A stretch of 64,000 nt of DNA from Myxococcota bacterium (GCA_028277885.1 JANQFK010000027.1:1-64000), one strand, 5' to 3'. Positions 1-64,000 are shown, numbered from the stretch's first letter. Notes: generated by a model from the letters alone, not told the origin. Numbers and translations: made by a program.

Positions 1-3000
1 CAGCTTCAGGTTCTCGTCCCGCGGGATCCCCCACGCCTCGCGGATCGCCGCGAAGGTCTCGGCCTGCTTCACCGTGTCGATCCCGAGGTCCGCCTCGAGA
101 TCCAGGTCGAGGTCCAGCATGTCCGGCGGGTAGCCCGTCTTCTCGGCCACGATCGCCAGCACCCGCTCGCGGATCTCGGCGTCCTCGTCGAGGGCGGCGG
201 GCGCCGGGGCCTCGGTGGCCGCCGCGGGGGTGGGCGGCGCGACCGCCGGGGCCGCCACCGCCTGGGGCCCGGGTCGTGCGCTGCCGGCCGCGGGCGCCGT
301 CCGCGCGAGCCCGCGGTCGCGCACGCGCAGGGTGCGCTTCACCTCCTCGAGCTCGGGCCGGGCGTCGCCGCTCGCCGCGGCGAGCCAGGTCTCGAAGCGG
401 CCGGCGTCGGTCACCCGCGACGCGTAGCCCAGGGCATCGGGGGCCGGGCGCTCGCCGTCGCGGCTCGGCACCCAGCGCAGCAGGGAGAGGCTGATCTGGG
501 AGCCGAAGCCCGCTCCCAGGCGCAGCGCGTAGCGGATCGGGTAGACGCCGCCCTTCGAGAGGTTCAGCGGCCCGAGGTCGGGATCGGGCTCGCGGTAGTT
601 CGCCACGGGCGGCACCACGCCGGTCTCGAGGGCCTTGATGGCCACGGCGTCCTCGACGCCGGCACCCATGGGGTGCCCCGTCAGCCCCTTGGTGTTCGCC
701 ACCACGATCTGCTCCGCGGCGGCGCCGAACACCCGGCGCAGCGCGTTCACCTCCGCCGAGGCGCTGCCGCCCCGGGCGGGCGTGTAGGTCTCGTGGGAGA
801 CGAACAGCAGCTCCCGGGCGAGCCGCTCGCGGTCGAGGCCGAAGCGCTCCTGGGCCGAGGCCACCAGGCGCTCCATCATCTCCGCGATGTGGCTCTCGTC
901 GAGGCGCGTGCCGTGGAACGCGCTGTTGGCCGTGACCGTGGCGAGGATCTCGCAGATCGGTCGCAGGCCGCGCTCCTCGGCGCACTCGGGGCTCTCCACC
1001 ACGGCCGCCACGGCCCCCATGCCGAGGATCATGCCGTGGCGGCGGCGGTCGAAGGGCACCGCGGCCTCCTCGACCACGTCGTCCGTGGCCGCGGCGCCGC
1101 TGGCCAGGAAGCCCGCGCCGAACCACTCCAGGGTGTGGTCCGTGGTGACGTCGTCGGCGCCGAGCACGATGACGCGCCGGCAGCGCCCGCTGCGGATCCA
1201 GTCCTCGGCGATCGCGAAGGCCTGGGTGGTGCTCGCGCAGGCCGCGTTCACCTGGGTGTTGGGGCCGCGGGCGCCGACGTACTCGGCGAACTGGGAGTGG
1301 CCCATGGAGAGCACGCGGAACAGGAAGCGGCGGTCGAAGCCGTAGGGCGACTCGGCGCGGGCCTGCTCGAGCTCGTGGATGCGCCGGTCGATCTCGCTGC
1401 GCAGCAGGTCGTCGCCGTTGCTGCAGCGCTCGCGCAGGCTGGCCAGGCCGGCGATCTGGTCGGCCCGGGCGCGGTCCTCGTGGTAGCGCGAGAGCTCGCT
1501 CGCGAAGGAGTCGATGCCCGGGAACGCCGAGGCGAACACCACGCCGGTCTCGTCGCGAAGGCTCTCGGGCAGCATCCAGCGGTCCGGGAGCTTGGTGCCC
1601 TTGGTGGTGTCGCGGTAGTGCAGCACCAGCGGGATGCCGGCGTCGCGCAGCGCGTCGATGCCCGCCGCGATGGCGAGCCGGGTCACCGGGTCGAGGGCGG
1701 GGAGCCGCTCCTCGGACACGCCGAACTCCTCACCCAGGTCGAAGGCGCCCGCGCGGCCGGCGAGCTTCACCACCTCGGAGGAGCTGTCGATGCCCTCGAA
1801 GTGGGGGCCGCCGCCGCCCTCCTTCACGAGGCGCGTGATGTGCTTGTCCACCATGGCCTGGCGGAAGCGCGTGGGGATCAGGTCGATCCCCTGCTCGCCG
1901 TCGAGGATGCGCTGCACGTTGTGGTCGTCGAAGACGCGGGGCGCGCCGGGGAGGCCGAGGGCGGCGCCGGTCACCACCGGCGGCGCGCCGCTCGGCGCCG
2001 CCTCGCCGCCGCGCAGCACGCGCGCGCCGCGCTCCAGGAACTCCGCGAACATGCGTCCCAGCTCGAGGTAGCGGTCCTCGGGCAGACCGCCCGACGGCGC
2101 GGCCGCCGGTCGACCCGCCCGGGGAGCCGCCGCGGGCGTGGCGGCCCGCGCGGGCTCGGGCGCCGGGGCCGGGCGTGAGCCGGGTCGGGAGGCCGGTCGC
2201 GTGCCCACGCCCACGCCCGCCGCCCACAGGCCGCAGAGCGCCTGCCCGACGGACGCGGCCTCGCCCACCTTCGGGTGGTTGGTGAAGAGCGCGACCACGC
2301 CCTCGCGGTCGCCGAGCACGTCGTCCACGAAGCCGTGGAGCGCCTTCTTGGGGCCGAGCTCGACGAACACCCGCGCGCCCTCGGCGTGGAGCGTCTCGAG
2401 GCCCTTCACGAACTGCACCGGCGACGCGACCTGGCGCATCAGCAGCTCGATCATCCGGGGCACGGCGTCGGGGTCCATCGGGTAGCGCTCGCCCGTCGCG
2501 TTGGCGACGAGGGGCAGGCTCGGCGGCTGCATGGCGAGCCCGCGCAGGGTGGCGCCCAGCGGCTCCGAGACCGGCCGCACGATCTCGGTGTGGAAGGCGT
2601 GGCTCACCGGCAGCGGCACCGCGTTCACGCCGTCGGCCTGGAAGCGCTCGACGGCGCGGTCCACCGCCTCGCTGGCGCCGCCGATCACGGCCTGGCTGCG
2701 GCTGTTCACGTTGGCGACGACCACGTAGCCGTCCACGGACTCGAGGGTCCGCTCGACCTGCTCGAGGGGAGCGAAGACGGCGGCGAGCTTGCCGTTGTCC
2801 TCCACCGAGAGGTGGGCCATCTCGTGGCCGCGCGCGCTCACGGCCTGGAGCGCCTCGGCGAAGGGCAGGGCGCCCGCCGCCACCAGCGCGCCGTACTCGC
2901 CCAGGCTGTGGCCCATCACGAGGTCGGGCTGGATCCCGTAGGCGGCGAGCAGCCGGGTGAGCGCGATGTCGACGCTCAGGACGGCGGGCTGGGTGATCTC

Positions 3001-4995
3001 GGTGTTGCGCAGCTCCTGCTCGGCCCGCTTCACCGCCTCGGCGTCCTCCGGGTCCGCGAACACGTAGTCGCTGAGGGGGCGCTCGAGCAGGCCCGCCATG
3101 GCGCGGTCGGCCTCGGCGAAGGTCTCGGCGACCACCGGCTCGCGATCGCGCAGCTCGCGCAGCATGTTGGGGTACTGGGAGCCCTGGCCCGTGTAGAGGA
3201 ATGCCACCTTGGCGGCCGGCCCGCGACCGCGGAAAACGCCCTGGGCGCGCAGCGCCTTCCACATCGCGGGCTGGTCCGCGTCGAGGGCCTTCAGGGCCCG
3301 CTCGCCGCGCGTCGCCAGCTCGGCGGCGTCGGCGAAGTCGATGGCGAGGCGCTCGGGAGCGCCGAGCGCCGCCTCGGCGGGCGGGGCCGGCGCCGGAGCG
3401 CGGCCCGCCCGGGCGTCGCGCACGACCTCCGCGAGCCGGCCGCGCAGCGCGGCCGCGTCGGGCTCGCCCAGCAGCAGGGCGCCGCGCGGGGGCGCCTTCA
3501 GCTCGCTCACCTCCACGGGCAGGCCCGCGATCTCGCCGGGCACGCTCACCTGGGTGCGCCGCTGGGTGAGGCGGCCGGGCACGTGCTCCTCGAGGACCGC
3601 GTGGTAGTTGGTGCCGCCGAACCCGAAGGCGCTCACCCCCGCGCGGCGCACGCCGCACTCGGGGGTGTCCCAGGGCTTGAGCTCGGTGTTCACCGCGAGG
3701 GGCGAGCGGGCGAAGTCGATGTTCGGGTTCGGCCGCTCGAAGTTGAGGCTGGGCGGCAGCTGCTTCTCGTGGAGGGCGAAGACGGTCTTCAGCAGGCCCG
3801 CCGCCCCCGCCGCCCCCTTGAGGTGGCCGATGTTCGACTTGACCGAGCCGAGGGCGATCGAGCCCGGCGCCAGGCCGAAGGAGCCGAACACCGAGTTCAG
3901 GGTCTCGACCTCGACGACGTCGCCCACCCGGGTCGAGGTTCCGTGGCCCTCCACCAGCCCCGCGGTGGCCGGCGAGACGCCCGCGCTGCGCCAGGCGCGC
4001 TCGAGGGCGAGACGCTGGCCGACGGGGTTCGGCGCCGTGATGCCCTTGCCCTTGCCGTCGCTCGAGCCCGCCACGCCGCGCACCACGGCGTAGATGCGGT
4101 CGCCGTCGCGCTCGGCGTCGGCGAGGCGCTTCAGCAGGAAGAAGGCCGCGCCCTCTCCCATCACGAAGCCGTCGGAGCCGTCCGCGTAGGGCCGGGTGCC
4201 CGTGGCGGAGAGCGCGCCGATCTTGCTGAACTTCACGAAGGGCGACGGCCCCATGTTGCGGTCCACGCCGCCCACCAGGGCGGCGTCGTACTCGCCCTCG
4301 AGGAGGCCCTCCACCGAGGCGTCGATGGCGGCGAGCGCCGACGCGCAGGCGGCGTCGCACACGAAGTTCGGCCCGTGGAAGTCGAACAGGTTGGCGATGC
4401 GGCCCGGCATGCAGTTGGCGAGCTCGCCGGGCATGGTGTCCTCGTTGATGCCCGGCAGCCGCTCGGCGAGGCGCTCGCGCAGCTCGGCCTCGATGCTGGC
4501 GCGCACCGCGTCGGGCAGGGCCGCGAAGGCCGGCGCCTCGGCGAGGGCCGCGGCGTACTCGGGGAAGAAGACGCGCAGCGAGGTGAGGTAGTGCTTGTCG
4601 CCCGCCATCGCGGTGCCCACCACCACGGCGGTGCGCTCGAAGTCGAGGGGCCGCTCGGGGTGCCCGTAGTCGAGGAGCGTCGAGCGCGCGCAGGCCACCG
4701 CCCACTTCTGGGCCTCGTCCATGGAGTCCGCGACCTTGGGCGGGATGGGGAGCCGCCACTTCATCGGGTCCCACTCCCAGTCGCGCACCCAGCCGCCGAT
4801 CTTGGAGTAGGTCTTCTCCGGCGCCTGGGGGTCGGGGTCCCAGTAGAGCGCCGGATCCCAGCGCTCGGGGCGCACGTCGGAGATGCTGTAGCGGCCGTCC
4901 TTCAGGTTCTGCCAGAAGGTCGCCGCGTCCGGGGCGTCCGGCAGGATGGCGCTCACGGCGACGACGGCGATGGCGCGTTCGGCGTTGGCTTCCAC
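1..4995 (-). CDS. PfaA-like type I polyketide/fatty acid synthase, KS-AT-KS-ACP, C-terminus truncated by left window edge
   Basis: Open frame on minus strand from GTG 4995 (SD GAGGAG upstream) to the edge; absent from the supplied ORF track because it has no stop in the window. KS1 motif NFVCDAACASALAAID (~4321-4380), AT motif GHSLGEYGALV (~2881-2930), KS2 motif NTQVNAACASTTQAF (~1201-1260), ACP-like DLEADLGIDTVKQAE (~60-110). Confidence 0.85.
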   Translation of the reverse strand, partial: MEANAERAIAVVAVSAILPDAPDAATFWQNLKDGRYSISDVRPERWDPALYWDPDPQAPEKTYSKIGGWVRDWEWDPMKWRLPIPPKVADSMDEAQKWAVACARSTLLDYGHPERPLDFERTAVVVGTAMAGDKHYLTSLRVFFPEYAAALAEAPAFAALPDAVRASIEAELRERLAERLPGINEDTMPGELANCMPGRIANLFDFHGPNFVCDAACASALAAIDASVEGLLEGEYDAALVGGVDRNMGPSPFVKFSKIGALSATGTRPYADGSDGFVMGEGAAFFLLKRLADAERDGDRIYAVVRGVAGSSDGKGKGITAPNPVGQRLALERAWRSAGVSPATAGLVEGHGTSTRVGDVVEVETLNSVFGSFGLAPGSIALGSVKSNIGHLKGAAGAAGLLKTVFALHEKQLPPSLNFERPNPNIDFARSPLAVNTELKPWDTPECGVRRAGVSAFGFGGTNYHAVLEEHVPGRLTQRRTQVSVPGEIAGLPVEVSELKAPPRGALLLGEPDAAALRGRLAEVVRDARAGRAPAPAPPAEAALGAPERLAIDFADAAELATRGERALKALDADQPAMWKALRAQGVFRGRGPAAKVAFLYTGQGSQYPNMLRELRDREPVVAETFAEADRAMAGLLERPLSDYVFADPEDAEAVKRAEQELRNTEITQPAVLSVDIALTRLLAAYGIQPDLVMGHSLGEYGALVAAGALPFAEALQAVSARGHEMAHLSVEDNGKLAAVFAPLEQVERTLESVDGYVVVANVNSRSQAVIGGASEAVDRAVERFQADGVNAVPLPVSHAFHTEIVRPVSEPLGATLRGLAMQPPSLPLVANATGERYPMDPDAVPRMIELLMRQVASPVQFVKGLETLHAEGARVFVELGPKKALHGFVDDVLGDREGVVALFTNHPKVGEAASVGQALCGLWAAGVGVGTRPASRPGSRPAPAPEPARAATPAAAPRAGRPAAAPSGGLPEDRYLELGRMFAEFLERGARVLRGGEAAPSGAPPVVTGAALGLPGAPRVFDDHNVQRILDGEQGIDLIPTRFRQAMVDKHITRLVKEGGGGPHFEGIDSSSEVVKLAGRAGAFDLGEEFGVSEERLPALDPVTRLAIAAGIDALRDAGIPLVLHYRDTTKGTKLPDRWMLPESLRDETGVVFASAFPGIDSFASELSRYHEDRARADQIAGLASLRERCSNGDDLLRSEIDRRIHELEQARAESPYGFDRRFLFRVLSMGHSQFAEYVGARGPNTQVNAACASTTQAFAIAEDWIRSGRCRRVIVLGADDVTTDHTLEWFGAGFLASGAAATDDVVEEAAVPFDRRRHGMILGMGAVAAVVESPECAEERGLRPICEILATVTANSAFHGTRLDESHIAEMMERLVASAQERFGLDRERLARELLFVSHETYTPARGGSASAEVNALRRVFGAAAEQIVVANTKGLTGHPMGAGVEDAVAIKALETGVVPPVANYREPDPDLGPLNLSKGGVYPIRYALRLGAGFGSQISLSLLRWVPSRDGERPAPDALGYASRVTDAGRFETWLAAASGDARPELEEVKRTLRVRDRGLARTAPAAGSARPGPQAVAAPAVAPPTPAAATEAPAPAALDEDAEIRERVLAIVAEKTGYPPDMLDLDLDLEADLGIDTVKQAETFAAIREAWGIPRDENLKL

Positions 4996-5006
4996 GGGGG
5001 TTCTCC

Positions 5007-6668
5007 TCAGCGGCCGTAGAGGGCGTCCGCGACCTGGTCCATGTCGGCGAGGGCGCCCGCCTGGGCGCGGTGGATGGCGGGCAGGCCGAGGCTGCGCTCG
5101 AAGGCGCCGATCTCCGGGCCGGCGACGCCGTCGGCGCCGGCGACCCAGCGCAGCCCCGTCTCCGCCACGGCGAGGGCGGCCTCGCGGGCCTGGATGCGGG
5201 CGAGGGCGGCCAGGGCGTCGGGCCCGAAGCGCCGGTCCGCCTTCTCGGGCAGCTGGCCGGCGGCGGCCGCGGCGGCACGGCGCGCCAGGCTCGCCGCGCA
5301 CTCCGCAAAGGCGATGCGCTCTCCCAGGCGCATCAGCACGTGCTGGTTGCGGGTGAGCCGCGCGCGGCGCGCGTGCTCCAGCACCTCGGCCAGCGCGTGC
5401 AGCGCCAGGGCGGCCACGTCGGCGCCGCAGCGCGGGTCGCGGCCCGCGAGGGCCTCGAGCTCGCCGGCCCGCTCGTGGTAGTGCTGGCCGCGCGTCTTCA
5501 GGTGCTGCTGCCAGCGGTCGCGGCTCACCGTGATCTCCATGATCTCCGAGGTGCCCTCGTAGATCGTGGTGATGCGCACGTCCCGCTTGATCTTCTCGAT
5601 CATGTACTCGCGCGTGTAGCCGTAGCCGCCCAGGGCCTGGATGGCGGCGTCGGCGGCGGCGTTGCCCACCTCGCTGGCGACGTACTTCGCGATCGCGCCC
5701 TCGGTGATGAAGGCGCCCTCGGGCTGCTCGAGGGCGTCGAGGGCGGCGGCGGTCTCCTCCACGTAGGCCCGCGCCGCCTCGAGGCGCGCCGCGTGGGGGA
5801 CGATCAGCTTGTGGGTGTAGCCCTGCTTCTCCGCGAGGGTGGAGCCCGCCTGGACGCGGTCCTTCGAGTACGCGATGGCGCGGTCGAGGGCGGCCCAGCC
5901 GCCGCCGAGCCCGAAGGCCGCGACCATCAGCCGGGTGAAGCCGAAGACCGCCACCGCCTGGGGCAGCCCCTGGCCCTCCACGCCGCCCACCACGTGCTCG
6001 GCGTCGGCGAAGACGTCGTCGAGGGTGAGGGCCGCGGTGTTGCTGAGCCGGATGCCGTGCTTGTCCTCGGGGCGCTCGTGGCCGAAGCCCTCGGCCTCGC
6101 GCTCGACGATGAACCAGGTGGGCCCGCCGGGCGCGTTGGCCAGCACCGTCGCCACCTCGGCCACGCCGCCGTTGCTGATCCACTGCTTGCGGCCGTTGAT
6201 GCGGTAGCCGGCGCGCCCGTCCTGCTCGCAGGGCGTCGCGGTGGTGCGCAGGGCCGCCAGGTCGCTGCCCGCCTCGGGCTCCGTCGCGCCGTAGGCCATG
6301 AGCAGGCCCTCCTCGGCGATGCGACCGAGCCAGAGCTGCTTCTGCTCCGGCGTGCCCCCGACACGGATCGGGTCGCTGCCCAGGAAGGTGGCGAGCAGCC
6401 CCGTCGCCACGCCGATGTCGATGCGCGCCAGCTCCTCGCAGACCCGGTAGACGTCGAAAGCGCCGCCCCCCATGCCCCCGTACTCCTCGGGGACGAACAG
6501 CAGCTGGATGCCGAGCTCGGGGCCGCACATCTCCCGGACGATCTCGAGGGGCATCTCGTCCCGGGCGTCGAAGTCGAGGAGCACCTCGTCGGGCAGGCGC
6601 TGCTTGGCGAAGTCGCGCACCGATTCGAGTGCGATGTCGAGGCTCTCGCGGTCCAGGCTGGAGGGCAT
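5007..6668 (-). CDS. Acyl-CoA dehydrogenase family protein
   Basis: 553-aa [55 protein letters not shown] motifs; 11 bp upstream of the PKS start (operon). Confidence 0.9.
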
Positions 6669-6771
6669 GGGGCGTTCCTACCCAGTATGTGGCGGTTTTT
6701 CCGGGCTCGGGGCGCTTCGCCTCATTCGAGAGAACATCCGAGCGGGCGCGCCCGGCGCGACTATCCTACAT

Positions 6772-6820
6772 CATACGAAACGTACTTCGTGTGTGGAGTT
6801 TCGTTCCACGCCGAACGAAA
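6772..6820. promoter_or_regulatory. Pair of inverted repeats built on ACGAA/TTCGT upstream of treT-like gene
   Basis: CATACGAA-ACGTAC-TTCGTGTG (6772-6793, one mismatch) and perfect TTTCGTTC-CACGCC-GAACGAAA (6799-6820), both with 6-nt spacers, just before SD GGAGG (6823). Confidence 0.5.
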
Positions 6821-6834
6821 TCGGAGGATAGACG

Positions 6835-8280
6835 ATGAGCGGCCCCGAGGAAGTTCGGGTCGGCGTGCAGCCGCTGGATCGTTTCCAGGAGATCCTCGGC
6901 CGCAGCGAGATGCGCCGGGCGCTGGGCATCGCGAACGAGGTGCGCAGGCGGCTCTCGCGCCGCGTGCTCTGGAACGTGAACTCCACCGCGGTGGGGGGCG
7001 GCGTCGCGGAGATGCTGCGCTCCCTGCTCGGCTACACGCGCAGCGTCGGCATCGACTCGCGCTGGGTCGTGGTCGAGGGCAACCCCGAGTTCTTCCAGAT
7101 CACCAAGCGCCTCCACCATGCGCTGCACGGGTCCCCGGGCGACGGCACGCCCCTCGACGAGGCCGCCCACGCGGTCTACGCCGAGACCCTGCGCAGCAAC
7201 GCGCTGGCCCTGGGCAGCACCGTGCGGGCGCGGGACATCGTGCTCCTCCACGATCCCCAGACCGCGGGGCTGGCGGCGTCGCTGATGCGGGCGGGCGCCA
7301 CGGTGATCTGGCGCTGCCACATCGGGCACGACCGAACCAACGGGGAGGTCGAGGAGGGCTGGCGTTTCCTCGAGCGCTACCTCGCCGACGTGCCCGCCTT
7401 CGTGTTCTCCCGGGACGCCTACGTGCCGGAGTTCTGCGACCACGGCCGCACCACCATCATCCAGCCGAGCATCGACGCCTTCTCGGCCAAGAACCAGGAT
7501 CTCACCGAGCAGAGCGTCCGCATCATCCTCAGCCACACCGGCCTGGTGGGCGGCTCCCACGGCTACTTCGCCGACCACACCTTCCTGCGCGAGGACGGCA
7601 GCCCCTCGCGGGTGGAGCGGCGCGCCGAGATCGTGCGCCTCGGCTCGCCGCCGGACTGGGACACGCCGCTGGTGGTGCAGGTGTCGCGCTGGGATCCGCT
7701 GAAGGATCCCGTCGGCGTGCTGCGCGGCTTCGCGTCGCTGATCGACGGCCCGGTCCACGGCGGCGCCGAGCTGGTGCTCGCCGGCCCCGACGTGCGCGGC
7801 GTGGCCGACGATCCCGAGGGCGCCCAGAGCCTGGAGGCCGTGGTGGAGGCGTGGCGCGGGCTCCCCGACGCGATCCGCAACCGCGTCCACATCGCCTCGC
7901 TCCCCACGGACGACGTCGAGGAGAACGCCGCCATCGTGAACGCGCTGCAGCGCCACGCCGCCGTGGTGGTGCAGAAGAGCCTGCACGAGGGCTTCGGCCT
8001 CACCGTGACCGAGGCGATGTGGAAGTCGCGGCCGGTGGTGGCGAGCGCGGTGGGCGGCATCCAGGACCAGATCGAGGACGGGGTGAGCGGCCTGCTGCTC
8101 AAGGACCCCCAGGACCTCGAGGAGTTCGCCGAAGCGCTGCGCAGCCTGCTGCTCGACGCCGAGCGCGCCCGGCGCATCGGCGACGCGGCCCGGGAGCGGG
8201 TGCGGGAGCGCTTCCTCGGCGTCGGGCACCTGCTCCGCTACGCCGACCTGATCGCGCGCCTCGAAGACGCCCAGGGCTGA
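6835..8280 (+). CDS. treT: TreT-like trehalose glycosyltransferring synthase (GT4)
   Basis: 481 aa; VLWNVNSTAVGGGVAEML, FFQITKRLHHALHG, VQVSRWDPLKDPVGVLRGF, VQKSLHEGFGLTVTEAMWKSRPVVASAVGGI are typical of TreT-type enzymes; SD GGAGG. Confidence 0.75.
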   Translation: MSGPEEVRVGVQPLDRFQEILGRSEMRRALGIANEVRRRLSRRVLWNVNSTAVGGGVAEMLRSLLGYTRSVGIDSRWVVVEGNPEFFQITKRLHHALHGSPGDGTPLDEAAHAVYAETLRSNALALGSTVRARDIVLLHDPQTAGLAASLMRAGATVIWRCHIGHDRTNGEVEEGWRFLERYLADVPAFVFSRDAYVPEFCDHGRTTIIQPSIDAFSAKNQDLTEQSVRIILSHTGLVGGSHGYFADHTFLREDGSPSRVERRAEIVRLGSPPDWDTPLVVQVSRWDPLKDPVGVLRGFASLIDGPVHGGAELVLAGPDVRGVADDPEGAQSLEAVVEAWRGLPDAIRNRVHIASLPTDDVEENAAIVNALQRHAAVVVQKSLHEGFGLTVTEAMWKSRPVVASAVGGIQDQIEDGVSGLLLKDPQDLEEFAEALRSLLLDAERARRIGDAARERVRERFLGVGHLLRYADLIARLEDAQG

Positions 8281-8283
8281 AGG

Positions 8284-10470
8284 TCAGCTCGGGTAGACGT
8301 CCCGCGCGTAGTCGTCGAGCATGCGGGTCGCGCAGAAGCGCGGCCCGATGCTGCGCAGGGACTCCTTGATCCGGCGCACCCAGCCGCGCGGGATCCCTCC
8401 CGCGTCGCGCTCGTAGAACAGGGTGCCGACCTCGCCCTCCAGCAGGTCGAAGACGCGCGCCGCGTCCCGGGCGTCCCGGGCCGCCTCGTCCGGGGCGGGG
8501 TCCGCCGCCACCGCCCAGCCGTTGTCGCCGTTCCAGGCCTCGGCCCACCAGCCGTCGAGCACGCTCAGCTGGAGCCCGCCGTTGAAGGCCGACTTCATGC
8601 CGCTGGTCCCGCTCGCCTCGAGGGGCGGGCGCGGCAGGTTCAGCCAGACGTCGCAGCCCGACACGAGCCGGGACGCGGTGACCGCGTCGTAGTCCTCGAG
8701 GAAGGCGACGCGGCCCCCCACCGTGGGCTCGCGCTTCAGGCCGAAGAGCCGCTGGAGCACCCCCTTGGCCTCCTCGTCCCGGGGATGGGCCTTGCCGGCG
8801 ATCACGATCTGGATCGGGCGCTCGCCGCGCAGCAGGCCCAGCGCGCGCCGGGCGTCGCTCGCCAGCAGGTGGAGCCGCTTGTAGGTGGCCAGGCGGCGCG
8901 CGAACCCCACGGTGAGGACGTCGGGGTCGAAGTTGCGCGCGGCCTCCTCGACGTAGGCCATGGGCTCGCCGCGGCGCAGGCGGTCCTCGACGGTGCGCTC
9001 GCGCACGAACTCCACGAGCGCCCTGCGCAGCGCGCCGCGGGTGGCCCACAGCTCCTCGTCGGGGATGCCGACGACCGGCTCCCAGGTGGCGGGGTCCGCG
9101 GCGCGGCGCTCGAAGCCCTCGCCCAGGTGGCGGGCGAGGAGCCTGCGCATGGGCGGGGCCATCCAGCCGGGCAGGTGCGCGCCGTTGGTCACGTGACGGA
9201 TGGGCACCTCGTCCACGGGCTGGTCGGGCCACAGGCCGCGCCACATCTCCCGCGCCACGCCGCCGTGGATGCGGCTCACGCCGTTGCTGGCCCGGCCGTT
9301 GCGCAGGGCGAGGACGGTCAGGCGGAAGGGCTCGTGGGCGTCGTCCGGGTGGATGCGCCCCATGCCGGCGAGCTCCTCGGGCGTGAGGCCGAGCTCCTCG
9401 GGAAGGTGGCCGAGCACGTTGTGGAGCTCGGCGGCGGTGTAGCCCTCGTTCCCGGCGGCCACGGGGGTGTGGGTGGTGAAGACGATCTTCTCGCGCACCG
9501 TCTTGGCAGCCGCATCCACCGAGATCCCCGCCTTCACGCCCTCGCGGAGCAGCTCCAGGGAGGCGAGGGCGGCGTGGCCCTCGTTCAGGTGCACGACCGA
9601 CGGCTCGATCCCCATGGCGGCCAGCGCGCGCATGCCGCCGATGCCGAGGGCCGCGTACTGGGCCAGCCGGACCTCGGAGTCCGAGTCGTAGAGCCGCGTC
9701 GTGATCCAGCGGTCGATGATCCGATTCTCGGGGCGGTCCGCATCGAGCAGGTAGAGCGACGCGCGGCCGAGCTCGGCGCGCCAGACCTGGAGGCGCACCT
9801 CCCGGTCGCGGATCCGGACCGGGACCGTGAGCTCCTCGCCCGCGCCGTTGGTGACCAGCGCGAGGGGGCGCAGCTCGGGATGGCGCTCGATCCAGTACTC
9901 GTGCTGCCGGCCCGACGGATCGAGGCGCTGGCGGAAGTAGCCCTCGCGGTAGTAGAGGCCGAGCCCCACCATCGGGAAGGCGCGGTCCGCGGCCTCGCGC
10001 AGCAGGTCGCCGGCCAGCAGCCCGAGCCCGCCGGCGTAGATCGGCAGGGAGCAGTGCGCGCCGAACTCGGCGCACAGGAAGGCGACGGGCCGGCTCGCCG
10101 AGGGCCCGGCTCCCGGCGCCTCGAGGGGCTCCGCGCGACGCGCGGCGAGACGCGACTCGAGGGCGACGAAGCGCTGGAGCAGGTCGCGGTCCCGGGCGAC
10201 GGCCTTCAGCCGCGAGATCGGCGTCTCGAGGAGCAGGCGGATCGGGTTGTGGATGACGCGCTCCCAGCGCAGGGGATCCACGCTGCGGAAGAGCTCCGCG
10301 CCGCCGGGCTCCCACGACCACGAGAGGTCGAAGGCGAGGCGCGCCAGGGGGGCGAGCTCGTCGGGCAGGCGCGCGGCCAGCCGCTCCGCCGCGCGGGCGG
10401 TGTCGCGCTCCCCCGGAGGGCGTGCGCCGCTGCCGGCGCCCGTGTCCCCGCCGCGGCTCGCATCCGACAT
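8284..10470 (-). CDS. glgP: Alpha-glucan (glycogen) phosphorylase, long form with N-terminal DUF3417-like region
   Basis: LSWSWEPGGAELFRSVDP N-terminus, VVHLNEGHAALASLELLREG, FTTHTPVAAGNEGY, EASGTSGMKSAFNGGLQLSVLDGWW; ATG 10470 preceded by GGAGG-type SD (ORF opens to 10527). Confidence 0.9.
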   Translation of the reverse strand: MSDASRGGDTGAGSGARPPGERDTARAAERLAARLPDELAPLARLAFDLSWSWEPGGAELFRSVDPLRWERVIHNPIRLLLETPISRLKAVARDRDLLQRFVALESRLAARRAEPLEAPGAGPSASRPVAFLCAEFGAHCSLPIYAGGLGLLAGDLLREAADRAFPMVGLGLYYREGYFRQRLDPSGRQHEYWIERHPELRPLALVTNGAGEELTVPVRIRDREVRLQVWRAELGRASLYLLDADRPENRIIDRWITTRLYDSDSEVRLAQYAALGIGGMRALAAMGIEPSVVHLNEGHAALASLELLREGVKAGISVDAAAKTVREKIVFTTHTPVAAGNEGYTAAELHNVLGHLPEELGLTPEELAGMGRIHPDDAHEPFRLTVLALRNGRASNGVSRIHGGVAREMWRGLWPDQPVDEVPIRHVTNGAHLPGWMAPPMRRLLARHLGEGFERRAADPATWEPVVGIPDEELWATRGALRRALVEFVRERTVEDRLRRGEPMAYVEEAARNFDPDVLTVGFARRLATYKRLHLLASDARRALGLLRGERPIQIVIAGKAHPRDEEAKGVLQRLFGLKREPTVGGRVAFLEDYDAVTASRLVSGCDVWLNLPRPPLEASGTSGMKSAFNGGLQLSVLDGWWAEAWNGDNGWAVAADPAPDEAARDARDAARVFDLLEGEVGTLFYERDAGGIPRGWVRRIKESLRSIGPRFCATRMLDDYARDVYPS

Positions 10471-10584
10471 CGTCCCCCCTCCACACCCGCGGGCCTTCCC
10501 GTCCGCCGGGTCTTCCGGTCGCGCCACTGGATGCTACCACCCCGATGGCCGCGGAGTGAGCGCGAGCGAGTCCGGTGGGAGGCC

Positions 10585-12699
10585 ATGCGAAGCCAGCCCG
10601 GAAGACCGCACCCCCTGGGAGCCGTCTGGGACGGAGAGGGGACGAACTTCGCGCTGTTCTCGGAGCACGCGACGTCCGTGGAGCTGCTGCTCTTCGACGC
10701 CGACGCCGACGCGGAGCCCGCGGAGACCATCGCGCTGCGCGAGCGCACGCGCGGCGTGTGGCACACGCGGCTCCCCGACGTGCGCCCGGGACGGCTCTAC
10801 GGCTACCGCGTCCACGGCCCCCACGACCCCGAGCGCGGCCACCGCTTCAACCCGGCGAAGCTCCTGGTGGATCCCTACGCCCGGGCGATCGGCGGGACGC
10901 TGCGCTGGAGCGATGCGGTGTACGGCCACACCCGGGGCGACCCGCGCGAGGACCTCTCCAAGGATCCCTGGGAGAGCGCCGGCTTCGTCCCCAAGGCCGT
11001 CGTCGTCGACGCCACCTTTCCGTGGGACGGCGACCGCCCGCCGCGGGTCCCGTGGAGCCGGACGGTCCTCTACGAGTGCCACGTGAAGGGCATGACCCAG
11101 CTGCACCCCGACGTGCCGCCGAAGCTGCGCGGAACCTACCTCGGCCTCGCCACAGAGCCCGTGATCGACCACCTGAAGCAGCTCGGCGTCACCGCCCTCG
11201 AGCTGCTGCCCGTGCACCACGCCGTCTCGGAGCGCCGCCTCGTCGAGCGCGGCCAGGTCAACTACTGGGGCTACAACACCCTCGGCTTCTTCGCGCCGGA
11301 CTCGCGCTTCGCCACCGGCTCCCACGGCGAGCAGGTGGACGAGTTCAAGAGCATGGTGAAGGCGCTGCACCGCGCCGGCATCGAGGTGATCCTGGACGTC
11401 GTCTACAACCACTCCGCCGAGGGCGGCCGCCTCGGCCCCACCCTCTCGCTGCGCGGCATCGACAACAGCAGCTACTACCGGCTCGATCCCGAGGATCCGC
11501 GCCACTACGTCGACTACACGGGCTGCGGGAACAGCCTGAACATGGGGCACCCGCGCACGCTCCAGCTGATCATGGACAGCCTGCGCTACTGGGTCGGCGA
11601 GATGCACGTGGACGGCTTCCGCTTCGACCTGGCCCCGGTGCTGGCGCGGGAGCTCCACGAGGTGAACCGGCTGGGTCGCTTCTTCGCCATGGTGCAGCAG
11701 GACCCGATGCTCGCCGAGACGAAGCTCATCGCCGAGCCCTGGGACCTGGGCCCGGGCGGCTACCAGCTCGGCAACTTCCCCGAGGGCTGGGCGGAGTGGA
11801 ACCCCGAGTACCGCGACACCACGCGGCGCTTCTGGCGCGGCGACGCCGGACAGACCGGCGCCCTCGCGTCTCGGCTCTCGGGCAGCGCGGACATCTACGC
11901 CAAGCGCGGCCGCGATCCCTGGGCGAGCATCAACCTCGTCACCTGCCACGACGGCTTCACCCTGCGCGACCTGGTGAGCTACGAGCGCAAGCACAACGAG
12001 GCCAACGGCGAGGAGAACGGCGACGGCCACGGCGCCAACTGGAGCCGCAACTGGGGCGCCGAGGGCCCCACCGAGTCGGTGCGCATCCAGCGCACCCGCG
12101 ACCGCATCTCGCGGAACCTGCTCGCCACCCTCGCCTTCTCCCACGGCGTCCCGATGATCTCCCACGGCGACGAGCTCGGGCGCACCCAGCTCGGGAACAA
12201 CAACGCCTACTGCCACGACGGCCCGCTCACCTGGCTGAGCTGGGACCTCGACCGGCGCGAGCGGGACCTGCTCGAGTTCACGCGCGCGGTGTTCCGCATC
12301 CGCCGGGAGAACGGCTCGCTGCGGCGACGGCGCTTCTTCTCGGGGCTGCCGGTCTCCGGGGACGGCACGAAGGACCTGACCTGGCTGCGCGGCGACGGCG
12401 AGGAGATGAAGGAGGCGGACTGGCACGACCCCGAGCGCCGGGTGCTCGGCATGTGGGTCTCCGCCGAGGCCCCCGACGAGGCCGACGAGGACGGCCGCCC
12501 CGTCCAGGCCTCCACCCTGCTGCTGCTCGTGAACGGCGGAAGCCGCTCGGTGCCCTTCCGGCTGCCGGAGCTTCCGCAGCCCGGGCACTGGCAGCAGACC
12601 GTCAACACCGCGCGCCCCGGCGTGCGCGCCGTGCGCGGCGGCACCCTCAACCTGGTCGCCCAGTCCCTGATCCTGCTGACGCACCAGAAGCCGCGGTGA
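10585..12699 (+). CDS. glgX: Glycogen debranching protein GlgX
   Basis: GAVWDGEGTNFALFSEHA, VILDVVYNHSAEGG, VDGFRFDLAPVLARE, FTLRDLVSYERKHNEANGEENGDGHGANWSRNWGAEGPT. Confidence 0.92.
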   Translation: MRSQPGRPHPLGAVWDGEGTNFALFSEHATSVELLLFDADADAEPAETIALRERTRGVWHTRLPDVRPGRLYGYRVHGPHDPERGHRFNPAKLLVDPYARAIGGTLRWSDAVYGHTRGDPREDLSKDPWESAGFVPKAVVVDATFPWDGDRPPRVPWSRTVLYECHVKGMTQLHPDVPPKLRGTYLGLATEPVIDHLKQLGVTALELLPVHHAVSERRLVERGQVNYWGYNTLGFFAPDSRFATGSHGEQVDEFKSMVKALHRAGIEVILDVVYNHSAEGGRLGPTLSLRGIDNSSYYRLDPEDPRHYVDYTGCGNSLNMGHPRTLQLIMDSLRYWVGEMHVDGFRFDLAPVLARELHEVNRLGRFFAMVQQDPMLAETKLIAEPWDLGPGGYQLGNFPEGWAEWNPEYRDTTRRFWRGDAGQTGALASRLSGSADIYAKRGRDPWASINLVTCHDGFTLRDLVSYERKHNEANGEENGDGHGANWSRNWGAEGPTESVRIQRTRDRISRNLLATLAFSHGVPMISHGDELGRTQLGNNNAYCHDGPLTWLSWDLDRRERDLLEFTRAVFRIRRENGSLRRRRFFSGLPVSGDGTKDLTWLRGDGEEMKEADWHDPERRVLGMWVSAEAPDEADEDGRPVQASTLLLLVNGGSRSVPFRLPELPQPGHWQQTVNTARPGVRAVRGGTLNLVAQSLILLTHQKPR

Positions 12700-14888
12700 G
12701 CGCCCGGCGCCCGGCACTCGCGGCGCTGGCCGAGCGGCTCGGTGTGATCCCGTCCTACCGCCCCGCGGACGGCGGGCCCCCGCGCGTGGCCTCGGACGCC
12801 ACCCGCGAAGCCCTGGTCGCCGCCATGGGGCTCGACGCCTCGAGCGAGCGCGCCGCCGCGGACGCCCTGGCCGGGCTCGAGGCGAGCGAGGCCGCGACCG
12901 CGCTCCCGGCCAGCGAGGTGACGACGGACCGGCGCGTGCGCGTGCGGCCACCCGCCGACACCGGGCCCCGCATCGACTGGCAGCTCGAGCTGCGCGAGGA
13001 GGGCGGGCGCACCAGCCGCCGGGAGGGGCGCGCGCGCCGCCCGCGCCGGGGCGCGCGCCTCGGCCTGCCGCTGCCCCGGGTCCCCGGGCCGGGCTACCAC
13101 GAGCTGCGGCTCTCGCTCTCGAGCGGCGGCCGCGTCCACGAGGCGCGCCAGCTCCGCATCGTGGCGCCGGCGCGCTGCCTCGGACCGCGCGCCGCCCTCG
13201 GGCGCCCGCGCGGCTTCGGGCTCGTCGCGAACCTCTACGCGCTGCGCAGCGCGGGCAACTGGGGCGCGGGAGACCTCGGCGACCTGGCGGCCCTGGTCCG
13301 CCTCGCCGACGCCGAGGGGGCGGACTTCGTCGGCGTGAACCCGCTCCACGCGCTGTGGAACCGCGGGCCCGACGTGAGCCCCTACCTGCCCGTGAGCCGG
13401 CTGCACCGCAACCCGCTCTACCTCGAGGTGGCCGCCGTGCCCGAGCTGCGGGGCTGCGCGGCGGCCCGCCGGCGCCTCGCCGAGCCGGGCTTCGCCCGCC
13501 GCCTGGCCGCGCTGCGCGCCGCGGAGCGGGTCGACTACGCCGCCGTGGCGGGCGCCCAGCGCGAGATCCTCGAGCTGCTGCACGAGCGCTTCCGCGCCGC
13601 CCACCGCGGGCGTGGCGACGCCCGCGGCCGCGCCCACGCGCGCTTCCTGGCGCGCGGCGGCCGGGAGCTCGAGGACTTCGCCACCTTCGTCGCCCTCGCC
13701 GAGCACCTGGACGAGCGCGACTGGCGGCGCTGGCCCGCGCGCTTCCGCGATCCGCGCTCCGGCGCGGTCGCCCGCTTCCGGGACGAGCACGACCGCGCCG
13801 TCGACTACGCCGGCTGGGTCCAGTTCGAGATCGACCGCCAGCTGGGGCGGGTGGCCGCCTCGGCGCGGCGCCGCGGGCTGGGGATCGGGCTCCTCGCGGA
13901 CCTGGCCCTGGGCTGCGCACCCGGCGGAGCCGACACCTGGACGCGACGCGACGCCTTCGTGTCGGGAGCCTCCGCGGGCGCCCCGCCCGACGCCTTCTCC
14001 CGCGCGGGCCAGGACTGGGCCTTCACCCCCCTCGATCCCCGCCGGATGGCGGAGCGCCGTCACGCGGACTGGGTGGCGCTGCTGCGCGCCGGCTTCGCCC
14101 ACGCCGGGGGCCTCCGCATCGACCACGTGCTCGGGCTGCGCCGGCTGTGGTGGGTGCCCGCCGGCCGCGAGCCCGGCGAGGGAGCGTACGTGCGCTACCC
14201 GGCCGACGACCTGCTGGGCATCCTGGCCCTGGAGAGCCGGCGCCACGGCGCCGTCGTGGTCGGCGAGGACCTCGGCACCGTGCCGCGCGGCCTGGCGGCC
14301 CAGCTCGCCCGGCGCGGCGTGCTCTCCTCGCGCGTGCTCTACTTCGAGCGCAGCGGGAGGCGGTTCCGGCGGGCCCGGGAGTGGTCGGGCCGGGCGCTGG
14401 CCACGGCCAACACCCACGATCTCCCCACCCTCGCCGCCTATTTCTCGGGCAGCGACCTCGCGCTGCGCCGACGAACCGGGCAGCTCCCCGACGACGCCGC
14501 GCTGGAAACGGCGCGCGCCGAGCGACTGCGGGACCGGGCCGCGCTGCTCCGGCGGCTCGTCGCCGAGGGCCTGCTGCCGCGCGGCGCGGACCCGGGGCCG
14601 GAGTCGCTCGCCGCCGCGGTGGCGGCCTTCCTGTGCCGGACGCCGGCCCCGCTGGTGGGCCTGGCGGTGGACGATCTCGCGGGCGAGGCGGAGCCGGTGA
14701 ACCTGCCCGGCGTCGGTCCGGACCGGCACCCGAGCTGGACGCGACGGCTCGGCGTCGGCCTCGAGGAGCTGGCCGCCCACCCGGTCGCGCGCGCCACCCT
14801 CGACGCGGTGCCGGCGTCACGCCGGCACCGCGTCGAGGGTGGTGAGCGCCGCAAGACGCGGCGCCGGGCTCAGCCGGCCTCCCGGTAG
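12696..14888 (+). CDS. malQ: 4-alpha-glucanotransferase (amylomaltase)
   Basis: GTG start overlaps glgX stop (GTGA); ALRSAGNWGAGDLGDLAALVRLADAEGADFVGVNPLHAL, LRIDHVLGLRRLWWVP, VGEDLGTVPRGL, NTHDLPTLAAYF. Confidence 0.9.
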   Translation: MSARRPALAALAERLGVIPSYRPADGGPPRVASDATREALVAAMGLDASSERAAADALAGLEASEAATALPASEVTTDRRVRVRPPADTGPRIDWQLELREEGGRTSRREGRARRPRRGARLGLPLPRVPGPGYHELRLSLSSGGRVHEARQLRIVAPARCLGPRAALGRPRGFGLVANLYALRSAGNWGAGDLGDLAALVRLADAEGADFVGVNPLHALWNRGPDVSPYLPVSRLHRNPLYLEVAAVPELRGCAAARRRLAEPGFARRLAALRAAERVDYAAVAGAQREILELLHERFRAAHRGRGDARGRAHARFLARGGRELEDFATFVALAEHLDERDWRRWPARFRDPRSGAVARFRDEHDRAVDYAGWVQFEIDRQLGRVAASARRRGLGIGLLADLALGCAPGGADTWTRRDAFVSGASAGAPPDAFSRAGQDWAFTPLDPRRMAERRHADWVALLRAGFAHAGGLRIDHVLGLRRLWWVPAGREPGEGAYVRYPADDLLGILALESRRHGAVVVGEDLGTVPRGLAAQLARRGVLSSRVLYFERSGRRFRRAREWSGRALATANTHDLPTLAAYFSGSDLALRRRTGQLPDDAALETARAERLRDRAALLRRLVAEGLLPRGADPGPESLAAAVAAFLCRTPAPLVGLAVDDLAGEAEPVNLPGVGPDRHPSWTRRLGVGLEELAAHPVARATLDAVPASRRHRVEGGERRKTRRRAQPASR

Positions 14889-16117
14889 AGCTCCACCCGC
14901 GGCAGCAGCACGCGCTCCACCACCTCGTCCCAGGCGTAGCGCCGCGCGGTGTGCTGCCCCGCGCGGCGCAGCGAGCGCAGCGCCGCGGGGTCGGTTCGCA
15001 GCCGCCGGTACAGGCTCATGAACTCCCGCGGGTCCTCGGTCTCCAGCACCAGCGCGTTCTGGCCGGGCACCGCGTAGTCCTCGCCCGAGCAGCCCGTGCA
15101 CGCGATGCCTCCCGCCGCCATGGTCTCGAGTCCGACCAGCCCGAAGGGCTCGTGCCCGCTGTTGGCCAGCACGGCGCCGGAGCCGCGGAACAGGGTGCGG
15201 CGGGCGTCGGGATCCACGTAGGAGCGCAGGTTCACGATGTCGGCGTCGCCGACCTCGCGCAGGGCCGCCAGCATGCCCGCGCTGCCCGGGCGGTCCCAGC
15301 AGCGCTCCACCACCCGCAGGCCCCGGGCGCCCGCCGCGCGCAGGACGTCCTCTCCGTGGGGCTCGGCGCCTCCCCGGGCGATCAGCAGCGGCCGCCAGTC
15401 CTGGCGCTTCATCTCCGCCACGATCTCCACGCTGGCGAGCCAGCGCTTGTCGGGGTCCCAGCGCGCCATCTTGGTGAGCAGGGTGCGGTTGCGAAAGCGC
15501 CCCCGCAGCTCCGCCACGGCCTGGCGGTCCGGCGAGTCGAAGGCGTCGGTGGAGAGCCCGTTGGGGATCACCAGCGCGTCCACCCCCACCTCGCGCATGC
15601 GGTGCTTCATGTAGCGGCTGACCGTGGTGATGGTGGCGGCCTCGGAGAGCGCGGGCCACGAGATGCGGTCGAAGCCGAAGGTGTTGTTGGCGTTCCAGAG
15701 GATGCTCACGCGGTCCCGCAGGCCGGCGTACTCGAGCAGCCAGTGGAGGTGGAGGACGGCGTCGGCGGTCTGCCACTCCTCGGCGAGGATCACGGCGCCG
15801 CCGCCGTCGGCCAAGTGCGGGAAGAGACGCTCGCGGATCAGGAAGGGGGGCAGGGTGGCGGTGAACTCGCGGTGCTTGCCCGTCTCCCCCTCGTAGACGC
15901 CCTCGGGGTGGTGCTTCGAGATCCACTGCGCCCAGCGGTGCAGGTGCAGGTCGCCCCGGCTCTCGTGACCGGGCAGGTCGGGGTCGCCGACGAACCAGAG
16001 GTGCGTCTCGAAGCCCTGGGAGGCCAGGGTCTCGGTGAGGCCTTCGACCCGCGTCGCCAGGCCGCCGGCGCGGGAGTACGCGTCCGGTCCCTCGAAGGAG
16101 AGAACGTGGAACTGCAT
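14870..16117 (-). CDS. GT4-family glycosyltransferase, possible glycogen/starch synthase-like role
   Basis: MQFHVLSFEGPDAYSRAGGLATRVEGLTETLASQGFETHLWFVGD N-terminus, LLTKMARWDPDKRW, SGHEPFGLVGLETMAAGGI; 3' end overlaps malQ by 19 bp. Confidence 0.75.
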   Translation of the reverse strand: MQFHVLSFEGPDAYSRAGGLATRVEGLTETLASQGFETHLWFVGDPDLPGHESRGDLHLHRWAQWISKHHPEGVYEGETGKHREFTATLPPFLIRERLFPHLADGGGAVILAEEWQTADAVLHLHWLLEYAGLRDRVSILWNANNTFGFDRISWPALSEAATITTVSRYMKHRMREVGVDALVIPNGLSTDAFDSPDRQAVAELRGRFRNRTLLTKMARWDPDKRWLASVEIVAEMKRQDWRPLLIARGGAEPHGEDVLRAAGARGLRVVERCWDRPGSAGMLAALREVGDADIVNLRSYVDPDARRTLFRGSGAVLANSGHEPFGLVGLETMAAGGIACTGCSGEDYAVPGQNALVLETEDPREFMSLYRRLRTDPAALRSLRRAGQHTARRYAWDEVVERVLLPRVELYREAG

Positions 16118-18133
16118 GGGGGGGCTCCATGGCGCCAGCGGCGCTGCGCAGTCTCGTCGGAGTTTTTCGGAGGTCACCCGGCCGCGGGCCACCGAGTGGG
16201 TCCAATTCTTTAGCAAGCGGTATGCCATACACGACAGGCGGTCACGCCGCTTCGGGCACGACCGGAAGTGCCGGTACGCGCAGCCTACTCGGGCGGGTCG
16301 CGGGCCTCGGTGGAGATCGCGTGAAGGCACGGGAGCAGCGGGGCGAAGTCCCCTGGCGCCCCACTTCCCGTTGGTCGATATTCCGGGCGTCTCGTCCCCC
16401 ATCGAGAATGCGAACGGATTCCCACACGTCCTCCGGCCGAGGAGCCGCGTGCCGACGCCCACGATCGCCTACCTCTCGATGGAGATCGCGCTGGACTCCG
16501 CGCTGCCGACCTACTCGGGCGGCCTCGGCGTGCTCGCCGGCGACACGGTGCGCTCGGCCGCCGACCTGGGCCTCCCCATGGCGGGCGTGACGCTCCTGCA
16601 CCGTCGGGGGTACTTCCGGCAGCGCATCGACGCGGAGGGCCACCAGAGCGAGGAGCCCGCCGAGTGGAACGTCGCCGACCACCTGACCGCGCTCGAAGCC
16701 CGGGTGAGCGTCGAGATCGAGGGCCGTCCGGTCGCGGTCCGCGCCTGGGAGTACCGGGTGCGGGGCTTCGGTGGGGCGGAGGTCCCCATCTTCCTCCTCG
16801 ACACCGACCTTCCCGAGAACGGACCCGAGGACCGCGGGCTCACCCACCACCTCTACGGCGGGGACGACCGCTACCGGCTCTGCCAGGAGGCGATCCTCGG
16901 GATCGGCGGGGTGCGGATGCTGCGCGCGCTGGGCCACGAGGACGTAGGCCGCTTCCACCTGAACGAGGGACACGCCGCCCTCGCCGTGGTGGCCCTCCTC
17001 GAGGAGTGCCTCGGTCGGCGCACCCCGCGCGCCGCGGCCGTCGAGGCCGCGGTGGAAGAGCTGCGCAGCCACGTCGTCTTCACCACCCACACCCCGGTAC
17101 CGGCGGGCCACGACAAGTTCTCCCACGAGCTCGCCGAGCACGTGCTGGGCGCGCGCCGCCTCGAGCTTCTGGCGAGCCTCGACGGGGGCCCGCTCCTCAA
17201 CATGACCGAGCTGGCCCTTCGCGCCTCGCACTTCGTGAACGGCGTGGCGATGCGCCACGGCGAGGTCTCGCGCAGCATGTTCCCCGAGTACCCGATCCGC
17301 TCGATCACCAACGGCGTCCACGTGGCAACTTGGACGTCGCCCTCGATCCGGGTGCTGCTCGACCGCCACGTGCGGGACTGGCGCCGCGACTCCCTCTCGC
17401 TCCGCTACGCGGTGGGGATCCCTCTGCGCGAGATCGGCTGGGCGCACCGGCGCTCCAAGCAGGCGCTCCTCGACCGGGTGAACCGGGAGTGCGGAGCCGG
17501 CTTCGACCCCGAGGCCTTCACCCTCGGCTTCGCGCGGCGGGCCACGGCCTACAAGCGCCCGACGCTGCTGCTGCGCGATCCGGAGCGCCTCAGCGCGATC
17601 GCGCGGGAGCAGGGACCGATCCAGGTCGTGTTCGCCGGCAAGGCCCACCCCCGGGACCACGAGGGCAAGGAGATGATCCGCTGGATCCACGAGGCCCGCG
17701 CCGCACTGGGCGCCGGGGTCTCCCTCGCCTACCTGCCGGACTACGACATGGCCCTGGGCCGGCTGCTGTGCGCGGGCTGCGACGCCTGGCTCAACACGCC
17801 CATGCCCGGCCTCGAGGCCTCGGGGACGAGCGGCATGAAGGCGGCGCTGAACGGCGTGCCCAGCCTGAGCGTCCTCGACGGCTGGTGGATCGAGGGCTGC
17901 GTCGAGGGCGTCACGGGCTGGGCGATCGGCGACGACGACTACCGCGAGCGGCTGGCCCCCTCGGCCCTCGACGCGCTCCACGCCGACGCCCTCTACGCCA
18001 AGCTGGAGAGCGCCGTGCTGCCGCGCTTCTACCGCGAGCCGGACCGCTATCTCGAGATGCGGCGCTCCGCCATCGCGCTGAACGCGTCGTTCTTCAACAC
18101 CCAGCGCATGGTGCTCCAGTACCTCTACGACGC

Positions 18134-20083
<1,950 letters not shown>

Positions 20084-20320
20084 GTCGTCTCGCTAGCCCC
20101 GCACGCGGGCCGGCGCAACGTCGGCGGCAGGTGCACGCACGGGCCGGCCGTGATTGAATGTCGCGCGTGGGTCGTGGACGACGCGCCCGCCGGAACCGGG
20201 GACATCACGGGGCACGGTTCGTGCACTCCGTGGGGAGAATCGGGTGACGGTGCGGCAGTTTGCCTCTTCCCGAGGGGCGGCCAGCGCCGAGGGGTTGGAG
20301 GAGAGGGGAGCGGCGGAGCC

Positions 20321-21331
20321 ATGAGCGCGGATCCGGGTCGGAGAGGGCTCACCCGCCGCAACGTGCTGCGCCTGCTCGCCGTGGGTGGCGCGGCGGGCCT
20401 CGCCTGGACGGCCGGCGTCTCGGCCCGCGCCCGCCGCGTGGTCCGCTCCCGGGTGCTGATGGGCACCTGGGTCCAGCTCACCCTGGTGGACCGGGATCGC
20501 GAGGCCGCCGAGGCCGCCGCGGAGGCGACCCTCACCCGAATGGCGGAGCTCGAGCGAGTCCTGAGCCGCCACCGCGCCGACAGCGAGCTCTCCCGGCTGC
20601 AGCGGCTGGGCCGGATCGAGCACGCCGACCCGGCGCTCCTCGACGTGCTGCGACTCGCGGAGCGCATCTCGCGACTCGGCGACGGCGCCTTCGACGTCAC
20701 CGTGCAGCCGGTGCTCGACCTGTACCGCGGCCACCCGGGCCGCGCGCCGGACCCGGCGGCCCTCGAGCGCGCCGTGGCCCGGGTGGACCACCGGGCCGTG
20801 CGCATCGAGGCCGACGCCGTCTCCCTCGCCCGGCCCGACGTGCGGCTCACCCTGGACGGCATCGGCAAGGGCTGGGTGGTGGACCGCGGCATCGACGTGC
20901 TGCGCGAGCGGGGCTTCGGTGACGTGTTCGTGGACGCGGGGGGCGACTGCGTGGCGGCCGGCGGCCGCGGCGCGGGGCGGCCCTGGCGCGTCGGCATCCG
21001 CCGGCCGCGGCCGGGCCTCGCCCTGCAGGCGCGCTTCGAGGCGCGGGACGTCGCCGTCGCCACCTCGGGCGACTACATGCAGCCCTTCAGCCGGGACTAC
21101 GCCCAGCACCACATCCTCGACCCGCGCACGGGCCGCTCGTCGCCGGAGCTCGCCAGCGCGACGGTGTCGGCTCCGGACGCCGCCAGCGCCGACGCCCTCG
21201 CCACCCTGGTGATGGTGCTCGGCGCGCGCCGCGGCCGCGCACTCCTCGAGGACCTGCCGGGGTGCGAGGGCTACCTCGTCGCGAAGGACCTGGCCGTGAC
21301 CCGGACCTCGGGCTTCGGGGTGACGGCATGA
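20321..21331 (+). CDS. apbE: FAD:protein FMN transferase (ApbE family)
   Basis: SRVLMGTWVQLTLVD, LERVLSRHRADSELSRLQ, VRLTLDGIGKGWVVDRGIDVLRERGFGDVFVDAGGDC, HHILDPRTGRSSPELASATV; overlaps rnfB start (ATGA). Confidence 0.9.
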   Translation: MSADPGRRGLTRRNVLRLLAVGGAAGLAWTAGVSARARRVVRSRVLMGTWVQLTLVDRDREAAEAAAEATLTRMAELERVLSRHRADSELSRLQRLGRIEHADPALLDVLRLAERISRLGDGAFDVTVQPVLDLYRGHPGRAPDPAALERAVARVDHRAVRIEADAVSLARPDVRLTLDGIGKGWVVDRGIDVLRERGFGDVFVDAGGDCVAAGGRGAGRPWRVGIRRPRPGLALQARFEARDVAVATSGDYMQPFSRDYAQHHILDPRTGRSSPELASATVSAPDAASADALATLVMVLGARRGRALLEDLPGCEGYLVAKDLAVTRTSGFGVTA

Positions 21332-22194
21332 CGCTGGTCCTGACCGCGGTCGCCGCCCTGGGAGGCCTCACCCTGGTGCTGGCCTCGCTGCTCGTGCTCG
21401 CCAACCGCAAGCTCCACGTCGAGGAGGACCCGCGCATCGACGCCGTGGAGGAGATGCTGCCCCACGCCAACTGCGGCGCCTGCGGCTTCCCGGGCTGCCG
21501 CCCCTTCGCCGAGGCCCTCGTCGCCGGCGACGCGCTGCCGGGCAAGTGCACGGTGAGCGCCGAGGCGGGCCGCGCGCGCATCGCCGCGTACCTGGGCGTG
21601 GACGTGGGCGCCGAGGAGAAGCGCGTGGCGCGGCTCGCCTGCGCGGGCGGCAGCAACGTGGCGCGCCACCGCGCCCGCTACGACGGCCTCTCCACCTGCG
21701 CGGCCGCCGCCCAGGTGGCCGGCGGCGGCAAGAGCTGCTTCTGGGGCTGCCTCGGCCTGGCCGACTGCGCCGTGGCCTGCGACTTCGACGCGATCCACAT
21801 GGATCCCCACGACCTGCCGGTGGTGAACGAGGAGAAGTGCACCGCCTGCGGCGACTGCGTGGACGCCTGCCCCAAGGACCTGTTCTCGCTGCACCCCGTG
21901 AGCCGCCGCCTGTGGGTGGCCTGCCGCTCCCTCGAGGCGGGCGACGGCGTCCTCGAGGACTGCGAGGTGGCGTGCACCGCCTGCGGGCGCTGCGCCATGG
22001 ACGCTCCGGGGCTGATCGAGATGCGCGACAACCTGCCCGTGGTGGACTACGCGCGCCCCCACGGCACCCGCGTGCCGATCGAGCGCTGCCCCACGGGCGC
22101 CATCGTCTGGCTCGACCCGCTGCACGGCGCCGTGAAGGGCGCGGCGGCGAAGAAGATCATCCGCAAGGGCGCGCTTCGCGACGCTCCCACCTGA
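21328..22194 (+). CDS. rnfB: Rnf electron transport complex subunit B
   Basis: N-terminal TM helix, LPHANCGACGFPGCRPFAEALVAGDALPGKC, CFWGCLGLADCAVACDFDAI, CTACGDCVDACPKDLFSL. Confidence 0.93.
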   Translation: MTLVLTAVAALGGLTLVLASLLVLANRKLHVEEDPRIDAVEEMLPHANCGACGFPGCRPFAEALVAGDALPGKCTVSAEAGRARIAAYLGVDVGAEEKRVARLACAGGSNVARHRARYDGLSTCAAAAQVAGGGKSCFWGCLGLADCAVACDFDAIHMDPHDLPVVNEEKCTACGDCVDACPKDLFSLHPVSRRLWVACRSLEAGDGVLEDCEVACTACGRCAMDAPGLIEMRDNLPVVDYARPHGTRVPIERCPTGAIVWLDPLHGAVKGAAAKKIIRKGALRDAPT

Positions 22195-22215
22195 TCCGGA
22201 CCCAGGAGGTTTCCC

Positions 22216-25200
22216 ATGTCCCTGTTGGCGCACGTTCGCAGGAAGTCGCCCGAGCCCGAGGCCCGCTACCCCGGCGTGCGGGCCGCCCTCGACGGCAACA
22301 CCGCCGCGATCCTGTGCGAGCGCGAGTCGAGCGACGCGGCCGGCGCCTACCCGATCACGCCCTCGACCCAGATGGGCGAGTACTGGGCCGAGGCGGCCGC
22401 AGCGGGCCACCTCAACGTCTCCGGCCGGCCGCTCATCTTCGTCGAGCCCGAGGGCGAGCACGCGGCCGCGGCGGTCACCGCCGGCATGGCGATGACGGGG
22501 CTGCGCGCCGCGAACTTCTCGTCGGGCCAGGGCATCGCCTACATGCACGAGTCGCTCTACGCCGCCGTCGGCAAGCGACTCACCTACGTGCTCAACATCG
22601 GCGCCCGGGCCATGACCAAGGCCACCCTGAACGTCCACGCCGGACACGACGACTACCACTGCATCGACGACACGGGCTTCTTCCAGCTCTTCGCCCGGGA
22701 CGCCCAGTCCGTGGCGGACCTCAACATCATCGCCCACCGCATCGCCGAGCTGGCGCTCAACCCGGGCGCCGTGGCCCAGGACGGCTTCCTCACCACCCAC
22801 CTGATCGAGTCCATGAGGATCCCGGAGCGCGAGCTGATCGCCGAGTACCTCGGCCGGCCCGACGACGTGATCGAGTGTCCGACACCCGCCCAGCGCATCC
22901 TCTACGGCGAGACCCGGCGGCGCATCCCGCTGCTCTGGGACGTCGACAACCCCGTGATGGCGGGCCTGGTCCAGAACCAGGACGCCTACATGCAGAGCGT
23001 GGCCGCCCAGCGGCCGTTCTTCTTCGACCACATCCAGGAGCTCACCGAGCGCGCCTTCGAGGAGTACGCCGCGCTCACCGGCCGGCGCTACGCCCGCGTG
23101 CTGAGCTACCGGGCCGAGGACGCCGACTACCTGATCCTCGGCCAGGGCAGCCTGATCCCCAGCGCCGAGGCGGTGGCGGACCACCTGCGCGAGACGCGCG
23201 GCGTGAAGGTCGGCGTCGTCGACCTGGTGATGTTCCGCCCGTTCCCGGCGGACCTCGTGGGCGAGCTGCTGAAGGGCAAGAAGGGCGTGGCCGTGCTCGA
23301 GCGCCTCGACCAGCCCCTGGCCGTGGACCTGCCCCTGGTGCGCGAGATCCGCGCGACCCTCTCCAAGTGCCTCGAGAACGGGCGCGACCCCGACCGCCCC
23401 CGCCATCCCGGGCTCGCCGCCTACCGCGACGTCGCCGACGCGCCGCCCCTCTACTCGGGCTCCTTCGGCATGGGGAGCCGGGACCTCCAGCCCGAGGGCA
23501 TCGTCGCCGCCGTGGAGAACATGCTGCCCGACGGAGGGCGCCGCCCGCTCTTCTACCTCTCCATCGACTTCCTGCGCGACGAGCCGGTGACGCCCAAGCA
23601 GGAGATCCACCAGCAGACCATCGAGGACGCCTACCCCCACGTCCGGGAGCTGGCGATCCGCGGCTCCGAGAACCCCAACCTGATGCCCGAGCACAGCATC
23701 ACGCTGCGCTTCCACTCGGTGGGCGGCTGGGGCGCCATCACCACCGGCAAGAACCTGGCGATGACGCTGTTCGACCTGCTGGGCTGGCACATCAAGGCCA
23801 ACCCGAAGTACGGCTCGGAGAAGAAGGGGCAGCCCACCACCTACTACCTGTCCGCCGCGCCGGATCCGATCCGGGTGAACTGCGAGTACTTCTACGTGGA
23901 CGTGGTGCTCTCCCCGGACCCCAACGTGTTCCACCACACCAACGCCCTGGCGGGCCTCAAGGAGGGCGGCGTCTTCGTGATCCAGAGCGAGCGCAGCTCG
24001 CCCGAGGCGGTCTGGGCCGACGTGCCGGCGATCTTCCAGAAGATCCTGATCGACAAGAAGATCCGGCTCTACGCCGTGGACGCCTTCCGCATCGCCCGGG
24101 AGGAGGCCACGGACCCGGACCTGCAGCTGCGCATGCAGGGCATCGCGTTCCAGGGGGCCTTCTTCGCCACCTCGAGCGTGATGGCCGAGGCGGGGCTCGA
24201 CGAGGGGCGCCTGCTCGCCGCCATCGAGAGCCAGCTCCAGCACAAGTTCGGCGCCAAGGGGGCGCGGGTGGTGGCCGACAACCTGCGCGTGGTGAAGCGC
24301 GGCTTCGACGAGGTCCGCGAGATCCCCCACGGCCCGATCACCGAGGCGCGTCCGGGGGAGCGTCCGGCGAGCGCCGGGCCCGCCGTGCCGGTGATGGTCG
24401 AGGCCCTGCCCTCGAGCCAGGCGCCGATCACCGACGTGCATCGCTTCTGGGAGCAGACCGGCTCCTTCTACGTGCGCGGCATGGGGAACGACAACCTCAC
24501 CGACCCGTTCATCGGGCTCGGCGTGATGCCGGCCTCGACGGCGCTGTTCCGGGACATGACCCAGATCCGCTTCCAGCACCCGGAGTGGATCCCCGAGAAC
24601 TGCACCGCCTGCGGCAAGTGCTACACGGTGTGTCCCGACACCGCGATCCCGGGCCTCGTGAACGAGGTCGGCCAGGTGTTCGACACCGTGGTGAAGCGCC
24701 TGCGCAAGCACGGCCGGCCCACGGAGCAGCTCCCCAAGGCGGTGCGCGTGCTGGAGCGCCACCTGCGCGCGAGCCTGCAGCAGGCCAGGGAGACCGACTC
24801 CGTGGAGGGCATGCTCGAGGAGGCCCTGGGCCGCACCCTCGAGGGCGGCGACTTCACGGGGGACGCCAAGGAGGAGCTGCGCAAGGAGCTCGACGGCTTC
24901 CGCGAGGAGCTGGGCGAGTTCCGCCTGGCGCTCTCCCGCCCCTACTTCACGGTGCCCGAGAAGCAGGCGCCGGGCAGCGGCGGGCTGCTCTCCATCACGG
25001 TGAACCCCTACACCTGCAAGGGCTGCATGGAGTGCGTCGAGGTCTGCGACGACGACGCGCTGCGCGCCGTCACCCAGACCGACGAGTCGGTGCAGCGGCT
25101 GCGCGACGAGTGGGACTTCTGGCTCGACCTGCCGACCACGCCGCAGAAGTACGTCCGCGTGGACGACCTCGAGGAGGGCATCGGGGCCCTCGAGACCATC

Positions 25201-27183
25201 CTGCTCGACAAGGGCAACTACCTGCCCTTCACGAGCGGGGACGGCGCCTGCCTGGGCTGCTCCGAGAAGACCGCCGTCCACCTGTTCGTCGCCACCGTCG
25301 AGGCGCTGATGCAGCCCCGCATCGCGAAGCACCTCGACCACCTGAACGACCTGATCGACGGCCTGGAGAAACACATCCAGCTGAAGCTCGTCGAGGAGAT
25401 CCAGGTCGGCGACCCCGAGGCCATGGCGAAGATCGTGGGCGACCTCGGCCAGGGCGACGAGGACGTCACCCTCTCGGACATCGCGGGCCGCATGGAGGCC
25501 CTGCGCGGCGGCGAGCCCATCGACCCCGACTGGCTGCGCCGCGTGACGAAGCTCCTCGCCACGCTGAAGGAGCTGCGCTGGAAGTACCAGCAGGGCACCA
25601 CGGGCCGCGGCCGCTCGAAGCTCGGCATGCTGAACGCCACGGGCTGCACCTCGGTCTGGGGCAGCACCTACCCCTACAACCCCTACCCGTTCCCCTGGGC
25701 GAACCACCTGTTCCAGGACTCCCCGTCCCTCGCCATGGGGGTGTTCGAGGGCCACATGGCCCGGATGGCCGAGGGCTTCCGGGCCATCCGCGCGGCGGAG
25801 CTCGAGCTCGCGGGCGGCTACCGGCCCGCGGAGCACGACGAGGCCCTCACCTACTTCGACTGGCGCCAGTTCAGCGACGAGGAGTGGGAGCTGTGCCCGC
25901 CGGTGGTGGCCGTGGGGGGCGACGGCGCCATGTACGACATCGGCTTCCAGAACCTCTCGCGCCTGATGGCGTCGGGCAAGCCCGTGAAGGTGCTGGTGGT
26001 GGACACCCAGGTCTACTCCAACACCGGCGGCCAGGCCTGCACCTCGGGCTTCACCGGGCAGATCTCCGACATGGCCCAGTTCGGCAAGGCGATCCAGGGC
26101 AAGCAGGAGCCGCGCAAGGAGATCGGGCTCATCGGCATGGCGCACCGCACCACCTACGTGCTCCAGAGCACCATCGCCCACCCGAACCACATGATCGAAG
26201 GCTTCATCCGCGGCCTGAAGGCCCGGCGCCCGGCGCTCTTCAACCTGTACAGCTCGTGCCAGCCCGAGCACGGGATCGGCGACGACATGAGCCACCACCA
26301 GGCGAAGCTCGCCGTGGAGTCCCGTGCCTACCCGCTGTTCCGTTACGACCCCGACGGCGGCGAGACCCCGGAGGAGTGCTTCGACCTCGAGGGCAACCCC
26401 GATGCCTCCGCGGACTGGCCCCGCTACAAGCTGAAGTACCGCCAGGGCGGGCGCGAGCTCGAGATGGAGCTGCCGCTCACCTTCGGCGACTTCGCGATCA
26501 GCGAGGTGCGCTTCCGCAAGCACTTCCGCAAGGCGCCGCCGGACACCTGGAACGACGCCATGGTGCCCATGGCGGAGTTCCTCGAGCTCGAGCCCGAGGA
26601 CCGGGAGGGGAAGTTCCCGTACCTGTGGACCGTGGACCGCGACCAGCAGCTCTCGCGCCTCATCGCCGACGAGGCGATGGTCGAGTCCTGCGAGGACCGG
26701 CGGGGCTTCTGGCGCATGCTGCGCTCGCTCGCGGGCGAAGGCGAGGAGCCGCCCTCGGCGGCGGACCTCGAGGACCGCGTGCGCCAGGACGTGGTGGCGC
26801 GCCTGGCGGCGGGGCTGATGAAGCTCGCCGGGGGCGAGGGGGACGCCGGCGCGGTGCTCTCGGACCTGGCCGCGGTGCCCGGCGCCGCGGGCCCTGCGGG
26901 CGAAGCCGCGGGGGCCCCGACTCCCGCCGGCGACTTCATGGCCCCCTGGATCGACACCCCGGATTGCACCTCCTGCGACGAGTGCATCCAGCTGAACCCG
27001 CGCATCTTCGCCTACGACGACCAGGGCAAGGCCTTCATCCAGGACGCCGAGGGCGGGCCCTATCGCGACCTCGTGAAGGCGGCCGAGCGCTGCACCGCGC
27101 GCGTCATCCACCCGGGCCTGCCCCGGGACCGCAGCGCGAAGGACGTCGACAAGTGGATCGAGCGCGGCAGCAAGTACAACTGA
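22216..27183 (+). CDS. Large (1655 aa) pyruvate/2-oxoacid:ferredoxin oxidoreductase-like protein with extra C-terminal ferredoxin-like segment
   Basis: YPITPSTQMGEYWAE, CTACGKCYTVCPDTAIPG, CKGCMECVEVCDDDAL, GDGACLGCSEKTAVHLF, GGDGAMYDIGFQNLSR, YSNTGGQACTSGFTGQISDM (TPP domain), C-terminal CTSCDECIQLNPRIFAYDDQGKAFI; strong SD AGGAGG. Confidence 0.88.
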   Translation: MSLLAHVRRKSPEPEARYPGVRAALDGNTAAILCERESSDAAGAYPITPSTQMGEYWAEAAAAGHLNVSGRPLIFVEPEGEHAAAAVTAGMAMTGLRAANFSSGQGIAYMHESLYAAVGKRLTYVLNIGARAMTKATLNVHAGHDDYHCIDDTGFFQLFARDAQSVADLNIIAHRIAELALNPGAVAQDGFLTTHLIESMRIPERELIAEYLGRPDDVIECPTPAQRILYGETRRRIPLLWDVDNPVMAGLVQNQDAYMQSVAAQRPFFFDHIQELTERAFEEYAALTGRRYARVLSYRAEDADYLILGQGSLIPSAEAVADHLRETRGVKVGVVDLVMFRPFPADLVGELLKGKKGVAVLERLDQPLAVDLPLVREIRATLSKCLENGRDPDRPRHPGLAAYRDVADAPPLYSGSFGMGSRDLQPEGIVAAVENMLPDGGRRPLFYLSIDFLRDEPVTPKQEIHQQTIEDAYPHVRELAIRGSENPNLMPEHSITLRFHSVGGWGAITTGKNLAMTLFDLLGWHIKANPKYGSEKKGQPTTYYLSAAPDPIRVNCEYFYVDVVLSPDPNVFHHTNALAGLKEGGVFVIQSERSSPEAVWADVPAIFQKILIDKKIRLYAVDAFRIAREEATDPDLQLRMQGIAFQGAFFATSSVMAEAGLDEGRLLAAIESQLQHKFGAKGARVVADNLRVVKRGFDEVREIPHGPITEARPGERPASAGPAVPVMVEALPSSQAPITDVHRFWEQTGSFYVRGMGNDNLTDPFIGLGVMPASTALFRDMTQIRFQHPEWIPENCTACGKCYTVCPDTAIPGLVNEVGQVFDTVVKRLRKHGRPTEQLPKAVRVLERHLRASLQQARETDSVEGMLEEALGRTLEGGDFTGDAKEELRKELDGFREELGEFRLALSRPYFTVPEKQAPGSGGLLSITVNPYTCKGCMECVEVCDDDALRAVTQTDESVQRLRDEWDFWLDLPTTPQKYVRVDDLEEGIGALETILLDKGNYLPFTSGDGACLGCSEKTAVHLFVATVEALMQPRIAKHLDHLNDLIDGLEKHIQLKLVEEIQVGDPEAMAKIVGDLGQGDEDVTLSDIAGRMEALRGGEPIDPDWLRRVTKLLATLKELRWKYQQGTTGRGRSKLGMLNATGCTSVWGSTYPYNPYPFPWANHLFQDSPSLAMGVFEGHMARMAEGFRAIRAAELELAGGYRPAEHDEALTYFDWRQFSDEEWELCPPVVAVGGDGAMYDIGFQNLSRLMASGKPVKVLVVDTQVYSNTGGQACTSGFTGQISDMAQFGKAIQGKQEPRKEIGLIGMAHRTTYVLQSTIAHPNHMIEGFIRGLKARRPALFNLYSSCQPEHGIGDDMSHHQAKLAVESRAYPLFRYDPDGGETPEECFDLEGNPDASADWPRYKLKYRQGGRELEMELPLTFGDFAISEVRFRKHFRKAPPDTWNDAMVPMAEFLELEPEDREGKFPYLWTVDRDQQLSRLIADEAMVESCEDRRGFWRMLRSLAGEGEEPPSAADLEDRVRQDVVARLAAGLMKLAGGEGDAGAVLSDLAAVPGAAGPAGEAAGAPTPAGDFMAPWIDTPDCTSCDECIQLNPRIFAYDDQGKAFIQDAEGGPYRDLVKAAERCTARVIHPGLPRDRSAKDVDKWIERGSKYN

Positions 27184-27214
27184 GGCCGGCAGCGGTACCG
27201 GGAGCGGACCGGCG

Positions 27215-28564
27215 ATGAGGGCGGGCGGGCTGCTCGGGCTCAAGACCTTTCGCCACGGCGTGCACCCGCCGGAGGCGAAGGACGAGACCCGCGACCTCCC
27301 GATCCGGCGCTTCCCCTTCGCGCCGCTGCTGGTGGTGCCCCTCGTGCAGCACCTGGGCCGGCCGTCCCTGCCCGTGGTGCGCGAGGGCGAGGAGGTGCTG
27401 CGCGGCCAGCCCATCGCGCGGCCCGACGGCTTCGTGTCCGTCGCGATGCACGCGCCCGCCACGGGCGTGGTGCGCCGCATCGCGCTCACGCCCAGCATCT
27501 CGGGCCGCATGGTGCCCGGCGTCTACCTCGAGCCCCGGCCCGGGTCGACCCAGGAGGTGATGGACGGGACGCCGTGCCCGCCGGACGCGAGCCCCGAGGA
27601 GATCGTCACCGCCATCCAGGAGGCCGGCGTCGTCGGCCTGGGCGGTGCCGCCTTCCCCACCCACGTGAAGCTCGCGATCCCCGAGGACCGGCGCTGCGAC
27701 ACGCTGCTGCTGAACGGCGCCGAGTGCGAGCCCTACCTCACCACGGACCACCGCGTGATGCTCGAGCAGCGCGACGACGTCTTCACGGGCATCCGCTACC
27801 TGCTGCGCGTCACCGGCGCCGAGCGCGCCATCGTGGCGGTGGAGGCCAACAAGCGCGACGCCGCGGAGCACCTCGAGAAGGGCCTGCCCGCGGACCTCCC
27901 GGTCTCCGTCGAGGTGCTGCGGGTCAAGTACCCCCAGGGCGCCGAGAAGATGCTGATCAGCGCGCTGCTCGGGCGCGAGGTGCCCTCGGGCGGCCTGCCC
28001 CTCGACGCCGGCGCGCTGTGCGTCAACGTCGCCACGGCGGCGGAGATCGGCCGCCTGCTGCCCCACGGCCGGGGCATCCAGGAGCGCGTCATCACGGTGA
28101 CCGGCCCGGCGGTCCGCGATAGGGGCAACTACCGCATCCCCATCGGCACCCCGCTGCGCTTCCTGCTCGACCACGTGGGCACCGCGGACGACGTGGGCCG
28201 GGTGTTCCTGGGCGGGCCGATGATGGGGGCCGCCGCGCCCTCCCTCGACGTCCCGATCACCAAGGGAACCTCGGGGGTGGTGGCGTTCACGGACGCCGAG
28301 GCCGAGCGCACCCATCGCCACGTCTACCCCTGCATCCGCTGCGGCTACTGCGTGGACGCCTGTCCGATGTTCCTGAACCCCCAGCAGCTCGGTCAGCTCG
28401 CCGCCGGCCAGGAGTACGGCGCCATGGCGGACGAGCACCACCTGATGGACTGCTTCGAGTGCGGCTCCTGCTCCTTCGTCTGCCCCTCCCACATCCCGCT
28501 GGTGCAGCGCTTCCGCGTCGCCAAGGCGGCGGTCCGCAAGGCGGCCGCGAAGGCGCCGGCATGA
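27215..28564 (+). CDS. rnfC: Rnf electron transport complex subunit C
   Basis: GLLGLKTFRHGVHPPEAKDET, VGLGGAAFPTHVKL, LLNGAECEPYLTTDHRVMLE, CIRCGYCVDACPMFLNPQQL, CFECGSCSFVCPSHIPLVQRFRVAK. Confidence 0.95.
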   Translation: MRAGGLLGLKTFRHGVHPPEAKDETRDLPIRRFPFAPLLVVPLVQHLGRPSLPVVREGEEVLRGQPIARPDGFVSVAMHAPATGVVRRIALTPSISGRMVPGVYLEPRPGSTQEVMDGTPCPPDASPEEIVTAIQEAGVVGLGGAAFPTHVKLAIPEDRRCDTLLLNGAECEPYLTTDHRVMLEQRDDVFTGIRYLLRVTGAERAIVAVEANKRDAAEHLEKGLPADLPVSVEVLRVKYPQGAEKMLISALLGREVPSGGLPLDAGALCVNVATAAEIGRLLPHGRGIQERVITVTGPAVRDRGNYRIPIGTPLRFLLDHVGTADDVGRVFLGGPMMGAAAPSLDVPITKGTSGVVAFTDAEAERTHRHVYPCIRCGYCVDACPMFLNPQQLGQLAAGQEYGAMADEHHLMDCFECGSCSFVCPSHIPLVQRFRVAKAAVRKAAAKAPA

Positions 28565-29586
28565 GCCACGCACCCACGGGCACCCTCGAGATCCGCACCT
28601 CCCCCCACGTGCTCTCGGGCTACTCCGTCGACACCATCATGTTCAACGTGGTGCTCGCGCTGCTGCCCGCCAGCGCCTTCGCGGTCTGGGCCTTCGGCTG
28701 GACCGCGCTCCTCACCCTCGCCACCGCGGTGGCGGCGTGCCTCGCCACGGAGCGCGTCGCGGGTCGGCTCTCGGGCGGCGGCTCGACCCTGGCCGACGGC
28801 TCCGCCGCCATCGCGGGCCTGCTCTACGGCCTCACCCTCCCGCCCGGGCTGCCGCTCTGGATGGTGGCGGTGGGCGGCGTGTTCGGCCTCGGGGTCGGCA
28901 AGGCGCTCTTCGGCGGCCTCGGCATGAACCCCTTCAACCCGGCCCTGGTGGGGCGCGCCTTCGTCCAGGCCGCCTTCCCGGTGCCGATGACGACCTGGGT
29001 GCCCGCCTTCGCGCCCGAGCGCTTCGCCGCGCTGCCGCCCTCGACCCTGACGCCGCCCTTCACGGCGCCGGTCTACGACGCCGTCACCGGCGCCACCCCG
29101 CTCGCGCTCTGGAAGTTCGAGCGCGTCACCGTCTCCGCGAGCGACGCCGCCATGGGGTTCATCGCGGGCTCCACGGGCGAGACCTGCGCGGTCCTGATCC
29201 TGCTGGGCGGCGCCTACCTGGTGGCGCGCAACATGATGAGCTGGCGCATCCCGGTGGCGATCTTCGCCAGCGTGGCGCTGCTGAGCGGCGCCCTCCACGC
29301 CCTCGGTCCCGACGTCTGCCCGCCGCCGCTCTTCATGCTGTTCTCCGGCGGGCTCGCCCTGGGAGCGGTCTTCATGGCCACCGACATGGTGAGCTCGCCC
29401 ATGACCGGGCGCGCCTGCGTCGCCTACGGCGTCGTGATCGGCGTCCTCACGGTGGTGATCCGCGTCTGGGGCGGGCTGCCCGAGGGCGTCATGTACGCGA
29501 TCCTGTTCGGCAACGCCCTCACCCCGCACCTCGACCGCTGGCTCCAGCCGCGGGTCTACGGCACGCGGGCGGAGGCGGGCTCGTGA
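28561..29586 (+). CDS. rnfD: Rnf electron transport complex subunit D
   Basis: RTSPHVLSGYSVDTIMFNVVLALLPA; FGGLGMNPFNPALVGRAFVQAAFP; DAVTGATPL flavinylation motif; ATGA overlap with rnfC. Confidence 0.94.
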   Translation: MSHAPTGTLEIRTSPHVLSGYSVDTIMFNVVLALLPASAFAVWAFGWTALLTLATAVAACLATERVAGRLSGGGSTLADGSAAIAGLLYGLTLPPGLPLWMVAVGGVFGLGVGKALFGGLGMNPFNPALVGRAFVQAAFPVPMTTWVPAFAPERFAALPPSTLTPPFTAPVYDAVTGATPLALWKFERVTVSASDAAMGFIAGSTGETCAVLILLGGAYLVARNMMSWRIPVAIFASVALLSGALHALGPDVCPPPLFMLFSGGLALGAVFMATDMVSSPMTGRACVAYGVVIGVLTVVIRVWGGLPEGVMYAILFGNALTPHLDRWLQPRVYGTRAEAGS

Positions 29587-30263
29587 GCGCGGCGCCCCCG
29601 GGCGAGCAGCCGCGGGTCTGGCCGATGTACCGCGCCATGGTGGGGGTGGGCCTGATGTGCGGCCTGCTGATCGTGGGCGTCTTCCAGTGGACGGGGCCGC
29701 GCATCGCCCGCAACCGCGCCGAGGCCCTCGAGCGCGCCATCTTCCAGGTGCTGCCCGCGGCGCGCTCGAGCACCACGTTCCGCCTCGTCGACGGCGAGCG
29801 CTTCGAGCCCCGCGGCGAGGGCGACGCCGCCGACTCCCTCGTCCACGCGGGCTACGACGCCGAGGGCGAGCTGGTGGGCCTCGCCCTCGAGGGCCGGGGG
29901 ATGGGCTACCAGGACGTCATCCACGTGCTCTTCGGCTACGCCTTCGCCGACGAGACCGTGGTGGGGATCCGCGTGCTCGAGAGCCGCGAGACCCCGGGCC
30001 TGGGCGACCGCATCGAGACCGATCCCGGCTTCCTCGCGAACTTCGACGCGTTGGACGTGCGCCTCGACGAGAGCGGGAGCGCCCTCGCCCACGCCATCGA
30101 GCCGGTGAAGCCCGGCGAGAAGACCGAAGCCTGGCAGGTGGACGGCATCACCGGCGCCACCATCTCCTCGGTCGCCATCGCGAACATCCTCGACCAGAGC
30201 GCGGCGTTCTGGATCCCGCGGATCCGGGCCCGGCTCGACGACTTCCGGGGAGCGCAGCCGTGA
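29583..30263 (+). CDS. rnfG: Rnf electron transport complex subunit G (FMN-binding)
   Basis: Single N-terminal TM, VVGIRVLESRETPGLGDRIETD, VDGITGATISSVAIANI flavinylation motif; GTGA overlap with rnfD. Confidence 0.93.
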   Translation: MSAAPPGEQPRVWPMYRAMVGVGLMCGLLIVGVFQWTGPRIARNRAEALERAIFQVLPAARSSTTFRLVDGERFEPRGEGDAADSLVHAGYDAEGELVGLALEGRGMGYQDVIHVLFGYAFADETVVGIRVLESRETPGLGDRIETDPGFLANFDALDVRLDESGSALAHAIEPVKPGEKTEAWQVDGITGATISSVAIANILDQSAAFWIPRIRARLDDFRGAQP

Positions 30264-30922
30264 GCGACGAGAGCGTGCCGACACCGGGCACCGACGAGTT
30301 CGTGAAGGGCCTGTGGCGCGAGAACCCGGTCTTCGTGCAGGTGCTGGGGATGTGCCCCGCCCTGGCGGTCTCGAACACGGCCCGCAACGCCCTCGCCATG
30401 GGGCTCGCCACCCTGTTCGTCCTGGTGGGCTCCAACCTGGTCGTCTCCTCGCTGCGCCACTTCGTGCCGCGCCAGGTCCGCATCGCGACCTACATCCTCG
30501 TGATCGCCACCTTCGTCACCGTGGTCGACTACGCGATCCAGGCCATCAGCCTCGATCTCCACAAGGCCCTCGGCGCCTTCATCTCGCTGATCGTGGTGAA
30601 CTGCCTCATCCTGGGCCGCGCCGAGGCCTTCGCCTCGCGCAACCACGTCGGGACGGCGCTCCTCGACGCGCTCGGCATGGGGACGGGCTTCGTGCTGGCC
30701 CTCCTCTCCCTCGGTGCCGTGCGGGAGATCCTCGGCAGCGGCAGCCTGTTCGGCGTGCCGCTCTTCCACGAGGGCTTCCAGGGCTGGGTGGTGATGATCC
30801 TGCCGGCGGGCGGCTTCTTCACCCTGGCGGGCTGGCTGCTGCTGTTCAACTGGCTGCGCGAGCGCCGGGCGACCCGGCTCGCCGCGCTGGAGCCCGTCGG
30901 GGCCACGGGAGGCGGACGATGA
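30260..30922 (+). CDS. rnfE: Rnf electron transport complex subunit E
   Basis: EFVKGLWRENPVFVQVLGMCPALAVSNTARNALAMGLAT, polytopic; GTGA overlap with rnfG. Confidence 0.93.
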   Translation: MSDESVPTPGTDEFVKGLWRENPVFVQVLGMCPALAVSNTARNALAMGLATLFVLVGSNLVVSSLRHFVPRQVRIATYILVIATFVTVVDYAIQAISLDLHKALGAFISLIVVNCLILGRAEAFASRNHVGTALLDALGMGTGFVLALLSLGAVREILGSGSLFGVPLFHEGFQGWVVMILPAGGFFTLAGWLLLFNWLRERRATRLAALEPVGATGGGR

Positions 30923-31500
30923 GCGGCGAGCCGCTGTGGGCGATCTTCGTGAACGCGTCGCTCATCAACAACTTCGTGCTCGCCTACTTCCTGGGACTGT
31001 GCCCGTTCCTGGGCGTCTCGGGCAAGCTCGCCACGGCGAGCCGCATGGGCGGGGCGGTGACCTTCGTGATGCTCGTGAGCTCGGTGTGCGCCTTCGGGAT
31101 CCAGCGGGCCCTGGTGGCCATCGACGCCCCCTACCTGCGCCTCATCTCCTTCATCGCCGTGATCGCCTCCACGGTCCAGCTGGTGGAGATGTTCGTGAAG
31201 AAGGTGAGCCCGGAGCTGTTCCGCCAGCTCGGCATCTTCCTGCCCCTCATCACCACCAACTGCGCGATTCTCGGCCTGGCGCTGTTCCAGACCAACAAGG
31301 GCTACGACTTCGTCGAGTGCCTGGTCTACGCCCTGGGGGCCGGGGCGGGCTTCACCCTGGCCCTGGTGCTGATGGCGGGGCTGCGCGAGAAGCTCGAGCT
31401 GGCGAGCCTTCCCGACGTGGTGCGCGGCGCCGCGCTCTCGCTGGTGCTGGCCGGCATCCTCTCCATCACCTTCATGGGCTTCGCGGGCCTGGGGAGCTGA
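30919..31500 (+). CDS. rnfA: Rnf electron transport complex subunit A
   Basis: LWAIFVNASLINNFVLAYFLGLCPFLGVSGKL, FLPLITTNCAILGLALF; ATGA overlap with rnfE. Confidence 0.94.
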   Translation: MSGEPLWAIFVNASLINNFVLAYFLGLCPFLGVSGKLATASRMGGAVTFVMLVSSVCAFGIQRALVAIDAPYLRLISFIAVIASTVQLVEMFVKKVSPELFRQLGIFLPLITTNCAILGLALFQTNKGYDFVECLVYALGAGAGFTLALVLMAGLREKLELASLPDVVRGAALSLVLAGILSITFMGFAGLGS

Positions 31501-31504
31501 GCGC

Positions 31505-31705
31505 ATGGCCGGAACCCTCGTCGGCATGCTCCTCGTCGCCGCCCTCGCCGTGGGGTGGGTCGCGGTCCAGCGCGCCTGGGCCCGCGCCTTCCCCGACGCC
31601 TTCGACGATCCCGACGTGCTGGCCGGCCGCGCCGGCTGCCACGGCTGTGGCTGCACGACCCCCTGCCCGCGGCGAGCCCGCCGCGACCCGGAGGAGACAC
31701 CGTGA
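31505..31705 (+). CDS. NqrM-like small membrane protein with Cys cluster
   Basis: 66 aa: one N-terminal TM helix then AGCHGCGCTTPCPRR; CxCxxxC spacing resembles the CDCDNPC segment of Vibrio NqrM (DUF539). Confidence 0.6.
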   Translation: MAGTLVGMLLVAALAVGWVAVQRAWARAFPDAFDDPDVLAGRAGCHGCGCTTPCPRRARRDPEETP

Positions 31706-32577
31706 GCGAATCCATCCACCACCTCGCCGACTACGACGCCGGCACCCGCCACGAGGCGACCGTCGTCTCCAACACGCGCATCACGCCCGAGGCCTCGCCC
31801 GAGGAGGTGCGGGAGCTGGTGCTCGACGTGGACCGCAGCGAGCTGCCCTACGCGATCGGGCAGAGCATCGGGGTGCTCGCCCCGGGCGCGCCGGAGTTCG
31901 GCCAGGAGCACCACTTCCGGCTCTACAGCGTCGCCGACCTGCCCGAGCGCGGCGAGTCGGGCCAGCCGCGCATCAAGATCGCCGTGCGGCGCTGCAGCCA
32001 CATCGACGAGTACAGCGGCGAGGAGTTCCCCGGCATCGCCTCGAACTTCCTGTGCGACCTCCAGCCCGGCCAGGGCTTCGAGTTCACCGGGCCCTTCGGG
32101 CTCGCCTTCGAGGTGCCCGAGGAGCACGACGCGAACCTCATCCTGATCGGCAGCGGGACCGGCATCGCGCCCTTCCGCGCCTTCGTGAAGCATCTCTACC
32201 GCGACGTGCCGGACTGGAAGGGCCGGGTCTGGCTCTTCTACGGCGCCCGCAGCGGCCTCGAGCTGCTCTACATGAACGACGAGAAGGACGACTTCACCCA
32301 GTACTACGACGAGGAGACCTTCCGCGCCTTCCGGGCCCTCTCCTCCCGGCCGGGCTGGACCGACCGGATCGACTGGCACCAGGCCATCGAGGAGACCGGC
32401 GAGGAGCTGTGGGAGATGCTGGGCGAGGCGAAGACCTACGTCTACGTGGCGGGCCTCGAGAAGTCCATGGAGGAGCTCGACGCGGTCTTCACCAAGCTGG
32501 CCGGCTCGTCCCAGAAGTGGCTGCGCCGCAAGGCGGAGCTGCTGGCCGGGCGGCGCTGGGTGGAGCTGGTCTACTAG
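31702..32577 (+). CDS. Plant-type ferredoxin-NAD(P)+ reductase
   Basis: HHFRLYSVADLPERGE, GIASNFLCDLQPGQGFEFTGPFGLAFEVP, LILIGSGTGIAPFRAFVKHLY, GRVWLFYGARSGLELLYMNDE, TYVYVAGLEKSMEELDAVF; GTGA overlap with preceding ORF. Confidence 0.85.
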   Translation: MSESIHHLADYDAGTRHEATVVSNTRITPEASPEEVRELVLDVDRSELPYAIGQSIGVLAPGAPEFGQEHHFRLYSVADLPERGESGQPRIKIAVRRCSHIDEYSGEEFPGIASNFLCDLQPGQGFEFTGPFGLAFEVPEEHDANLILIGSGTGIAPFRAFVKHLYRDVPDWKGRVWLFYGARSGLELLYMNDEKDDFTQYYDEETFRAFRALSSRPGWTDRIDWHQAIEETGEELWEMLGEAKTYVYVAGLEKSMEELDAVFTKLAGSSQKWLRRKAELLAGRRWVELVY

Positions 32578-32647
32578 CGGCCGCCCTGGCGACTTGAACG
32601 GCCGGGGCGTCCAGGCAGGCTCCCCCCGCAACCGGAGGTCCCTGGCC

Positions 32648-33292
32648 GTGCTTCGTCGTCTCGCTCTCGCCACCGGCAGCGTGCTGCTCGCCGGCTGCTC
32701 GGTCTTCGGGGTCCGCTCGGGCTACGAGCAGGCCGCCTACGAGGTGGTCGACCGCGTCGACCCGAGGGTCGAGATCCGCCGCTACGGCCCCCGCCTCGTG
32801 GCCGAGACCAGCGTGGAGGCGGTGGACCGGCAGGCCGGGCAGAACGCCGCGTTCCGCATCCTCGCCGACTACATCTTCGGCGGGAACCGCGGGAGCCAGG
32901 AGGTGGCGATGACGGTTCCAGTGGAGGTGGAGCCGGCCGGGACCGAGATCGCCATGACGGCGCCGGTGGAGACCGAGGCGAGCGGCGACCGGCTGGTGAT
33001 GCGCTTCTTCCTCCCCGCCCGCTTCACCCGCGAGAACGCCCCGGAGCCGGTGGACCCGCGCGTGCGCATCGTCGAGCTCCCCGGCGAGACCGTCGCGGTG
33101 CTGGGCTTCTCGGGCCTGGGACGCGCCGGCTCGGTCGAGCGCCACGAGGGCCTGCTCCTCGAAGCCCTCGAGGGATCGCGCTGGAGCATCGAGGGCACGC
33201 CGCGGACCCTCTACTACGACCCGCCCTGGACGCTGCCCTTCCTGCGCCGCAACGAGGCCAGCGTGCGGGTCAGCCCCGCCCCGAGAGGATGA
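32648..33292 (+). CDS. SOUL-family heme-binding protein, putative lipoprotein
   Basis: YEVVDRVDPRVEIRRYGPRLVAET, MTVPVEVEPAGTEIAMTAPVE, lipobox-like LLAGC. Confidence 0.8.
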   Translation: MLRRLALATGSVLLAGCSVFGVRSGYEQAAYEVVDRVDPRVEIRRYGPRLVAETSVEAVDRQAGQNAAFRILADYIFGGNRGSQEVAMTVPVEVEPAGTEIAMTAPVETEASGDRLVMRFFLPARFTRENAPEPVDPRVRIVELPGETVAVLGFSGLGRAGSVERHEGLLLEALEGSRWSIEGTPRTLYYDPPWTLPFLRRNEASVRVSPAPRG

Positions 33293-35219
33293 AGTCGCCG
33301 AGGTCGGGCTCCCGGGTCCAGCGCCAGTAGTCGAGGAGCTTCCACGGCGACAGCACCGTGACGCGGCCCTTCGCGTTCTGGTACCAGCTGCTGCGGATCG
33401 AGGGGTGGGACCAGACCATGCCCGCGAGGGCCTCGCGGAGGCGCTCGTCGTAGGCGTCGTGGACCTCGGGGCGGCACTCGATGGCGTCGTGGCCGGTCTC
33501 GAGCAGCGCCTTCAGGCAGCCCATCAGGTAGCGGACCTGGCACTCGGAGTGGAACACCAGGCTGCCGCCGTGGGCGAGGTTCGTGCCCGGCCCGTAGATG
33601 CAGAAGAGGTTCGGGAAGCCGGGCACCGTGATGCCGAGGTAGGCGGCGGGGTCGTCGCCCCAGCGCTCGCGCAGCTTCACCCCCTCGCGGCCGACCACGT
33701 CCATGGGCCACAGGAAGCGGTTGGCGTGGAACCCGGTGGCGTACACGATCGCGTCCACGGGATGCTCCGCGCCGCTCTCGCACACGATGGAGTGCTCCCG
33801 GATCTCGCGGATCGGGTCCGTCACCAGCTCGACGTCGTCCCGCTTGAGCGTCGCGAGCCAGCGCCCGTCGTCCTGGAGCACCCGCTTCCCGAGGCACACG
33901 TAGTCCGGCACGACCTTGGCGAGCAGGTCCGGACGGTCCTCGAGCTGCTCCTCCATGTACTGGGTGAAGGCGATCCGCGCGGCCTCGTTGAGCGCGCAGG
34001 TGGAGCGCTCCGGGTGGGGCCAGTCGGGGTCGATGCGCATGGCGTCGTGGCCGCCGTCGCAGCCGGGCCAGAACAGCAGGAAGCGGTACCAGCGCGCGTA
34101 GTAGGGCAGGTGGCGCAGCGCCCACTTCTTCCCCTCGCCGACCTTCGCGTGGTAGTGGGGGTTCGGGAACATCCACTGGGCGGAGCGCTGGAAGACCAGG
34201 AGCCGGCCGGTCTCGGGCGCGATGGCGGGCACCAGCTGGAGCGCCGACGCCCCGGTGCCGATCACCGCCACGCGCCGGCGCGTGAGGTCGACGTCGTGGC
34301 GCCAGCGGGCGCTGTGCCAGGAGGGGCCCGCGAAGCGGTCGAGGCCCGGCAGGTCGGGGAGCTTGGGGCGGTTGAGCTGGCCCACGGCGCTCACCACCGC
34401 ATTGGCGACCAGGCGCTCCTCGCGCCCGTCCTTCCCACGGACCCGCACGGTCCAGCGCCGCGCGTCCTCGTCCCACTCGGCTCCCAGCACCTCGGTCTCG
34501 AAGCGCACCCGGTCCCGCACCCCGTAGGCGTCCAGACAGCGCTCGAAGTAGGCCTGGAGCTCGGCACGCTGGGCGAAGAACTCGGACCAGTCGGGGTTCG
34601 GCTCGAAGGAGTAGCAGTAGAAGTGGTTGCCGACGTCGACGCGGCAGCCCGGGTAGGTGTTCTCGTGCCAGGTGCCGCCCACCGAGGCGTTCTTCTCGAC
34701 GACGGTGAACGGGATCCCGGCCTCCTTCAGCCGGATCGCGGCGAGCAGGCCCCCCATCCCGCAGCCGATCACCACGACGTGGAAGCCCTGCCGCGCCTCC
34801 GCGGACACCGCGTCGCCCCAGTCCACCGCCCGGGCGTCGCGGCCGTCGAGCTCCATCTCCTCGAGCATCATGGGCACGTAGTCGGCGGGCACGTCCTGGC
34901 CCGTCACGAAGCCCATCATGCGGTGGATCGTCTCGGGCGAGGGCGGCGGCGGCAGGCGGCAGCCGCCGTCGCGGAAGGCCTTGACGACCTCGAGGGCGCG
35001 CGCCCGCACCGCGGCCTGGTCCTCGGGCGACATCAGCCCCTGGACCTCGTTCAGCAGGATGCCGGCCGGGCGCAGCGGCCCGTCGAGCAGGCCGGCGTCG
35101 CCGCTCATGTGGATCATGGACATCATCAGCGTGGGGACGCTGACGTCCTCGAGCGCGGCCGCGATGCTGGCGTCGTCGTCGTCGAAGGGCACGCCGGCGG
35201 GGTCGAATCGCTCGGGCAC
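33270..35219 (-). CDS. Flavin-containing Baeyer-Villiger monooxygenase, HAPMO-like (N-terminal extension)
   Basis: VVIGCGMGGLLAAIRLKEAGIPFTVVEKNASVGGTWHENTYPGCRVD, BVMO fingerprint FAGPSWHSARW, VAVIGTGASALQLVPAIA; ~135-aa N-terminal extension as in 4-hydroxyacetophenone monooxygenases. Confidence 0.85.
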   Translation of the reverse strand: MPERFDPAGVPFDDDDASIAAALEDVSVPTLMMSMIHMSGDAGLLDGPLRPAGILLNEVQGLMSPEDQAAVRARALEVVKAFRDGGCRLPPPPSPETIHRMMGFVTGQDVPADYVPMMLEEMELDGRDARAVDWGDAVSAEARQGFHVVVIGCGMGGLLAAIRLKEAGIPFTVVEKNASVGGTWHENTYPGCRVDVGNHFYCYSFEPNPDWSEFFAQRAELQAYFERCLDAYGVRDRVRFETEVLGAEWDEDARRWTVRVRGKDGREERLVANAVVSAVGQLNRPKLPDLPGLDRFAGPSWHSARWRHDVDLTRRRVAVIGTGASALQLVPAIAPETGRLLVFQRSAQWMFPNPHYHAKVGEGKKWALRHLPYYARWYRFLLFWPGCDGGHDAMRIDPDWPHPERSTCALNEAARIAFTQYMEEQLEDRPDLLAKVVPDYVCLGKRVLQDDGRWLATLKRDDVELVTDPIREIREHSIVCESGAEHPVDAIVYATGFHANRFLWPMDVVGREGVKLRERWGDDPAAYLGITVPGFPNLFCIYGPGTNLAHGGSLVFHSECQVRYLMGCLKALLETGHDAIECRPEVHDAYDERLREALAGMVWSHPSIRSSWYQNAKGRVTVLSPWKLLDYWRWTREPDLGDFILSGRG

Positions 35220-35238
35220 TGGCCTACTCTAGGGGCTC

Positions 35239-36843
35239 GTGGGGATCCGCGCCCGGAGCCTCGGACTCGCGGCGGGCTGGCTGCTGGTGCACGCCGCGGT
35301 TGCCGCTGCCGCTGCCGCTGCCGATGGGATCGCTCCGCTGCGCCGGAACCTGTACCCGCCGGTGAACGTGGACGGGCGGCTCGGCGAGTGGCGCGACCAC
35401 CCGACCTCCGTCGAGCTCCCGGCCGCGGGCAGGGCGGGCCGCCCCACGAAGCTGTGGCTCGCCACCTGGTCGCGCGGTCTCACCCTGGCGGGACGGGTGC
35501 ACGCCGCGGAGGCGCGCTTCGAGGGCTCCGCCGAGAGCCTCCACGCGGGCGACCACGTCGTGCTCCGGATCGCGCTCGTGGACGCCCTCGACCTGCCCCC
35601 CATCGGCTTCGGGAGCCACCACGGCGAGGTGCGCTTCGCGAGCGAGGACGACTGCGCGGATCCGCCGAGCCGCTCCTTCCCCCTCGCGGGCCCCGCGATC
35701 CGGCACCACTGCCGCTCCTGGGTGGCGGGGCAGCGGCGCCACCGCGAGCGCCTCGCCCGGCTCTACCAGCGGCGCTGGATCCTGGGGCCGGCGCTCGGCG
35801 CGAGCGACCCGGGCCTCGTCCTCGAGGACGTGGCGAGCCCGGCCTTCGCGGGCCTCGACCTCCACGCCCGGGAGCAGCTCGCGGCGCTGCGTCCCGCCGG
35901 CCGCCCCCGCATGGCGGTGCACGCCGACCCGGACGATCCGGGCGCCTACGGGTTCGAGATCCTCGTGCCCTGGAACGCCCTGCCGCCGGCCGACGCCCTC
36001 GACCTCGCGCGTCTCCACCTCTCCCTCGAGGTGCACGCGGGGCACGCGGGCGGGGAGCCCGAGCCGCCTCCGCTGCCCGCCGCCCGGCCCGAGGCCTGGA
36101 CGGCCTGGCGCCTCGAGGTGCCGCGACGCCACCGCCTCGGCGCCTGCGGTGCGCCGCTCCGCGGCCTCGACCCCTACCGCCGCTGGCGCCCCGCCCACTA
36201 CCGGCCCGCCGGCGAGGCCGCGGGAGGTCGCCTCGACGAGGCGTTCGTGATCGCCAACGACGCCGCCGGCTATCGCGACGCACCCCAGGGCGCCTCGCCG
36301 ATCATCCACGTCACCCGCTTCTTCGCCGCCGCCCTCGGCGAGGGCGAGGCGGTGTGCGGGCCGGGCCTCGCGCTGCTTCGCGGCGGCGAGCGCTTCGCGA
36401 TCGCGCTGCCCGGGCCGGGCCCCGGCGACCCGGAGATGGGCAGCTGGATCCCCGAGGAGCTCGAGGCCCGCCGCGAGGGCGACCGCTGGCTCGTGAAGCT
36501 CGGCCCCCGGGTCGCCAGCGCGAGCTGGTTCGGCACCGGCCAGTGCGGCGCCTGCCCGCGGGCCACGCTGCGCATCCTCGCCATCGACCCGGCGGGTGCG
36601 GTCGAGACCTGGCTCGACGTGGACCGCGTGATCGACCTCTCCTCCCTCGTCGACCTCGACCTGCACCTCTCCGAGGACTGGCGCCGGCTCGACCACTACG
36701 AGCGGGTCCCCGACGAGGGCGACGGCGCGCTTCGCTGGCTCCGGACGAGCCGGTGCCGCGAGGAGGCGGGGTTCGAGCCCTGCGGCGCGGCGGAGCGCCG
36801 GGCTCCGCCGCACCGCGTGCTGCCGCCGCTCGAAGGCGGCTGA
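35239..36843 (+). CDS. Exported hypothetical protein with possible N-terminal carbohydrate-binding-like domain
   Basis: Ala-rich signal peptide; LYPPVNVDGRLGEWRDHP resembles the start of CBM9/DOMON-like domains; no family firmly recognised. Confidence 0.6.
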   Translation: MGIRARSLGLAAGWLLVHAAVAAAAAAADGIAPLRRNLYPPVNVDGRLGEWRDHPTSVELPAAGRAGRPTKLWLATWSRGLTLAGRVHAAEARFEGSAESLHAGDHVVLRIALVDALDLPPIGFGSHHGEVRFASEDDCADPPSRSFPLAGPAIRHHCRSWVAGQRRHRERLARLYQRRWILGPALGASDPGLVLEDVASPAFAGLDLHAREQLAALRPAGRPRMAVHADPDDPGAYGFEILVPWNALPPADALDLARLHLSLEVHAGHAGGEPEPPPLPAARPEAWTAWRLEVPRRHRLGACGAPLRGLDPYRRWRPAHYRPAGEAAGGRLDEAFVIANDAAGYRDAPQGASPIIHVTRFFAAALGEGEAVCGPGLALLRGGERFAIALPGPGPGDPEMGSWIPEELEARREGDRWLVKLGPRVASASWFGTGQCGACPRATLRILAIDPAGAVETWLDVDRVIDLSSLVDLDLHLSEDWRRLDHYERVPDEGDGALRWLRTSRCREEAGFEPCGAAERRAPPHRVLPPLEGG

Positions 36844-36846
36844 GCG

Positions 36847-37503
36847 CTAGCGGCGCCTGCGGAGCGCGGCCAGCCCCGCCGCTCCCGCACCGAGCAGCAG
36901 CGCGGTTCCGGGCTCGGGCACGGGCACCAGGGTCGAGGTGGCGATGCCGAAGGGCGCGCCCACGAGATCCACGTCCACGCCGAGGAAGTCTCCCAGCACG
37001 CTCGCCGAGGTGTCGGTGAGGTAGAGGCCCAGGCCCGTGGCGGCGACGCCGGTCTGGATCGCACAGCCGCCGGGCTGGGCGTCGCACACCTGGATCGAGA
37101 ACAGCGGCGCGTCCATCGCGTTGGCGAAGCCGCTCACGTCGCCCGTCACCACGCCCTGGGTCAGGTCGATCAGGAAGTTCGAGAGCGAGAGCGTGTCGGA
37201 CATCGCGGAGAGCGTCACGCCGCCGGCGTGGTCGATGGTGCCGGTCGAGGGCGCGACGCTCACGTCCACGTCGCCCCCCACCACGGGGAACGCCACGAAG
37301 AGCCGGCCGTTGGCGCCGTCCACGAACGCCACACCCGGCGCGTCCGCGGCGGGCGAGGCGCCGGCGATCAGCGGGAAGGCGGTGACCTCGATGGTGGTGA
37401 GGCCCGAGGCCAGCGAGATGGCGCCCGCAGGCGCGGCGGCGAGGGTGAGGAGCAGCGAAGCCAGCACGAGAGCGGGAAGACGGGGTCGAGCCGCCAGGGT
37501 CAT
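36847..37503 (-). CDS. PEP-CTERM sorting domain-containing exported protein
   Basis: Signal peptide plus C-terminal VPVPEPGTALLLGAGAAGLAALRRRR. Confidence 0.85.
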   Translation of the reverse strand: MTLAARPRLPALVLASLLLTLAAAPAGAISLASGLTTIEVTAFPLIAGASPAADAPGVAFVDGANGRLFVAFPVVGGDVDVSVAPSTGTIDHAGGVTLSAMSDTLSLSNFLIDLTQGVVTGDVSGFANAMDAPLFSIQVCDAQPGGCAIQTGVAATGLGLYLTDTSASVLGDFLGVDVDLVGAPFGIATSTLVPVPEPGTALLLGAGAAGLAALRRRR

Positions 37504-37518
37504 TCCAATGTGTCTCCA

Positions 37519-37532
37519 TCACCGATCGGTGA
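37519..37532. promoter_or_regulatory. Perfect 14-bp palindrome upstream of PEP-CTERM gene
   Basis: TCACCGATCGGTGA, 15 bp upstream of the minus-strand ATG at 37503. Confidence 0.35.
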
Positions 37533-37841
37533 GGGCTCACCGGGCGGGGCCCGGACGGACCGTCGGCAACGAGACGTGGTCGGAGACGCGGCGTTGTGTC
37601 AGCAGATCGCTGGATCTCGGGAATCTTCTGCCGGCTGCATCCAGCTCCCGTCGGGGGGCGAAATGCATCACTCGAGGGGCGGGCCGATCCCGAGGGGGCT
37701 CGGGGCGCTCCGGCGCATGGGCCGGGGCGCGCCCGCCTCTCGAGCAGGAGGGCCACCCGGGGGAGCATTCCACTTCGACAGGTGACCGTGGTAGCGTGGC
37801 CCCACCGGCGCCTGGGCGTCGGACCAGCGAGGTCCCCCGAA

Positions 37842-40568
37842 ATGCGCTCCCTCCCCCCGATCCGGAACCCGATCCAGACCCTCTCGATCCTGCTGCTCTC
37901 GACCCTCCTGCTCGTCGCGCCCGCGGGCGCGGCGACGTTCCTGGCGAACTCCACCGTGGACGGCGTGGACGTGAACCCGGGGGACGGCATCTGCGCCAAC
38001 GCCGGGTCGAACTGCAGCCTGCGGGCCGCCGTCATGGAGGCGAACGCGCTCCCCGGCGCGGACACGATCGAGCTCCTGGAAGGGACCTACTCGCTGACGA
38101 TCCCCTCGGCCTCGAGCGACATCGATGCCTCCGTCGGCGACCTCGACATCGGGGGCGGAACCTTCGGCGGTGGAAACCAGCTCACGATCCAGGGCATAGG
38201 AGCGTCGAAGACGCTGATCACGACGAACCAGGCGAACCGGCTCTTCGAGGTTCCGGTCGATCTCGCCTGCTTCGCCTTCCAGGGCTGCGACACCCTCACG
38301 CTCCGGAACCTCGACCTGCGATCCGGAAACACCACCGGCCTCGGCGTGTTCGACCGCGGGGCCGCCATCTCGGCCAGCTCCCGGTTCGCCAACGTCTTCC
38401 TCGAGGACGTGCGGGTGGCGCAGAACTCCGGGAACTCCGTCGTCTTCAGCCAGGCCAATCTGACCGTCACCCGCACCGAGATCCTCGCCAACACCGGCTC
38501 GGGGATCCGCTTCCAGCGGGACACCGCGGCGCGGGACCTCACCATCATCGACAGCACCATCGAGAACAACAGCGGCACGGGCAGCTCCGGCGTGAGCATC
38601 GAGGAGGCGGACGACGTCGAGCTCACCAACGTCACCATCACCGGGAACCGCCTGCACGGGTACTTCCAGCAGCTCGGCACGGCCCGCCTCAACAACGTGA
38701 CGATCTCCGGCAACCAGACCGGCAACGGAATCGCCGGCATCGGCATCCTGTTCTTCCCGGGCCCCTTCCTGGTCGGACCCGACATCGAGGTGGTCAACTC
38801 GATCGTCACGGGCCACGGCGCCGGCGACATCCTGAGCCCCGGCCAGGATGCGAACGCCGTGCTTCCCACCTCGTTGGGCTACAACCTGATCGGCGACGGC
38901 GGGAGCGGCGCCTTCGGAGCCACCGGCGACGCCACCAACGCCGATGCGGCCCTCGAGTTCCTGGCCGACAACGGCGGCCCCGTCCGGACCCAGGCCCTCG
39001 GCCCCGGCAGCCAGGCCGTCGATACCGGCAACCCCGCCGTGCCGGGCACCGGCGGCACCTCCTGCGCCGCCACCGACGCCCGCGGCGAGTCGCGGCCCTT
39101 CGACGGCGACGACGACGGCACCCCCCGCTGCGACAAGGGCGCCTTCGAGGCCCAGGAGGTGCTGGTGGAGCTGGTCGAGCTCACCCTGACCAAGGACGAC
39201 GACGTGGATCCGGTCCAGGCCGGCGGCACCCTCGTCTACACCCTCACCGTCACCAACCCGGCCACGAGCACCGGCGACGCCAACAACGTCACCGTCACCG
39301 AGACCTACGACCCCAACGTGAGCTTCGTCTCGGCGGTTCCCGCCCCCACGGCGGGCAACGACACCTGGAACGTCGGCACCCTCACCCCGGGCCAGTCCAC
39401 CAACATCCTGGTCACCGTGGCCGTCGCCTCGCCGCTGCCCGACGGCACGCTCCTCGCCAACGCGGCCGAGGCCGTGGCCGACGAGGTGACCACTCCGGTG
39501 CCGGCCGACGAGCAGACCGAGGTGGGCAGCAACACCCTGCTGAGCGGCACCAAGACCGACAGCCCGGACCCCGTTGCGGCCGGCGCCCCGCTCACCTACG
39601 AGATCATGGTCGGCAACGACGCGGCCGCCAACGAGACCCTCACCAACGTCACGCTGGTGGAGACCTACGACCCGAACGTGATCTTCGTCTCCGCGGTGCC
39701 GCCGCCGGACGTGGGCGACGACCAGTGGAACCTCGGCGACCTCGCGCCGGGTGACTCCCAGACCATCAGCATCACCGTGCAGGTAGCGAGCCCGCTGCCC
39801 GACGGCACCAACCTGTTCAACTCCGCGATCGTGAGCGGCGACCAGGACGGCGGCCAGGTGACCGAGACCACGGTCGTGGACAGCTCCACCCAGCTCGCAC
39901 TCACGAAGACCGACTCCGTCGACCCGGTGCTCCCGGGAGCCCAGCTCGTCTACACCCTCGACTGGGCCAACGACCCGGGCGCCAACCAGGTGGCCACCAA
40001 CGCGACGGTGCTGGAGTCCTACCCGGCCGGCGTGAGCTTCGTCTCCGCCGTCCCGCCGCCGGACACCGGCGACAACGAGTGGGACCTCGGCAACCTCGCC
40101 CCCGGCGATTCGGGAACCATCGAGATCACCGTCCAGGTGAACGCCGGGGCGGGCAGCGTGCTCGACAACCAGGCCATGCTGGTCTCGGACCAGGAGACGG
40201 TGAACGCCGGCGAGGCGACCTTCGTCGGCATCCCGGTGCCGCCCACGGTGGACCTGAAGCTGAACGGCGTGGACGGCACCACCTACGCCAGCGGCCAGAC
40301 CTCGGTGCCCCTCGGCCTGAGCCTCGACCCGGGCACCTTCGCGGGCCAGCCCGGCGACTGGCTGATCGGCTTCTTCGGGCCCTTCGGCTCGGTGGGGATC
40401 CTGCTCTTCCAGCCGCTGCCGCTCGTCGAGTTCACGGACCTGACGCTGCCGCTGCCGCCGCTGGTGACCCCCGGCTCCTACACGTTCTTCTTCGCCGTGG
40501 ACACGTCCCCGAACGGGGCGTTCCAGGACAACGTCGCCGTCGACCTGGGCGAGGTGATCGTGTTCTGA
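37842..40568 (+). CDS. CSLREA-type right-handed beta-helix surface protein with three DUF11-like repeats
   Basis: Signal peptide; VDVNPGDGICANAGSNCSLRAAVMEANALPGADTIEL; parallel beta-helix-like NNSGTG/LTNVTITGNR motifs; repeats with TKxDxxDPVxxGxxLxY...ESY/ETYDPNVxFVSAVPPPxxGDxxWxLGxLxPG. Confidence 0.85.
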   Translation: MRSLPPIRNPIQTLSILLLSTLLLVAPAGAATFLANSTVDGVDVNPGDGICANAGSNCSLRAAVMEANALPGADTIELLEGTYSLTIPSASSDIDASVGDLDIGGGTFGGGNQLTIQGIGASKTLITTNQANRLFEVPVDLACFAFQGCDTLTLRNLDLRSGNTTGLGVFDRGAAISASSRFANVFLEDVRVAQNSGNSVVFSQANLTVTRTEILANTGSGIRFQRDTAARDLTIIDSTIENNSGTGSSGVSIEEADDVELTNVTITGNRLHGYFQQLGTARLNNVTISGNQTGNGIAGIGILFFPGPFLVGPDIEVVNSIVTGHGAGDILSPGQDANAVLPTSLGYNLIGDGGSGAFGATGDATNADAALEFLADNGGPVRTQALGPGSQAVDTGNPAVPGTGGTSCAATDARGESRPFDGDDDGTPRCDKGAFEAQEVLVELVELTLTKDDDVDPVQAGGTLVYTLTVTNPATSTGDANNVTVTETYDPNVSFVSAVPAPTAGNDTWNVGTLTPGQSTNILVTVAVASPLPDGTLLANAAEAVADEVTTPVPADEQTEVGSNTLLSGTKTDSPDPVAAGAPLTYEIMVGNDAAANETLTNVTLVETYDPNVIFVSAVPPPDVGDDQWNLGDLAPGDSQTISITVQVASPLPDGTNLFNSAIVSGDQDGGQVTETTVVDSSTQLALTKTDSVDPVLPGAQLVYTLDWANDPGANQVATNATVLESYPAGVSFVSAVPPPDTGDNEWDLGNLAPGDSGTIEITVQVNAGAGSVLDNQAMLVSDQETVNAGEATFVGIPVPPTVDLKLNGVDGTTYASGQTSVPLGLSLDPGTFAGQPGDWLIGFFGPFGSVGILLFQPLPLVEFTDLTLPLPPLVTPGSYTFFFAVDTSPNGAFQDNVAVDLGEVIVF
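39172..40232 (+). repeat. Three tandem DUF11-like coding repeats (~350-360 bp each)
   Basis: Recurring TLTKDDDVDPVQAGGTLVYTLTVTN / GTKTDSPDPVAAGAPLTYEIMVGN / ALTKTDSVDPVLPGAQLVYTLDWAN and FVSAVPxPxxGxxxWxxGxLxPG. Confidence 0.8.
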
Positions 40569-40591
40569 GGCGGGCCGCCCGGCGGAGCGTG

Positions 40592-42388
40592 CTAGCGCGC
40601 AGCCTCGAGCCGCTGCTTCAGCGCCTCGAGCTCCGCGAGCAGCTCCTTCGGAACGCGGTCGCCGAAGTCGCCGTAGTAATCGTGGACGCCCTGGGCCTCG
40701 GCGAGCCAGGCCTCGACGTCGACGCGCAGCAGCTCCGCGAGGTCCTCCTTGCCGAGCTCGAGGCCCGAGACGTCGAGCTCGCCGTCGGCGGGGAGCTGGC
40801 CGATCGGGGTCTCGACCGCCTTCCCGGTGCCCTCGCAGCGGTTGAAGATCCACTCGAGGACGCGGCCGTTCTCGCCGAAGCCGGGCCACAGGAAGTCGCC
40901 GCCCTCGCTCTTGCGGAACCAGTTCACCATGTAGATGCGCGGGAGCTTGGCGCCGGCGTGGCGGCCGATGCTGAGCCAGTGGGCCCAGTAGTCCGCCATG
41001 TTGTACCCGCAGAAGGGCAGCATGGCCATCGGGTCCCGGCGCAGCACGCCGAGGGCGCCGGTGGCGGCGGCGGTCTTCTCGCTGCCCATGATCGAGCCCA
41101 GGAAGGTGCCGTGCTGCCAGTCCCGGGCCTCGAACACCAGCGGGATGGTGTGGGCGCGGCGCCCGCCGAACAGGATCGCGCTGATCGGCACGCCGTTCGG
41201 GTCCTCCCACTCGGGCGCGATCACCGGGCACTGGCTCGCCGGCGCCGTGAAGCGCGCGTTCGGGTGGGCGGCGTGCGACTCGGCGTGGGGGTGCCACTCG
41301 TGGCCGAGCCAGTTGGTGAGGGTCTCGGGGACCTCGTCGGTCATCTCCTCCCACCACACGTCGCCGTCCGGGGTGAGGGCACAGTTGGTGAACATGGAGT
41401 TCGCGTGGAGGGTCTTCATGGCGTTCGGGTTCGACTTCATGCTCGTGCCCGGCGCCACGCCGAAGAAGCCCGCCTCGGGGTTGATGGCGTAGAGCTGGCC
41501 GTCCTCGCCGAACTTCATCCAGGCGATGTCGTCGCCCACGGTCTCCACCTTCCAGCCCGGGAGGGTGGGGTTCATCATCGCGAGGTTGGTCTTGCCGCAG
41601 GCGCTGGGGAAGGCCGCCGCGACGTAGCGCACCGCGCCCTGGGGGCTGGTGAGCTTGAGGATCAGCATGTGCTCGGCGAGCCAGCCCTCGTCCCGCGCCA
41701 TCGCCGACGCGATGCGCAGTGCGAAGCACTTCTTGCCCAGCAGGGCGTTGCCGCCGTAGCCCGAGCCGTAGGACCAGATCTCCCGGGTCTCGGGGAAGTG
41801 CACGATGTACTTGTTGTCCGCGTTGCAGGGCCAGGGCACGTCCTGCTGGCCGGGCTCGAGGGGCGCGCCCACGGAGTGCATGCAGGGGATGAACTCGTCG
41901 TCGCCGAGCACGTCGAGCACGGCCTGGCCCATGCGGGTCATGGTGCGCATGCTCGCCACCACGTAGGGCGAGTCGCTGATCTGCACGCCGATGTGGGCGA
42001 TGTGGGAGCCGATGGGCCCCATGCTGAAGGGGATCACGTACATGGTGCGGCCGCGCATGCTGCCGCTGAACAGGCCCTTGAGCGTCTTGCGCATGTCCGC
42101 GGGGTCGTGCCAGTTGTTGGTGGGACCCGCGTCCACCTCGTTCTCGGAGCAGATGAAGGTGCGGTCCTCGACCCGGGCCACGTCGCCGGGATCGGAGAAG
42201 CACAGGTAGCTGTTGGGGCGCTTCTCGGGGTTCAGGGGACGCGCCGTGCCGGCCTCGACCAGCAGCCGGATCATCGAGTCGTGCTCCGCCTGGGAGCCGT
42301 CGCACCAGTGGACGCTCTGGGGCTGGCAGAGCGTCTCCATCTTCTTCACCCAGGCGAGGAGCTTCTCGTTCTTGGTCGTGGCACTCAT
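40592..42388 (-). CDS. pckG: Phosphoenolpyruvate carboxykinase (GTP)
   Basis: [88 protein letters not shown]. Confidence 0.95.
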
Positions 42389-42785
42389 CGAGTCGGTGGT
42401 CTCCCGAGTTGGCGGAAGGCGGCAGGGGCCCGCGAAAAAGCAATCATTGTACGCGATTCGGAGCGGCCGTCGGGGGGATCCTCCAGGGAATTCGCCGACC
42501 CGGGGTCACTCCCCTGGGGGCCGAACCCATCGCGCCCCACTTCGTCGCCGCTCTTCGAAGCAAGCACCGGGCCGCCAGCGTGAAGCCTCGCGAGGCCGCA
42601 GGGCCGGGGACAGGCGCCCGGAATCCGGGGCGCTTCGCGGTCCGCGACGCGCGCGGCACCCGCGGCCCGAAGCGTTGCCGCGTGGGGAGCCCGCTTCCCC
42701 AACCGGCCGGATCCGTGCCGGGTGCGAAGCGGGTTGCGGGGTCGCGGCTGGCCTCCCGACGGCGCGCGCGGGAGACTCCGGTGCC

Positions 42786-43742
42786 GTGACGTCCCCCTTC
42801 GCCCTCGCGGTGCACGGCGGCGCCGGACGCATCGCCGACGAGCGGGCCCGGGACCCCGGGCGTGCCGCCTACGACGCGGCCATCGCCCGTGCCCTCGCCG
42901 CCGGCGCGGCCGTGCTGGGCGGCGGCGGGGCGGCGCTCGAGGCGGTCCTCGCCGCCGTGGTGGTGCTCGAGGACGACGAGCTCTTCAACGCGGGCCGCGG
43001 AGCCGCGCTGTGCGCCGACGGCTCCGTGGAGCTCAGCGCCTCGGTGATGGACGGGGCCACCGCGCGGGTGGGCGGCGCGGTGGGGCTGCGGCGCACCCGC
43101 AACCCGGTGCTCGCCGCCGCCGCACTGCTCGACCACTCCCACTGCCTGCTGTTCGGCGAGCGCGCCGACGCCTTCGCCGAGCGCGCGGGCCTCGAGACCG
43201 CGTCCGAGGCCTGGTTCCGCACGCTGCGCCGGGACCGGCAGTGGCAGGCGCTCCGGGACCGCTCGCGGCTGCACCTCGACCACAACGTCGAGGCCCCGAT
43301 CGGGGAGGACGCCCACGGCACCGTCGGCGCCGTGGCGCGCGACCGCGAGGGGCGGCTCGCCGCCGCCACCTCGACGGGCGGGATGCTGAACCAGCTGCCG
43401 GGCCGCGTCGGCGACTCCCCGGTGGCTGGGGCGGGCACCTGGGCCGGCCCGGCCTGCGCGGTGAGCGCGACGGGGACCGGCGACGCCTTCTTCCGCGTCG
43501 CCTTCGCGCGACGCGTCGCGGACCTGGTGGAGCTGGCGGGCCTCTCCGCCGGAGCCGCGGCCGAGCGCGCCCTCGGCGAGGTACGGGCGCTCGGTGGAGA
43601 GGGCGGCTGCGTCCTGGTGGACGCGTCGGGTCGGGTCTCGGCGGCGCAGGAGAGCCCCCATCTCGTTCGCGGCTGGCTCGTCGAGGGCGAGCCGCCGAGC
43701 GCCGCCATCGGGCCCGACGACGCGCGGACGGTGGCCCTCTAG
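42786..43742 (+). CDS. Isoaspartyl peptidase/L-asparaginase family (Ntn-hydrolase)
   Basis: FALAVHGGAG, ELFNAGRGAALCADGSVELSASVMDG, DAHGTVGAVARDREGRLAAATSTGG (catalytic Thr), ATGTGDAFFRV. Confidence 0.9.
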   Translation: MTSPFALAVHGGAGRIADERARDPGRAAYDAAIARALAAGAAVLGGGGAALEAVLAAVVVLEDDELFNAGRGAALCADGSVELSASVMDGATARVGGAVGLRRTRNPVLAAAALLDHSHCLLFGERADAFAERAGLETASEAWFRTLRRDRQWQALRDRSRLHLDHNVEAPIGEDAHGTVGAVARDREGRLAAATSTGGMLNQLPGRVGDSPVAGAGTWAGPACAVSATGTGDAFFRVAFARRVADLVELAGLSAGAAAERALGEVRALGGEGGCVLVDASGRVSAAQESPHLVRGWLVEGEPPSAAIGPDDARTVAL

Positions 43743-44416
43743 GGTGTCGGCTCGCCCCCGACCAGGCTGCGCGCCGTCGGCGAGGTCGCCACCTCGCGCC
43801 AGTCCGGCGCCGTCCCCAGCCAGCGATCCGCCTCGAGGCGCGTCACCCCGTAGCCGTAGTGCTCGTTCTTGAAGTGGTGCAGGCGGTGGTTCCGCCACAG
43901 CGCCTTGTAGTAGCGGGTGCGCGGCGCCACGCGGGTGTGGACCAGGAAGTGGACGATCTCGTAGTGGAGCGCGCAGAGCAGGTGGAAGGTGAGCGCCGTG
44001 AGGGCCAGCTCGGTGCTCGGCGTGAGGAGGAAGCACAGCGCCACCAGGATCGGCAGGCTGTAGACGAAGGAGTGCACCGGGATGAACAGGATCTCGTAGT
44101 TCCAGGGGTCGCGGTGGTGGGCGCGGTGCTTGCGCGGCACCCGGGGATCGAAGCTGCGCCCGGCGAAGCGGAAGGGCTTGCTGTGCAGGACGTAGACGTG
44201 GATCAGCCACTCCTGGACGGGCCACAGCGCCGCGATCACCGCCACGGGCACGAGGTCCCAGAGCGAGAAACCGCCCAGGGCGACGCGCGCCGTGCCGCAG
44301 GCCAGCACCGCCGCGGTGAGGAGCCGCGGGCTCGCATGCCGCGCGAAGATGGGCAGCGCCTCGCGCAGGCTGCCGGGCGAGTCCGCCGGGGAGGCGGGCA
44401 CGAAGGGCTCGCTCAC
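43739..44416 (-). CDS. Sterol desaturase/fatty acid hydroxylase family protein
   Basis: His-box motifs EWLIHVYVLH, PRKHRAHHRDPWN, VHFLVHT, NHRLHHFKNEHYGYGVT. Confidence 0.88.
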   Translation of the reverse strand: MSEPFVPASPADSPGSLREALPIFARHASPRLLTAAVLACGTARVALGGFSLWDLVPVAVIAALWPVQEWLIHVYVLHSKPFRFAGRSFDPRVPRKHRAHHRDPWNYEILFIPVHSFVYSLPILVALCFLLTPSTELALTALTFHLLCALHYEIVHFLVHTRVAPRTRYYKALWRNHRLHHFKNEHYGYGVTRLEADRWLGTAPDWREVATSPTARSLVGGEPTP

Positions 44417-45138
44417 GAGGCGCCCCCCGCGGCCGCGAAGGCCCGGGCGACGGCACGCTCGCCGCGCTGCATCAGCTCCCGCGCGCAACCCTCGGCGCGG
44501 CGTCCGTCGCGCCCGGCCACGGCCCGGACGATCGCCTCGTAGCCGGCGACGTCGCCGATCTCGTCGGCGAGCACGCGCACGAAGAGCTCGCGGCACTGGT
44601 CGTAGCTCGCACGCAGGGAGTTGTGGGCGAGCTGGTAGGCGACGTTGTCCGACGCCTCGACCAGCACCGACCACAGCTCGCTGGCGAGCTGCTGGAGCTG
44701 GGGAAGGTCCCCCGCCGCCACGCGCATGCGCGCGACCACCGCCTCGAGGGCCGCCACGGCCGCGTCGTCGGCGCGCTGGGCGGCGAGGCGCGCGATGTCC
44801 GGCGCCAGCACCGAGCGCACCTCGAAGATGCTGCGGATCACCGCGAGGTCGAGGTCGCCGGCGGGGCCCACGATCAGGTCCGCGAGCAGGTCGAGGCCCG
44901 CCGAGCGCCGGTAGTCCTGCACCTCCGAGGTGCCGCCGTGGCGCACCGAGATCAGGCCCGCCTGCTGGAGCCGGCGCAGGGCCTCGCGCACCGAGCTGCG
45001 GTTCACGCCCAGGGCCTCGCAGAGCACCCGCTCCGCCGGCAGCGGCGTCCCCGGCGGCCGGTCCCCGGCCACGATCTGGTCGCGCAGCTGCTCGTAGACC
45101 TCGTCGGTGAGGGAGCGGCGCGCGACGGGCTTCAGCAT
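44413..45138 (-). CDS. FadR-like GntR-family transcriptional regulator
   Basis: wHTH PPGTPLPAERVLCEALGVNRSSVREALRRLQQAGLISVRHGGTSEVQDYRRSAGLDLLADLI, closely resembling the E. coli FadR N-terminus; stop overlaps desaturase start (ATGA-type). Confidence 0.85.
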   Translation of the reverse strand: MLKPVARRSLTDEVYEQLRDQIVAGDRPPGTPLPAERVLCEALGVNRSSVREALRRLQQAGLISVRHGGTSEVQDYRRSAGLDLLADLIVGPAGDLDLAVIRSIFEVRSVLAPDIARLAAQRADDAAVAALEAVVARMRVAAGDLPQLQQLASELWSVLVEASDNVAYQLAHNSLRASYDQCRELFVRVLADEIGDVAGYEAIVRAVAGRDGRRAEGCARELMQRGERAVARAFAAAGGAS

Positions 45139-45168
45139 GGCGAGGCCCAGGATGCAGCGCTATCGTCG

Positions 45169-45191
45169 GATTGTCAACTGGTCGGACAATC
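45169..45191. promoter_or_regulatory. FadR/GntR operator-like site between divergent regulator and JmjC gene
   Basis: GATTGTC-AACTGGTCG-GACAATC: perfect 7-bp inverted repeat containing AACTGGTCGGAC, matching the core of E. coli FadR sites. Confidence 0.65.
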
Positions 45192-45262
45192 TTATCCTCG
45201 AGATCGGGTCGGGGACCGCCGACAAGACTCCGAGGACCTACCGAGCCCGCGAGGGGGGTCAG

Positions 45263-46150
45263 ATGCCCGAGGCCAGGCTGCTCCACATCGACCCCCGGAC
45301 CTTCCGGGAGCGCTTCGGTCGCGAGCCCTTCCCGATCCGCCACGGGCTCGCCGGCCACCCGCTCTTCGAGACCGAGGCGCTGATCGACCTGGCCCAGCGC
45401 AGCCCGGGCAACGTGCAGTGGCACCGGGGCGACCTGGCCCGGGACGAGACCGACCGCGGAGGCCTGTACAACACCTTCGGGAGCCGCGGCTTCGCCGGCA
45501 ACGCGCTCTCGATCCGGGAGACCCTGGAGCAGATCGAGACCAACGGCTCCTGGATGCTGATCCGCGACATCGGCTCCCTGCCCGGGTACGCGGAGCTGCT
45601 CGCGCGCAACCTGGGCGTGGTGCGGGAGCTGTGCGAGGGCGTGGTCCCCGGCATGCAGCGGCCGCGCTCGGACGTGGTGGTGGCGTCGCCGCGCTCGGTC
45701 ACGCCCTTCCACCTCGACGAGGAGCAGAACTTCCTGCTCCAGATCCGCGGCTGGAAGCAGGTCACCATCACCGATGGCCGCGACCCGGCGGTGCTCACCG
45801 AGGCGGACCTCGAGGCCTTCTACGCCGGCAACGGCGAGCTCCACCCCGGGCGCCTCGACGCCTGCCCGCGCCCCTTCGTCGCCCGGCTCGAGGCCGGCAT
45901 GGGGTCCCACATCCCGTCGCTCTTCCCCCACTGCGTCGAGAACGGCGACGAGGTCTCGGTGGCGATGACGACCTTCTTCTTCACCGCCGCCACGGAGCGC
46001 CGCCGCGACCTCTACAAGCTGAAGCGCCTGCAGCGCCGCCTGGGCCTGCCCGCCGCAGCGGTGGGCGCCCACCCCCGCCTCGACGCCGCCAAGCTCCTCG
46101 CCCTCGGCGCCGCCCGCCGCCTGCGCGCACCGTTCCGCGAGGCCGCGTAG
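45263..46150 (+). CDS. JmjC/cupin-like Fe(II)/2OG oxygenase-fold protein
   Basis: GSWMLIRDIGSLPGYAELL, TPFHLDEEQNFLLQIRGWKQVTI (HxD), SLFPHCVENGDEVSVAM (distal His). Confidence 0.75.
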   Translation: MPEARLLHIDPRTFRERFGREPFPIRHGLAGHPLFETEALIDLAQRSPGNVQWHRGDLARDETDRGGLYNTFGSRGFAGNALSIRETLEQIETNGSWMLIRDIGSLPGYAELLARNLGVVRELCEGVVPGMQRPRSDVVVASPRSVTPFHLDEEQNFLLQIRGWKQVTITDGRDPAVLTEADLEAFYAGNGELHPGRLDACPRPFVARLEAGMGSHIPSLFPHCVENGDEVSVAMTTFFFTAATERRRDLYKLKRLQRRLGLPAAAVGAHPRLDAAKLLALGAARRLRAPFREAA

Positions 46151-46218
46151 CGGCCGGTCAATCCGGAGGCCGCGTAGCGGCCGGTCGATCCGGAGGCGGC
46201 ATAGCCGCCGGTCGCTAG
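46141..46218. repeat. Three-copy 27-bp hairpin tandem repeat between convergent genes
   Basis: GGCCGCGTAGCGGCCGGTCAATCCGGA / GGCCGCGTAGCGGCCGGTCGATCCGGA / GGCGGCATAGCCGCCGGTCGCTAG. Confidence 0.85.
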
Positions 46219-47156
46219 ACGGCCTCGAGGTCCTCGGGCTCCGGCGAGTTCAGCTGGATCCGCACCCGGCCGGTCTCGGGGACCCGCCCGCGCACCCGCT
46301 CCTCCACGTCGTCGAGCACGGCCTCGATCTCCGTGGTGTCGAGGTCCTCCGCCAGATCGAGGTCGAGGTCCACGAAGACCTCGTCCACCCCGGAGTAGAG
46401 GGCGGCCAGCTGGTTGATCGCCTCCACGGCGGGCGTGTCGAGCACCACGGCCCGGATGCGATCGAGGTCCGGCTCGGGGAGCGAGCGCCCCGTGATCAGC
46501 GCGCGCGCCTGGCCCATCAGGAACAGCGCGCCCACCGCCATCATCACCGCGGCGGCCAGGGCGCCGGCGGCGTCGAAGGCGACGAAGCCCAGGGCCTGGT
46601 AGAGGCACAGCGCCACCAGCCCCACCACCGAGGTGAAGGTGCCGACGGCGTCGCGCAGCAGCGCGCTCTTCACCAGCGGGCGGTTCCCGCTGCGGAAGGC
46701 CGCGCCCAGGCTCCCGCCTCCCTCGCGGACCAGCTTGCGGGCGCTGAGGCTCACCGCCCAGCCGTTGGTCCCGATGGCGAGGACCAGCACCGCGATGGCG
46801 AGCAGCGGGGCCTCGAGGGGCTGGGGGTCCACGATCTGGCGCCAGCCCCGCCAGGCCGAGGGCCCCGCGCCCACCACCAGCATCGCCACCGCGGAGAGCA
46901 GGCTCCAGAAGAACGCCTCCCGCTCGTAGCCGAGGGGGTGGGCGGCGTCCCGCGGGCGGCGCGCACGGCGCTCGCCCACCACGAGCAGGGCCGAGCCGGC
47001 GCTGTCCGCCACGCCCTGGGCCATCTCGGAGAACACCACCGCGCTGCCCGTGATCAGCGCGACCACCAGGTTCGTCACCACGTCGAGGACGTCGACGAGG
47101 AAGGAGACGACGACGACGCGGCGGGCCGAGATGCCGGAAGACCGCTTCGCGGACAC
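46215..47156 (-). CDS. Cation diffusion facilitator (CDF) family transporter
   Basis: VSFLVDVLDVVTNLVVALITGSAVVFSEMAQGVADSAGSALLVVGERRARRPRDAAHPLGYEREAFFWSL and CDF cytoplasmic domain. Confidence 0.88.
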   Translation of the reverse strand: MSAKRSSGISARRVVVVSFLVDVLDVVTNLVVALITGSAVVFSEMAQGVADSAGSALLVVGERRARRPRDAAHPLGYEREAFFWSLLSAVAMLVVGAGPSAWRGWRQIVDPQPLEAPLLAIAVLVLAIGTNGWAVSLSARKLVREGGGSLGAAFRSGNRPLVKSALLRDAVGTFTSVVGLVALCLYQALGFVAFDAAGALAAAVMMAVGALFLMGQARALITGRSLPEPDLDRIRAVVLDTPAVEAINQLAALYSGVDEVFVDLDLDLAEDLDTTEIEAVLDDVEERVRGRVPETGRVRIQLNSPEPEDLEAV

Positions 47157-47168
47157 GGCCTCCCCCGC

Positions 47169-47597
47169 CTAGCCGGCCGGACGCAGCACCGCGAGGAGCA
47201 CGATCCCGATCAGGAAGAGCGTCGGGATCTCGTTGCGGATGCGGCACTGGCGCGAGTCCAGGTAGACGTCGTCGGCGGCGAAGCGCGCCTTCACGCGGCC
47301 CACGTACCCGTGGTAGCCGGTCAGGCCGACCAGCAGCACCAGCTTGGCCTGGAGCCAGGGCGCGCTCAGGAAGGCCGGCACCGAGACCAGCATGGCGAGC
47401 CCGAACACCCAGGTGGCCACCATCGCCGGCGTGCCGATGATCCGGTAGAGCTTCTCCGCCATGAGCTTGAGGGTCTCGGCGGTGCGCGGGTCGTCCCGGT
47501 TCTCGGCGTGGTAGACGAAGAGCCGGAACATGTAGAAGAGGGCCGCGAACCAGGCCACCATCGCGATCAGGTGGAGCGCCTTCAGCCACAGGTGCAT
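47169..47597 (-). CDS. hemJ: Protoporphyrinogen oxidase HemJ (UPF0093)
   Basis: 142 aa: WLKALHLIAMVAWFAALFYMFRLFVYHAE, KLVLLVGLTGYHGYVGRVKARF, RIRNEIPTLFLIGIVLLAVLRP. Confidence 0.88.
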   Translation of the reverse strand: MHLWLKALHLIAMVAWFAALFYMFRLFVYHAENRDDPRTAETLKLMAEKLYRIIGTPAMVATWVFGLAMLVSVPAFLSAPWLQAKLVLLVGLTGYHGYVGRVKARFAADDVYLDSRQCRIRNEIPTLFLIGIVLLAVLRPAG

Positions 47598-47711
47598 GGG
47601 ACGAGACTCGGGCTGCCGGCAGGCGGCGTCAAGCCGCCCGGCTGGGAAGGCCGGGGGGGTCGGGGCGCCCCGCTTGCACGGCGCCCCGTCGGTCGCCATG
47701 CTCCGTCGCCG

Positions 47712-49106
47712 GTGGAGACCGCCCGGCTCATCGAGCGCCTCGAGCGCATCCTGCCGCGCTACGACCGCGCCGCGCCGCGCTACACCAGCTACCCCACGGC
47801 GCCGGTGTGGACCGATGCCTACGGGCCCGACGACCTCCTCGCCGACCTGGCCCGCCCCGAGCAGGACCCCTCGGCGCCGCTCTCGCTCTACGTCCACGTC
47901 CCGTTCTGCCGCAGCCTGTGCCACTTCTGCGCCTGCAACCGGGTCATCACCCACGACGCCGAGCTGCCCGAGCGCTACCTCGACACCCTGCGCCGCGAGG
48001 TGGACGCGATCCGCGCCGCGCTCCCGGTCGAGCGCGCGGCCACCCAGCAGCACTGGGGCGGCGGCACCCCCACCCACCTCTCGCCGGACCAGGCCCGGCG
48101 CCTGTTCGCCAGCGTGACCGACGCCTTCCCCATGAGCCCCGGCGCCGAGGTCTCCATCGAGGTGGACCCGCGCGTCACCACCGAGGCCCACGTCGACGCC
48201 CTGCGCGAGTGTGGCTTCGGCCGGCTCTCCATGGGGGTGCAGGACTTCGACCCCCGCGTCCAGGAGGCGATCCACCGCATCCAGCCCGTGGAGACCACCG
48301 CCGCCCTGGCGGAGGGCGCGCGCCGCGCGGGCTTCACCAGCGTGAACCTCGACCTGATCTACGGCCTGCCCTACCAGAGCGTCGAGAGCTTCCGCTCCAC
48401 CCTCGACGCGGTGCTCGCCATCGCGCCCGAGCGCATCGCGCTCTACGCCTACGCCCACGTCACCTGGGTGGCGAAGCAGCAGCGCGGCTTCGAGCGCAAG
48501 GATCTCCCGGACCCGCCCACCCGGCTCCGCATCCTGCTGCTCGCCATCGAGCGTCTCCTCGACGCCGGCTACCTCTTCATCGGCCTCGACCACTTCGCCC
48601 GCCCCGAGGACGAGCTGGCCCGGGCCCTGGCGGACCGCACCCTGCGCCGCAACTTCATGGGCCACACCACCCAGGCCGGCGTCGACCTGCTGGGCTTCGG
48701 CCCGAGCGCGATCAGCGAGCTCGGGGCCAGCTACGCCCAGTCCCACCGCGAGCTGCCGGCCTGGCACGCCGCCGTGGCGGAGCGGGGCGTCGCCACCCTG
48801 CGCGGCCACCGCCTCTCGCCCGACGACCTCGAGCGCCGCTGGCTGATCTCCACCCTGATCTGCCTGGGCGAGCTGAGCGCCGAGGACTACCGCGCGCGCT
48901 TCGGCGGCGAGCTGGCCTGCGAGCATGCCGCCGAGCTCGAGGCCCTGGCTCCGGCCGCCGAAGACGGCCTCGTCGAGATCGGCACGGACGGGAGCCTCAC
49001 GGTGACGCCCCTCGGGCGCCTCCTGGTCCGCAACCTCGCCATGGTGTTCGACCGCCACCTGCCGAGCCCCGCCGACGGCAGGCCGGTCTTCAGCCGCGCC
49101 GTCTAG
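47712..49106 (+). CDS. hemN: Oxygen-independent coproporphyrinogen III oxidase
   Basis: RYTSYPTAPVW, VHVPFCRSLCHFCACNRVITHD (CxxxCxxC radical SAM), WGGGTPTHL, LDLIYGLPYQSVESF, GVDLLGFGPSAISELG. Confidence 0.93.
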   Translation: METARLIERLERILPRYDRAAPRYTSYPTAPVWTDAYGPDDLLADLARPEQDPSAPLSLYVHVPFCRSLCHFCACNRVITHDAELPERYLDTLRREVDAIRAALPVERAATQQHWGGGTPTHLSPDQARRLFASVTDAFPMSPGAEVSIEVDPRVTTEAHVDALRECGFGRLSMGVQDFDPRVQEAIHRIQPVETTAALAEGARRAGFTSVNLDLIYGLPYQSVESFRSTLDAVLAIAPERIALYAYAHVTWVAKQQRGFERKDLPDPPTRLRILLLAIERLLDAGYLFIGLDHFARPEDELARALADRTLRRNFMGHTTQAGVDLLGFGPSAISELGASYAQSHRELPAWHAAVAERGVATLRGHRLSPDDLERRWLISTLICLGELSAEDYRARFGGELACEHAAELEALAPAAEDGLVEIGTDGSLTVTPLGRLLVRNLAMVFDRHLPSPADGRPVFSRAV

Positions 49107-49112
49107 CGCGCC

Positions 49113-49340
49113 CGGCCTGCCTCAGCAGCTCGGCCAGGCCGATCCCCGAGGCGGGCACCCCCGCCTCGTCGAAGGGGACCTCCAGCGGGCTGCCGGGCAC
49201 GCGACGGATCTTCCGGAGCCGGCCCGGGATGGCGTTCGCGACGATCCCGACGGCCGGCCCCAGCGGCCGGACAGGAGCGCGGCCCGCGACGGCGCGCAGG
49301 TGGAGCAGGCCGAGTAGGCCCGGGTGAAGCCCACGCCCTC
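49113..49340 (-). pseudogene. Frameshifted/truncated sulfatase remnant (N-terminal FGly-motif region)
   Basis: One frame reads EGVGFTRAYSACSTCAPSRAALLSGRWG (sulfatase C-x-P-S-R-x-x-x-L-x-G motif); the adjacent frame continues with LEVPFDEAGVPASGIGLAELLRQAG (as in ...LAELLREAGY of sulfatases) and then stops. Confidence 0.6.
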
Positions 49341-49476
49341 GAACGGCCACGCCGGCAGTCCGAGCGGCGCGACCGAGAGTGCGCGCCACTCGAGAAGGCA
49401 TCTCGTTCGGGCCTCGCTTCCCGACGCCGGAGGCTACCATGCCGGCCCGGATCGGGGGGAGCTGGAGGGCGCGAGG

Positions 49477-50349
49477 ATGCAGGAGCTACGGGGCCGGGTC
49501 GCGGTCGTGACCGGAGCGGCGAGCGGCGTCGGCAGGGCGCTCGCCCGGGCGCTGCTCGGCGAGGGCATGAAGCTGGTGCTCGCGGACGTGGAGGAGCCCG
49601 CCCTCCAGGCCACCGCCGACGAGCTCGGCGCGCTCGGGGAGGTGTCGTCCCTCGTGACCGACGTGCGCCGCTTCGAGGCCCTCGAGGCGCTGGCGGACCA
49701 CACCTGGGCCGCCTTCGGCGGATGCCACCTGCTGTGCAACAACGCCGGGGTGAGCGTCGCCCAGCTCGAGGTCTGGGACACCACGCCCAACGACTGGAGC
49801 TGGGTGCACGGGGTGAACGTGCACGGCGTCGTGCACGGCATCCAGGCCTTCGTGCCGCGCATGATCGAGGCGGGGGAGGAGGGCCTGGTGCTGAACACCT
49901 CCTCGGGCGACGGCGGCATCCAGCCCCTCGCCACCCAGTCCGTCTACGCGTCGAGCAAGGCCGCGATCTCGACCCTCACCGAGTGCCTCGACGCCCAGCT
50001 CGCGGCCCGCACCCGGCTGCGCGCCGCCATCTTCTACCCCTCGGGCGGGCTGCTGCCGACGGGGATCTGGACCACGCGGCGCAACCGCCCCGAGGAGCTG
50101 GCGCGGGAGCGGCCGGTCCCCGACGGCTCGGAGACGACCTTCGACGAGTTCATGGAGAGCATGAAGAAGATCGGGATCGAGCTGCCCGTGCAGGACCTCG
50201 ACGAGCTGGCGCGCTTCACCGTCGAGGGCATCAAGCGCGGCGACTTCGTGATCATGATCCGCCGCGAGGAGATGGAGCGGCAGCTCGTGGAGCGCGCCCG
50301 GAGGCTCGCCGCGGGCGAGAACCCGACGGGCGTGATCCCCTCGCTCTAG
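49477..50349 (+). CDS. SDR family NAD(P)-dependent oxidoreductase
   Basis: VAVVTGAASGVGRALARALLGEG, LLCNNAGVSV, YASSKAAISTLTE. Confidence 0.9.
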   Translation: MQELRGRVAVVTGAASGVGRALARALLGEGMKLVLADVEEPALQATADELGALGEVSSLVTDVRRFEALEALADHTWAAFGGCHLLCNNAGVSVAQLEVWDTTPNDWSWVHGVNVHGVVHGIQAFVPRMIEAGEEGLVLNTSSGDGGIQPLATQSVYASSKAAISTLTECLDAQLAARTRLRAAIFYPSGGLLPTGIWTTRRNRPEELARERPVPDGSETTFDEFMESMKKIGIELPVQDLDELARFTVEGIKRGDFVIMIRREEMERQLVERARRLAAGENPTGVIPSL

Positions 50350-50364
50350 GCCGGGCCGGCCGCG

Positions 50365-51231
50365 CTACTCGAGCAGGCGCTTCGGGTCCCGCCCGTCCAC
50401 GAAGCCGATGAACGGGAACAGCATGCTGTAGCCGAGCAGGCCCTGGACCGTCTCGCTGCACGCGCGCGCCCGCTCCCGGGAGATCGCCAGGCCGAAGTTC
50501 TCCTGCTGCCGCGCCCAGGGCTCGCAGTACTGGGCGGTGGCGGCCATGCGCGGCCGGTCGCTGCGGTTCGGCCCCGCGCAGTGCCAGAGCGTCCCCAGGA
50601 AGAAGATCGCCGAGCCCGACGGCATGACGGCGGGGACCAGCCGGCTCGCGTCGATCTCCGCCGGCTCCACGTCCCCCCACGAGTGGCTCCGCGGGATCAG
50701 CAGGGTGGCGCCGTTCTCCTCCGTGAAGTCGTCCACGGCCCAGATCGTCGCCGCACCGATGGGGGGACGCGGGCGGGGGATGGGGTAGAAGGCGTCGTCG
50801 TGGTGGAGGGGCTGCCGCTCCTCCCCGGGCTGGATCTCGATGGCCTGGAGCTGGGAGAGCAGGTAGTTCGGCAGGAAGAGCCGGTCGAGCAGGGCCAGCA
50901 CGAGGGGGTGCTCCACCAGGGGATTGAGGGCCAGCGTCTTCTGGATCACGGAGTAGATGCGCCGGGTGCGGAAGCCCTCGAACTCGTTGCGGCCGTCGTG
51001 GGTCAGCAGCGGTCGGATCTCCGCCTTGATCTCCTGCATGCGCTCGCGGGTGAAGAGCTCCGGGAGGATCACCCGGCCCTCGGTCCGGAGCTCCTCGAGC
51101 AGGGACGCGACGCGTGCCGGATCCACGCCGCGCCGCTCCTCCCGGGCGGCGGCGGCCGCCTCCCGAGCGGCGGCGACGTCGGCCCGGACGCTCCCGTCGG
51201 GGTTCGTGAAGACGCGGCGCTTCATCCCCAC
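50365..51231 (-). CDS. Phytanoyl-CoA dioxygenase (PhyH) family protein
   Basis: GEERQPLHHDDAFYPIPRPRPPIGAATIWAVDDFTEENGATLLIPRSH, GTLWHCAGPNRSDRPR. Confidence 0.85.
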   Translation of the reverse strand: MGMKRRVFTNPDGSVRADVAAAREAAAAAREERRGVDPARVASLLEELRTEGRVILPELFTRERMQEIKAEIRPLLTHDGRNEFEGFRTRRIYSVIQKTLALNPLVEHPLVLALLDRLFLPNYLLSQLQAIEIQPGEERQPLHHDDAFYPIPRPRPPIGAATIWAVDDFTEENGATLLIPRSHSWGDVEPAEIDASRLVPAVMPSGSAIFFLGTLWHCAGPNRSDRPRMAATAQYCEPWARQQENFGLAISRERARACSETVQGLLGYSMLFPFIGFVDGRDPKRLLE

Positions 51232-51261
51232 GACCGTCCTCCCCGGCCTCCCGCGAGCCGC

Positions 51262-52320
51262 CTAGAGGCCGAAGAAGCGCCGGGCGTTCTCGCCCAGGAT
51301 CTTGCGGCGCGCGACGTCGTCGATGTCGCTCCGCTCGCGCAGTCGCTTCGAGCTGTCGGGGAAGTCGCTGTCCCAGTGGGGGTAGTCGCTGGCGTAGAGG
51401 ATGAAGTCCGCGCCCAGCGCCTCCACCACCGCGGGCAGCAGGGTCTCCTCGGGCTCGCAGGAGACGTAGACCTGGCCCGCCGCCACGTACTCGCGCGGGT
51501 CGCGCTGCCAGCCGCCGGGGATCCAGTCGCCGCGCTTCTCCCAGTGCTCGTGGAGGCGGTCCAGGAAGAAGGGCACCCAGGTGACCCCGGCCTCGAGGAA
51601 GGCGACGCGCAGCTTCGGGTGGCGGTCGAGCACGCCGCCGCTCAGCACCGCGGTCATGGCCGCCATCTGGTCGAAGGGGAAGCTCACGCAGTGGACCTGG
51701 ACGTAGTTGGTGAAGCGGTCCACGCCGATCTTCGGCAGGTGGACGCCGGGCGCGCCGTGCACCCCCACCGCCATGTCGAGGTCCTGGGCGGCCGCCCAGA
51801 AAGGATCCAGGTCCGGGTGGTCGAGGTTGCGGGTCTTGAGCGCCGGCGGCACCACGGTGCAGACGCAGCCCGCCTGGCGCGCCTCGGCCATGACCTTCAC
51901 CGAGGCCTCGACGTCCTCGATGGGCACCACCGCGACGCCGTGGAGCCGGCCCCCGCCCTGGCGGCAGAAGTCGGCGATCCAGCCGTCGTAGAGCCGGGCG
52001 AACTCCGCCGCGAAGCCGGCGTCCTCGAAGCCGGGCACGCCGAGCCCCAGGCTCGGGAACAGCACCATCTGGTCGATGCCCTCGCGATCCGCGTCGCGCA
52101 CCACTCCCGAGGGGCTGAGGGGGTCGATGTCCGGCGCGCTCGTCATGCCGTGGGCCGGGGGGCAGCCCGCACCGGGGCCGTCGGGGTCCGGGTAGCGTCG
52201 CCCCTCGATGCGGAAGCCCTGGCCGTCCACCTGGACCCGGTCGGGCCAGCGGGCGAGGAGCTCGGGAGCGAGGGCCGCTCCCTCGATGGCGTGGGCGTCG
52301 GCGTCGATCACCAGGGGCAT
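51262..52320 (-). CDS. Amidohydrolase family (TIM-barrel metal-dependent hydrolase)
   Basis: LVIDADAHAIE, HPKLRVAFLEAGVTWVPFFLDRLHEHWEKR, YASDYPHWDSDFPDS, KILGENARRFFGL. Confidence 0.88.
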   Translation of the reverse strand: MPLVIDADAHAIEGAALAPELLARWPDRVQVDGQGFRIEGRRYPDPDGPGAGCPPAHGMTSAPDIDPLSPSGVVRDADREGIDQMVLFPSLGLGVPGFEDAGFAAEFARLYDGWIADFCRQGGGRLHGVAVVPIEDVEASVKVMAEARQAGCVCTVVPPALKTRNLDHPDLDPFWAAAQDLDMAVGVHGAPGVHLPKIGVDRFTNYVQVHCVSFPFDQMAAMTAVLSGGVLDRHPKLRVAFLEAGVTWVPFFLDRLHEHWEKRGDWIPGGWQRDPREYVAAGQVYVSCEPEETLLPAVVEALGADFILYASDYPHWDSDFPDSSKRLRERSDIDDVARRKILGENARRFFGL

Positions 52321-52339
52321 GCGGGCCTCCCGTCCATTC

Positions 52340-52393
52340 GGTGCATGGGGCCCGGTGCATGGGGTCCGGTGCACGGGGTTCGGTGTACGGGCG
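52340..52393. repeat. 14-bp tandem repeat, ~3.9 copies, in divergent intergenic region
   Basis: GGTGCATGGGGCCC GGTGCATGGGGTCC GGTGCACGGGGTTC GGTGTACGGGCG. Confidence 0.8.
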
Positions 52394-52395
52394 TT

Positions 52396-52410
52396 CTGAC
52401 GCCGGGTCAG
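52396..52410. promoter_or_regulatory. Inverted repeat CTGAC-GCCGG-GTCAG upstream of class II aldolase
   Basis: 5-bp perfect arms, 21 bp upstream of ATG 52432. Confidence 0.3.
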
Positions 52411-52431
52411 GCTATCACGTATCCTCGGGTC

Positions 52432-53166
52432 ATGGACCTGAGCCGCCCGCTGGGGCCGCCGCTCCCGGTGGCCGACCTCGACGACCGCCAGCGCCTCGCG
52501 CTGCTCTGCCGCATGCTGCGACGCGAGGGCTACGACGACCACCTCGCCGGCCACGTGACCGCGCTCCAGCCCGACCGCACCCTGCTGGTGAACCCCTTCG
52601 GGATCCCCTGGGACGAGGTGCGCGCGAGCGACGTGGTGCGCATCGACCTCGAGGGCAACGTGGTCGAGGGCGAGTACGCGGTGAACCCGGGGGTGCGCCT
52701 CCACCTCGCGCTCCACGAGGCGCGCAGCGACGTCCACTGGGCGCTCCACAACCACTCGCGCTGGGGGACGATCTGGGCCGACGTGCACCGCGCCCCGCCC
52801 GCCTACGACCAGAGCAGCGTCTACTGCGGCGAGATCGCGGTGGTGGACGAGTACGCCGGCACCGTGAACGACCCCGGCAGCGCCCGCGGCGCGGTGGAGA
52901 AGCTGAAGGACGCCAACGTGGCTCTCCTCGCCAACCACGGCGTGCTGGTGCTCGGCCCCGACGTGCCCCAGCTGCTGGTGCGCGCCGTCTCCCTCGAGTG
53001 GCGCTGCCGCAACGCCTGGCACGTCGAGACCCTGGGCGGCGGCGTGCCCGTGCGGCCCGAGGTCGCGAAGCCCCTCGCCGACGCGCTCTCCGTCGCGGGC
53101 TTCCCGGGGCTGTGGGAGGCGATGGTGCGCAGCGAGCTGCGGGCGGACCCCGCGGTTCTCGACTAG
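52432..53166 (+). CDS. Class II aldolase/adducin family protein
   Basis: GYDDHLAGHVTAL, LLVNPFGIPWDEVRASDVVRID, VHWALHNHSRWGTIWADVHRAPPAYDQSS, ALLANHGVLVLG. Confidence 0.9.
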   Translation: MDLSRPLGPPLPVADLDDRQRLALLCRMLRREGYDDHLAGHVTALQPDRTLLVNPFGIPWDEVRASDVVRIDLEGNVVEGEYAVNPGVRLHLALHEARSDVHWALHNHSRWGTIWADVHRAPPAYDQSSVYCGEIAVVDEYAGTVNDPGSARGAVEKLKDANVALLANHGVLVLGPDVPQLLVRAVSLEWRCRNAWHVETLGGGVPVRPEVAKPLADALSVAGFPGLWEAMVRSELRADPAVLD

Positions 53167-54356
53167 TGCACTTCGACCCGTACTCCCCGGAGCTCCACGA
53201 GGACCCCTACCCCGTCTATCGCGCCCTGCGCGACGAGCATCCCGCCTACCACAACGAGGAGCTCGCCTTCTGGGCGATCTCGCGCCACGCCGACGTGCGC
53301 GCGGCGCTCCTCGATCCCGAGACCTACTGCTCGGGCCAGGGCATCGCGGTCGGGCTGGGCGACCTCCCGCAGTCCGGTGCGGGCGGCGCCCCGATGCTCA
53401 TCATGATGGACGGCCCGCGCCACACCCGGATGCGCGCCATCGTGAGCCGCGCCTTCACGCCGCGCCGCATCGCGGGCCTCGAGCCCCGGATCCGCGAGCT
53501 CACCCGGGAGCTCCTCGACGCCTGGCGGGACGAGGAGGAGGTGGACTTCGTGCGGGGGCTCTCGGGGCCGCTCCCCACCGTGGTGATCGCCGAGCTGCTC
53601 GGCATCCCGCGCGACGACCACGCGTGGTTCAAGCGCAAGTCCACCGAGGTGGCGGAGTTCGATCCGGCCCGGATCCGCGCCCGGGAGGACCCGGCCGAGC
53701 GGCGCCTCGAGCCGGTGATCGAGCTCGGCCGCTACCTCGCCGAGCGTCTCGCCGAGCGGCGCAGCCGGCCGCGGGACGACCTGCTCTCGGCGCTGCTGGC
53801 CGCGGAGATCGACGGCGAGAAGCTCACCGAGGTCGAGACCGTGGGCTTCGCCTTCCTGCTGCTGGTGGCGGGCAACGAGACCACCACCAACCTGCTCAGC
53901 AACTCCGCCATCCAGCTCGACCGCTGGCCCGACGAGCGCCGCAAGCTCGTGGCGGACCCCCGCCTCGTGCCCCGCGCGGTGGAGGAGTGCCTGCGCTTCG
54001 ACTCGCCCGTCCAGGGGCTGGCCCGCACCCTGACCCGGGACGTCGAGCTGCACGGAGCGGCGCTCCCCAAGGGCGACAAGGTGCTGCTGCTGTTCGCCTC
54101 GGCGAACCGCGACGAGCGGCGCTTCCCCGACGCCGAGCGCTTCGACGTCACCCGCGACCCGAACCCCCACCTCGCCTTCGGGCTCGGCGCCCACTTCTGC
54201 CTCGGGGCGAGCCTGGCGCGCCTGGAGGCCCGGGTCGCCCTCGAGGAGCTGCTGGCCCGGCACCCGGACTACCGGCTGTGCGAGGGCCCCATCGCACGGA
54301 TCCGGTCCGGGCCCCTGCGCGGAGCCCTGCGCCTGCCGATCCGCCTCGCCGCCTGA
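53166..54356 (+). CDS. Cytochrome P450
   Basis: LLLVAGNETTTNLLSN (I helix), VEECLRFDSPVQGLART, HLAFGLGAHFCLGASLARLEA (heme-binding Cys); start overlaps previous stop (TAGTG). Confidence 0.93.
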   Translation: MHFDPYSPELHEDPYPVYRALRDEHPAYHNEELAFWAISRHADVRAALLDPETYCSGQGIAVGLGDLPQSGAGGAPMLIMMDGPRHTRMRAIVSRAFTPRRIAGLEPRIRELTRELLDAWRDEEEVDFVRGLSGPLPTVVIAELLGIPRDDHAWFKRKSTEVAEFDPARIRAREDPAERRLEPVIELGRYLAERLAERRSRPRDDLLSALLAAEIDGEKLTEVETVGFAFLLLVAGNETTTNLLSNSAIQLDRWPDERRKLVADPRLVPRAVEECLRFDSPVQGLARTLTRDVELHGAALPKGDKVLLLFASANRDERRFPDAERFDVTRDPNPHLAFGLGAHFCLGASLARLEARVALEELLARHPDYRLCEGPIARIRSGPLRGALRLPIRLAA

Positions 54357-54377
54357 CCGCCGCCCGACGCGGGGCGC

Positions 54378-55442
54378 CTACCAGCGCTTGAGCTCGGGCA
54401 GCACCTTCTCGGCGAACAGGCGCAGGCTCGCCTGGGCCTCCTCGGCGGGCATGCCGCCGTAGCGCACGATGGCGTTCAGCTCGAAGCCGCCGAGCAGCTC
54501 CCAGCGCTGGCGCAGCTTCTCGAGGATCTGGTCCGGGCTGCCCCAGCAGTTCACCTGGCAGTAGCCCTTGGCCGCGGTCTCGAGCCCGACCTGGCGGAAC
54601 AGCTCGCCGGCGGTCTCGTAGTAGTCGTAGCCCTCGACGTCCTTGAAGTGCTCGCTCAGGATCTCGTAGTGCTCGATGATGGTGAGGAAGTAGTTCGGCA
54701 TCCAGGTCATGGCGAGCTCCTCGGCCCGCCCCGGGTCCTCGTGGCAGAACATCAGGTCGCCGGTCACCGGCGGCGGCGGGGTGCCGCCGTGGTGCTCGGC
54801 CCAGCTCCTGCGGTAGGCGGCCAGCGACCCGGCCGCGAAGGCGTCCCAGGTCTGCTGGGAGAAGATCATCAGCCGCGCGCCGAGCGCGGCCGCCTGCTCG
54901 ACCGAGTCCTCGGACATGCCGACGCAGTAGAAGCGATCCCGGAAGCCGGCGAGGGGGCGCGGCCGGATCTCGGTGCGCGCCTGCGTGTAGAACGGGCCGT
55001 CGCCCTCGATGAAGCCGGCGTCGAGGGCCTCGATGATCATCCGCGACGCCTCGTCGAAGCGACGCCGCGACTCCCCCATGTCGATGCCGAAGCCGCCGTA
55101 CTCCCGGCGCGCCAGCCCGCGGCCGAGGCCCAGCACCGCGCGCCCCTCGGAGAGGTGGTCGAGCAGCGCGATCTTCTCGGCCACGCGGAGCGGGTCGTTC
55201 CAGGGCACGATCACGGCCCCGGTGGCGAGCTTCAGGGTGCGGGTGCGTCCGGCCAGCCAGGACAGGTACTGGAGGTTGTCGGGACAGGCCGAGTAGTCGG
55301 TGAAGTGGTGCTCGACGCACCAGAGCTTGTCGAAGCCGAGGTCCTCGACCTGCTCCGCGATGCGCATCTCGCCGCGGACCATCTCCTCGTCCCGGCCGCG
55401 GCCCTGGTAGTTCTGGAAGATCTGGAGGATGCCGACGTCCAT
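54378..55442 (-). CDS. LLM class flavin-dependent oxidoreductase (luciferase-like)
   Basis: FDKLWCVEHHFTDYSACPDNLQYLSWLAGRTRTLKLATGAVIVPWNDPLRVAEKIALLDHLSEGRAVLGLGRGLARREYGGF. Confidence 0.92.
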   Translation of the reverse strand: MDVGILQIFQNYQGRGRDEEMVRGEMRIAEQVEDLGFDKLWCVEHHFTDYSACPDNLQYLSWLAGRTRTLKLATGAVIVPWNDPLRVAEKIALLDHLSEGRAVLGLGRGLARREYGGFGIDMGESRRRFDEASRMIIEALDAGFIEGDGPFYTQARTEIRPRPLAGFRDRFYCVGMSEDSVEQAAALGARLMIFSQQTWDAFAAGSLAAYRRSWAEHHGGTPPPPVTGDLMFCHEDPGRAEELAMTWMPNYFLTIIEHYEILSEHFKDVEGYDYYETAGELFRQVGLETAAKGYCQVNCWGSPDQILEKLRQRWELLGGFELNAIVRYGGMPAEEAQASLRLFAEKVLPELKRW

Positions 55443-55501
55443 GGCGGTACCTCGCGGCGCGTTGGCGCCACCATAGCGAAGCCACCTAGGCTCCCGGGAC
55501 C

Positions 55502-56365
55502 GTGAGCCCCGAGCCCCGGACGGAGACGACCGACTACGAGCCGCTCCCCATGGCGGAGCTGAAGCGGCTGCTCGAGCCCGTGCGAGCGCTGCTGAGCCCC
55601 GTGGCGGTGGGTCTCGAGCACCTGCCCCGGGAGGGGGCGGTGCTCCTCGCCGGCAACCACACCCTCTACGGGCTCCTCGACATCCCGATGCTCGGCCTCG
55701 AGGTGTGGGAGGCCACGGGCCGGATGGTGCGCGGGCTCGGCGACCACAACCACTTCGCGATCCCGCTGTGGTCCGACTTCCTGCGCCGGCTCGGCGCCGT
55801 GCGCGGCACCCGGGACAACTGCACGCGGCTCCTCGAGGCGGGGGAGGCGGTGCTGGTCTTCCCCGGCGGCGGGCGCGAGGTCTTCAAGCACCGCGGCGAG
55901 AAGTACCGGCTGATCTGGAAGGAGCGGGTCGGCTTCGCGCACCTCGCCATCCGCCACCAGGTCCCCATCGTGCCCTTCGCGTCGGTGGGGGTCGAGGACA
56001 TGTTCGAGATCGTGTCCGACGCCGAGGACGTGCTGCACTCGCCCCTGGGCCGGCTGATCGCGGCCCTCGGCGTGGCCCGCCAGCAGTGGTTCCGCGGCGG
56101 CGACATCATCCCGCCGCTGGCCCGCGGCACGGGGCCGGCCGGGCTGCCGCGCCCCGAGCGCCAGTACTTCTACTTCGGCGAGCCCATCGGGACGAGGCGC
56201 TTCGCCGGCCTCCACGACGACCGCGACGTCTGCTTCGCGCTGCGCGAGGAGGTGAAGCGCGCCATCGAGGGGCAGATCGAGCAGCTGCGCGAGGTCCAGG
56301 CCGCCGACCCCGAGCGCTACCCCGTGCAGCGGCTGCTGCGCCGGCTCGCCGACCGCCTGGGCTGA
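55502..56365 (+). CDS. Lysophospholipid acyltransferase-like family protein
   Basis: GAVLLAGNHTLYGLLDIPML, LVFPGGGREVFKHRGEKYRLIWKERVGFAHLAIRHQVPIVPFASVGVEDMF. Confidence 0.85.
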   Translation: MSPEPRTETTDYEPLPMAELKRLLEPVRALLSPVAVGLEHLPREGAVLLAGNHTLYGLLDIPMLGLEVWEATGRMVRGLGDHNHFAIPLWSDFLRRLGAVRGTRDNCTRLLEAGEAVLVFPGGGREVFKHRGEKYRLIWKERVGFAHLAIRHQVPIVPFASVGVEDMFEIVSDAEDVLHSPLGRLIAALGVARQQWFRGGDIIPPLARGTGPAGLPRPERQYFYFGEPIGTRRFAGLHDDRDVCFALREEVKRAIEGQIEQLREVQAADPERYPVQRLLRRLADRLG

Positions 56366-56381
56366 GGCGCGGTGCGCGAAC

Positions 56382-56978
56382 TCAGGCGCCGGTGCGGCGC
56401 GCCAGCAGCTCGGCGACGAAGCGCCGGATCCGCTCGCTGTGGGTGCCCTCCCAGTAGACCCGGCGGCAGGCCGGGCAGGTGGAGAAGACGGCGTGGCGCT
56501 CGAGCACCCGGGGAGGGACGCGCAGGACGTCCTCGGGCGCCGCGGGCACGAGCCGCACGTTGCACTCGCTGCAGCGCGAGAGCAACGCGACATGGGGGGC
56601 GAGCCCGAAGCGCTCGAGCACCTCGACGAGCTGCTCCCGGACCTTCTCCGACCCGACGAGATGGAGGTCCGAGACGCGCCACTCCTCGGCCAGGGCGCGG
56701 TCCCGGGAGAGGACCACGCGCCCCTCCAGGACGGCGCGCCGCACGAGCGCCTCGTCGGGGATGTCGCGCTCCCACGCGCAGTCGAAGCCGAGCAGCCGCA
56801 GCCAGCGGGCGAGGCGGCCCAGCATGGCGTCGGCGATGAAGCATGGCCCCGGCCCGGCGAGGTGCCGCTCCCGCGGCTCCATCCCCACCCGGCTCCCGCA
56901 GGTGCACCACAGGGTGCGGCCGAACTCGAACAGGGTGACGTCGTAGTCGCGGCCGCAGCCCGGGCAGGGCACGCCCAC
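56382..56978 (-). CDS. Mut7-C RNase domain protein with N-terminal zinc-ribbon-like segment
   Basis: CPGCGRDYDVTLFEFGRTLWCTCG, FIADAMLGRLARWLRLLGFDCAWERDIPDEALVRRAVLEGRVVLSRDRAL, CSECN...CPACRRVYWEGTH. Confidence 0.8.
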   Translation of the reverse strand: MGVPCPGCGRDYDVTLFEFGRTLWCTCGSRVGMEPRERHLAGPGPCFIADAMLGRLARWLRLLGFDCAWERDIPDEALVRRAVLEGRVVLSRDRALAEEWRVSDLHLVGSEKVREQLVEVLERFGLAPHVALLSRCSECNVRLVPAAPEDVLRVPPRVLERHAVFSTCPACRRVYWEGTHSERIRRFVAELLARRTGA

Positions 56979-56980
56979 GC

Positions 56981-58219
56981 TCAGGAACGTCCGGGCCGCT
57001 CGGGAAAGCAGGCGAGGGCCGAAAGGACCTCGTCGACGTCGGCCGGCGTGTGGTCGGCGGAGAGCTGGAAGCGGATCTCCTCCTCGCCGCGGGGCACCAC
57101 CGGGTGGTTGAGGCCCGTCGCCAGCACGCCGCGCTCGCGCAGGTGCAGGGCGAGGGCCCGCGTACGGGGCGTGTCGCGCACCAGCAGGGGCACCACCGGG
57201 TGCTCGCCGGGGAGGGTCTCCCAGCCGAGCTCCACGAGCCCGGCCTCGAAGCGCCGCGTCATCGCGCGCAGGTGGGCGATGCGGCGCCGGCCCTCGTCGG
57301 AGTCGAGGACCGCCAGGGCCCGGGCCGCGGCCGCGGCCTCCGGCGGCGTGATCGGGTTCGAGTAGACGTAGAAGGGCGACTTCTCGCGCAGGAAGTCCAC
57401 CAGGGTGCGGCTCCCCACCACGTAGCCCCCGTTCACGCCCAGCGCCTTGCCCAGGGTCGCGATCAGCACGTCCGCCCGGGCGTCCGTCACCTCCTCGGTG
57501 CCGCGACCCGTGGCGCCGAGGGCGCCTACACCGTGGGAGTCGTCCACCACCACGGCCACGTTGCCCGGGAAGCGCGGATCGAAGCGGCGGGCCAGGTCCA
57601 GGATCTCCGCGAGGGGCGCGTGGTCGCCCCGCATGCTGAAGACGCCGTCGGTCACCACGATCGCGCGGCGGCAGCTCCCGGCGGCCTCGGCCAGCGCGCC
57701 CTCGAGGCCCGCGAGGTCGAAGTGGGGGTAGACGTGCTTGCGGGCGGGCTTCGCGAGCCTCACCGCGTTGATGATGCAGCTGTGGTTGAGCTCGTCGCTG
57801 ATCACCGCGGTCGAGTCGTCGATCAGTGGCGGCAGGATCCCCATCACCGCCGCGTAGGCGGAGCTGTAGATCATGCCCGCCTCGCGCCCGTGGAAGGCGG
57901 CGAGGCGCCGCTCGAGCTCCACGTGGGGAGCGAAGGTGCCGCTGATGAAGCGCACCGCCTGGGGCCCCGTCCCGAAGGCCCGCGCCGCCCGCTCCTCGGC
58001 GGCCACCACCTCCGGATGGCGCGCCAGGCCGAGGTAGCCGTTCGAGTTCATCGGCAGGAAGGCCCGCTCGCCCTCTCCCTCGAGGAGCACGCGCGGCCCG
58101 CGGTCCCCCTCGAGCGCCAGCACGCCGACCACGACGCTCTCGGCCCCCTTGCGGGTGCCGGCCTGGTCGAGGGCGTCGAGCTGCGAGGCGAGCTCCCGGT
58201 CCAGTCGGTCGCTGGGCAT
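56981..58219 (-). CDS. kbl: 2-amino-3-ketobutyrate CoA ligase-like (alpha-oxoamine synthase family)
   Basis: FLPMNSNGYLGLARHPEVVAAEERAARAFGTGPQAVRFISGT, VVDDSHGVGALGATGRGTEE, ATLGKALGVNGGYVVGS (PLP Lys); adjacent to tdh-like epimerase. Confidence 0.82.
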   Translation of the reverse strand: MPSDRLDRELASQLDALDQAGTRKGAESVVVGVLALEGDRGPRVLLEGEGERAFLPMNSNGYLGLARHPEVVAAEERAARAFGTGPQAVRFISGTFAPHVELERRLAAFHGREAGMIYSSAYAAVMGILPPLIDDSTAVISDELNHSCIINAVRLAKPARKHVYPHFDLAGLEGALAEAAGSCRRAIVVTDGVFSMRGDHAPLAEILDLARRFDPRFPGNVAVVVDDSHGVGALGATGRGTEEVTDARADVLIATLGKALGVNGGYVVGSRTLVDFLREKSPFYVYSNPITPPEAAAAARALAVLDSDEGRRRIAHLRAMTRRFEAGLVELGWETLPGEHPVVPLLVRDTPRTRALALHLRERGVLATGLNHPVVPRGEEEIRFQLSADHTPADVDEVLSALACFPERPGRS

Positions 58220-58221
58220 CC

Positions 58222-59187
58222 TCAGCTCCGGGTGGGGAGCCGCGCGCGCAGCTTCTCGAGCATGTCGCGCGTCGTGCTCGCGAGGTCGTGCTCGGGCTTC
58301 CAGCCCCACTCGTCGCGCGCCGCGCTGTCGTCTACCGCGTCGGGCCAGGAGTCGGCGATGGCCTGGCGCACGGGATCGATCTCGTAGTCGACCTCGAAGC
58401 CGGGCACGTGGCGCCGGATCTCGGCGGCCAGCTGGGCGGGCGTGAACGCCATGGCGCTCAGGTTGAAGGCGTTGCGGTGCACCAGGCGTGCGGGATCCGC
58501 CTCCATCAGCTCCATCATGGCCCGCAGCGCGTCGGGCATGTACATCAGGTCGAGGCAGGTGTCGGGCCGCAGGTAGCAGATGTAGCGCCGCTGGCGGACG
58601 GCCTCGTAGAAGATCTCCACCGCGTAGTCCGTGGTGCCGCCGCCGGGCGGAGCCACGTGGGAGATCAGCCCGGGCAGCCGCAGGCCCCGGGTATCGAGGC
58701 CGAAGCGCGAGTGGTAGTAGTCGCAGAGCAGCTCGCTCGCCACCTTGGTGACGCCGTACATCGTGGTCGGCCGCTGGACGGTGACCTGGGGAGTGGCCCG
58801 CGCGGGAGTGGACGGCCCGAAGGCGCCGATCGAGCTGGGCAGGAAGACCGCGCAGCCGTGGGTCCGCGCCACCTCGAGCACGCGGTAGAGGCCGCCCATG
58901 TTGACCTCCCAGGCCACCCGCGGCTTCTCCTCTCCCACCGCGGAGAGCAGCGCCGCGAGGTGGTAGACCGTTGCCACCCGGTGGCGGCGCACCACGTTGT
59001 CGAGCTCGCGGATGTGGGTGCAGTCCACGTGCGCGAAGGGGCCTTCGCCCGCCGGCGACCCCGCGCGAGGAGAGCGCACGTCCGAGGCCACCACCGCGGA
59101 CTCCCCGTGGCGGGCGCGCAGCGCCGGGACGAGCTCGGTCCCGATCTGCCCGAGTGCGCCGGTGACGAGGATGGAAGCCGTGGCCAC
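58222..59187 (-). CDS. NAD-dependent epimerase-type L-threonine 3-dehydrogenase-like protein
   Basis: ILVTGALGQIGTELVPALR, VYHLAALLSAVGEEKPRVAWEVNMGGLYRVLE, YGVTKVASELLCDYYHSRFGLDTRGLRLPGLIS, GGTTDYAVEIFYEAV. Confidence 0.82.
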   Translation of the reverse strand: MATASILVTGALGQIGTELVPALRARHGESAVVASDVRSPRAGSPAGEGPFAHVDCTHIRELDNVVRRHRVATVYHLAALLSAVGEEKPRVAWEVNMGGLYRVLEVARTHGCAVFLPSSIGAFGPSTPARATPQVTVQRPTTMYGVTKVASELLCDYYHSRFGLDTRGLRLPGLISHVAPPGGGTTDYAVEIFYEAVRQRRYICYLRPDTCLDLMYMPDALRAMMELMEADPARLVHRNAFNLSAMAFTPAQLAAEIRRHVPGFEVDYEIDPVRQAIADSWPDAVDDSAARDEWGWKPEHDLASTTRDMLEKLRARLPTRS

Positions 59188-59292
59188 GGAAGGGCTCCTC
59201 GCGGGCCGGAGTCTGCAGGCGAGGTGCCGCGCCCGGCCGCACCCGGGAGGATGCCCCAGGGCCGCGCCGGAGGCGCGCTGGGGCCATCCGCC

Positions 59293-59823
59293 TCAGCGGA
59301 CGGCGCGCCCGACCGCGTGCCCCGGCGCCGCGTCGAGCAGCTCGAAGGCGCGCTTCCAGGAGAGCGGCAGCTCGTCGCGAGGCAGCGCGACGCGTCGGAG
59401 TCGCAGGGCCTCGAGAGCGCCGCCGCTCTCCCGTATCGCGGCGGCGTGGACGCTCGAGCGCACGAAGGCGTCGAGGGCCGCCTCGTCGGTCCAGGCCGTC
59501 ACCGTCCAGACCTCCTTGCCCGGCACGCGCATCCCGATCGAGAAGCCGATGAAGCCCTCGCTCGCCTCGAGGCTCTCGAGGTGGTCCACGATCCTCCCGA
59601 CGTGGCGGTCGAAGGTCTTGCGCCCGGCCCGGTCCACCGTGGCGTGGGTGAGGGAGACGATCACGGTGTCGCCGGCGAGGTCGGCCACCACGCCCCGGGA
59701 GCGCTGGAAGCCGGGCCCCTGGAAGCGGGTCGAGATCGAGCAGCCGACGCCCGCGAGGAGCAGCGCGGCCGCGGCCAGCAGGGCGAGTGCGATCGACGGG
59801 GTCCGTCCGTTGTCGGGGCGCAT
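59293..59823 (-). CDS. Putative lipoprotein with ABM/DUF3291-like domain
   Basis: Signal with LLLAGVGC lipobox; VIVSLTHATVD...VWTVTAWTDEAALDAFVRSSVHAAAIRESGG. Confidence 0.6.
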   Translation of the reverse strand: MRPDNGRTPSIALALLAAAALLLAGVGCSISTRFQGPGFQRSRGVVADLAGDTVIVSLTHATVDRAGRKTFDRHVGRIVDHLESLEASEGFIGFSIGMRVPGKEVWTVTAWTDEAALDAFVRSSVHAAAIRESGGALEALRLRRVALPRDELPLSWKRAFELLDAAPGHAVGRAVR

Positions 59824-59828
59824 CGCGG

Positions 59829-62800
59829 CTACACCGCCACCGGCACGGCTTCGGCGGGGGCGGTCCGCGCCGCGCTCGGCGCCCGCCGGCGCAGCAGCAC
59901 GTAGCCCGCGGGCACGAAGAGCGTGGCGAGCAGGGTGGCGCCGGCGACCCCGCCGGCCAGCACGATGGCGAGGGGAGGCCAGAAGTCCCCGCCCACGAAG
60001 AGCAGCAGGGGCAGGAAGCCGCCGATGGTGGTGAGCGTCGTCGAGGTCACGTGGCGCCCGCAGCCGAGGACGGCGTCCACCACGGCCTCCACGTCCCCGA
60101 GGCGCGCCCGCGCGTCGCCGCGGATCGCCGCCAGCACCACGATCGAGTCGTTGAGCGCCACGCCGATCAGCCCGGCCGTGCCCAGGATCGAGTTGAAGCT
60201 GAACGGGAAGCCGCTCACCCAGGTCGCCAGCAGGCCCACGCCCACGGAGAGGCCCGCGACGCCGAACAGCAGCGCCGCCAGGGCGGCGCTGCGGAAGGCG
60301 AGCACCACCGTGGCCACCATCAGCACGCCCAGCACCGGCGCGTAGGTGAGCAGGCTCGAGACCGCCGCCGCCTGCTCCTCGGAGTCGCCGCCCACGCGCA
60401 GCGAGTAGCCCGCGGGCAGCACGAAGCCCGAGCCCTCGAGGCTCTCGAGCACCGCGTTGGTGACGTCGATGGGGAGCGCGCCGGTGCGCAGGTAGGCACG
60501 CACCTGGTTGCAGCGCTCCCCCGCGCAGCGCGTGATGCCGCCGATCTCGGGCAGCAGCTCCACGTCGCCCAGCGCCGCGAGGGGCAGCCACTCGCCCGGC
60601 GACGCGCCCAGCAGCTGGGTGTCGGCGAGCCCGGCGCGATCGGCCCGCTCGGCGTCGCGCGTGCGCACCCGCACCGGCAGCTCCTCGAAGCTCTCGCGCA
60701 CGGACCCGCCGGTGCGTCCCTCGAGGCGCCCTTCGAGCTGGTCGGCCACGTCGCGCAGGGCCAGGCCGGCGAGGCGCGCCTCGTCCTCGTCCACGTCCAC
60801 CCACAGCTTGGGCTCGCCGCGCTCGAGGGTGGCCTGGGTGTGGAGCACCTCGGGCCGCCCGGCGAGGCGGGCGCGCACCTGCTCGCCCAGGTCCTGGAGC
60901 ACGGCCAGCGACGGGCCGCGCAGCTCGAGCTCGACCTCGGCCTCGACGGGCGGGCCCTGGCCGAACTTCCGCACCACCACCTGGGCGCCGGGCACGCGGC
61001 GGTCGATCTCGTCCTGGAGGGTCGGGAGCAGCGCCTTCACCTCGGCCGCGGTGCGCGTCTCCACCATGCCGCGCGCGTAGTAGGAGGCGTCGTCGCGGGT
61101 CATCACCAGGTTGTAGAACACGCTCGGGAAGCTGCCGCCCAGGAGCCAGGCCACGCGCTGCACCGCGTCGTGGCCGCGCAGCACGGCCTCGACCCGGCGG
61201 ACCGCGCCGCGGGTGCGCTCGAGGGAGGCGTCCCGGGGCAGCCAGACCTGCACGTCGAACATGTTGCGGTCCACGGGCGGGAAGAACTGGCTGCCGAGGC
61301 TCGGGGCCAGCGCGAAGCCCAGCACCGGCAGCGCCGCCGCGATCCCGATGGCGAGCACCGGGCGGCGCATCCCCGCCACCAGGGCACGGCGGGTGTGGGC
61401 CGCGACGCGCGGCAGCTCGAGGCCGTGGTGCCACCAGCGCGGGCGCCCGGCCGCCTCGCCCTCGGCGGGGCCGGGCACGAACAGCCCCGCCAGGGCCGGC
61501 ACCAGCGTGATGGCGAGGGCGAAGGAGGCCGCCAGCGCCAGGATCACCGCGACGCCGATGGGCCCGACGAAGTCGCCGACGTTCCCGATCAGCAGCGGGA
61601 TCGGCGCGAAGGAGAGCACGGTGGTGAGCGTCGAGGCGAGCAGCGGCGAGAACAGGTGATCGACCGCCTGCTCCACGGCCTGCTCGCGGTCGGCTCCGGC
61701 GCGGAGCCGCGCGCTCACCTCGTCCACCACCACGATGGCGTTGTCGATGAGCAGGCCCAGGGCCATCATCATCCCGAAGATCGACATCTGCTGGAGCGAG
61801 CCGCCGGAGGCGAGCAGGCCGAACAGCGCCAGCGCCACGGTGATGGGCAGCGCGCCGCCCACCACGAGCCCGGCCCGCAGGCCCAGGGTGAGGAGCACCA
61901 CGCCCACCACCACGGCGGCGCCCAGCAGCAGGTTGCTGCCGAGGGAGCCCAGCCGCTCGATCGTGTAGTGGCTCTGGTCGAAGACGAGGCGCAGGTCGAT
62001 GGGCCCGCCGACCTCGGCGCGGAAGCCCTCCACGACGGCGCGCGCGCGCTCCGCCCACTCGTCGGCGCGCTCGCCGGGCTCCATGCGGGCCGCCACGAAG
62101 ACGGCGCGCTCGCCCTCCACCAGGCCGATCTCGGTGGTGGGCTCGCGCCAGCGCCGGGTCACCTCGGCCACGTCGCCCACGCGCACGAGGGCGCCGTCGG
62201 CGGCGCGCCGCAGGGGCACCTCGCGCACCCGCTCGAGCGAGTCCAGCTCGCCCCGCACCTCGAGGACCAGGTCGCTGCCGCGGCTGCGCAGCCGGCCGCT
62301 CGGCGTCTTGGCGTCGGCGCCGCGCAGCGCGCTCGCGAGATCGCCGGCGGTGAGGCCGAGGGCGGCGAGCTCCGCATCGTCCACCAGGGCGGTGAGCTCC
62401 TCCTCGGGCTCGCCGTAGAGGCGCACCAGCTCGGTGCCCCCCACCGCGCGCAGCCGGTCGGCGAGCTCCTCGGCGAGGCGCGACAGGATGCCGAGCTGGA
62501 GCTCGCTCTCGGTGGTGAGCGCAGCGATGACCGAGAACGCGGCCGCGCCGCGCTTGTCGTCGAAGACCGGCGCGCTCGCCTCGAGCGGGAGCAGCGGGAC
62601 GGCGGCGGCGATCTGGTCGCGGATCTCGGCGAAGACCTCGTCGCTGTCGGTGACGTGGTCCTCGAGCACGATGGAGACCACGGAGATGCCGGCCCGGGAG
62701 GTCGAGTCCACCTCGCGGATCTCGGCCACCTCCTCGAGCTTCTCCTCGATCTTCTCCGAGACCAGGGCCTCGACGCGCTCCGGGGACGCTCCCGGCAGGC

Positions 62801-62954
62801 GGGTGAGCACGATGGGGTTGCGCATGGTGATGCGCGGGTCCTCGGTGCGCGGCAGCGAGAGCAGCGAGCTCGTGCCCGCGGCCAGCACCACGAGCAGCAC
62901 CATCACGAGCAGGTGGCGGTTGCGCAGCAGCGCGAGGGCGGGACGCGCCGTCAT
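59829..62954 (-). CDS. Efflux RND transporter permease subunit (AcrB/HAE family)
   Basis: 1041 aa; SIFGMMMALGLLIDNAIVVVDEVSARL, TLTTVLSFAPIPLLIG, GTAGLIGVALNDSIVVLAAI. Confidence 0.93.
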   Translation of the reverse strand: MTARPALALLRNRHLLVMVLLVVLAAGTSSLLSLPRTEDPRITMRNPIVLTRLPGASPERVEALVSEKIEEKLEEVAEIREVDSTSRAGISVVSIVLEDHVTDSDEVFAEIRDQIAAAVPLLPLEASAPVFDDKRGAAAFSVIAALTTESELQLGILSRLAEELADRLRAVGGTELVRLYGEPEEELTALVDDAELAALGLTAGDLASALRGADAKTPSGRLRSRGSDLVLEVRGELDSLERVREVPLRRAADGALVRVGDVAEVTRRWREPTTEIGLVEGERAVFVAARMEPGERADEWAERARAVVEGFRAEVGGPIDLRLVFDQSHYTIERLGSLGSNLLLGAAVVVGVVLLTLGLRAGLVVGGALPITVALALFGLLASGGSLQQMSIFGMMMALGLLIDNAIVVVDEVSARLRAGADREQAVEQAVDHLFSPLLASTLTTVLSFAPIPLLIGNVGDFVGPIGVAVILALAASFALAITLVPALAGLFVPGPAEGEAAGRPRWWHHGLELPRVAAHTRRALVAGMRRPVLAIGIAAALPVLGFALAPSLGSQFFPPVDRNMFDVQVWLPRDASLERTRGAVRRVEAVLRGHDAVQRVAWLLGGSFPSVFYNLVMTRDDASYYARGMVETRTAAEVKALLPTLQDEIDRRVPGAQVVVRKFGQGPPVEAEVELELRGPSLAVLQDLGEQVRARLAGRPEVLHTQATLERGEPKLWVDVDEDEARLAGLALRDVADQLEGRLEGRTGGSVRESFEELPVRVRTRDAERADRAGLADTQLLGASPGEWLPLAALGDVELLPEIGGITRCAGERCNQVRAYLRTGALPIDVTNAVLESLEGSGFVLPAGYSLRVGGDSEEQAAAVSSLLTYAPVLGVLMVATVVLAFRSAALAALLFGVAGLSVGVGLLATWVSGFPFSFNSILGTAGLIGVALNDSIVVLAAIRGDARARLGDVEAVVDAVLGCGRHVTSTTLTTIGGFLPLLLFVGGDFWPPLAIVLAGGVAGATLLATLFVPAGYVLLRRRAPSAARTAPAEAVPVAV

Positions 62955-64000
62955 CGGGCGGGCTCCGCCGGGACGGCCCGGGCGACCGGGGCCGGGGGCG
63001 GCGCGACGTGCACGAGCTGTCCGGGCACGAGGCGGTGGACCCCGTCGTGCACGATCGCCTCGCCGGCGCGCAGTGCGCCCCGGGCGAAGACGCGCTCGCC
63101 CTCCTCGTGGAGCACCTCCACGGGACGCCGCTCGAGGCGGTGCGCCTCGGGGGCGTCGGCGCTCTCGGGTGCGGCCACGTAGACGGCCCAGAGGCCGCGC
63201 GCACCCTCGGTGAGGGCCGCGCGGGGCAGCCAGAAGCCGTCCATCGCCACGGGCTCCCGCCAGGCGAGCTCGGCGAGGTCGCCCTCGCGCAGCGCCGGTT
63301 CCGCGGTCTCGACGGCGAGGCGCACGGGCACGGTGCGGGTCTCGCGGCGCCGCTCGGGCAGCACCGCCAGCACCCGGGCGTCGATGCGCTCGCCGTCGAC
63401 GAGGAGCTCGACGGGATCTCCCTCGGCGAGGAGCGCGGCGACCTGGCGCGCCACGCCCACCCGCACCTCGGGCCGGCTGGTCTCGAGCAGCCGCACCACG
63501 GGATGCCCGGCCTCCACCACGACGCCGGCGTCCACCTGGCGCCCCGCCACCTCGCCCGCGAAGGGAGCGCGCAGCACCGACTTGGCGAGGTCCACGTCCA
63601 GCGAGGCGATGCGGGCCTCGACGCCGGCCAGGGCGGCGGCGCGGGCCGAGGCCTCGAGCCGCGCGTCGTCGGCGCGCTGGGGTGCGATCACGTCCTCCTC
63701 GAGCATGCGCCGGGCCCGGCGGTCGCGGAGCTTCGCCAGCTCGAGAAGCGCCCGCGCCTCGGAGCGCGCCGCCACCAGCTCGGCGCGGCGCGCCTGCAGG
63801 CGCGCGGTGTCGAGCTCGGCCAGCACCGCGCCCGCCGCGACGGGGTCCCCCTCGTCGACGAGCACCCGCGCCACCTTGCCGCCCAGCTCGAAGCTCACCT
63901 CCGACGCCTGGGCGAACTCCACGCGGCCCACGAAGCGCTGCGCACGCTGGTAGCCGGGCTCGAGGGCCACGGGGGCGGCCAGCACCGCGAGGGGGCGCGC
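62951..64000 (-). CDS. Efflux RND transporter periplasmic adaptor subunit, 5' end beyond window
   Basis: ASEVSFELGGKVARVLVDEGDPVAAGAVLAELDTARLQARRAEL, LRAPFAGEVAGRQVDAGVVVEAGHPVVRLLE; stop overlaps permease start; frame open to the right edge. Confidence 0.88.
   Translation of the reverse strand, partial: ARPLAVLAAPVALEPGYQRAQRFVGRVEFAQASEVSFELGGKVARVLVDEGDPVAAGAVLAELDTARLQARRAELVAARSEARALLELAKLRDRRARRMLEEDVIAPQRADDARLEASARAAALAGVEARIASLDVDLAKSVLRAPFAGEVAGRQVDAGVVVEAGHPVVRLLETSRPEVRVGVARQVAALLAEGDPVELLVDGERIDARVLAVLPERRRETRTVPVRLAVETAEPALREGDLAELAWREPVAMDGFWLPRAALTEGARGLWAVYVAAPESADAPEAHRLERRPVEVLHEEGERVFARGALRAGEAIVHDGVHRLVPGQLVHVAPPPAPVARAVPAEPAR

Follow-up and report, generated by a model that had tools for sequence, protein, structure and literature searches.

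Pyruvate:ferredoxin oxidoreductase (PFOR) and the Rnf complex are usually regarded as enzymes of anaerobes. The classical PFOR/NifJ enzymes, as represented by Desulfovibrio africanus (1B0P) and Moorella (6CIN), share their core domains, their ThDP site and a set of three [4Fe-4S] clusters with the protein described here, but the latter is approximately 420–490 aa longer, spaces its cysteines more widely (C806–C934 and C1015–C1144) and carries a ferredoxin fused to its C-terminus. Similarly, the known Rnf complex (RnfBCDGEA) shares with ours its six subunits, flavinylation-type sites and RnfA/RnfE cysteines, whereas the Rnf of our operon is genetically locked to a PFOR and a plant-type ferredoxin reductase (FNR), often together with an extra small cysteine-containing protein. 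Rnf is reversible, and in aerobic Azotobacter it runs towards ferredoxin reduction (reviewed in PMC12174285). One precedent for the arrangement is the rnf2 operon of the Solemya velum symbiont, published in 2014, where PFOR genes separate rnfB2 from rnfC2 and pyruvate was proposed as the Rnf donor (PMC4287430). The passage concerned is a single sentence on a single genome, in which FNR, the NqrM-like gene, the ferredoxin domain, the distribution and the respiring context go unmentioned, and we liken the two systems by its description. In the preliminary description of our locus, such a unit was not known to have been described. This has to be amended for the trio rnfB–PFOR–rnfC, noted that once, and otherwise stands, tentatively, for the literature searched: a search to which most subscription papers were closed turned up no second account of the gene block, and none of a PFOR with fused ferredoxin or its distribution. 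An operon of this kind seems to have escaped notice almost completely, and with it a widespread PFOR subfamily, tied closely to Rnf and FNR in respiring bacteria, that has hardly been described.

The window analysed is a stretch of 64 000 nucleotides from a Myxococcota metagenome-assembled genome (MAG; G000, contig C9) of 5.2 Mb and 90% completeness. A junction check and domain searches bore out the ten plus-strand genes, with the coordinates and the order apbE-rnfB-PFOR-rnfC-D-G-E-A-NqrM-like-fnr reported for them (Table 1), and Pfam and NCBIfam confirmed the named families (ApbE, RnfB/C/D/E/A, an FMN-binding RnfG, the PFOR domains and a PetH/BoxA-type FNR). The 4-bp ATGA/GTGA overlaps named at six junctions are exact and make up six of the operon's nine; the other three are gaps of +21 bp (rnfB–PFOR, with a strong AGGAGG site upstream of the PFOR start), +31 bp (PFOR–rnfC) and +4 bp (rnfA–NqrM-like). 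No intrinsic terminator was found between the operon genes, the two weak matches inside the PFOR gene equalling the shuffled expectation, and a sigma-70 promoter scan gave no match above chance. GC content at third codon positions is 91–99% in all ten genes, a uniform style. A SOUL heme gene, considered as an eleventh member, was rejected for showing no similarity at the compared loci. We regard the block as more than a chance assembly, since tens of loci from different phyla repeat its gene order.

Table 1. Features of the PFOR–Rnf–FNR operon (positions counted from the first nucleotide of the window)
Feature	Position	Strand	Evidence
apbE, FAD:protein FMN transferase, 336 aa, first gene	20321..21331	+	PF02424 1.2e-69; ATGA overlap with rnfB
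rnfB, long polyferredoxin type, 288 aa, 20 Cys	21328..22194	+	TIGR01944 above cut-off; PRK07118 236 bits
giant PFOR, 1655 aa	22216..27183	+	POR_N, PFOR_II, POR, two 4Fe-4S motifs, TPP domain, C-terminal ferredoxin domain
PFOR C-terminal [4Fe-4S] ferredoxin domain, ~residues 1572–1655	26929..27180	+	Fer4_13; Cys 1584, 1587, 1590, 1626
rnfC, 449 aa	27215..28564	+	TIGR01945 489 bits
rnfD, 341 aa, flavinylation-type site DAVTGATPL	28561..29586	+	TIGR01946 304 bits
rnfG, 226 aa, flavinylation-type site ITGATISS	29583..30263	+	FMN_bind; TIGR01947 87.8 bits, cut-off 102
rnfE, 220 aa	30260..30922	+	TIGR01948 240 bits
rnfA, 193 aa	30919..31500	+	TIGR01943 237 bits
one-helix CxxCxCxxxC protein, 66 aa, NqrM-like in architecture only	31505..31705	+	no Pfam match; homologue in 47/62 loci
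fnr, plant-type ferredoxin reductase, 291 aa, PetH/BoxA-like, C-terminal Tyr	31702..32577	+	PetH/BoxA models

The giant PFOR presents the POR_N, PFOR_II, POR, 2x4Fe-4S and TPP domains of the pyruvate:ferredoxin oxidoreductase superfamily in order and on a single chain. Against TIGR02176, the equivalog model of the classical homodimeric PFOR, it scores 403 bits over two separate stretches and does not reach the cut-off of 911; it is a distinct subfamily, far by these scores from the classical NifJ family. Among 87 aligned giant PFOR sequences, T48 is kept in 98.9% and R131, D1236, N1246 and N1269 in 99–100%. By alignment and comparison with the residues of D. africanus PFOR, T48, R131 and N1269 match the pyruvate/ThDP site, and D1236 and N1246 the TPP motif; pyruvate is the putative substrate. 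Sixteen cysteines are invariant in the 87 sequences: two four-Cys motifs (796–806 and 934–944), 1012/1015/1144/1348 and 1584/1587/1590/1626. The first twelve we take, from the alignment and the D. africanus structure, to be those of the three clusters of classical PFOR, while the last four lie in the C-terminal ferredoxin domain, which is fused to PFOR in every aligned member. An AlphaFold2 model of residues 745–1655 (mean pLDDT 78.8, pTM 0.81) placed PFOR structures first in Foldseek (E ~1e-14). The predicted ferredoxin domain superposes on D. africanus ferredoxin I (1fxr) at a TM score of 0.85 and an rmsd of 0.8 Å over 58 columns, with a Foldseek E of only 0.075 because the domain is small; a sequence search also finds D. 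africanus ferredoxin I (1dax, 8e-6). The remaining extra length includes two helical insertions, one within the stretch C806–C934 and one within C1015–C1144, which could provide docking or shielding surfaces.

All six Rnf subunits (A, B, C, D, E and G) are present. Five (B, C, D, E and A) score above their subfamily cut-offs; RnfG stays below that of TIGR01947, yet has the FMN-binding domain and the GAT site, and GAT is invariant in 72 homologues. The ATPL of the RnfD flavinylation-type site is likewise nearly invariant. Across 74 RnfB homologues, 19 of the 20 cysteines are invariant and the remaining one is kept in 99%, and paired cysteines are invariant in both RnfE (Cys32 and Cys115) and RnfA (Cys28 and Cys115). 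ApbE, encoded within the operon here, would flavinylate RnfD and RnfG. Its gene adjoins the operon in only a few lineages, at a handful of loci, and is therefore not a core member.

The small protein between rnfA and fnr had been called NqrM-like. It consists of one N-terminal hydrophobic helix followed by Cx2CxCx3C, an NqrM-like architecture by eye, and matches no Pfam family. Neither the 66-aa protein nor any of 40 homologues matches the Pfam NqrM profile PF04400 (0/41, E up to 1), so that the name, which we keep for convenience, denotes resemblance only; as a control, real NqrM (PF04400) was found elsewhere in two carrier genomes. By eye, the protein resembles NqrM in a single N-terminal helix followed by CxCxxxC, and its gene likewise lies beside those of paralogous membrane subunits, but its first cysteine spacing is Cx2C, compared with Cx7C in a real NqrM of the same Methylomicrobium genome. 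An hhalign comparison of the two aligned 15 columns only, over CxCx3C, with a probability of 32%, the sole sign of kinship. A role in maturation of the RnfA/RnfE iron-sulfur cluster is plausible.

PetH and BoxA are the best models for the fnr product. Its nearest sequence families are thereby plant-type FNR (PetH) and BoxA, the terminal Tyr is a shared feature, present in 64 of 64 FNR homologues, and the nearest structures are plant and cyanobacterial FNR (1e-33 to 1e-44). Within the 2′-phosphate set, Ser214 and Arg216 are kept in nearly all homologues and the second position, Tyr in plants, is replaced; the window FNR has S-P-R-P where S-R-E would stand, and does not keep the second NADP-site Tyr. 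On these residues, the operon FNR may use either NADP+ or NAD+.

Relatives of the giant PFOR are encoded on at least 575 genome contigs, and 80 loci were taken for comparison. By the record titles among the matches listed, carriers fall in at least eight phyla, the groups named being Myxococcota, Pseudomonadota, Bacteroidota, Planctomycetota, Verrucomicrobiota, Acidobacteriota, Gemmatimonadota, Calditrichota and candidate division KSB1; because MAGs predominate among them, an isolated unexpected assignment may reflect misbinning. Cultured carriers include Algoriphagus, Marivirga, Fulvivirga, Cecembia, Aquiflexum, Persicobacter, Methylomicrobium, Rubripirellula and Planctomycetes CA13. Plasmid records without annotation also occur among the matches.

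Linkage was counted only where contigs were long enough, with membrane subunits, fnr and the NqrM-like gene scored within 8.5 kb. The preliminary description had proposed tabulating PFOR genes beside rnfB and rnfC together with the accompanying NqrM-like and FNR genes, and the linkage proved near-universal. Directly downstream of the giant PFOR lies rnfC in 72 of 73 loci, rnfD, G, E and A are near it in 61 of 62, fnr is found in 60 of 62, and the NqrM-like gene, lying between rnfA and fnr in most loci, in 47 of 62. An rnfB stands at either end of the block in 49 of 50 loci (30 upstream, 19 after fnr), giving two layouts: rnfB-PFOR-rnfCDGEA-(NqrM-like)-fnr and, in Bacteroidota, PFOR-rnfCDGEA-NqrM-like-fnr-rnfB. 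The sole locus without most block genes is L034, and the only other RnfD-type match in its MAG is a fragment.

Near relatives were the place where, according to the preliminary description, rnf operons lacking the PFOR and FNR genes would tell against the module. Among 61 relatives, every Rnf-type RnfD that could be judged adjoins a PFOR-type gene, which is a giant PFOR in some cases and a divergent pair resembling PFOR in others. Here RnfD matches of ~970 bp were counted as Rnf-type and those of ~1065 bp read as NqrB; G048, whose contig begins inside rnfC, and the second RnfD contig of G052, which starts beside the gene, were left out. Across the 91 genomes of the class, 22 encode a giant PFOR: 14 have the window type (≥71% identity) and eight have one that is ~53% identical. 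Operons of this sister type (L141–L143, L150) keep the order rnfB-PFOR-rnfCDGEA and gave no fnr or NqrM-like match, with one locus long enough for the formal 8.5-kb test. PFOR and Rnf therefore form the core, to which a single branch has probably added FNR and the small protein.

The PFOR distance matrix correlates with those of RnfB, C, D, G, E, A and FNR (Mantel r 0.74–0.88 over 60 loci; maximum 0.165 in 500 label permutations), which we read as co-inheritance rather than contact because shared species history contributes. In the PFOR tree, Methylomicrobium and two more gammaproteobacterial loci (L067, L051) fall within Bacteroidota. L067 and L068 have starred support at their nearest forks and the Bacteroidota gene order, a combination that fits transfer of the whole block. 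The claim of a hard-wired pyruvate–ferredoxin–Rnf/FNR module is thus supported in its core, through near-universal linkage and co-inheritance, and has to be narrowed at its edges, with FNR and the NqrM-like protein confined to one branch and ApbE to few lineages.

With moderate confidence we favour a single unit of transcription and function, in which electrons would pass from pyruvate to ferredoxin to Rnf, energy would be conserved at low O2, and FNR would form a second exit. A looser form of this reading, compatible with it, has PFOR and Rnf sharing an operon and exchanging electrons through the common ferredoxin pool with no special contact. That rnfB can stand at either end of the block agrees with such an arrangement; the near-absolute linkage, the apparent transfer of the whole block between phyla and the ferredoxin domain fused to PFOR in every aligned member speak against it, and we hold it to be possible but doubtful.

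In the favoured single unit, we postulate that the giant PFOR would convert pyruvate and CoA to acetyl-CoA and CO2, passing low-potential electrons through its three internal [4Fe-4S] clusters to the ferredoxin domain on its own C-terminus. This domain would deliver them, presumably directly, to RnfB and the Rnf complex, which would reduce NAD+ and export Na+ or H+. The small CxxCxCxxxC membrane protein may assist in equipping RnfA/RnfE with their iron-sulfur cluster. When the ion gradient is high, the plant-type FNR could use the same reduced ferredoxin to form NAD(P)H. The most likely use in respiring bacteria would be pyruvate oxidation when oxygen is scarce or the quinone pool strongly reduced, with the gain of an ion gradient that pyruvate dehydrogenase would forgo.

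The genomic context of the block is aerobic. COX1 (haem-copper oxidase) is found in 14 of 14 carrier genomes tested, as is E1_dh, a family that also covers 2-oxoglutarate and branched-chain dehydrogenases; the block is therefore a unit of respiring bacteria. Genomes of the cultured genera Algoriphagus, Marivirga, Fulvivirga, Persicobacter, Methylomicrobium and Rubripirellula are among those with both enzyme types. With E1-type dehydrogenases in the same genomes, lack of an alternative does not account for the need for PFOR, a point against the favoured unit. KorAB, a two-subunit 2-oxoacid:ferredoxin oxidoreductase that would add 2-oxoglutarate oxidation, comes immediately after the block at seven loci of Bacteroidota, and subunit genes of other 2-oxoacid:ferredoxin oxidoreductases adjoin it in L027, L070, L080 and L100. 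Near the operon the window holds the carbohydrate genes glgB and two glgP, and some gammaproteobacterial loci have glgP, G6PD, 6PGD or pyruvate kinase nearby. These KorAB and carbohydrate genes point weakly to oxidative use, and the flanking carbohydrate genes vary and may be coincidence. KorAB, glgP and a lineage-specific 118-aa protein of Bacteroidota were the sole flanking families outside the block to recur notably. Three Halieaceae-type loci have sites resembling the box of the FNR regulator, with 9/10 matches and much the same distance, and a fourth has an 8/10 match, and at the remaining loci matches are near the shuffled expectation; the sites are suggestive in only these few loci. ADP-forming acyl-CoA synthetase, considered as a fermentation marker, is uninformative, being present in 82 of the 91 genomes. 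Absent from the preliminary description were the ferredoxin fused to PFOR, the breadth of the distribution, the respiring genomes with E1-type dehydrogenases and the frequent KorAB neighbour.

The same oxidases, found in all tested carriers, would also suit the opposite direction of flow, in which the respiratory gradient would power Rnf to reduce the fused ferredoxin, uphill, with electrons from NADH, and PFOR would act as a pyruvate synthase that carboxylates acetyl-CoA for acetate or fatty-acid assimilation. Rnf reverses in this way in aerobic Azotobacter (PMC12174285), and true isocitrate lyase (ICL) is absent from most carriers and from 89 of 91 genomes of the class. ICL is, however, rare throughout the class with or without PFOR, so that a complement to the glyoxylate shunt is not discriminated and was set aside, and full-length ICL is present in four of the 14 carriers tested, all Bacteroidota. 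The neighbouring glycogen and sugar genes point instead to catabolism, and FNR would drain the ferredoxin. We consider this reversal unlikely.

Less probable still is that the block is a general low-potential supply, feeding a pool of reduced ferredoxin or NADPH to biosynthetic enzymes such as nitrogenase and protochlorophyllide reductase. FNR does join ferredoxin and NAD(P), and the window genome has a bacteriochlorophyll cluster including genes for a ferredoxin-dependent protochlorophyllide reductase. Nitrogenase-type proteins, however, occur in only three of the 14 carriers and in none of the Bacteroidota carriers tested, those of the window genome being bacteriochlorophyll enzymes; nitrogenase support was accordingly rejected as a general role.

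A stronger form of the favoured pyruvate-to-Rnf unit is a physical, self-contained 'pyruvate respirasome' of oxygen-respiring bacteria, in which the ferredoxin-tethered PFOR would dock on RnfB/RnfC and feed the pump without free ferredoxin, FNR serving as a built-in electron valve; we put this forward tentatively, as a possibility. For annotation, the consequence is that giant PFORs score far below the standard PFOR model. The cultured carriers make testable whether respirers gain an extra ion gradient from pyruvate, how their PFOR withstands oxygen and whether electron transfer from PFOR to Rnf is direct. If true, the respirasome would give these bacteria an ion-pumping route of pyruvate oxidation beside pyruvate dehydrogenase.

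The SOUL heme-binding-like protein encoded beyond the operon in the window shows no similarity to the products of the post-fnr genes at the loci compared. At 20 Bacteroidota-type loci a conserved protein of 118–141 aa, with no match in Pfam, is encoded immediately 5' of the giant PFOR.

Features flanking PFOR-Rnf operons
Feature	Coordinates (strand)	Position
Two glycogen-phosphorylase-like genes and one glgB	window 8287-10527 (-), 16131-18161 (+), 18137-20083 (-)	upstream of operon
SOUL heme-binding-like protein gene	window 32594-33292 (+)	16 bp 3' of fnr, same strand
Conserved 118–141 aa protein (example)	L060:9602-9958	directly upstream of giant PFOR
Divergent aldehyde:ferredoxin oxidoreductase-like protein (putative)	L142:15307-17031	adjoining sister-type PFOR-Rnf operon

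The assignment of the L142 product was made by eye, its sequence reading like that of a divergent aldehyde:ferredoxin oxidoreductase. At locus L034, in a complete-chromosome MAG, the block ends within or after rnfC and rnfB is absent; this shortened block is a remnant or an assembly error. Two further loci (L139 and L140; genomes G056 and G032) carry a PFOR relative divided into two genes (803 aa and 615 aa), with no rnf genes found adjoining it.

A second Rnf type is present at five loci (L131 in genome G047, L132, L133, L135 and L137), where a KorA-like gene is followed by rnfB between two PFOR-like genes and then by rnfCDGEA. The PFOR-like giants either side of rnfB (1301 aa and 1430 aa) score far below every known model. 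In Rubripirellula obstinata (L156; G070:C68), a single 446-aa reading frame, following an nqrF-like end, appears to be a fusion of ApbE and NqrM.

Elsewhere in the window's genome (L151; G000:C11:1-20000), BchH, BchB, BchN, BchG, BchY and BchZ, identified by NCBIfam, form a bacteriochlorophyll cluster. The GC content of this stretch (72.5%) agrees with that of the window, as does its tetranucleotide usage (r 0.99), and the window's host may be a phototrophic member of the Myxococcota.
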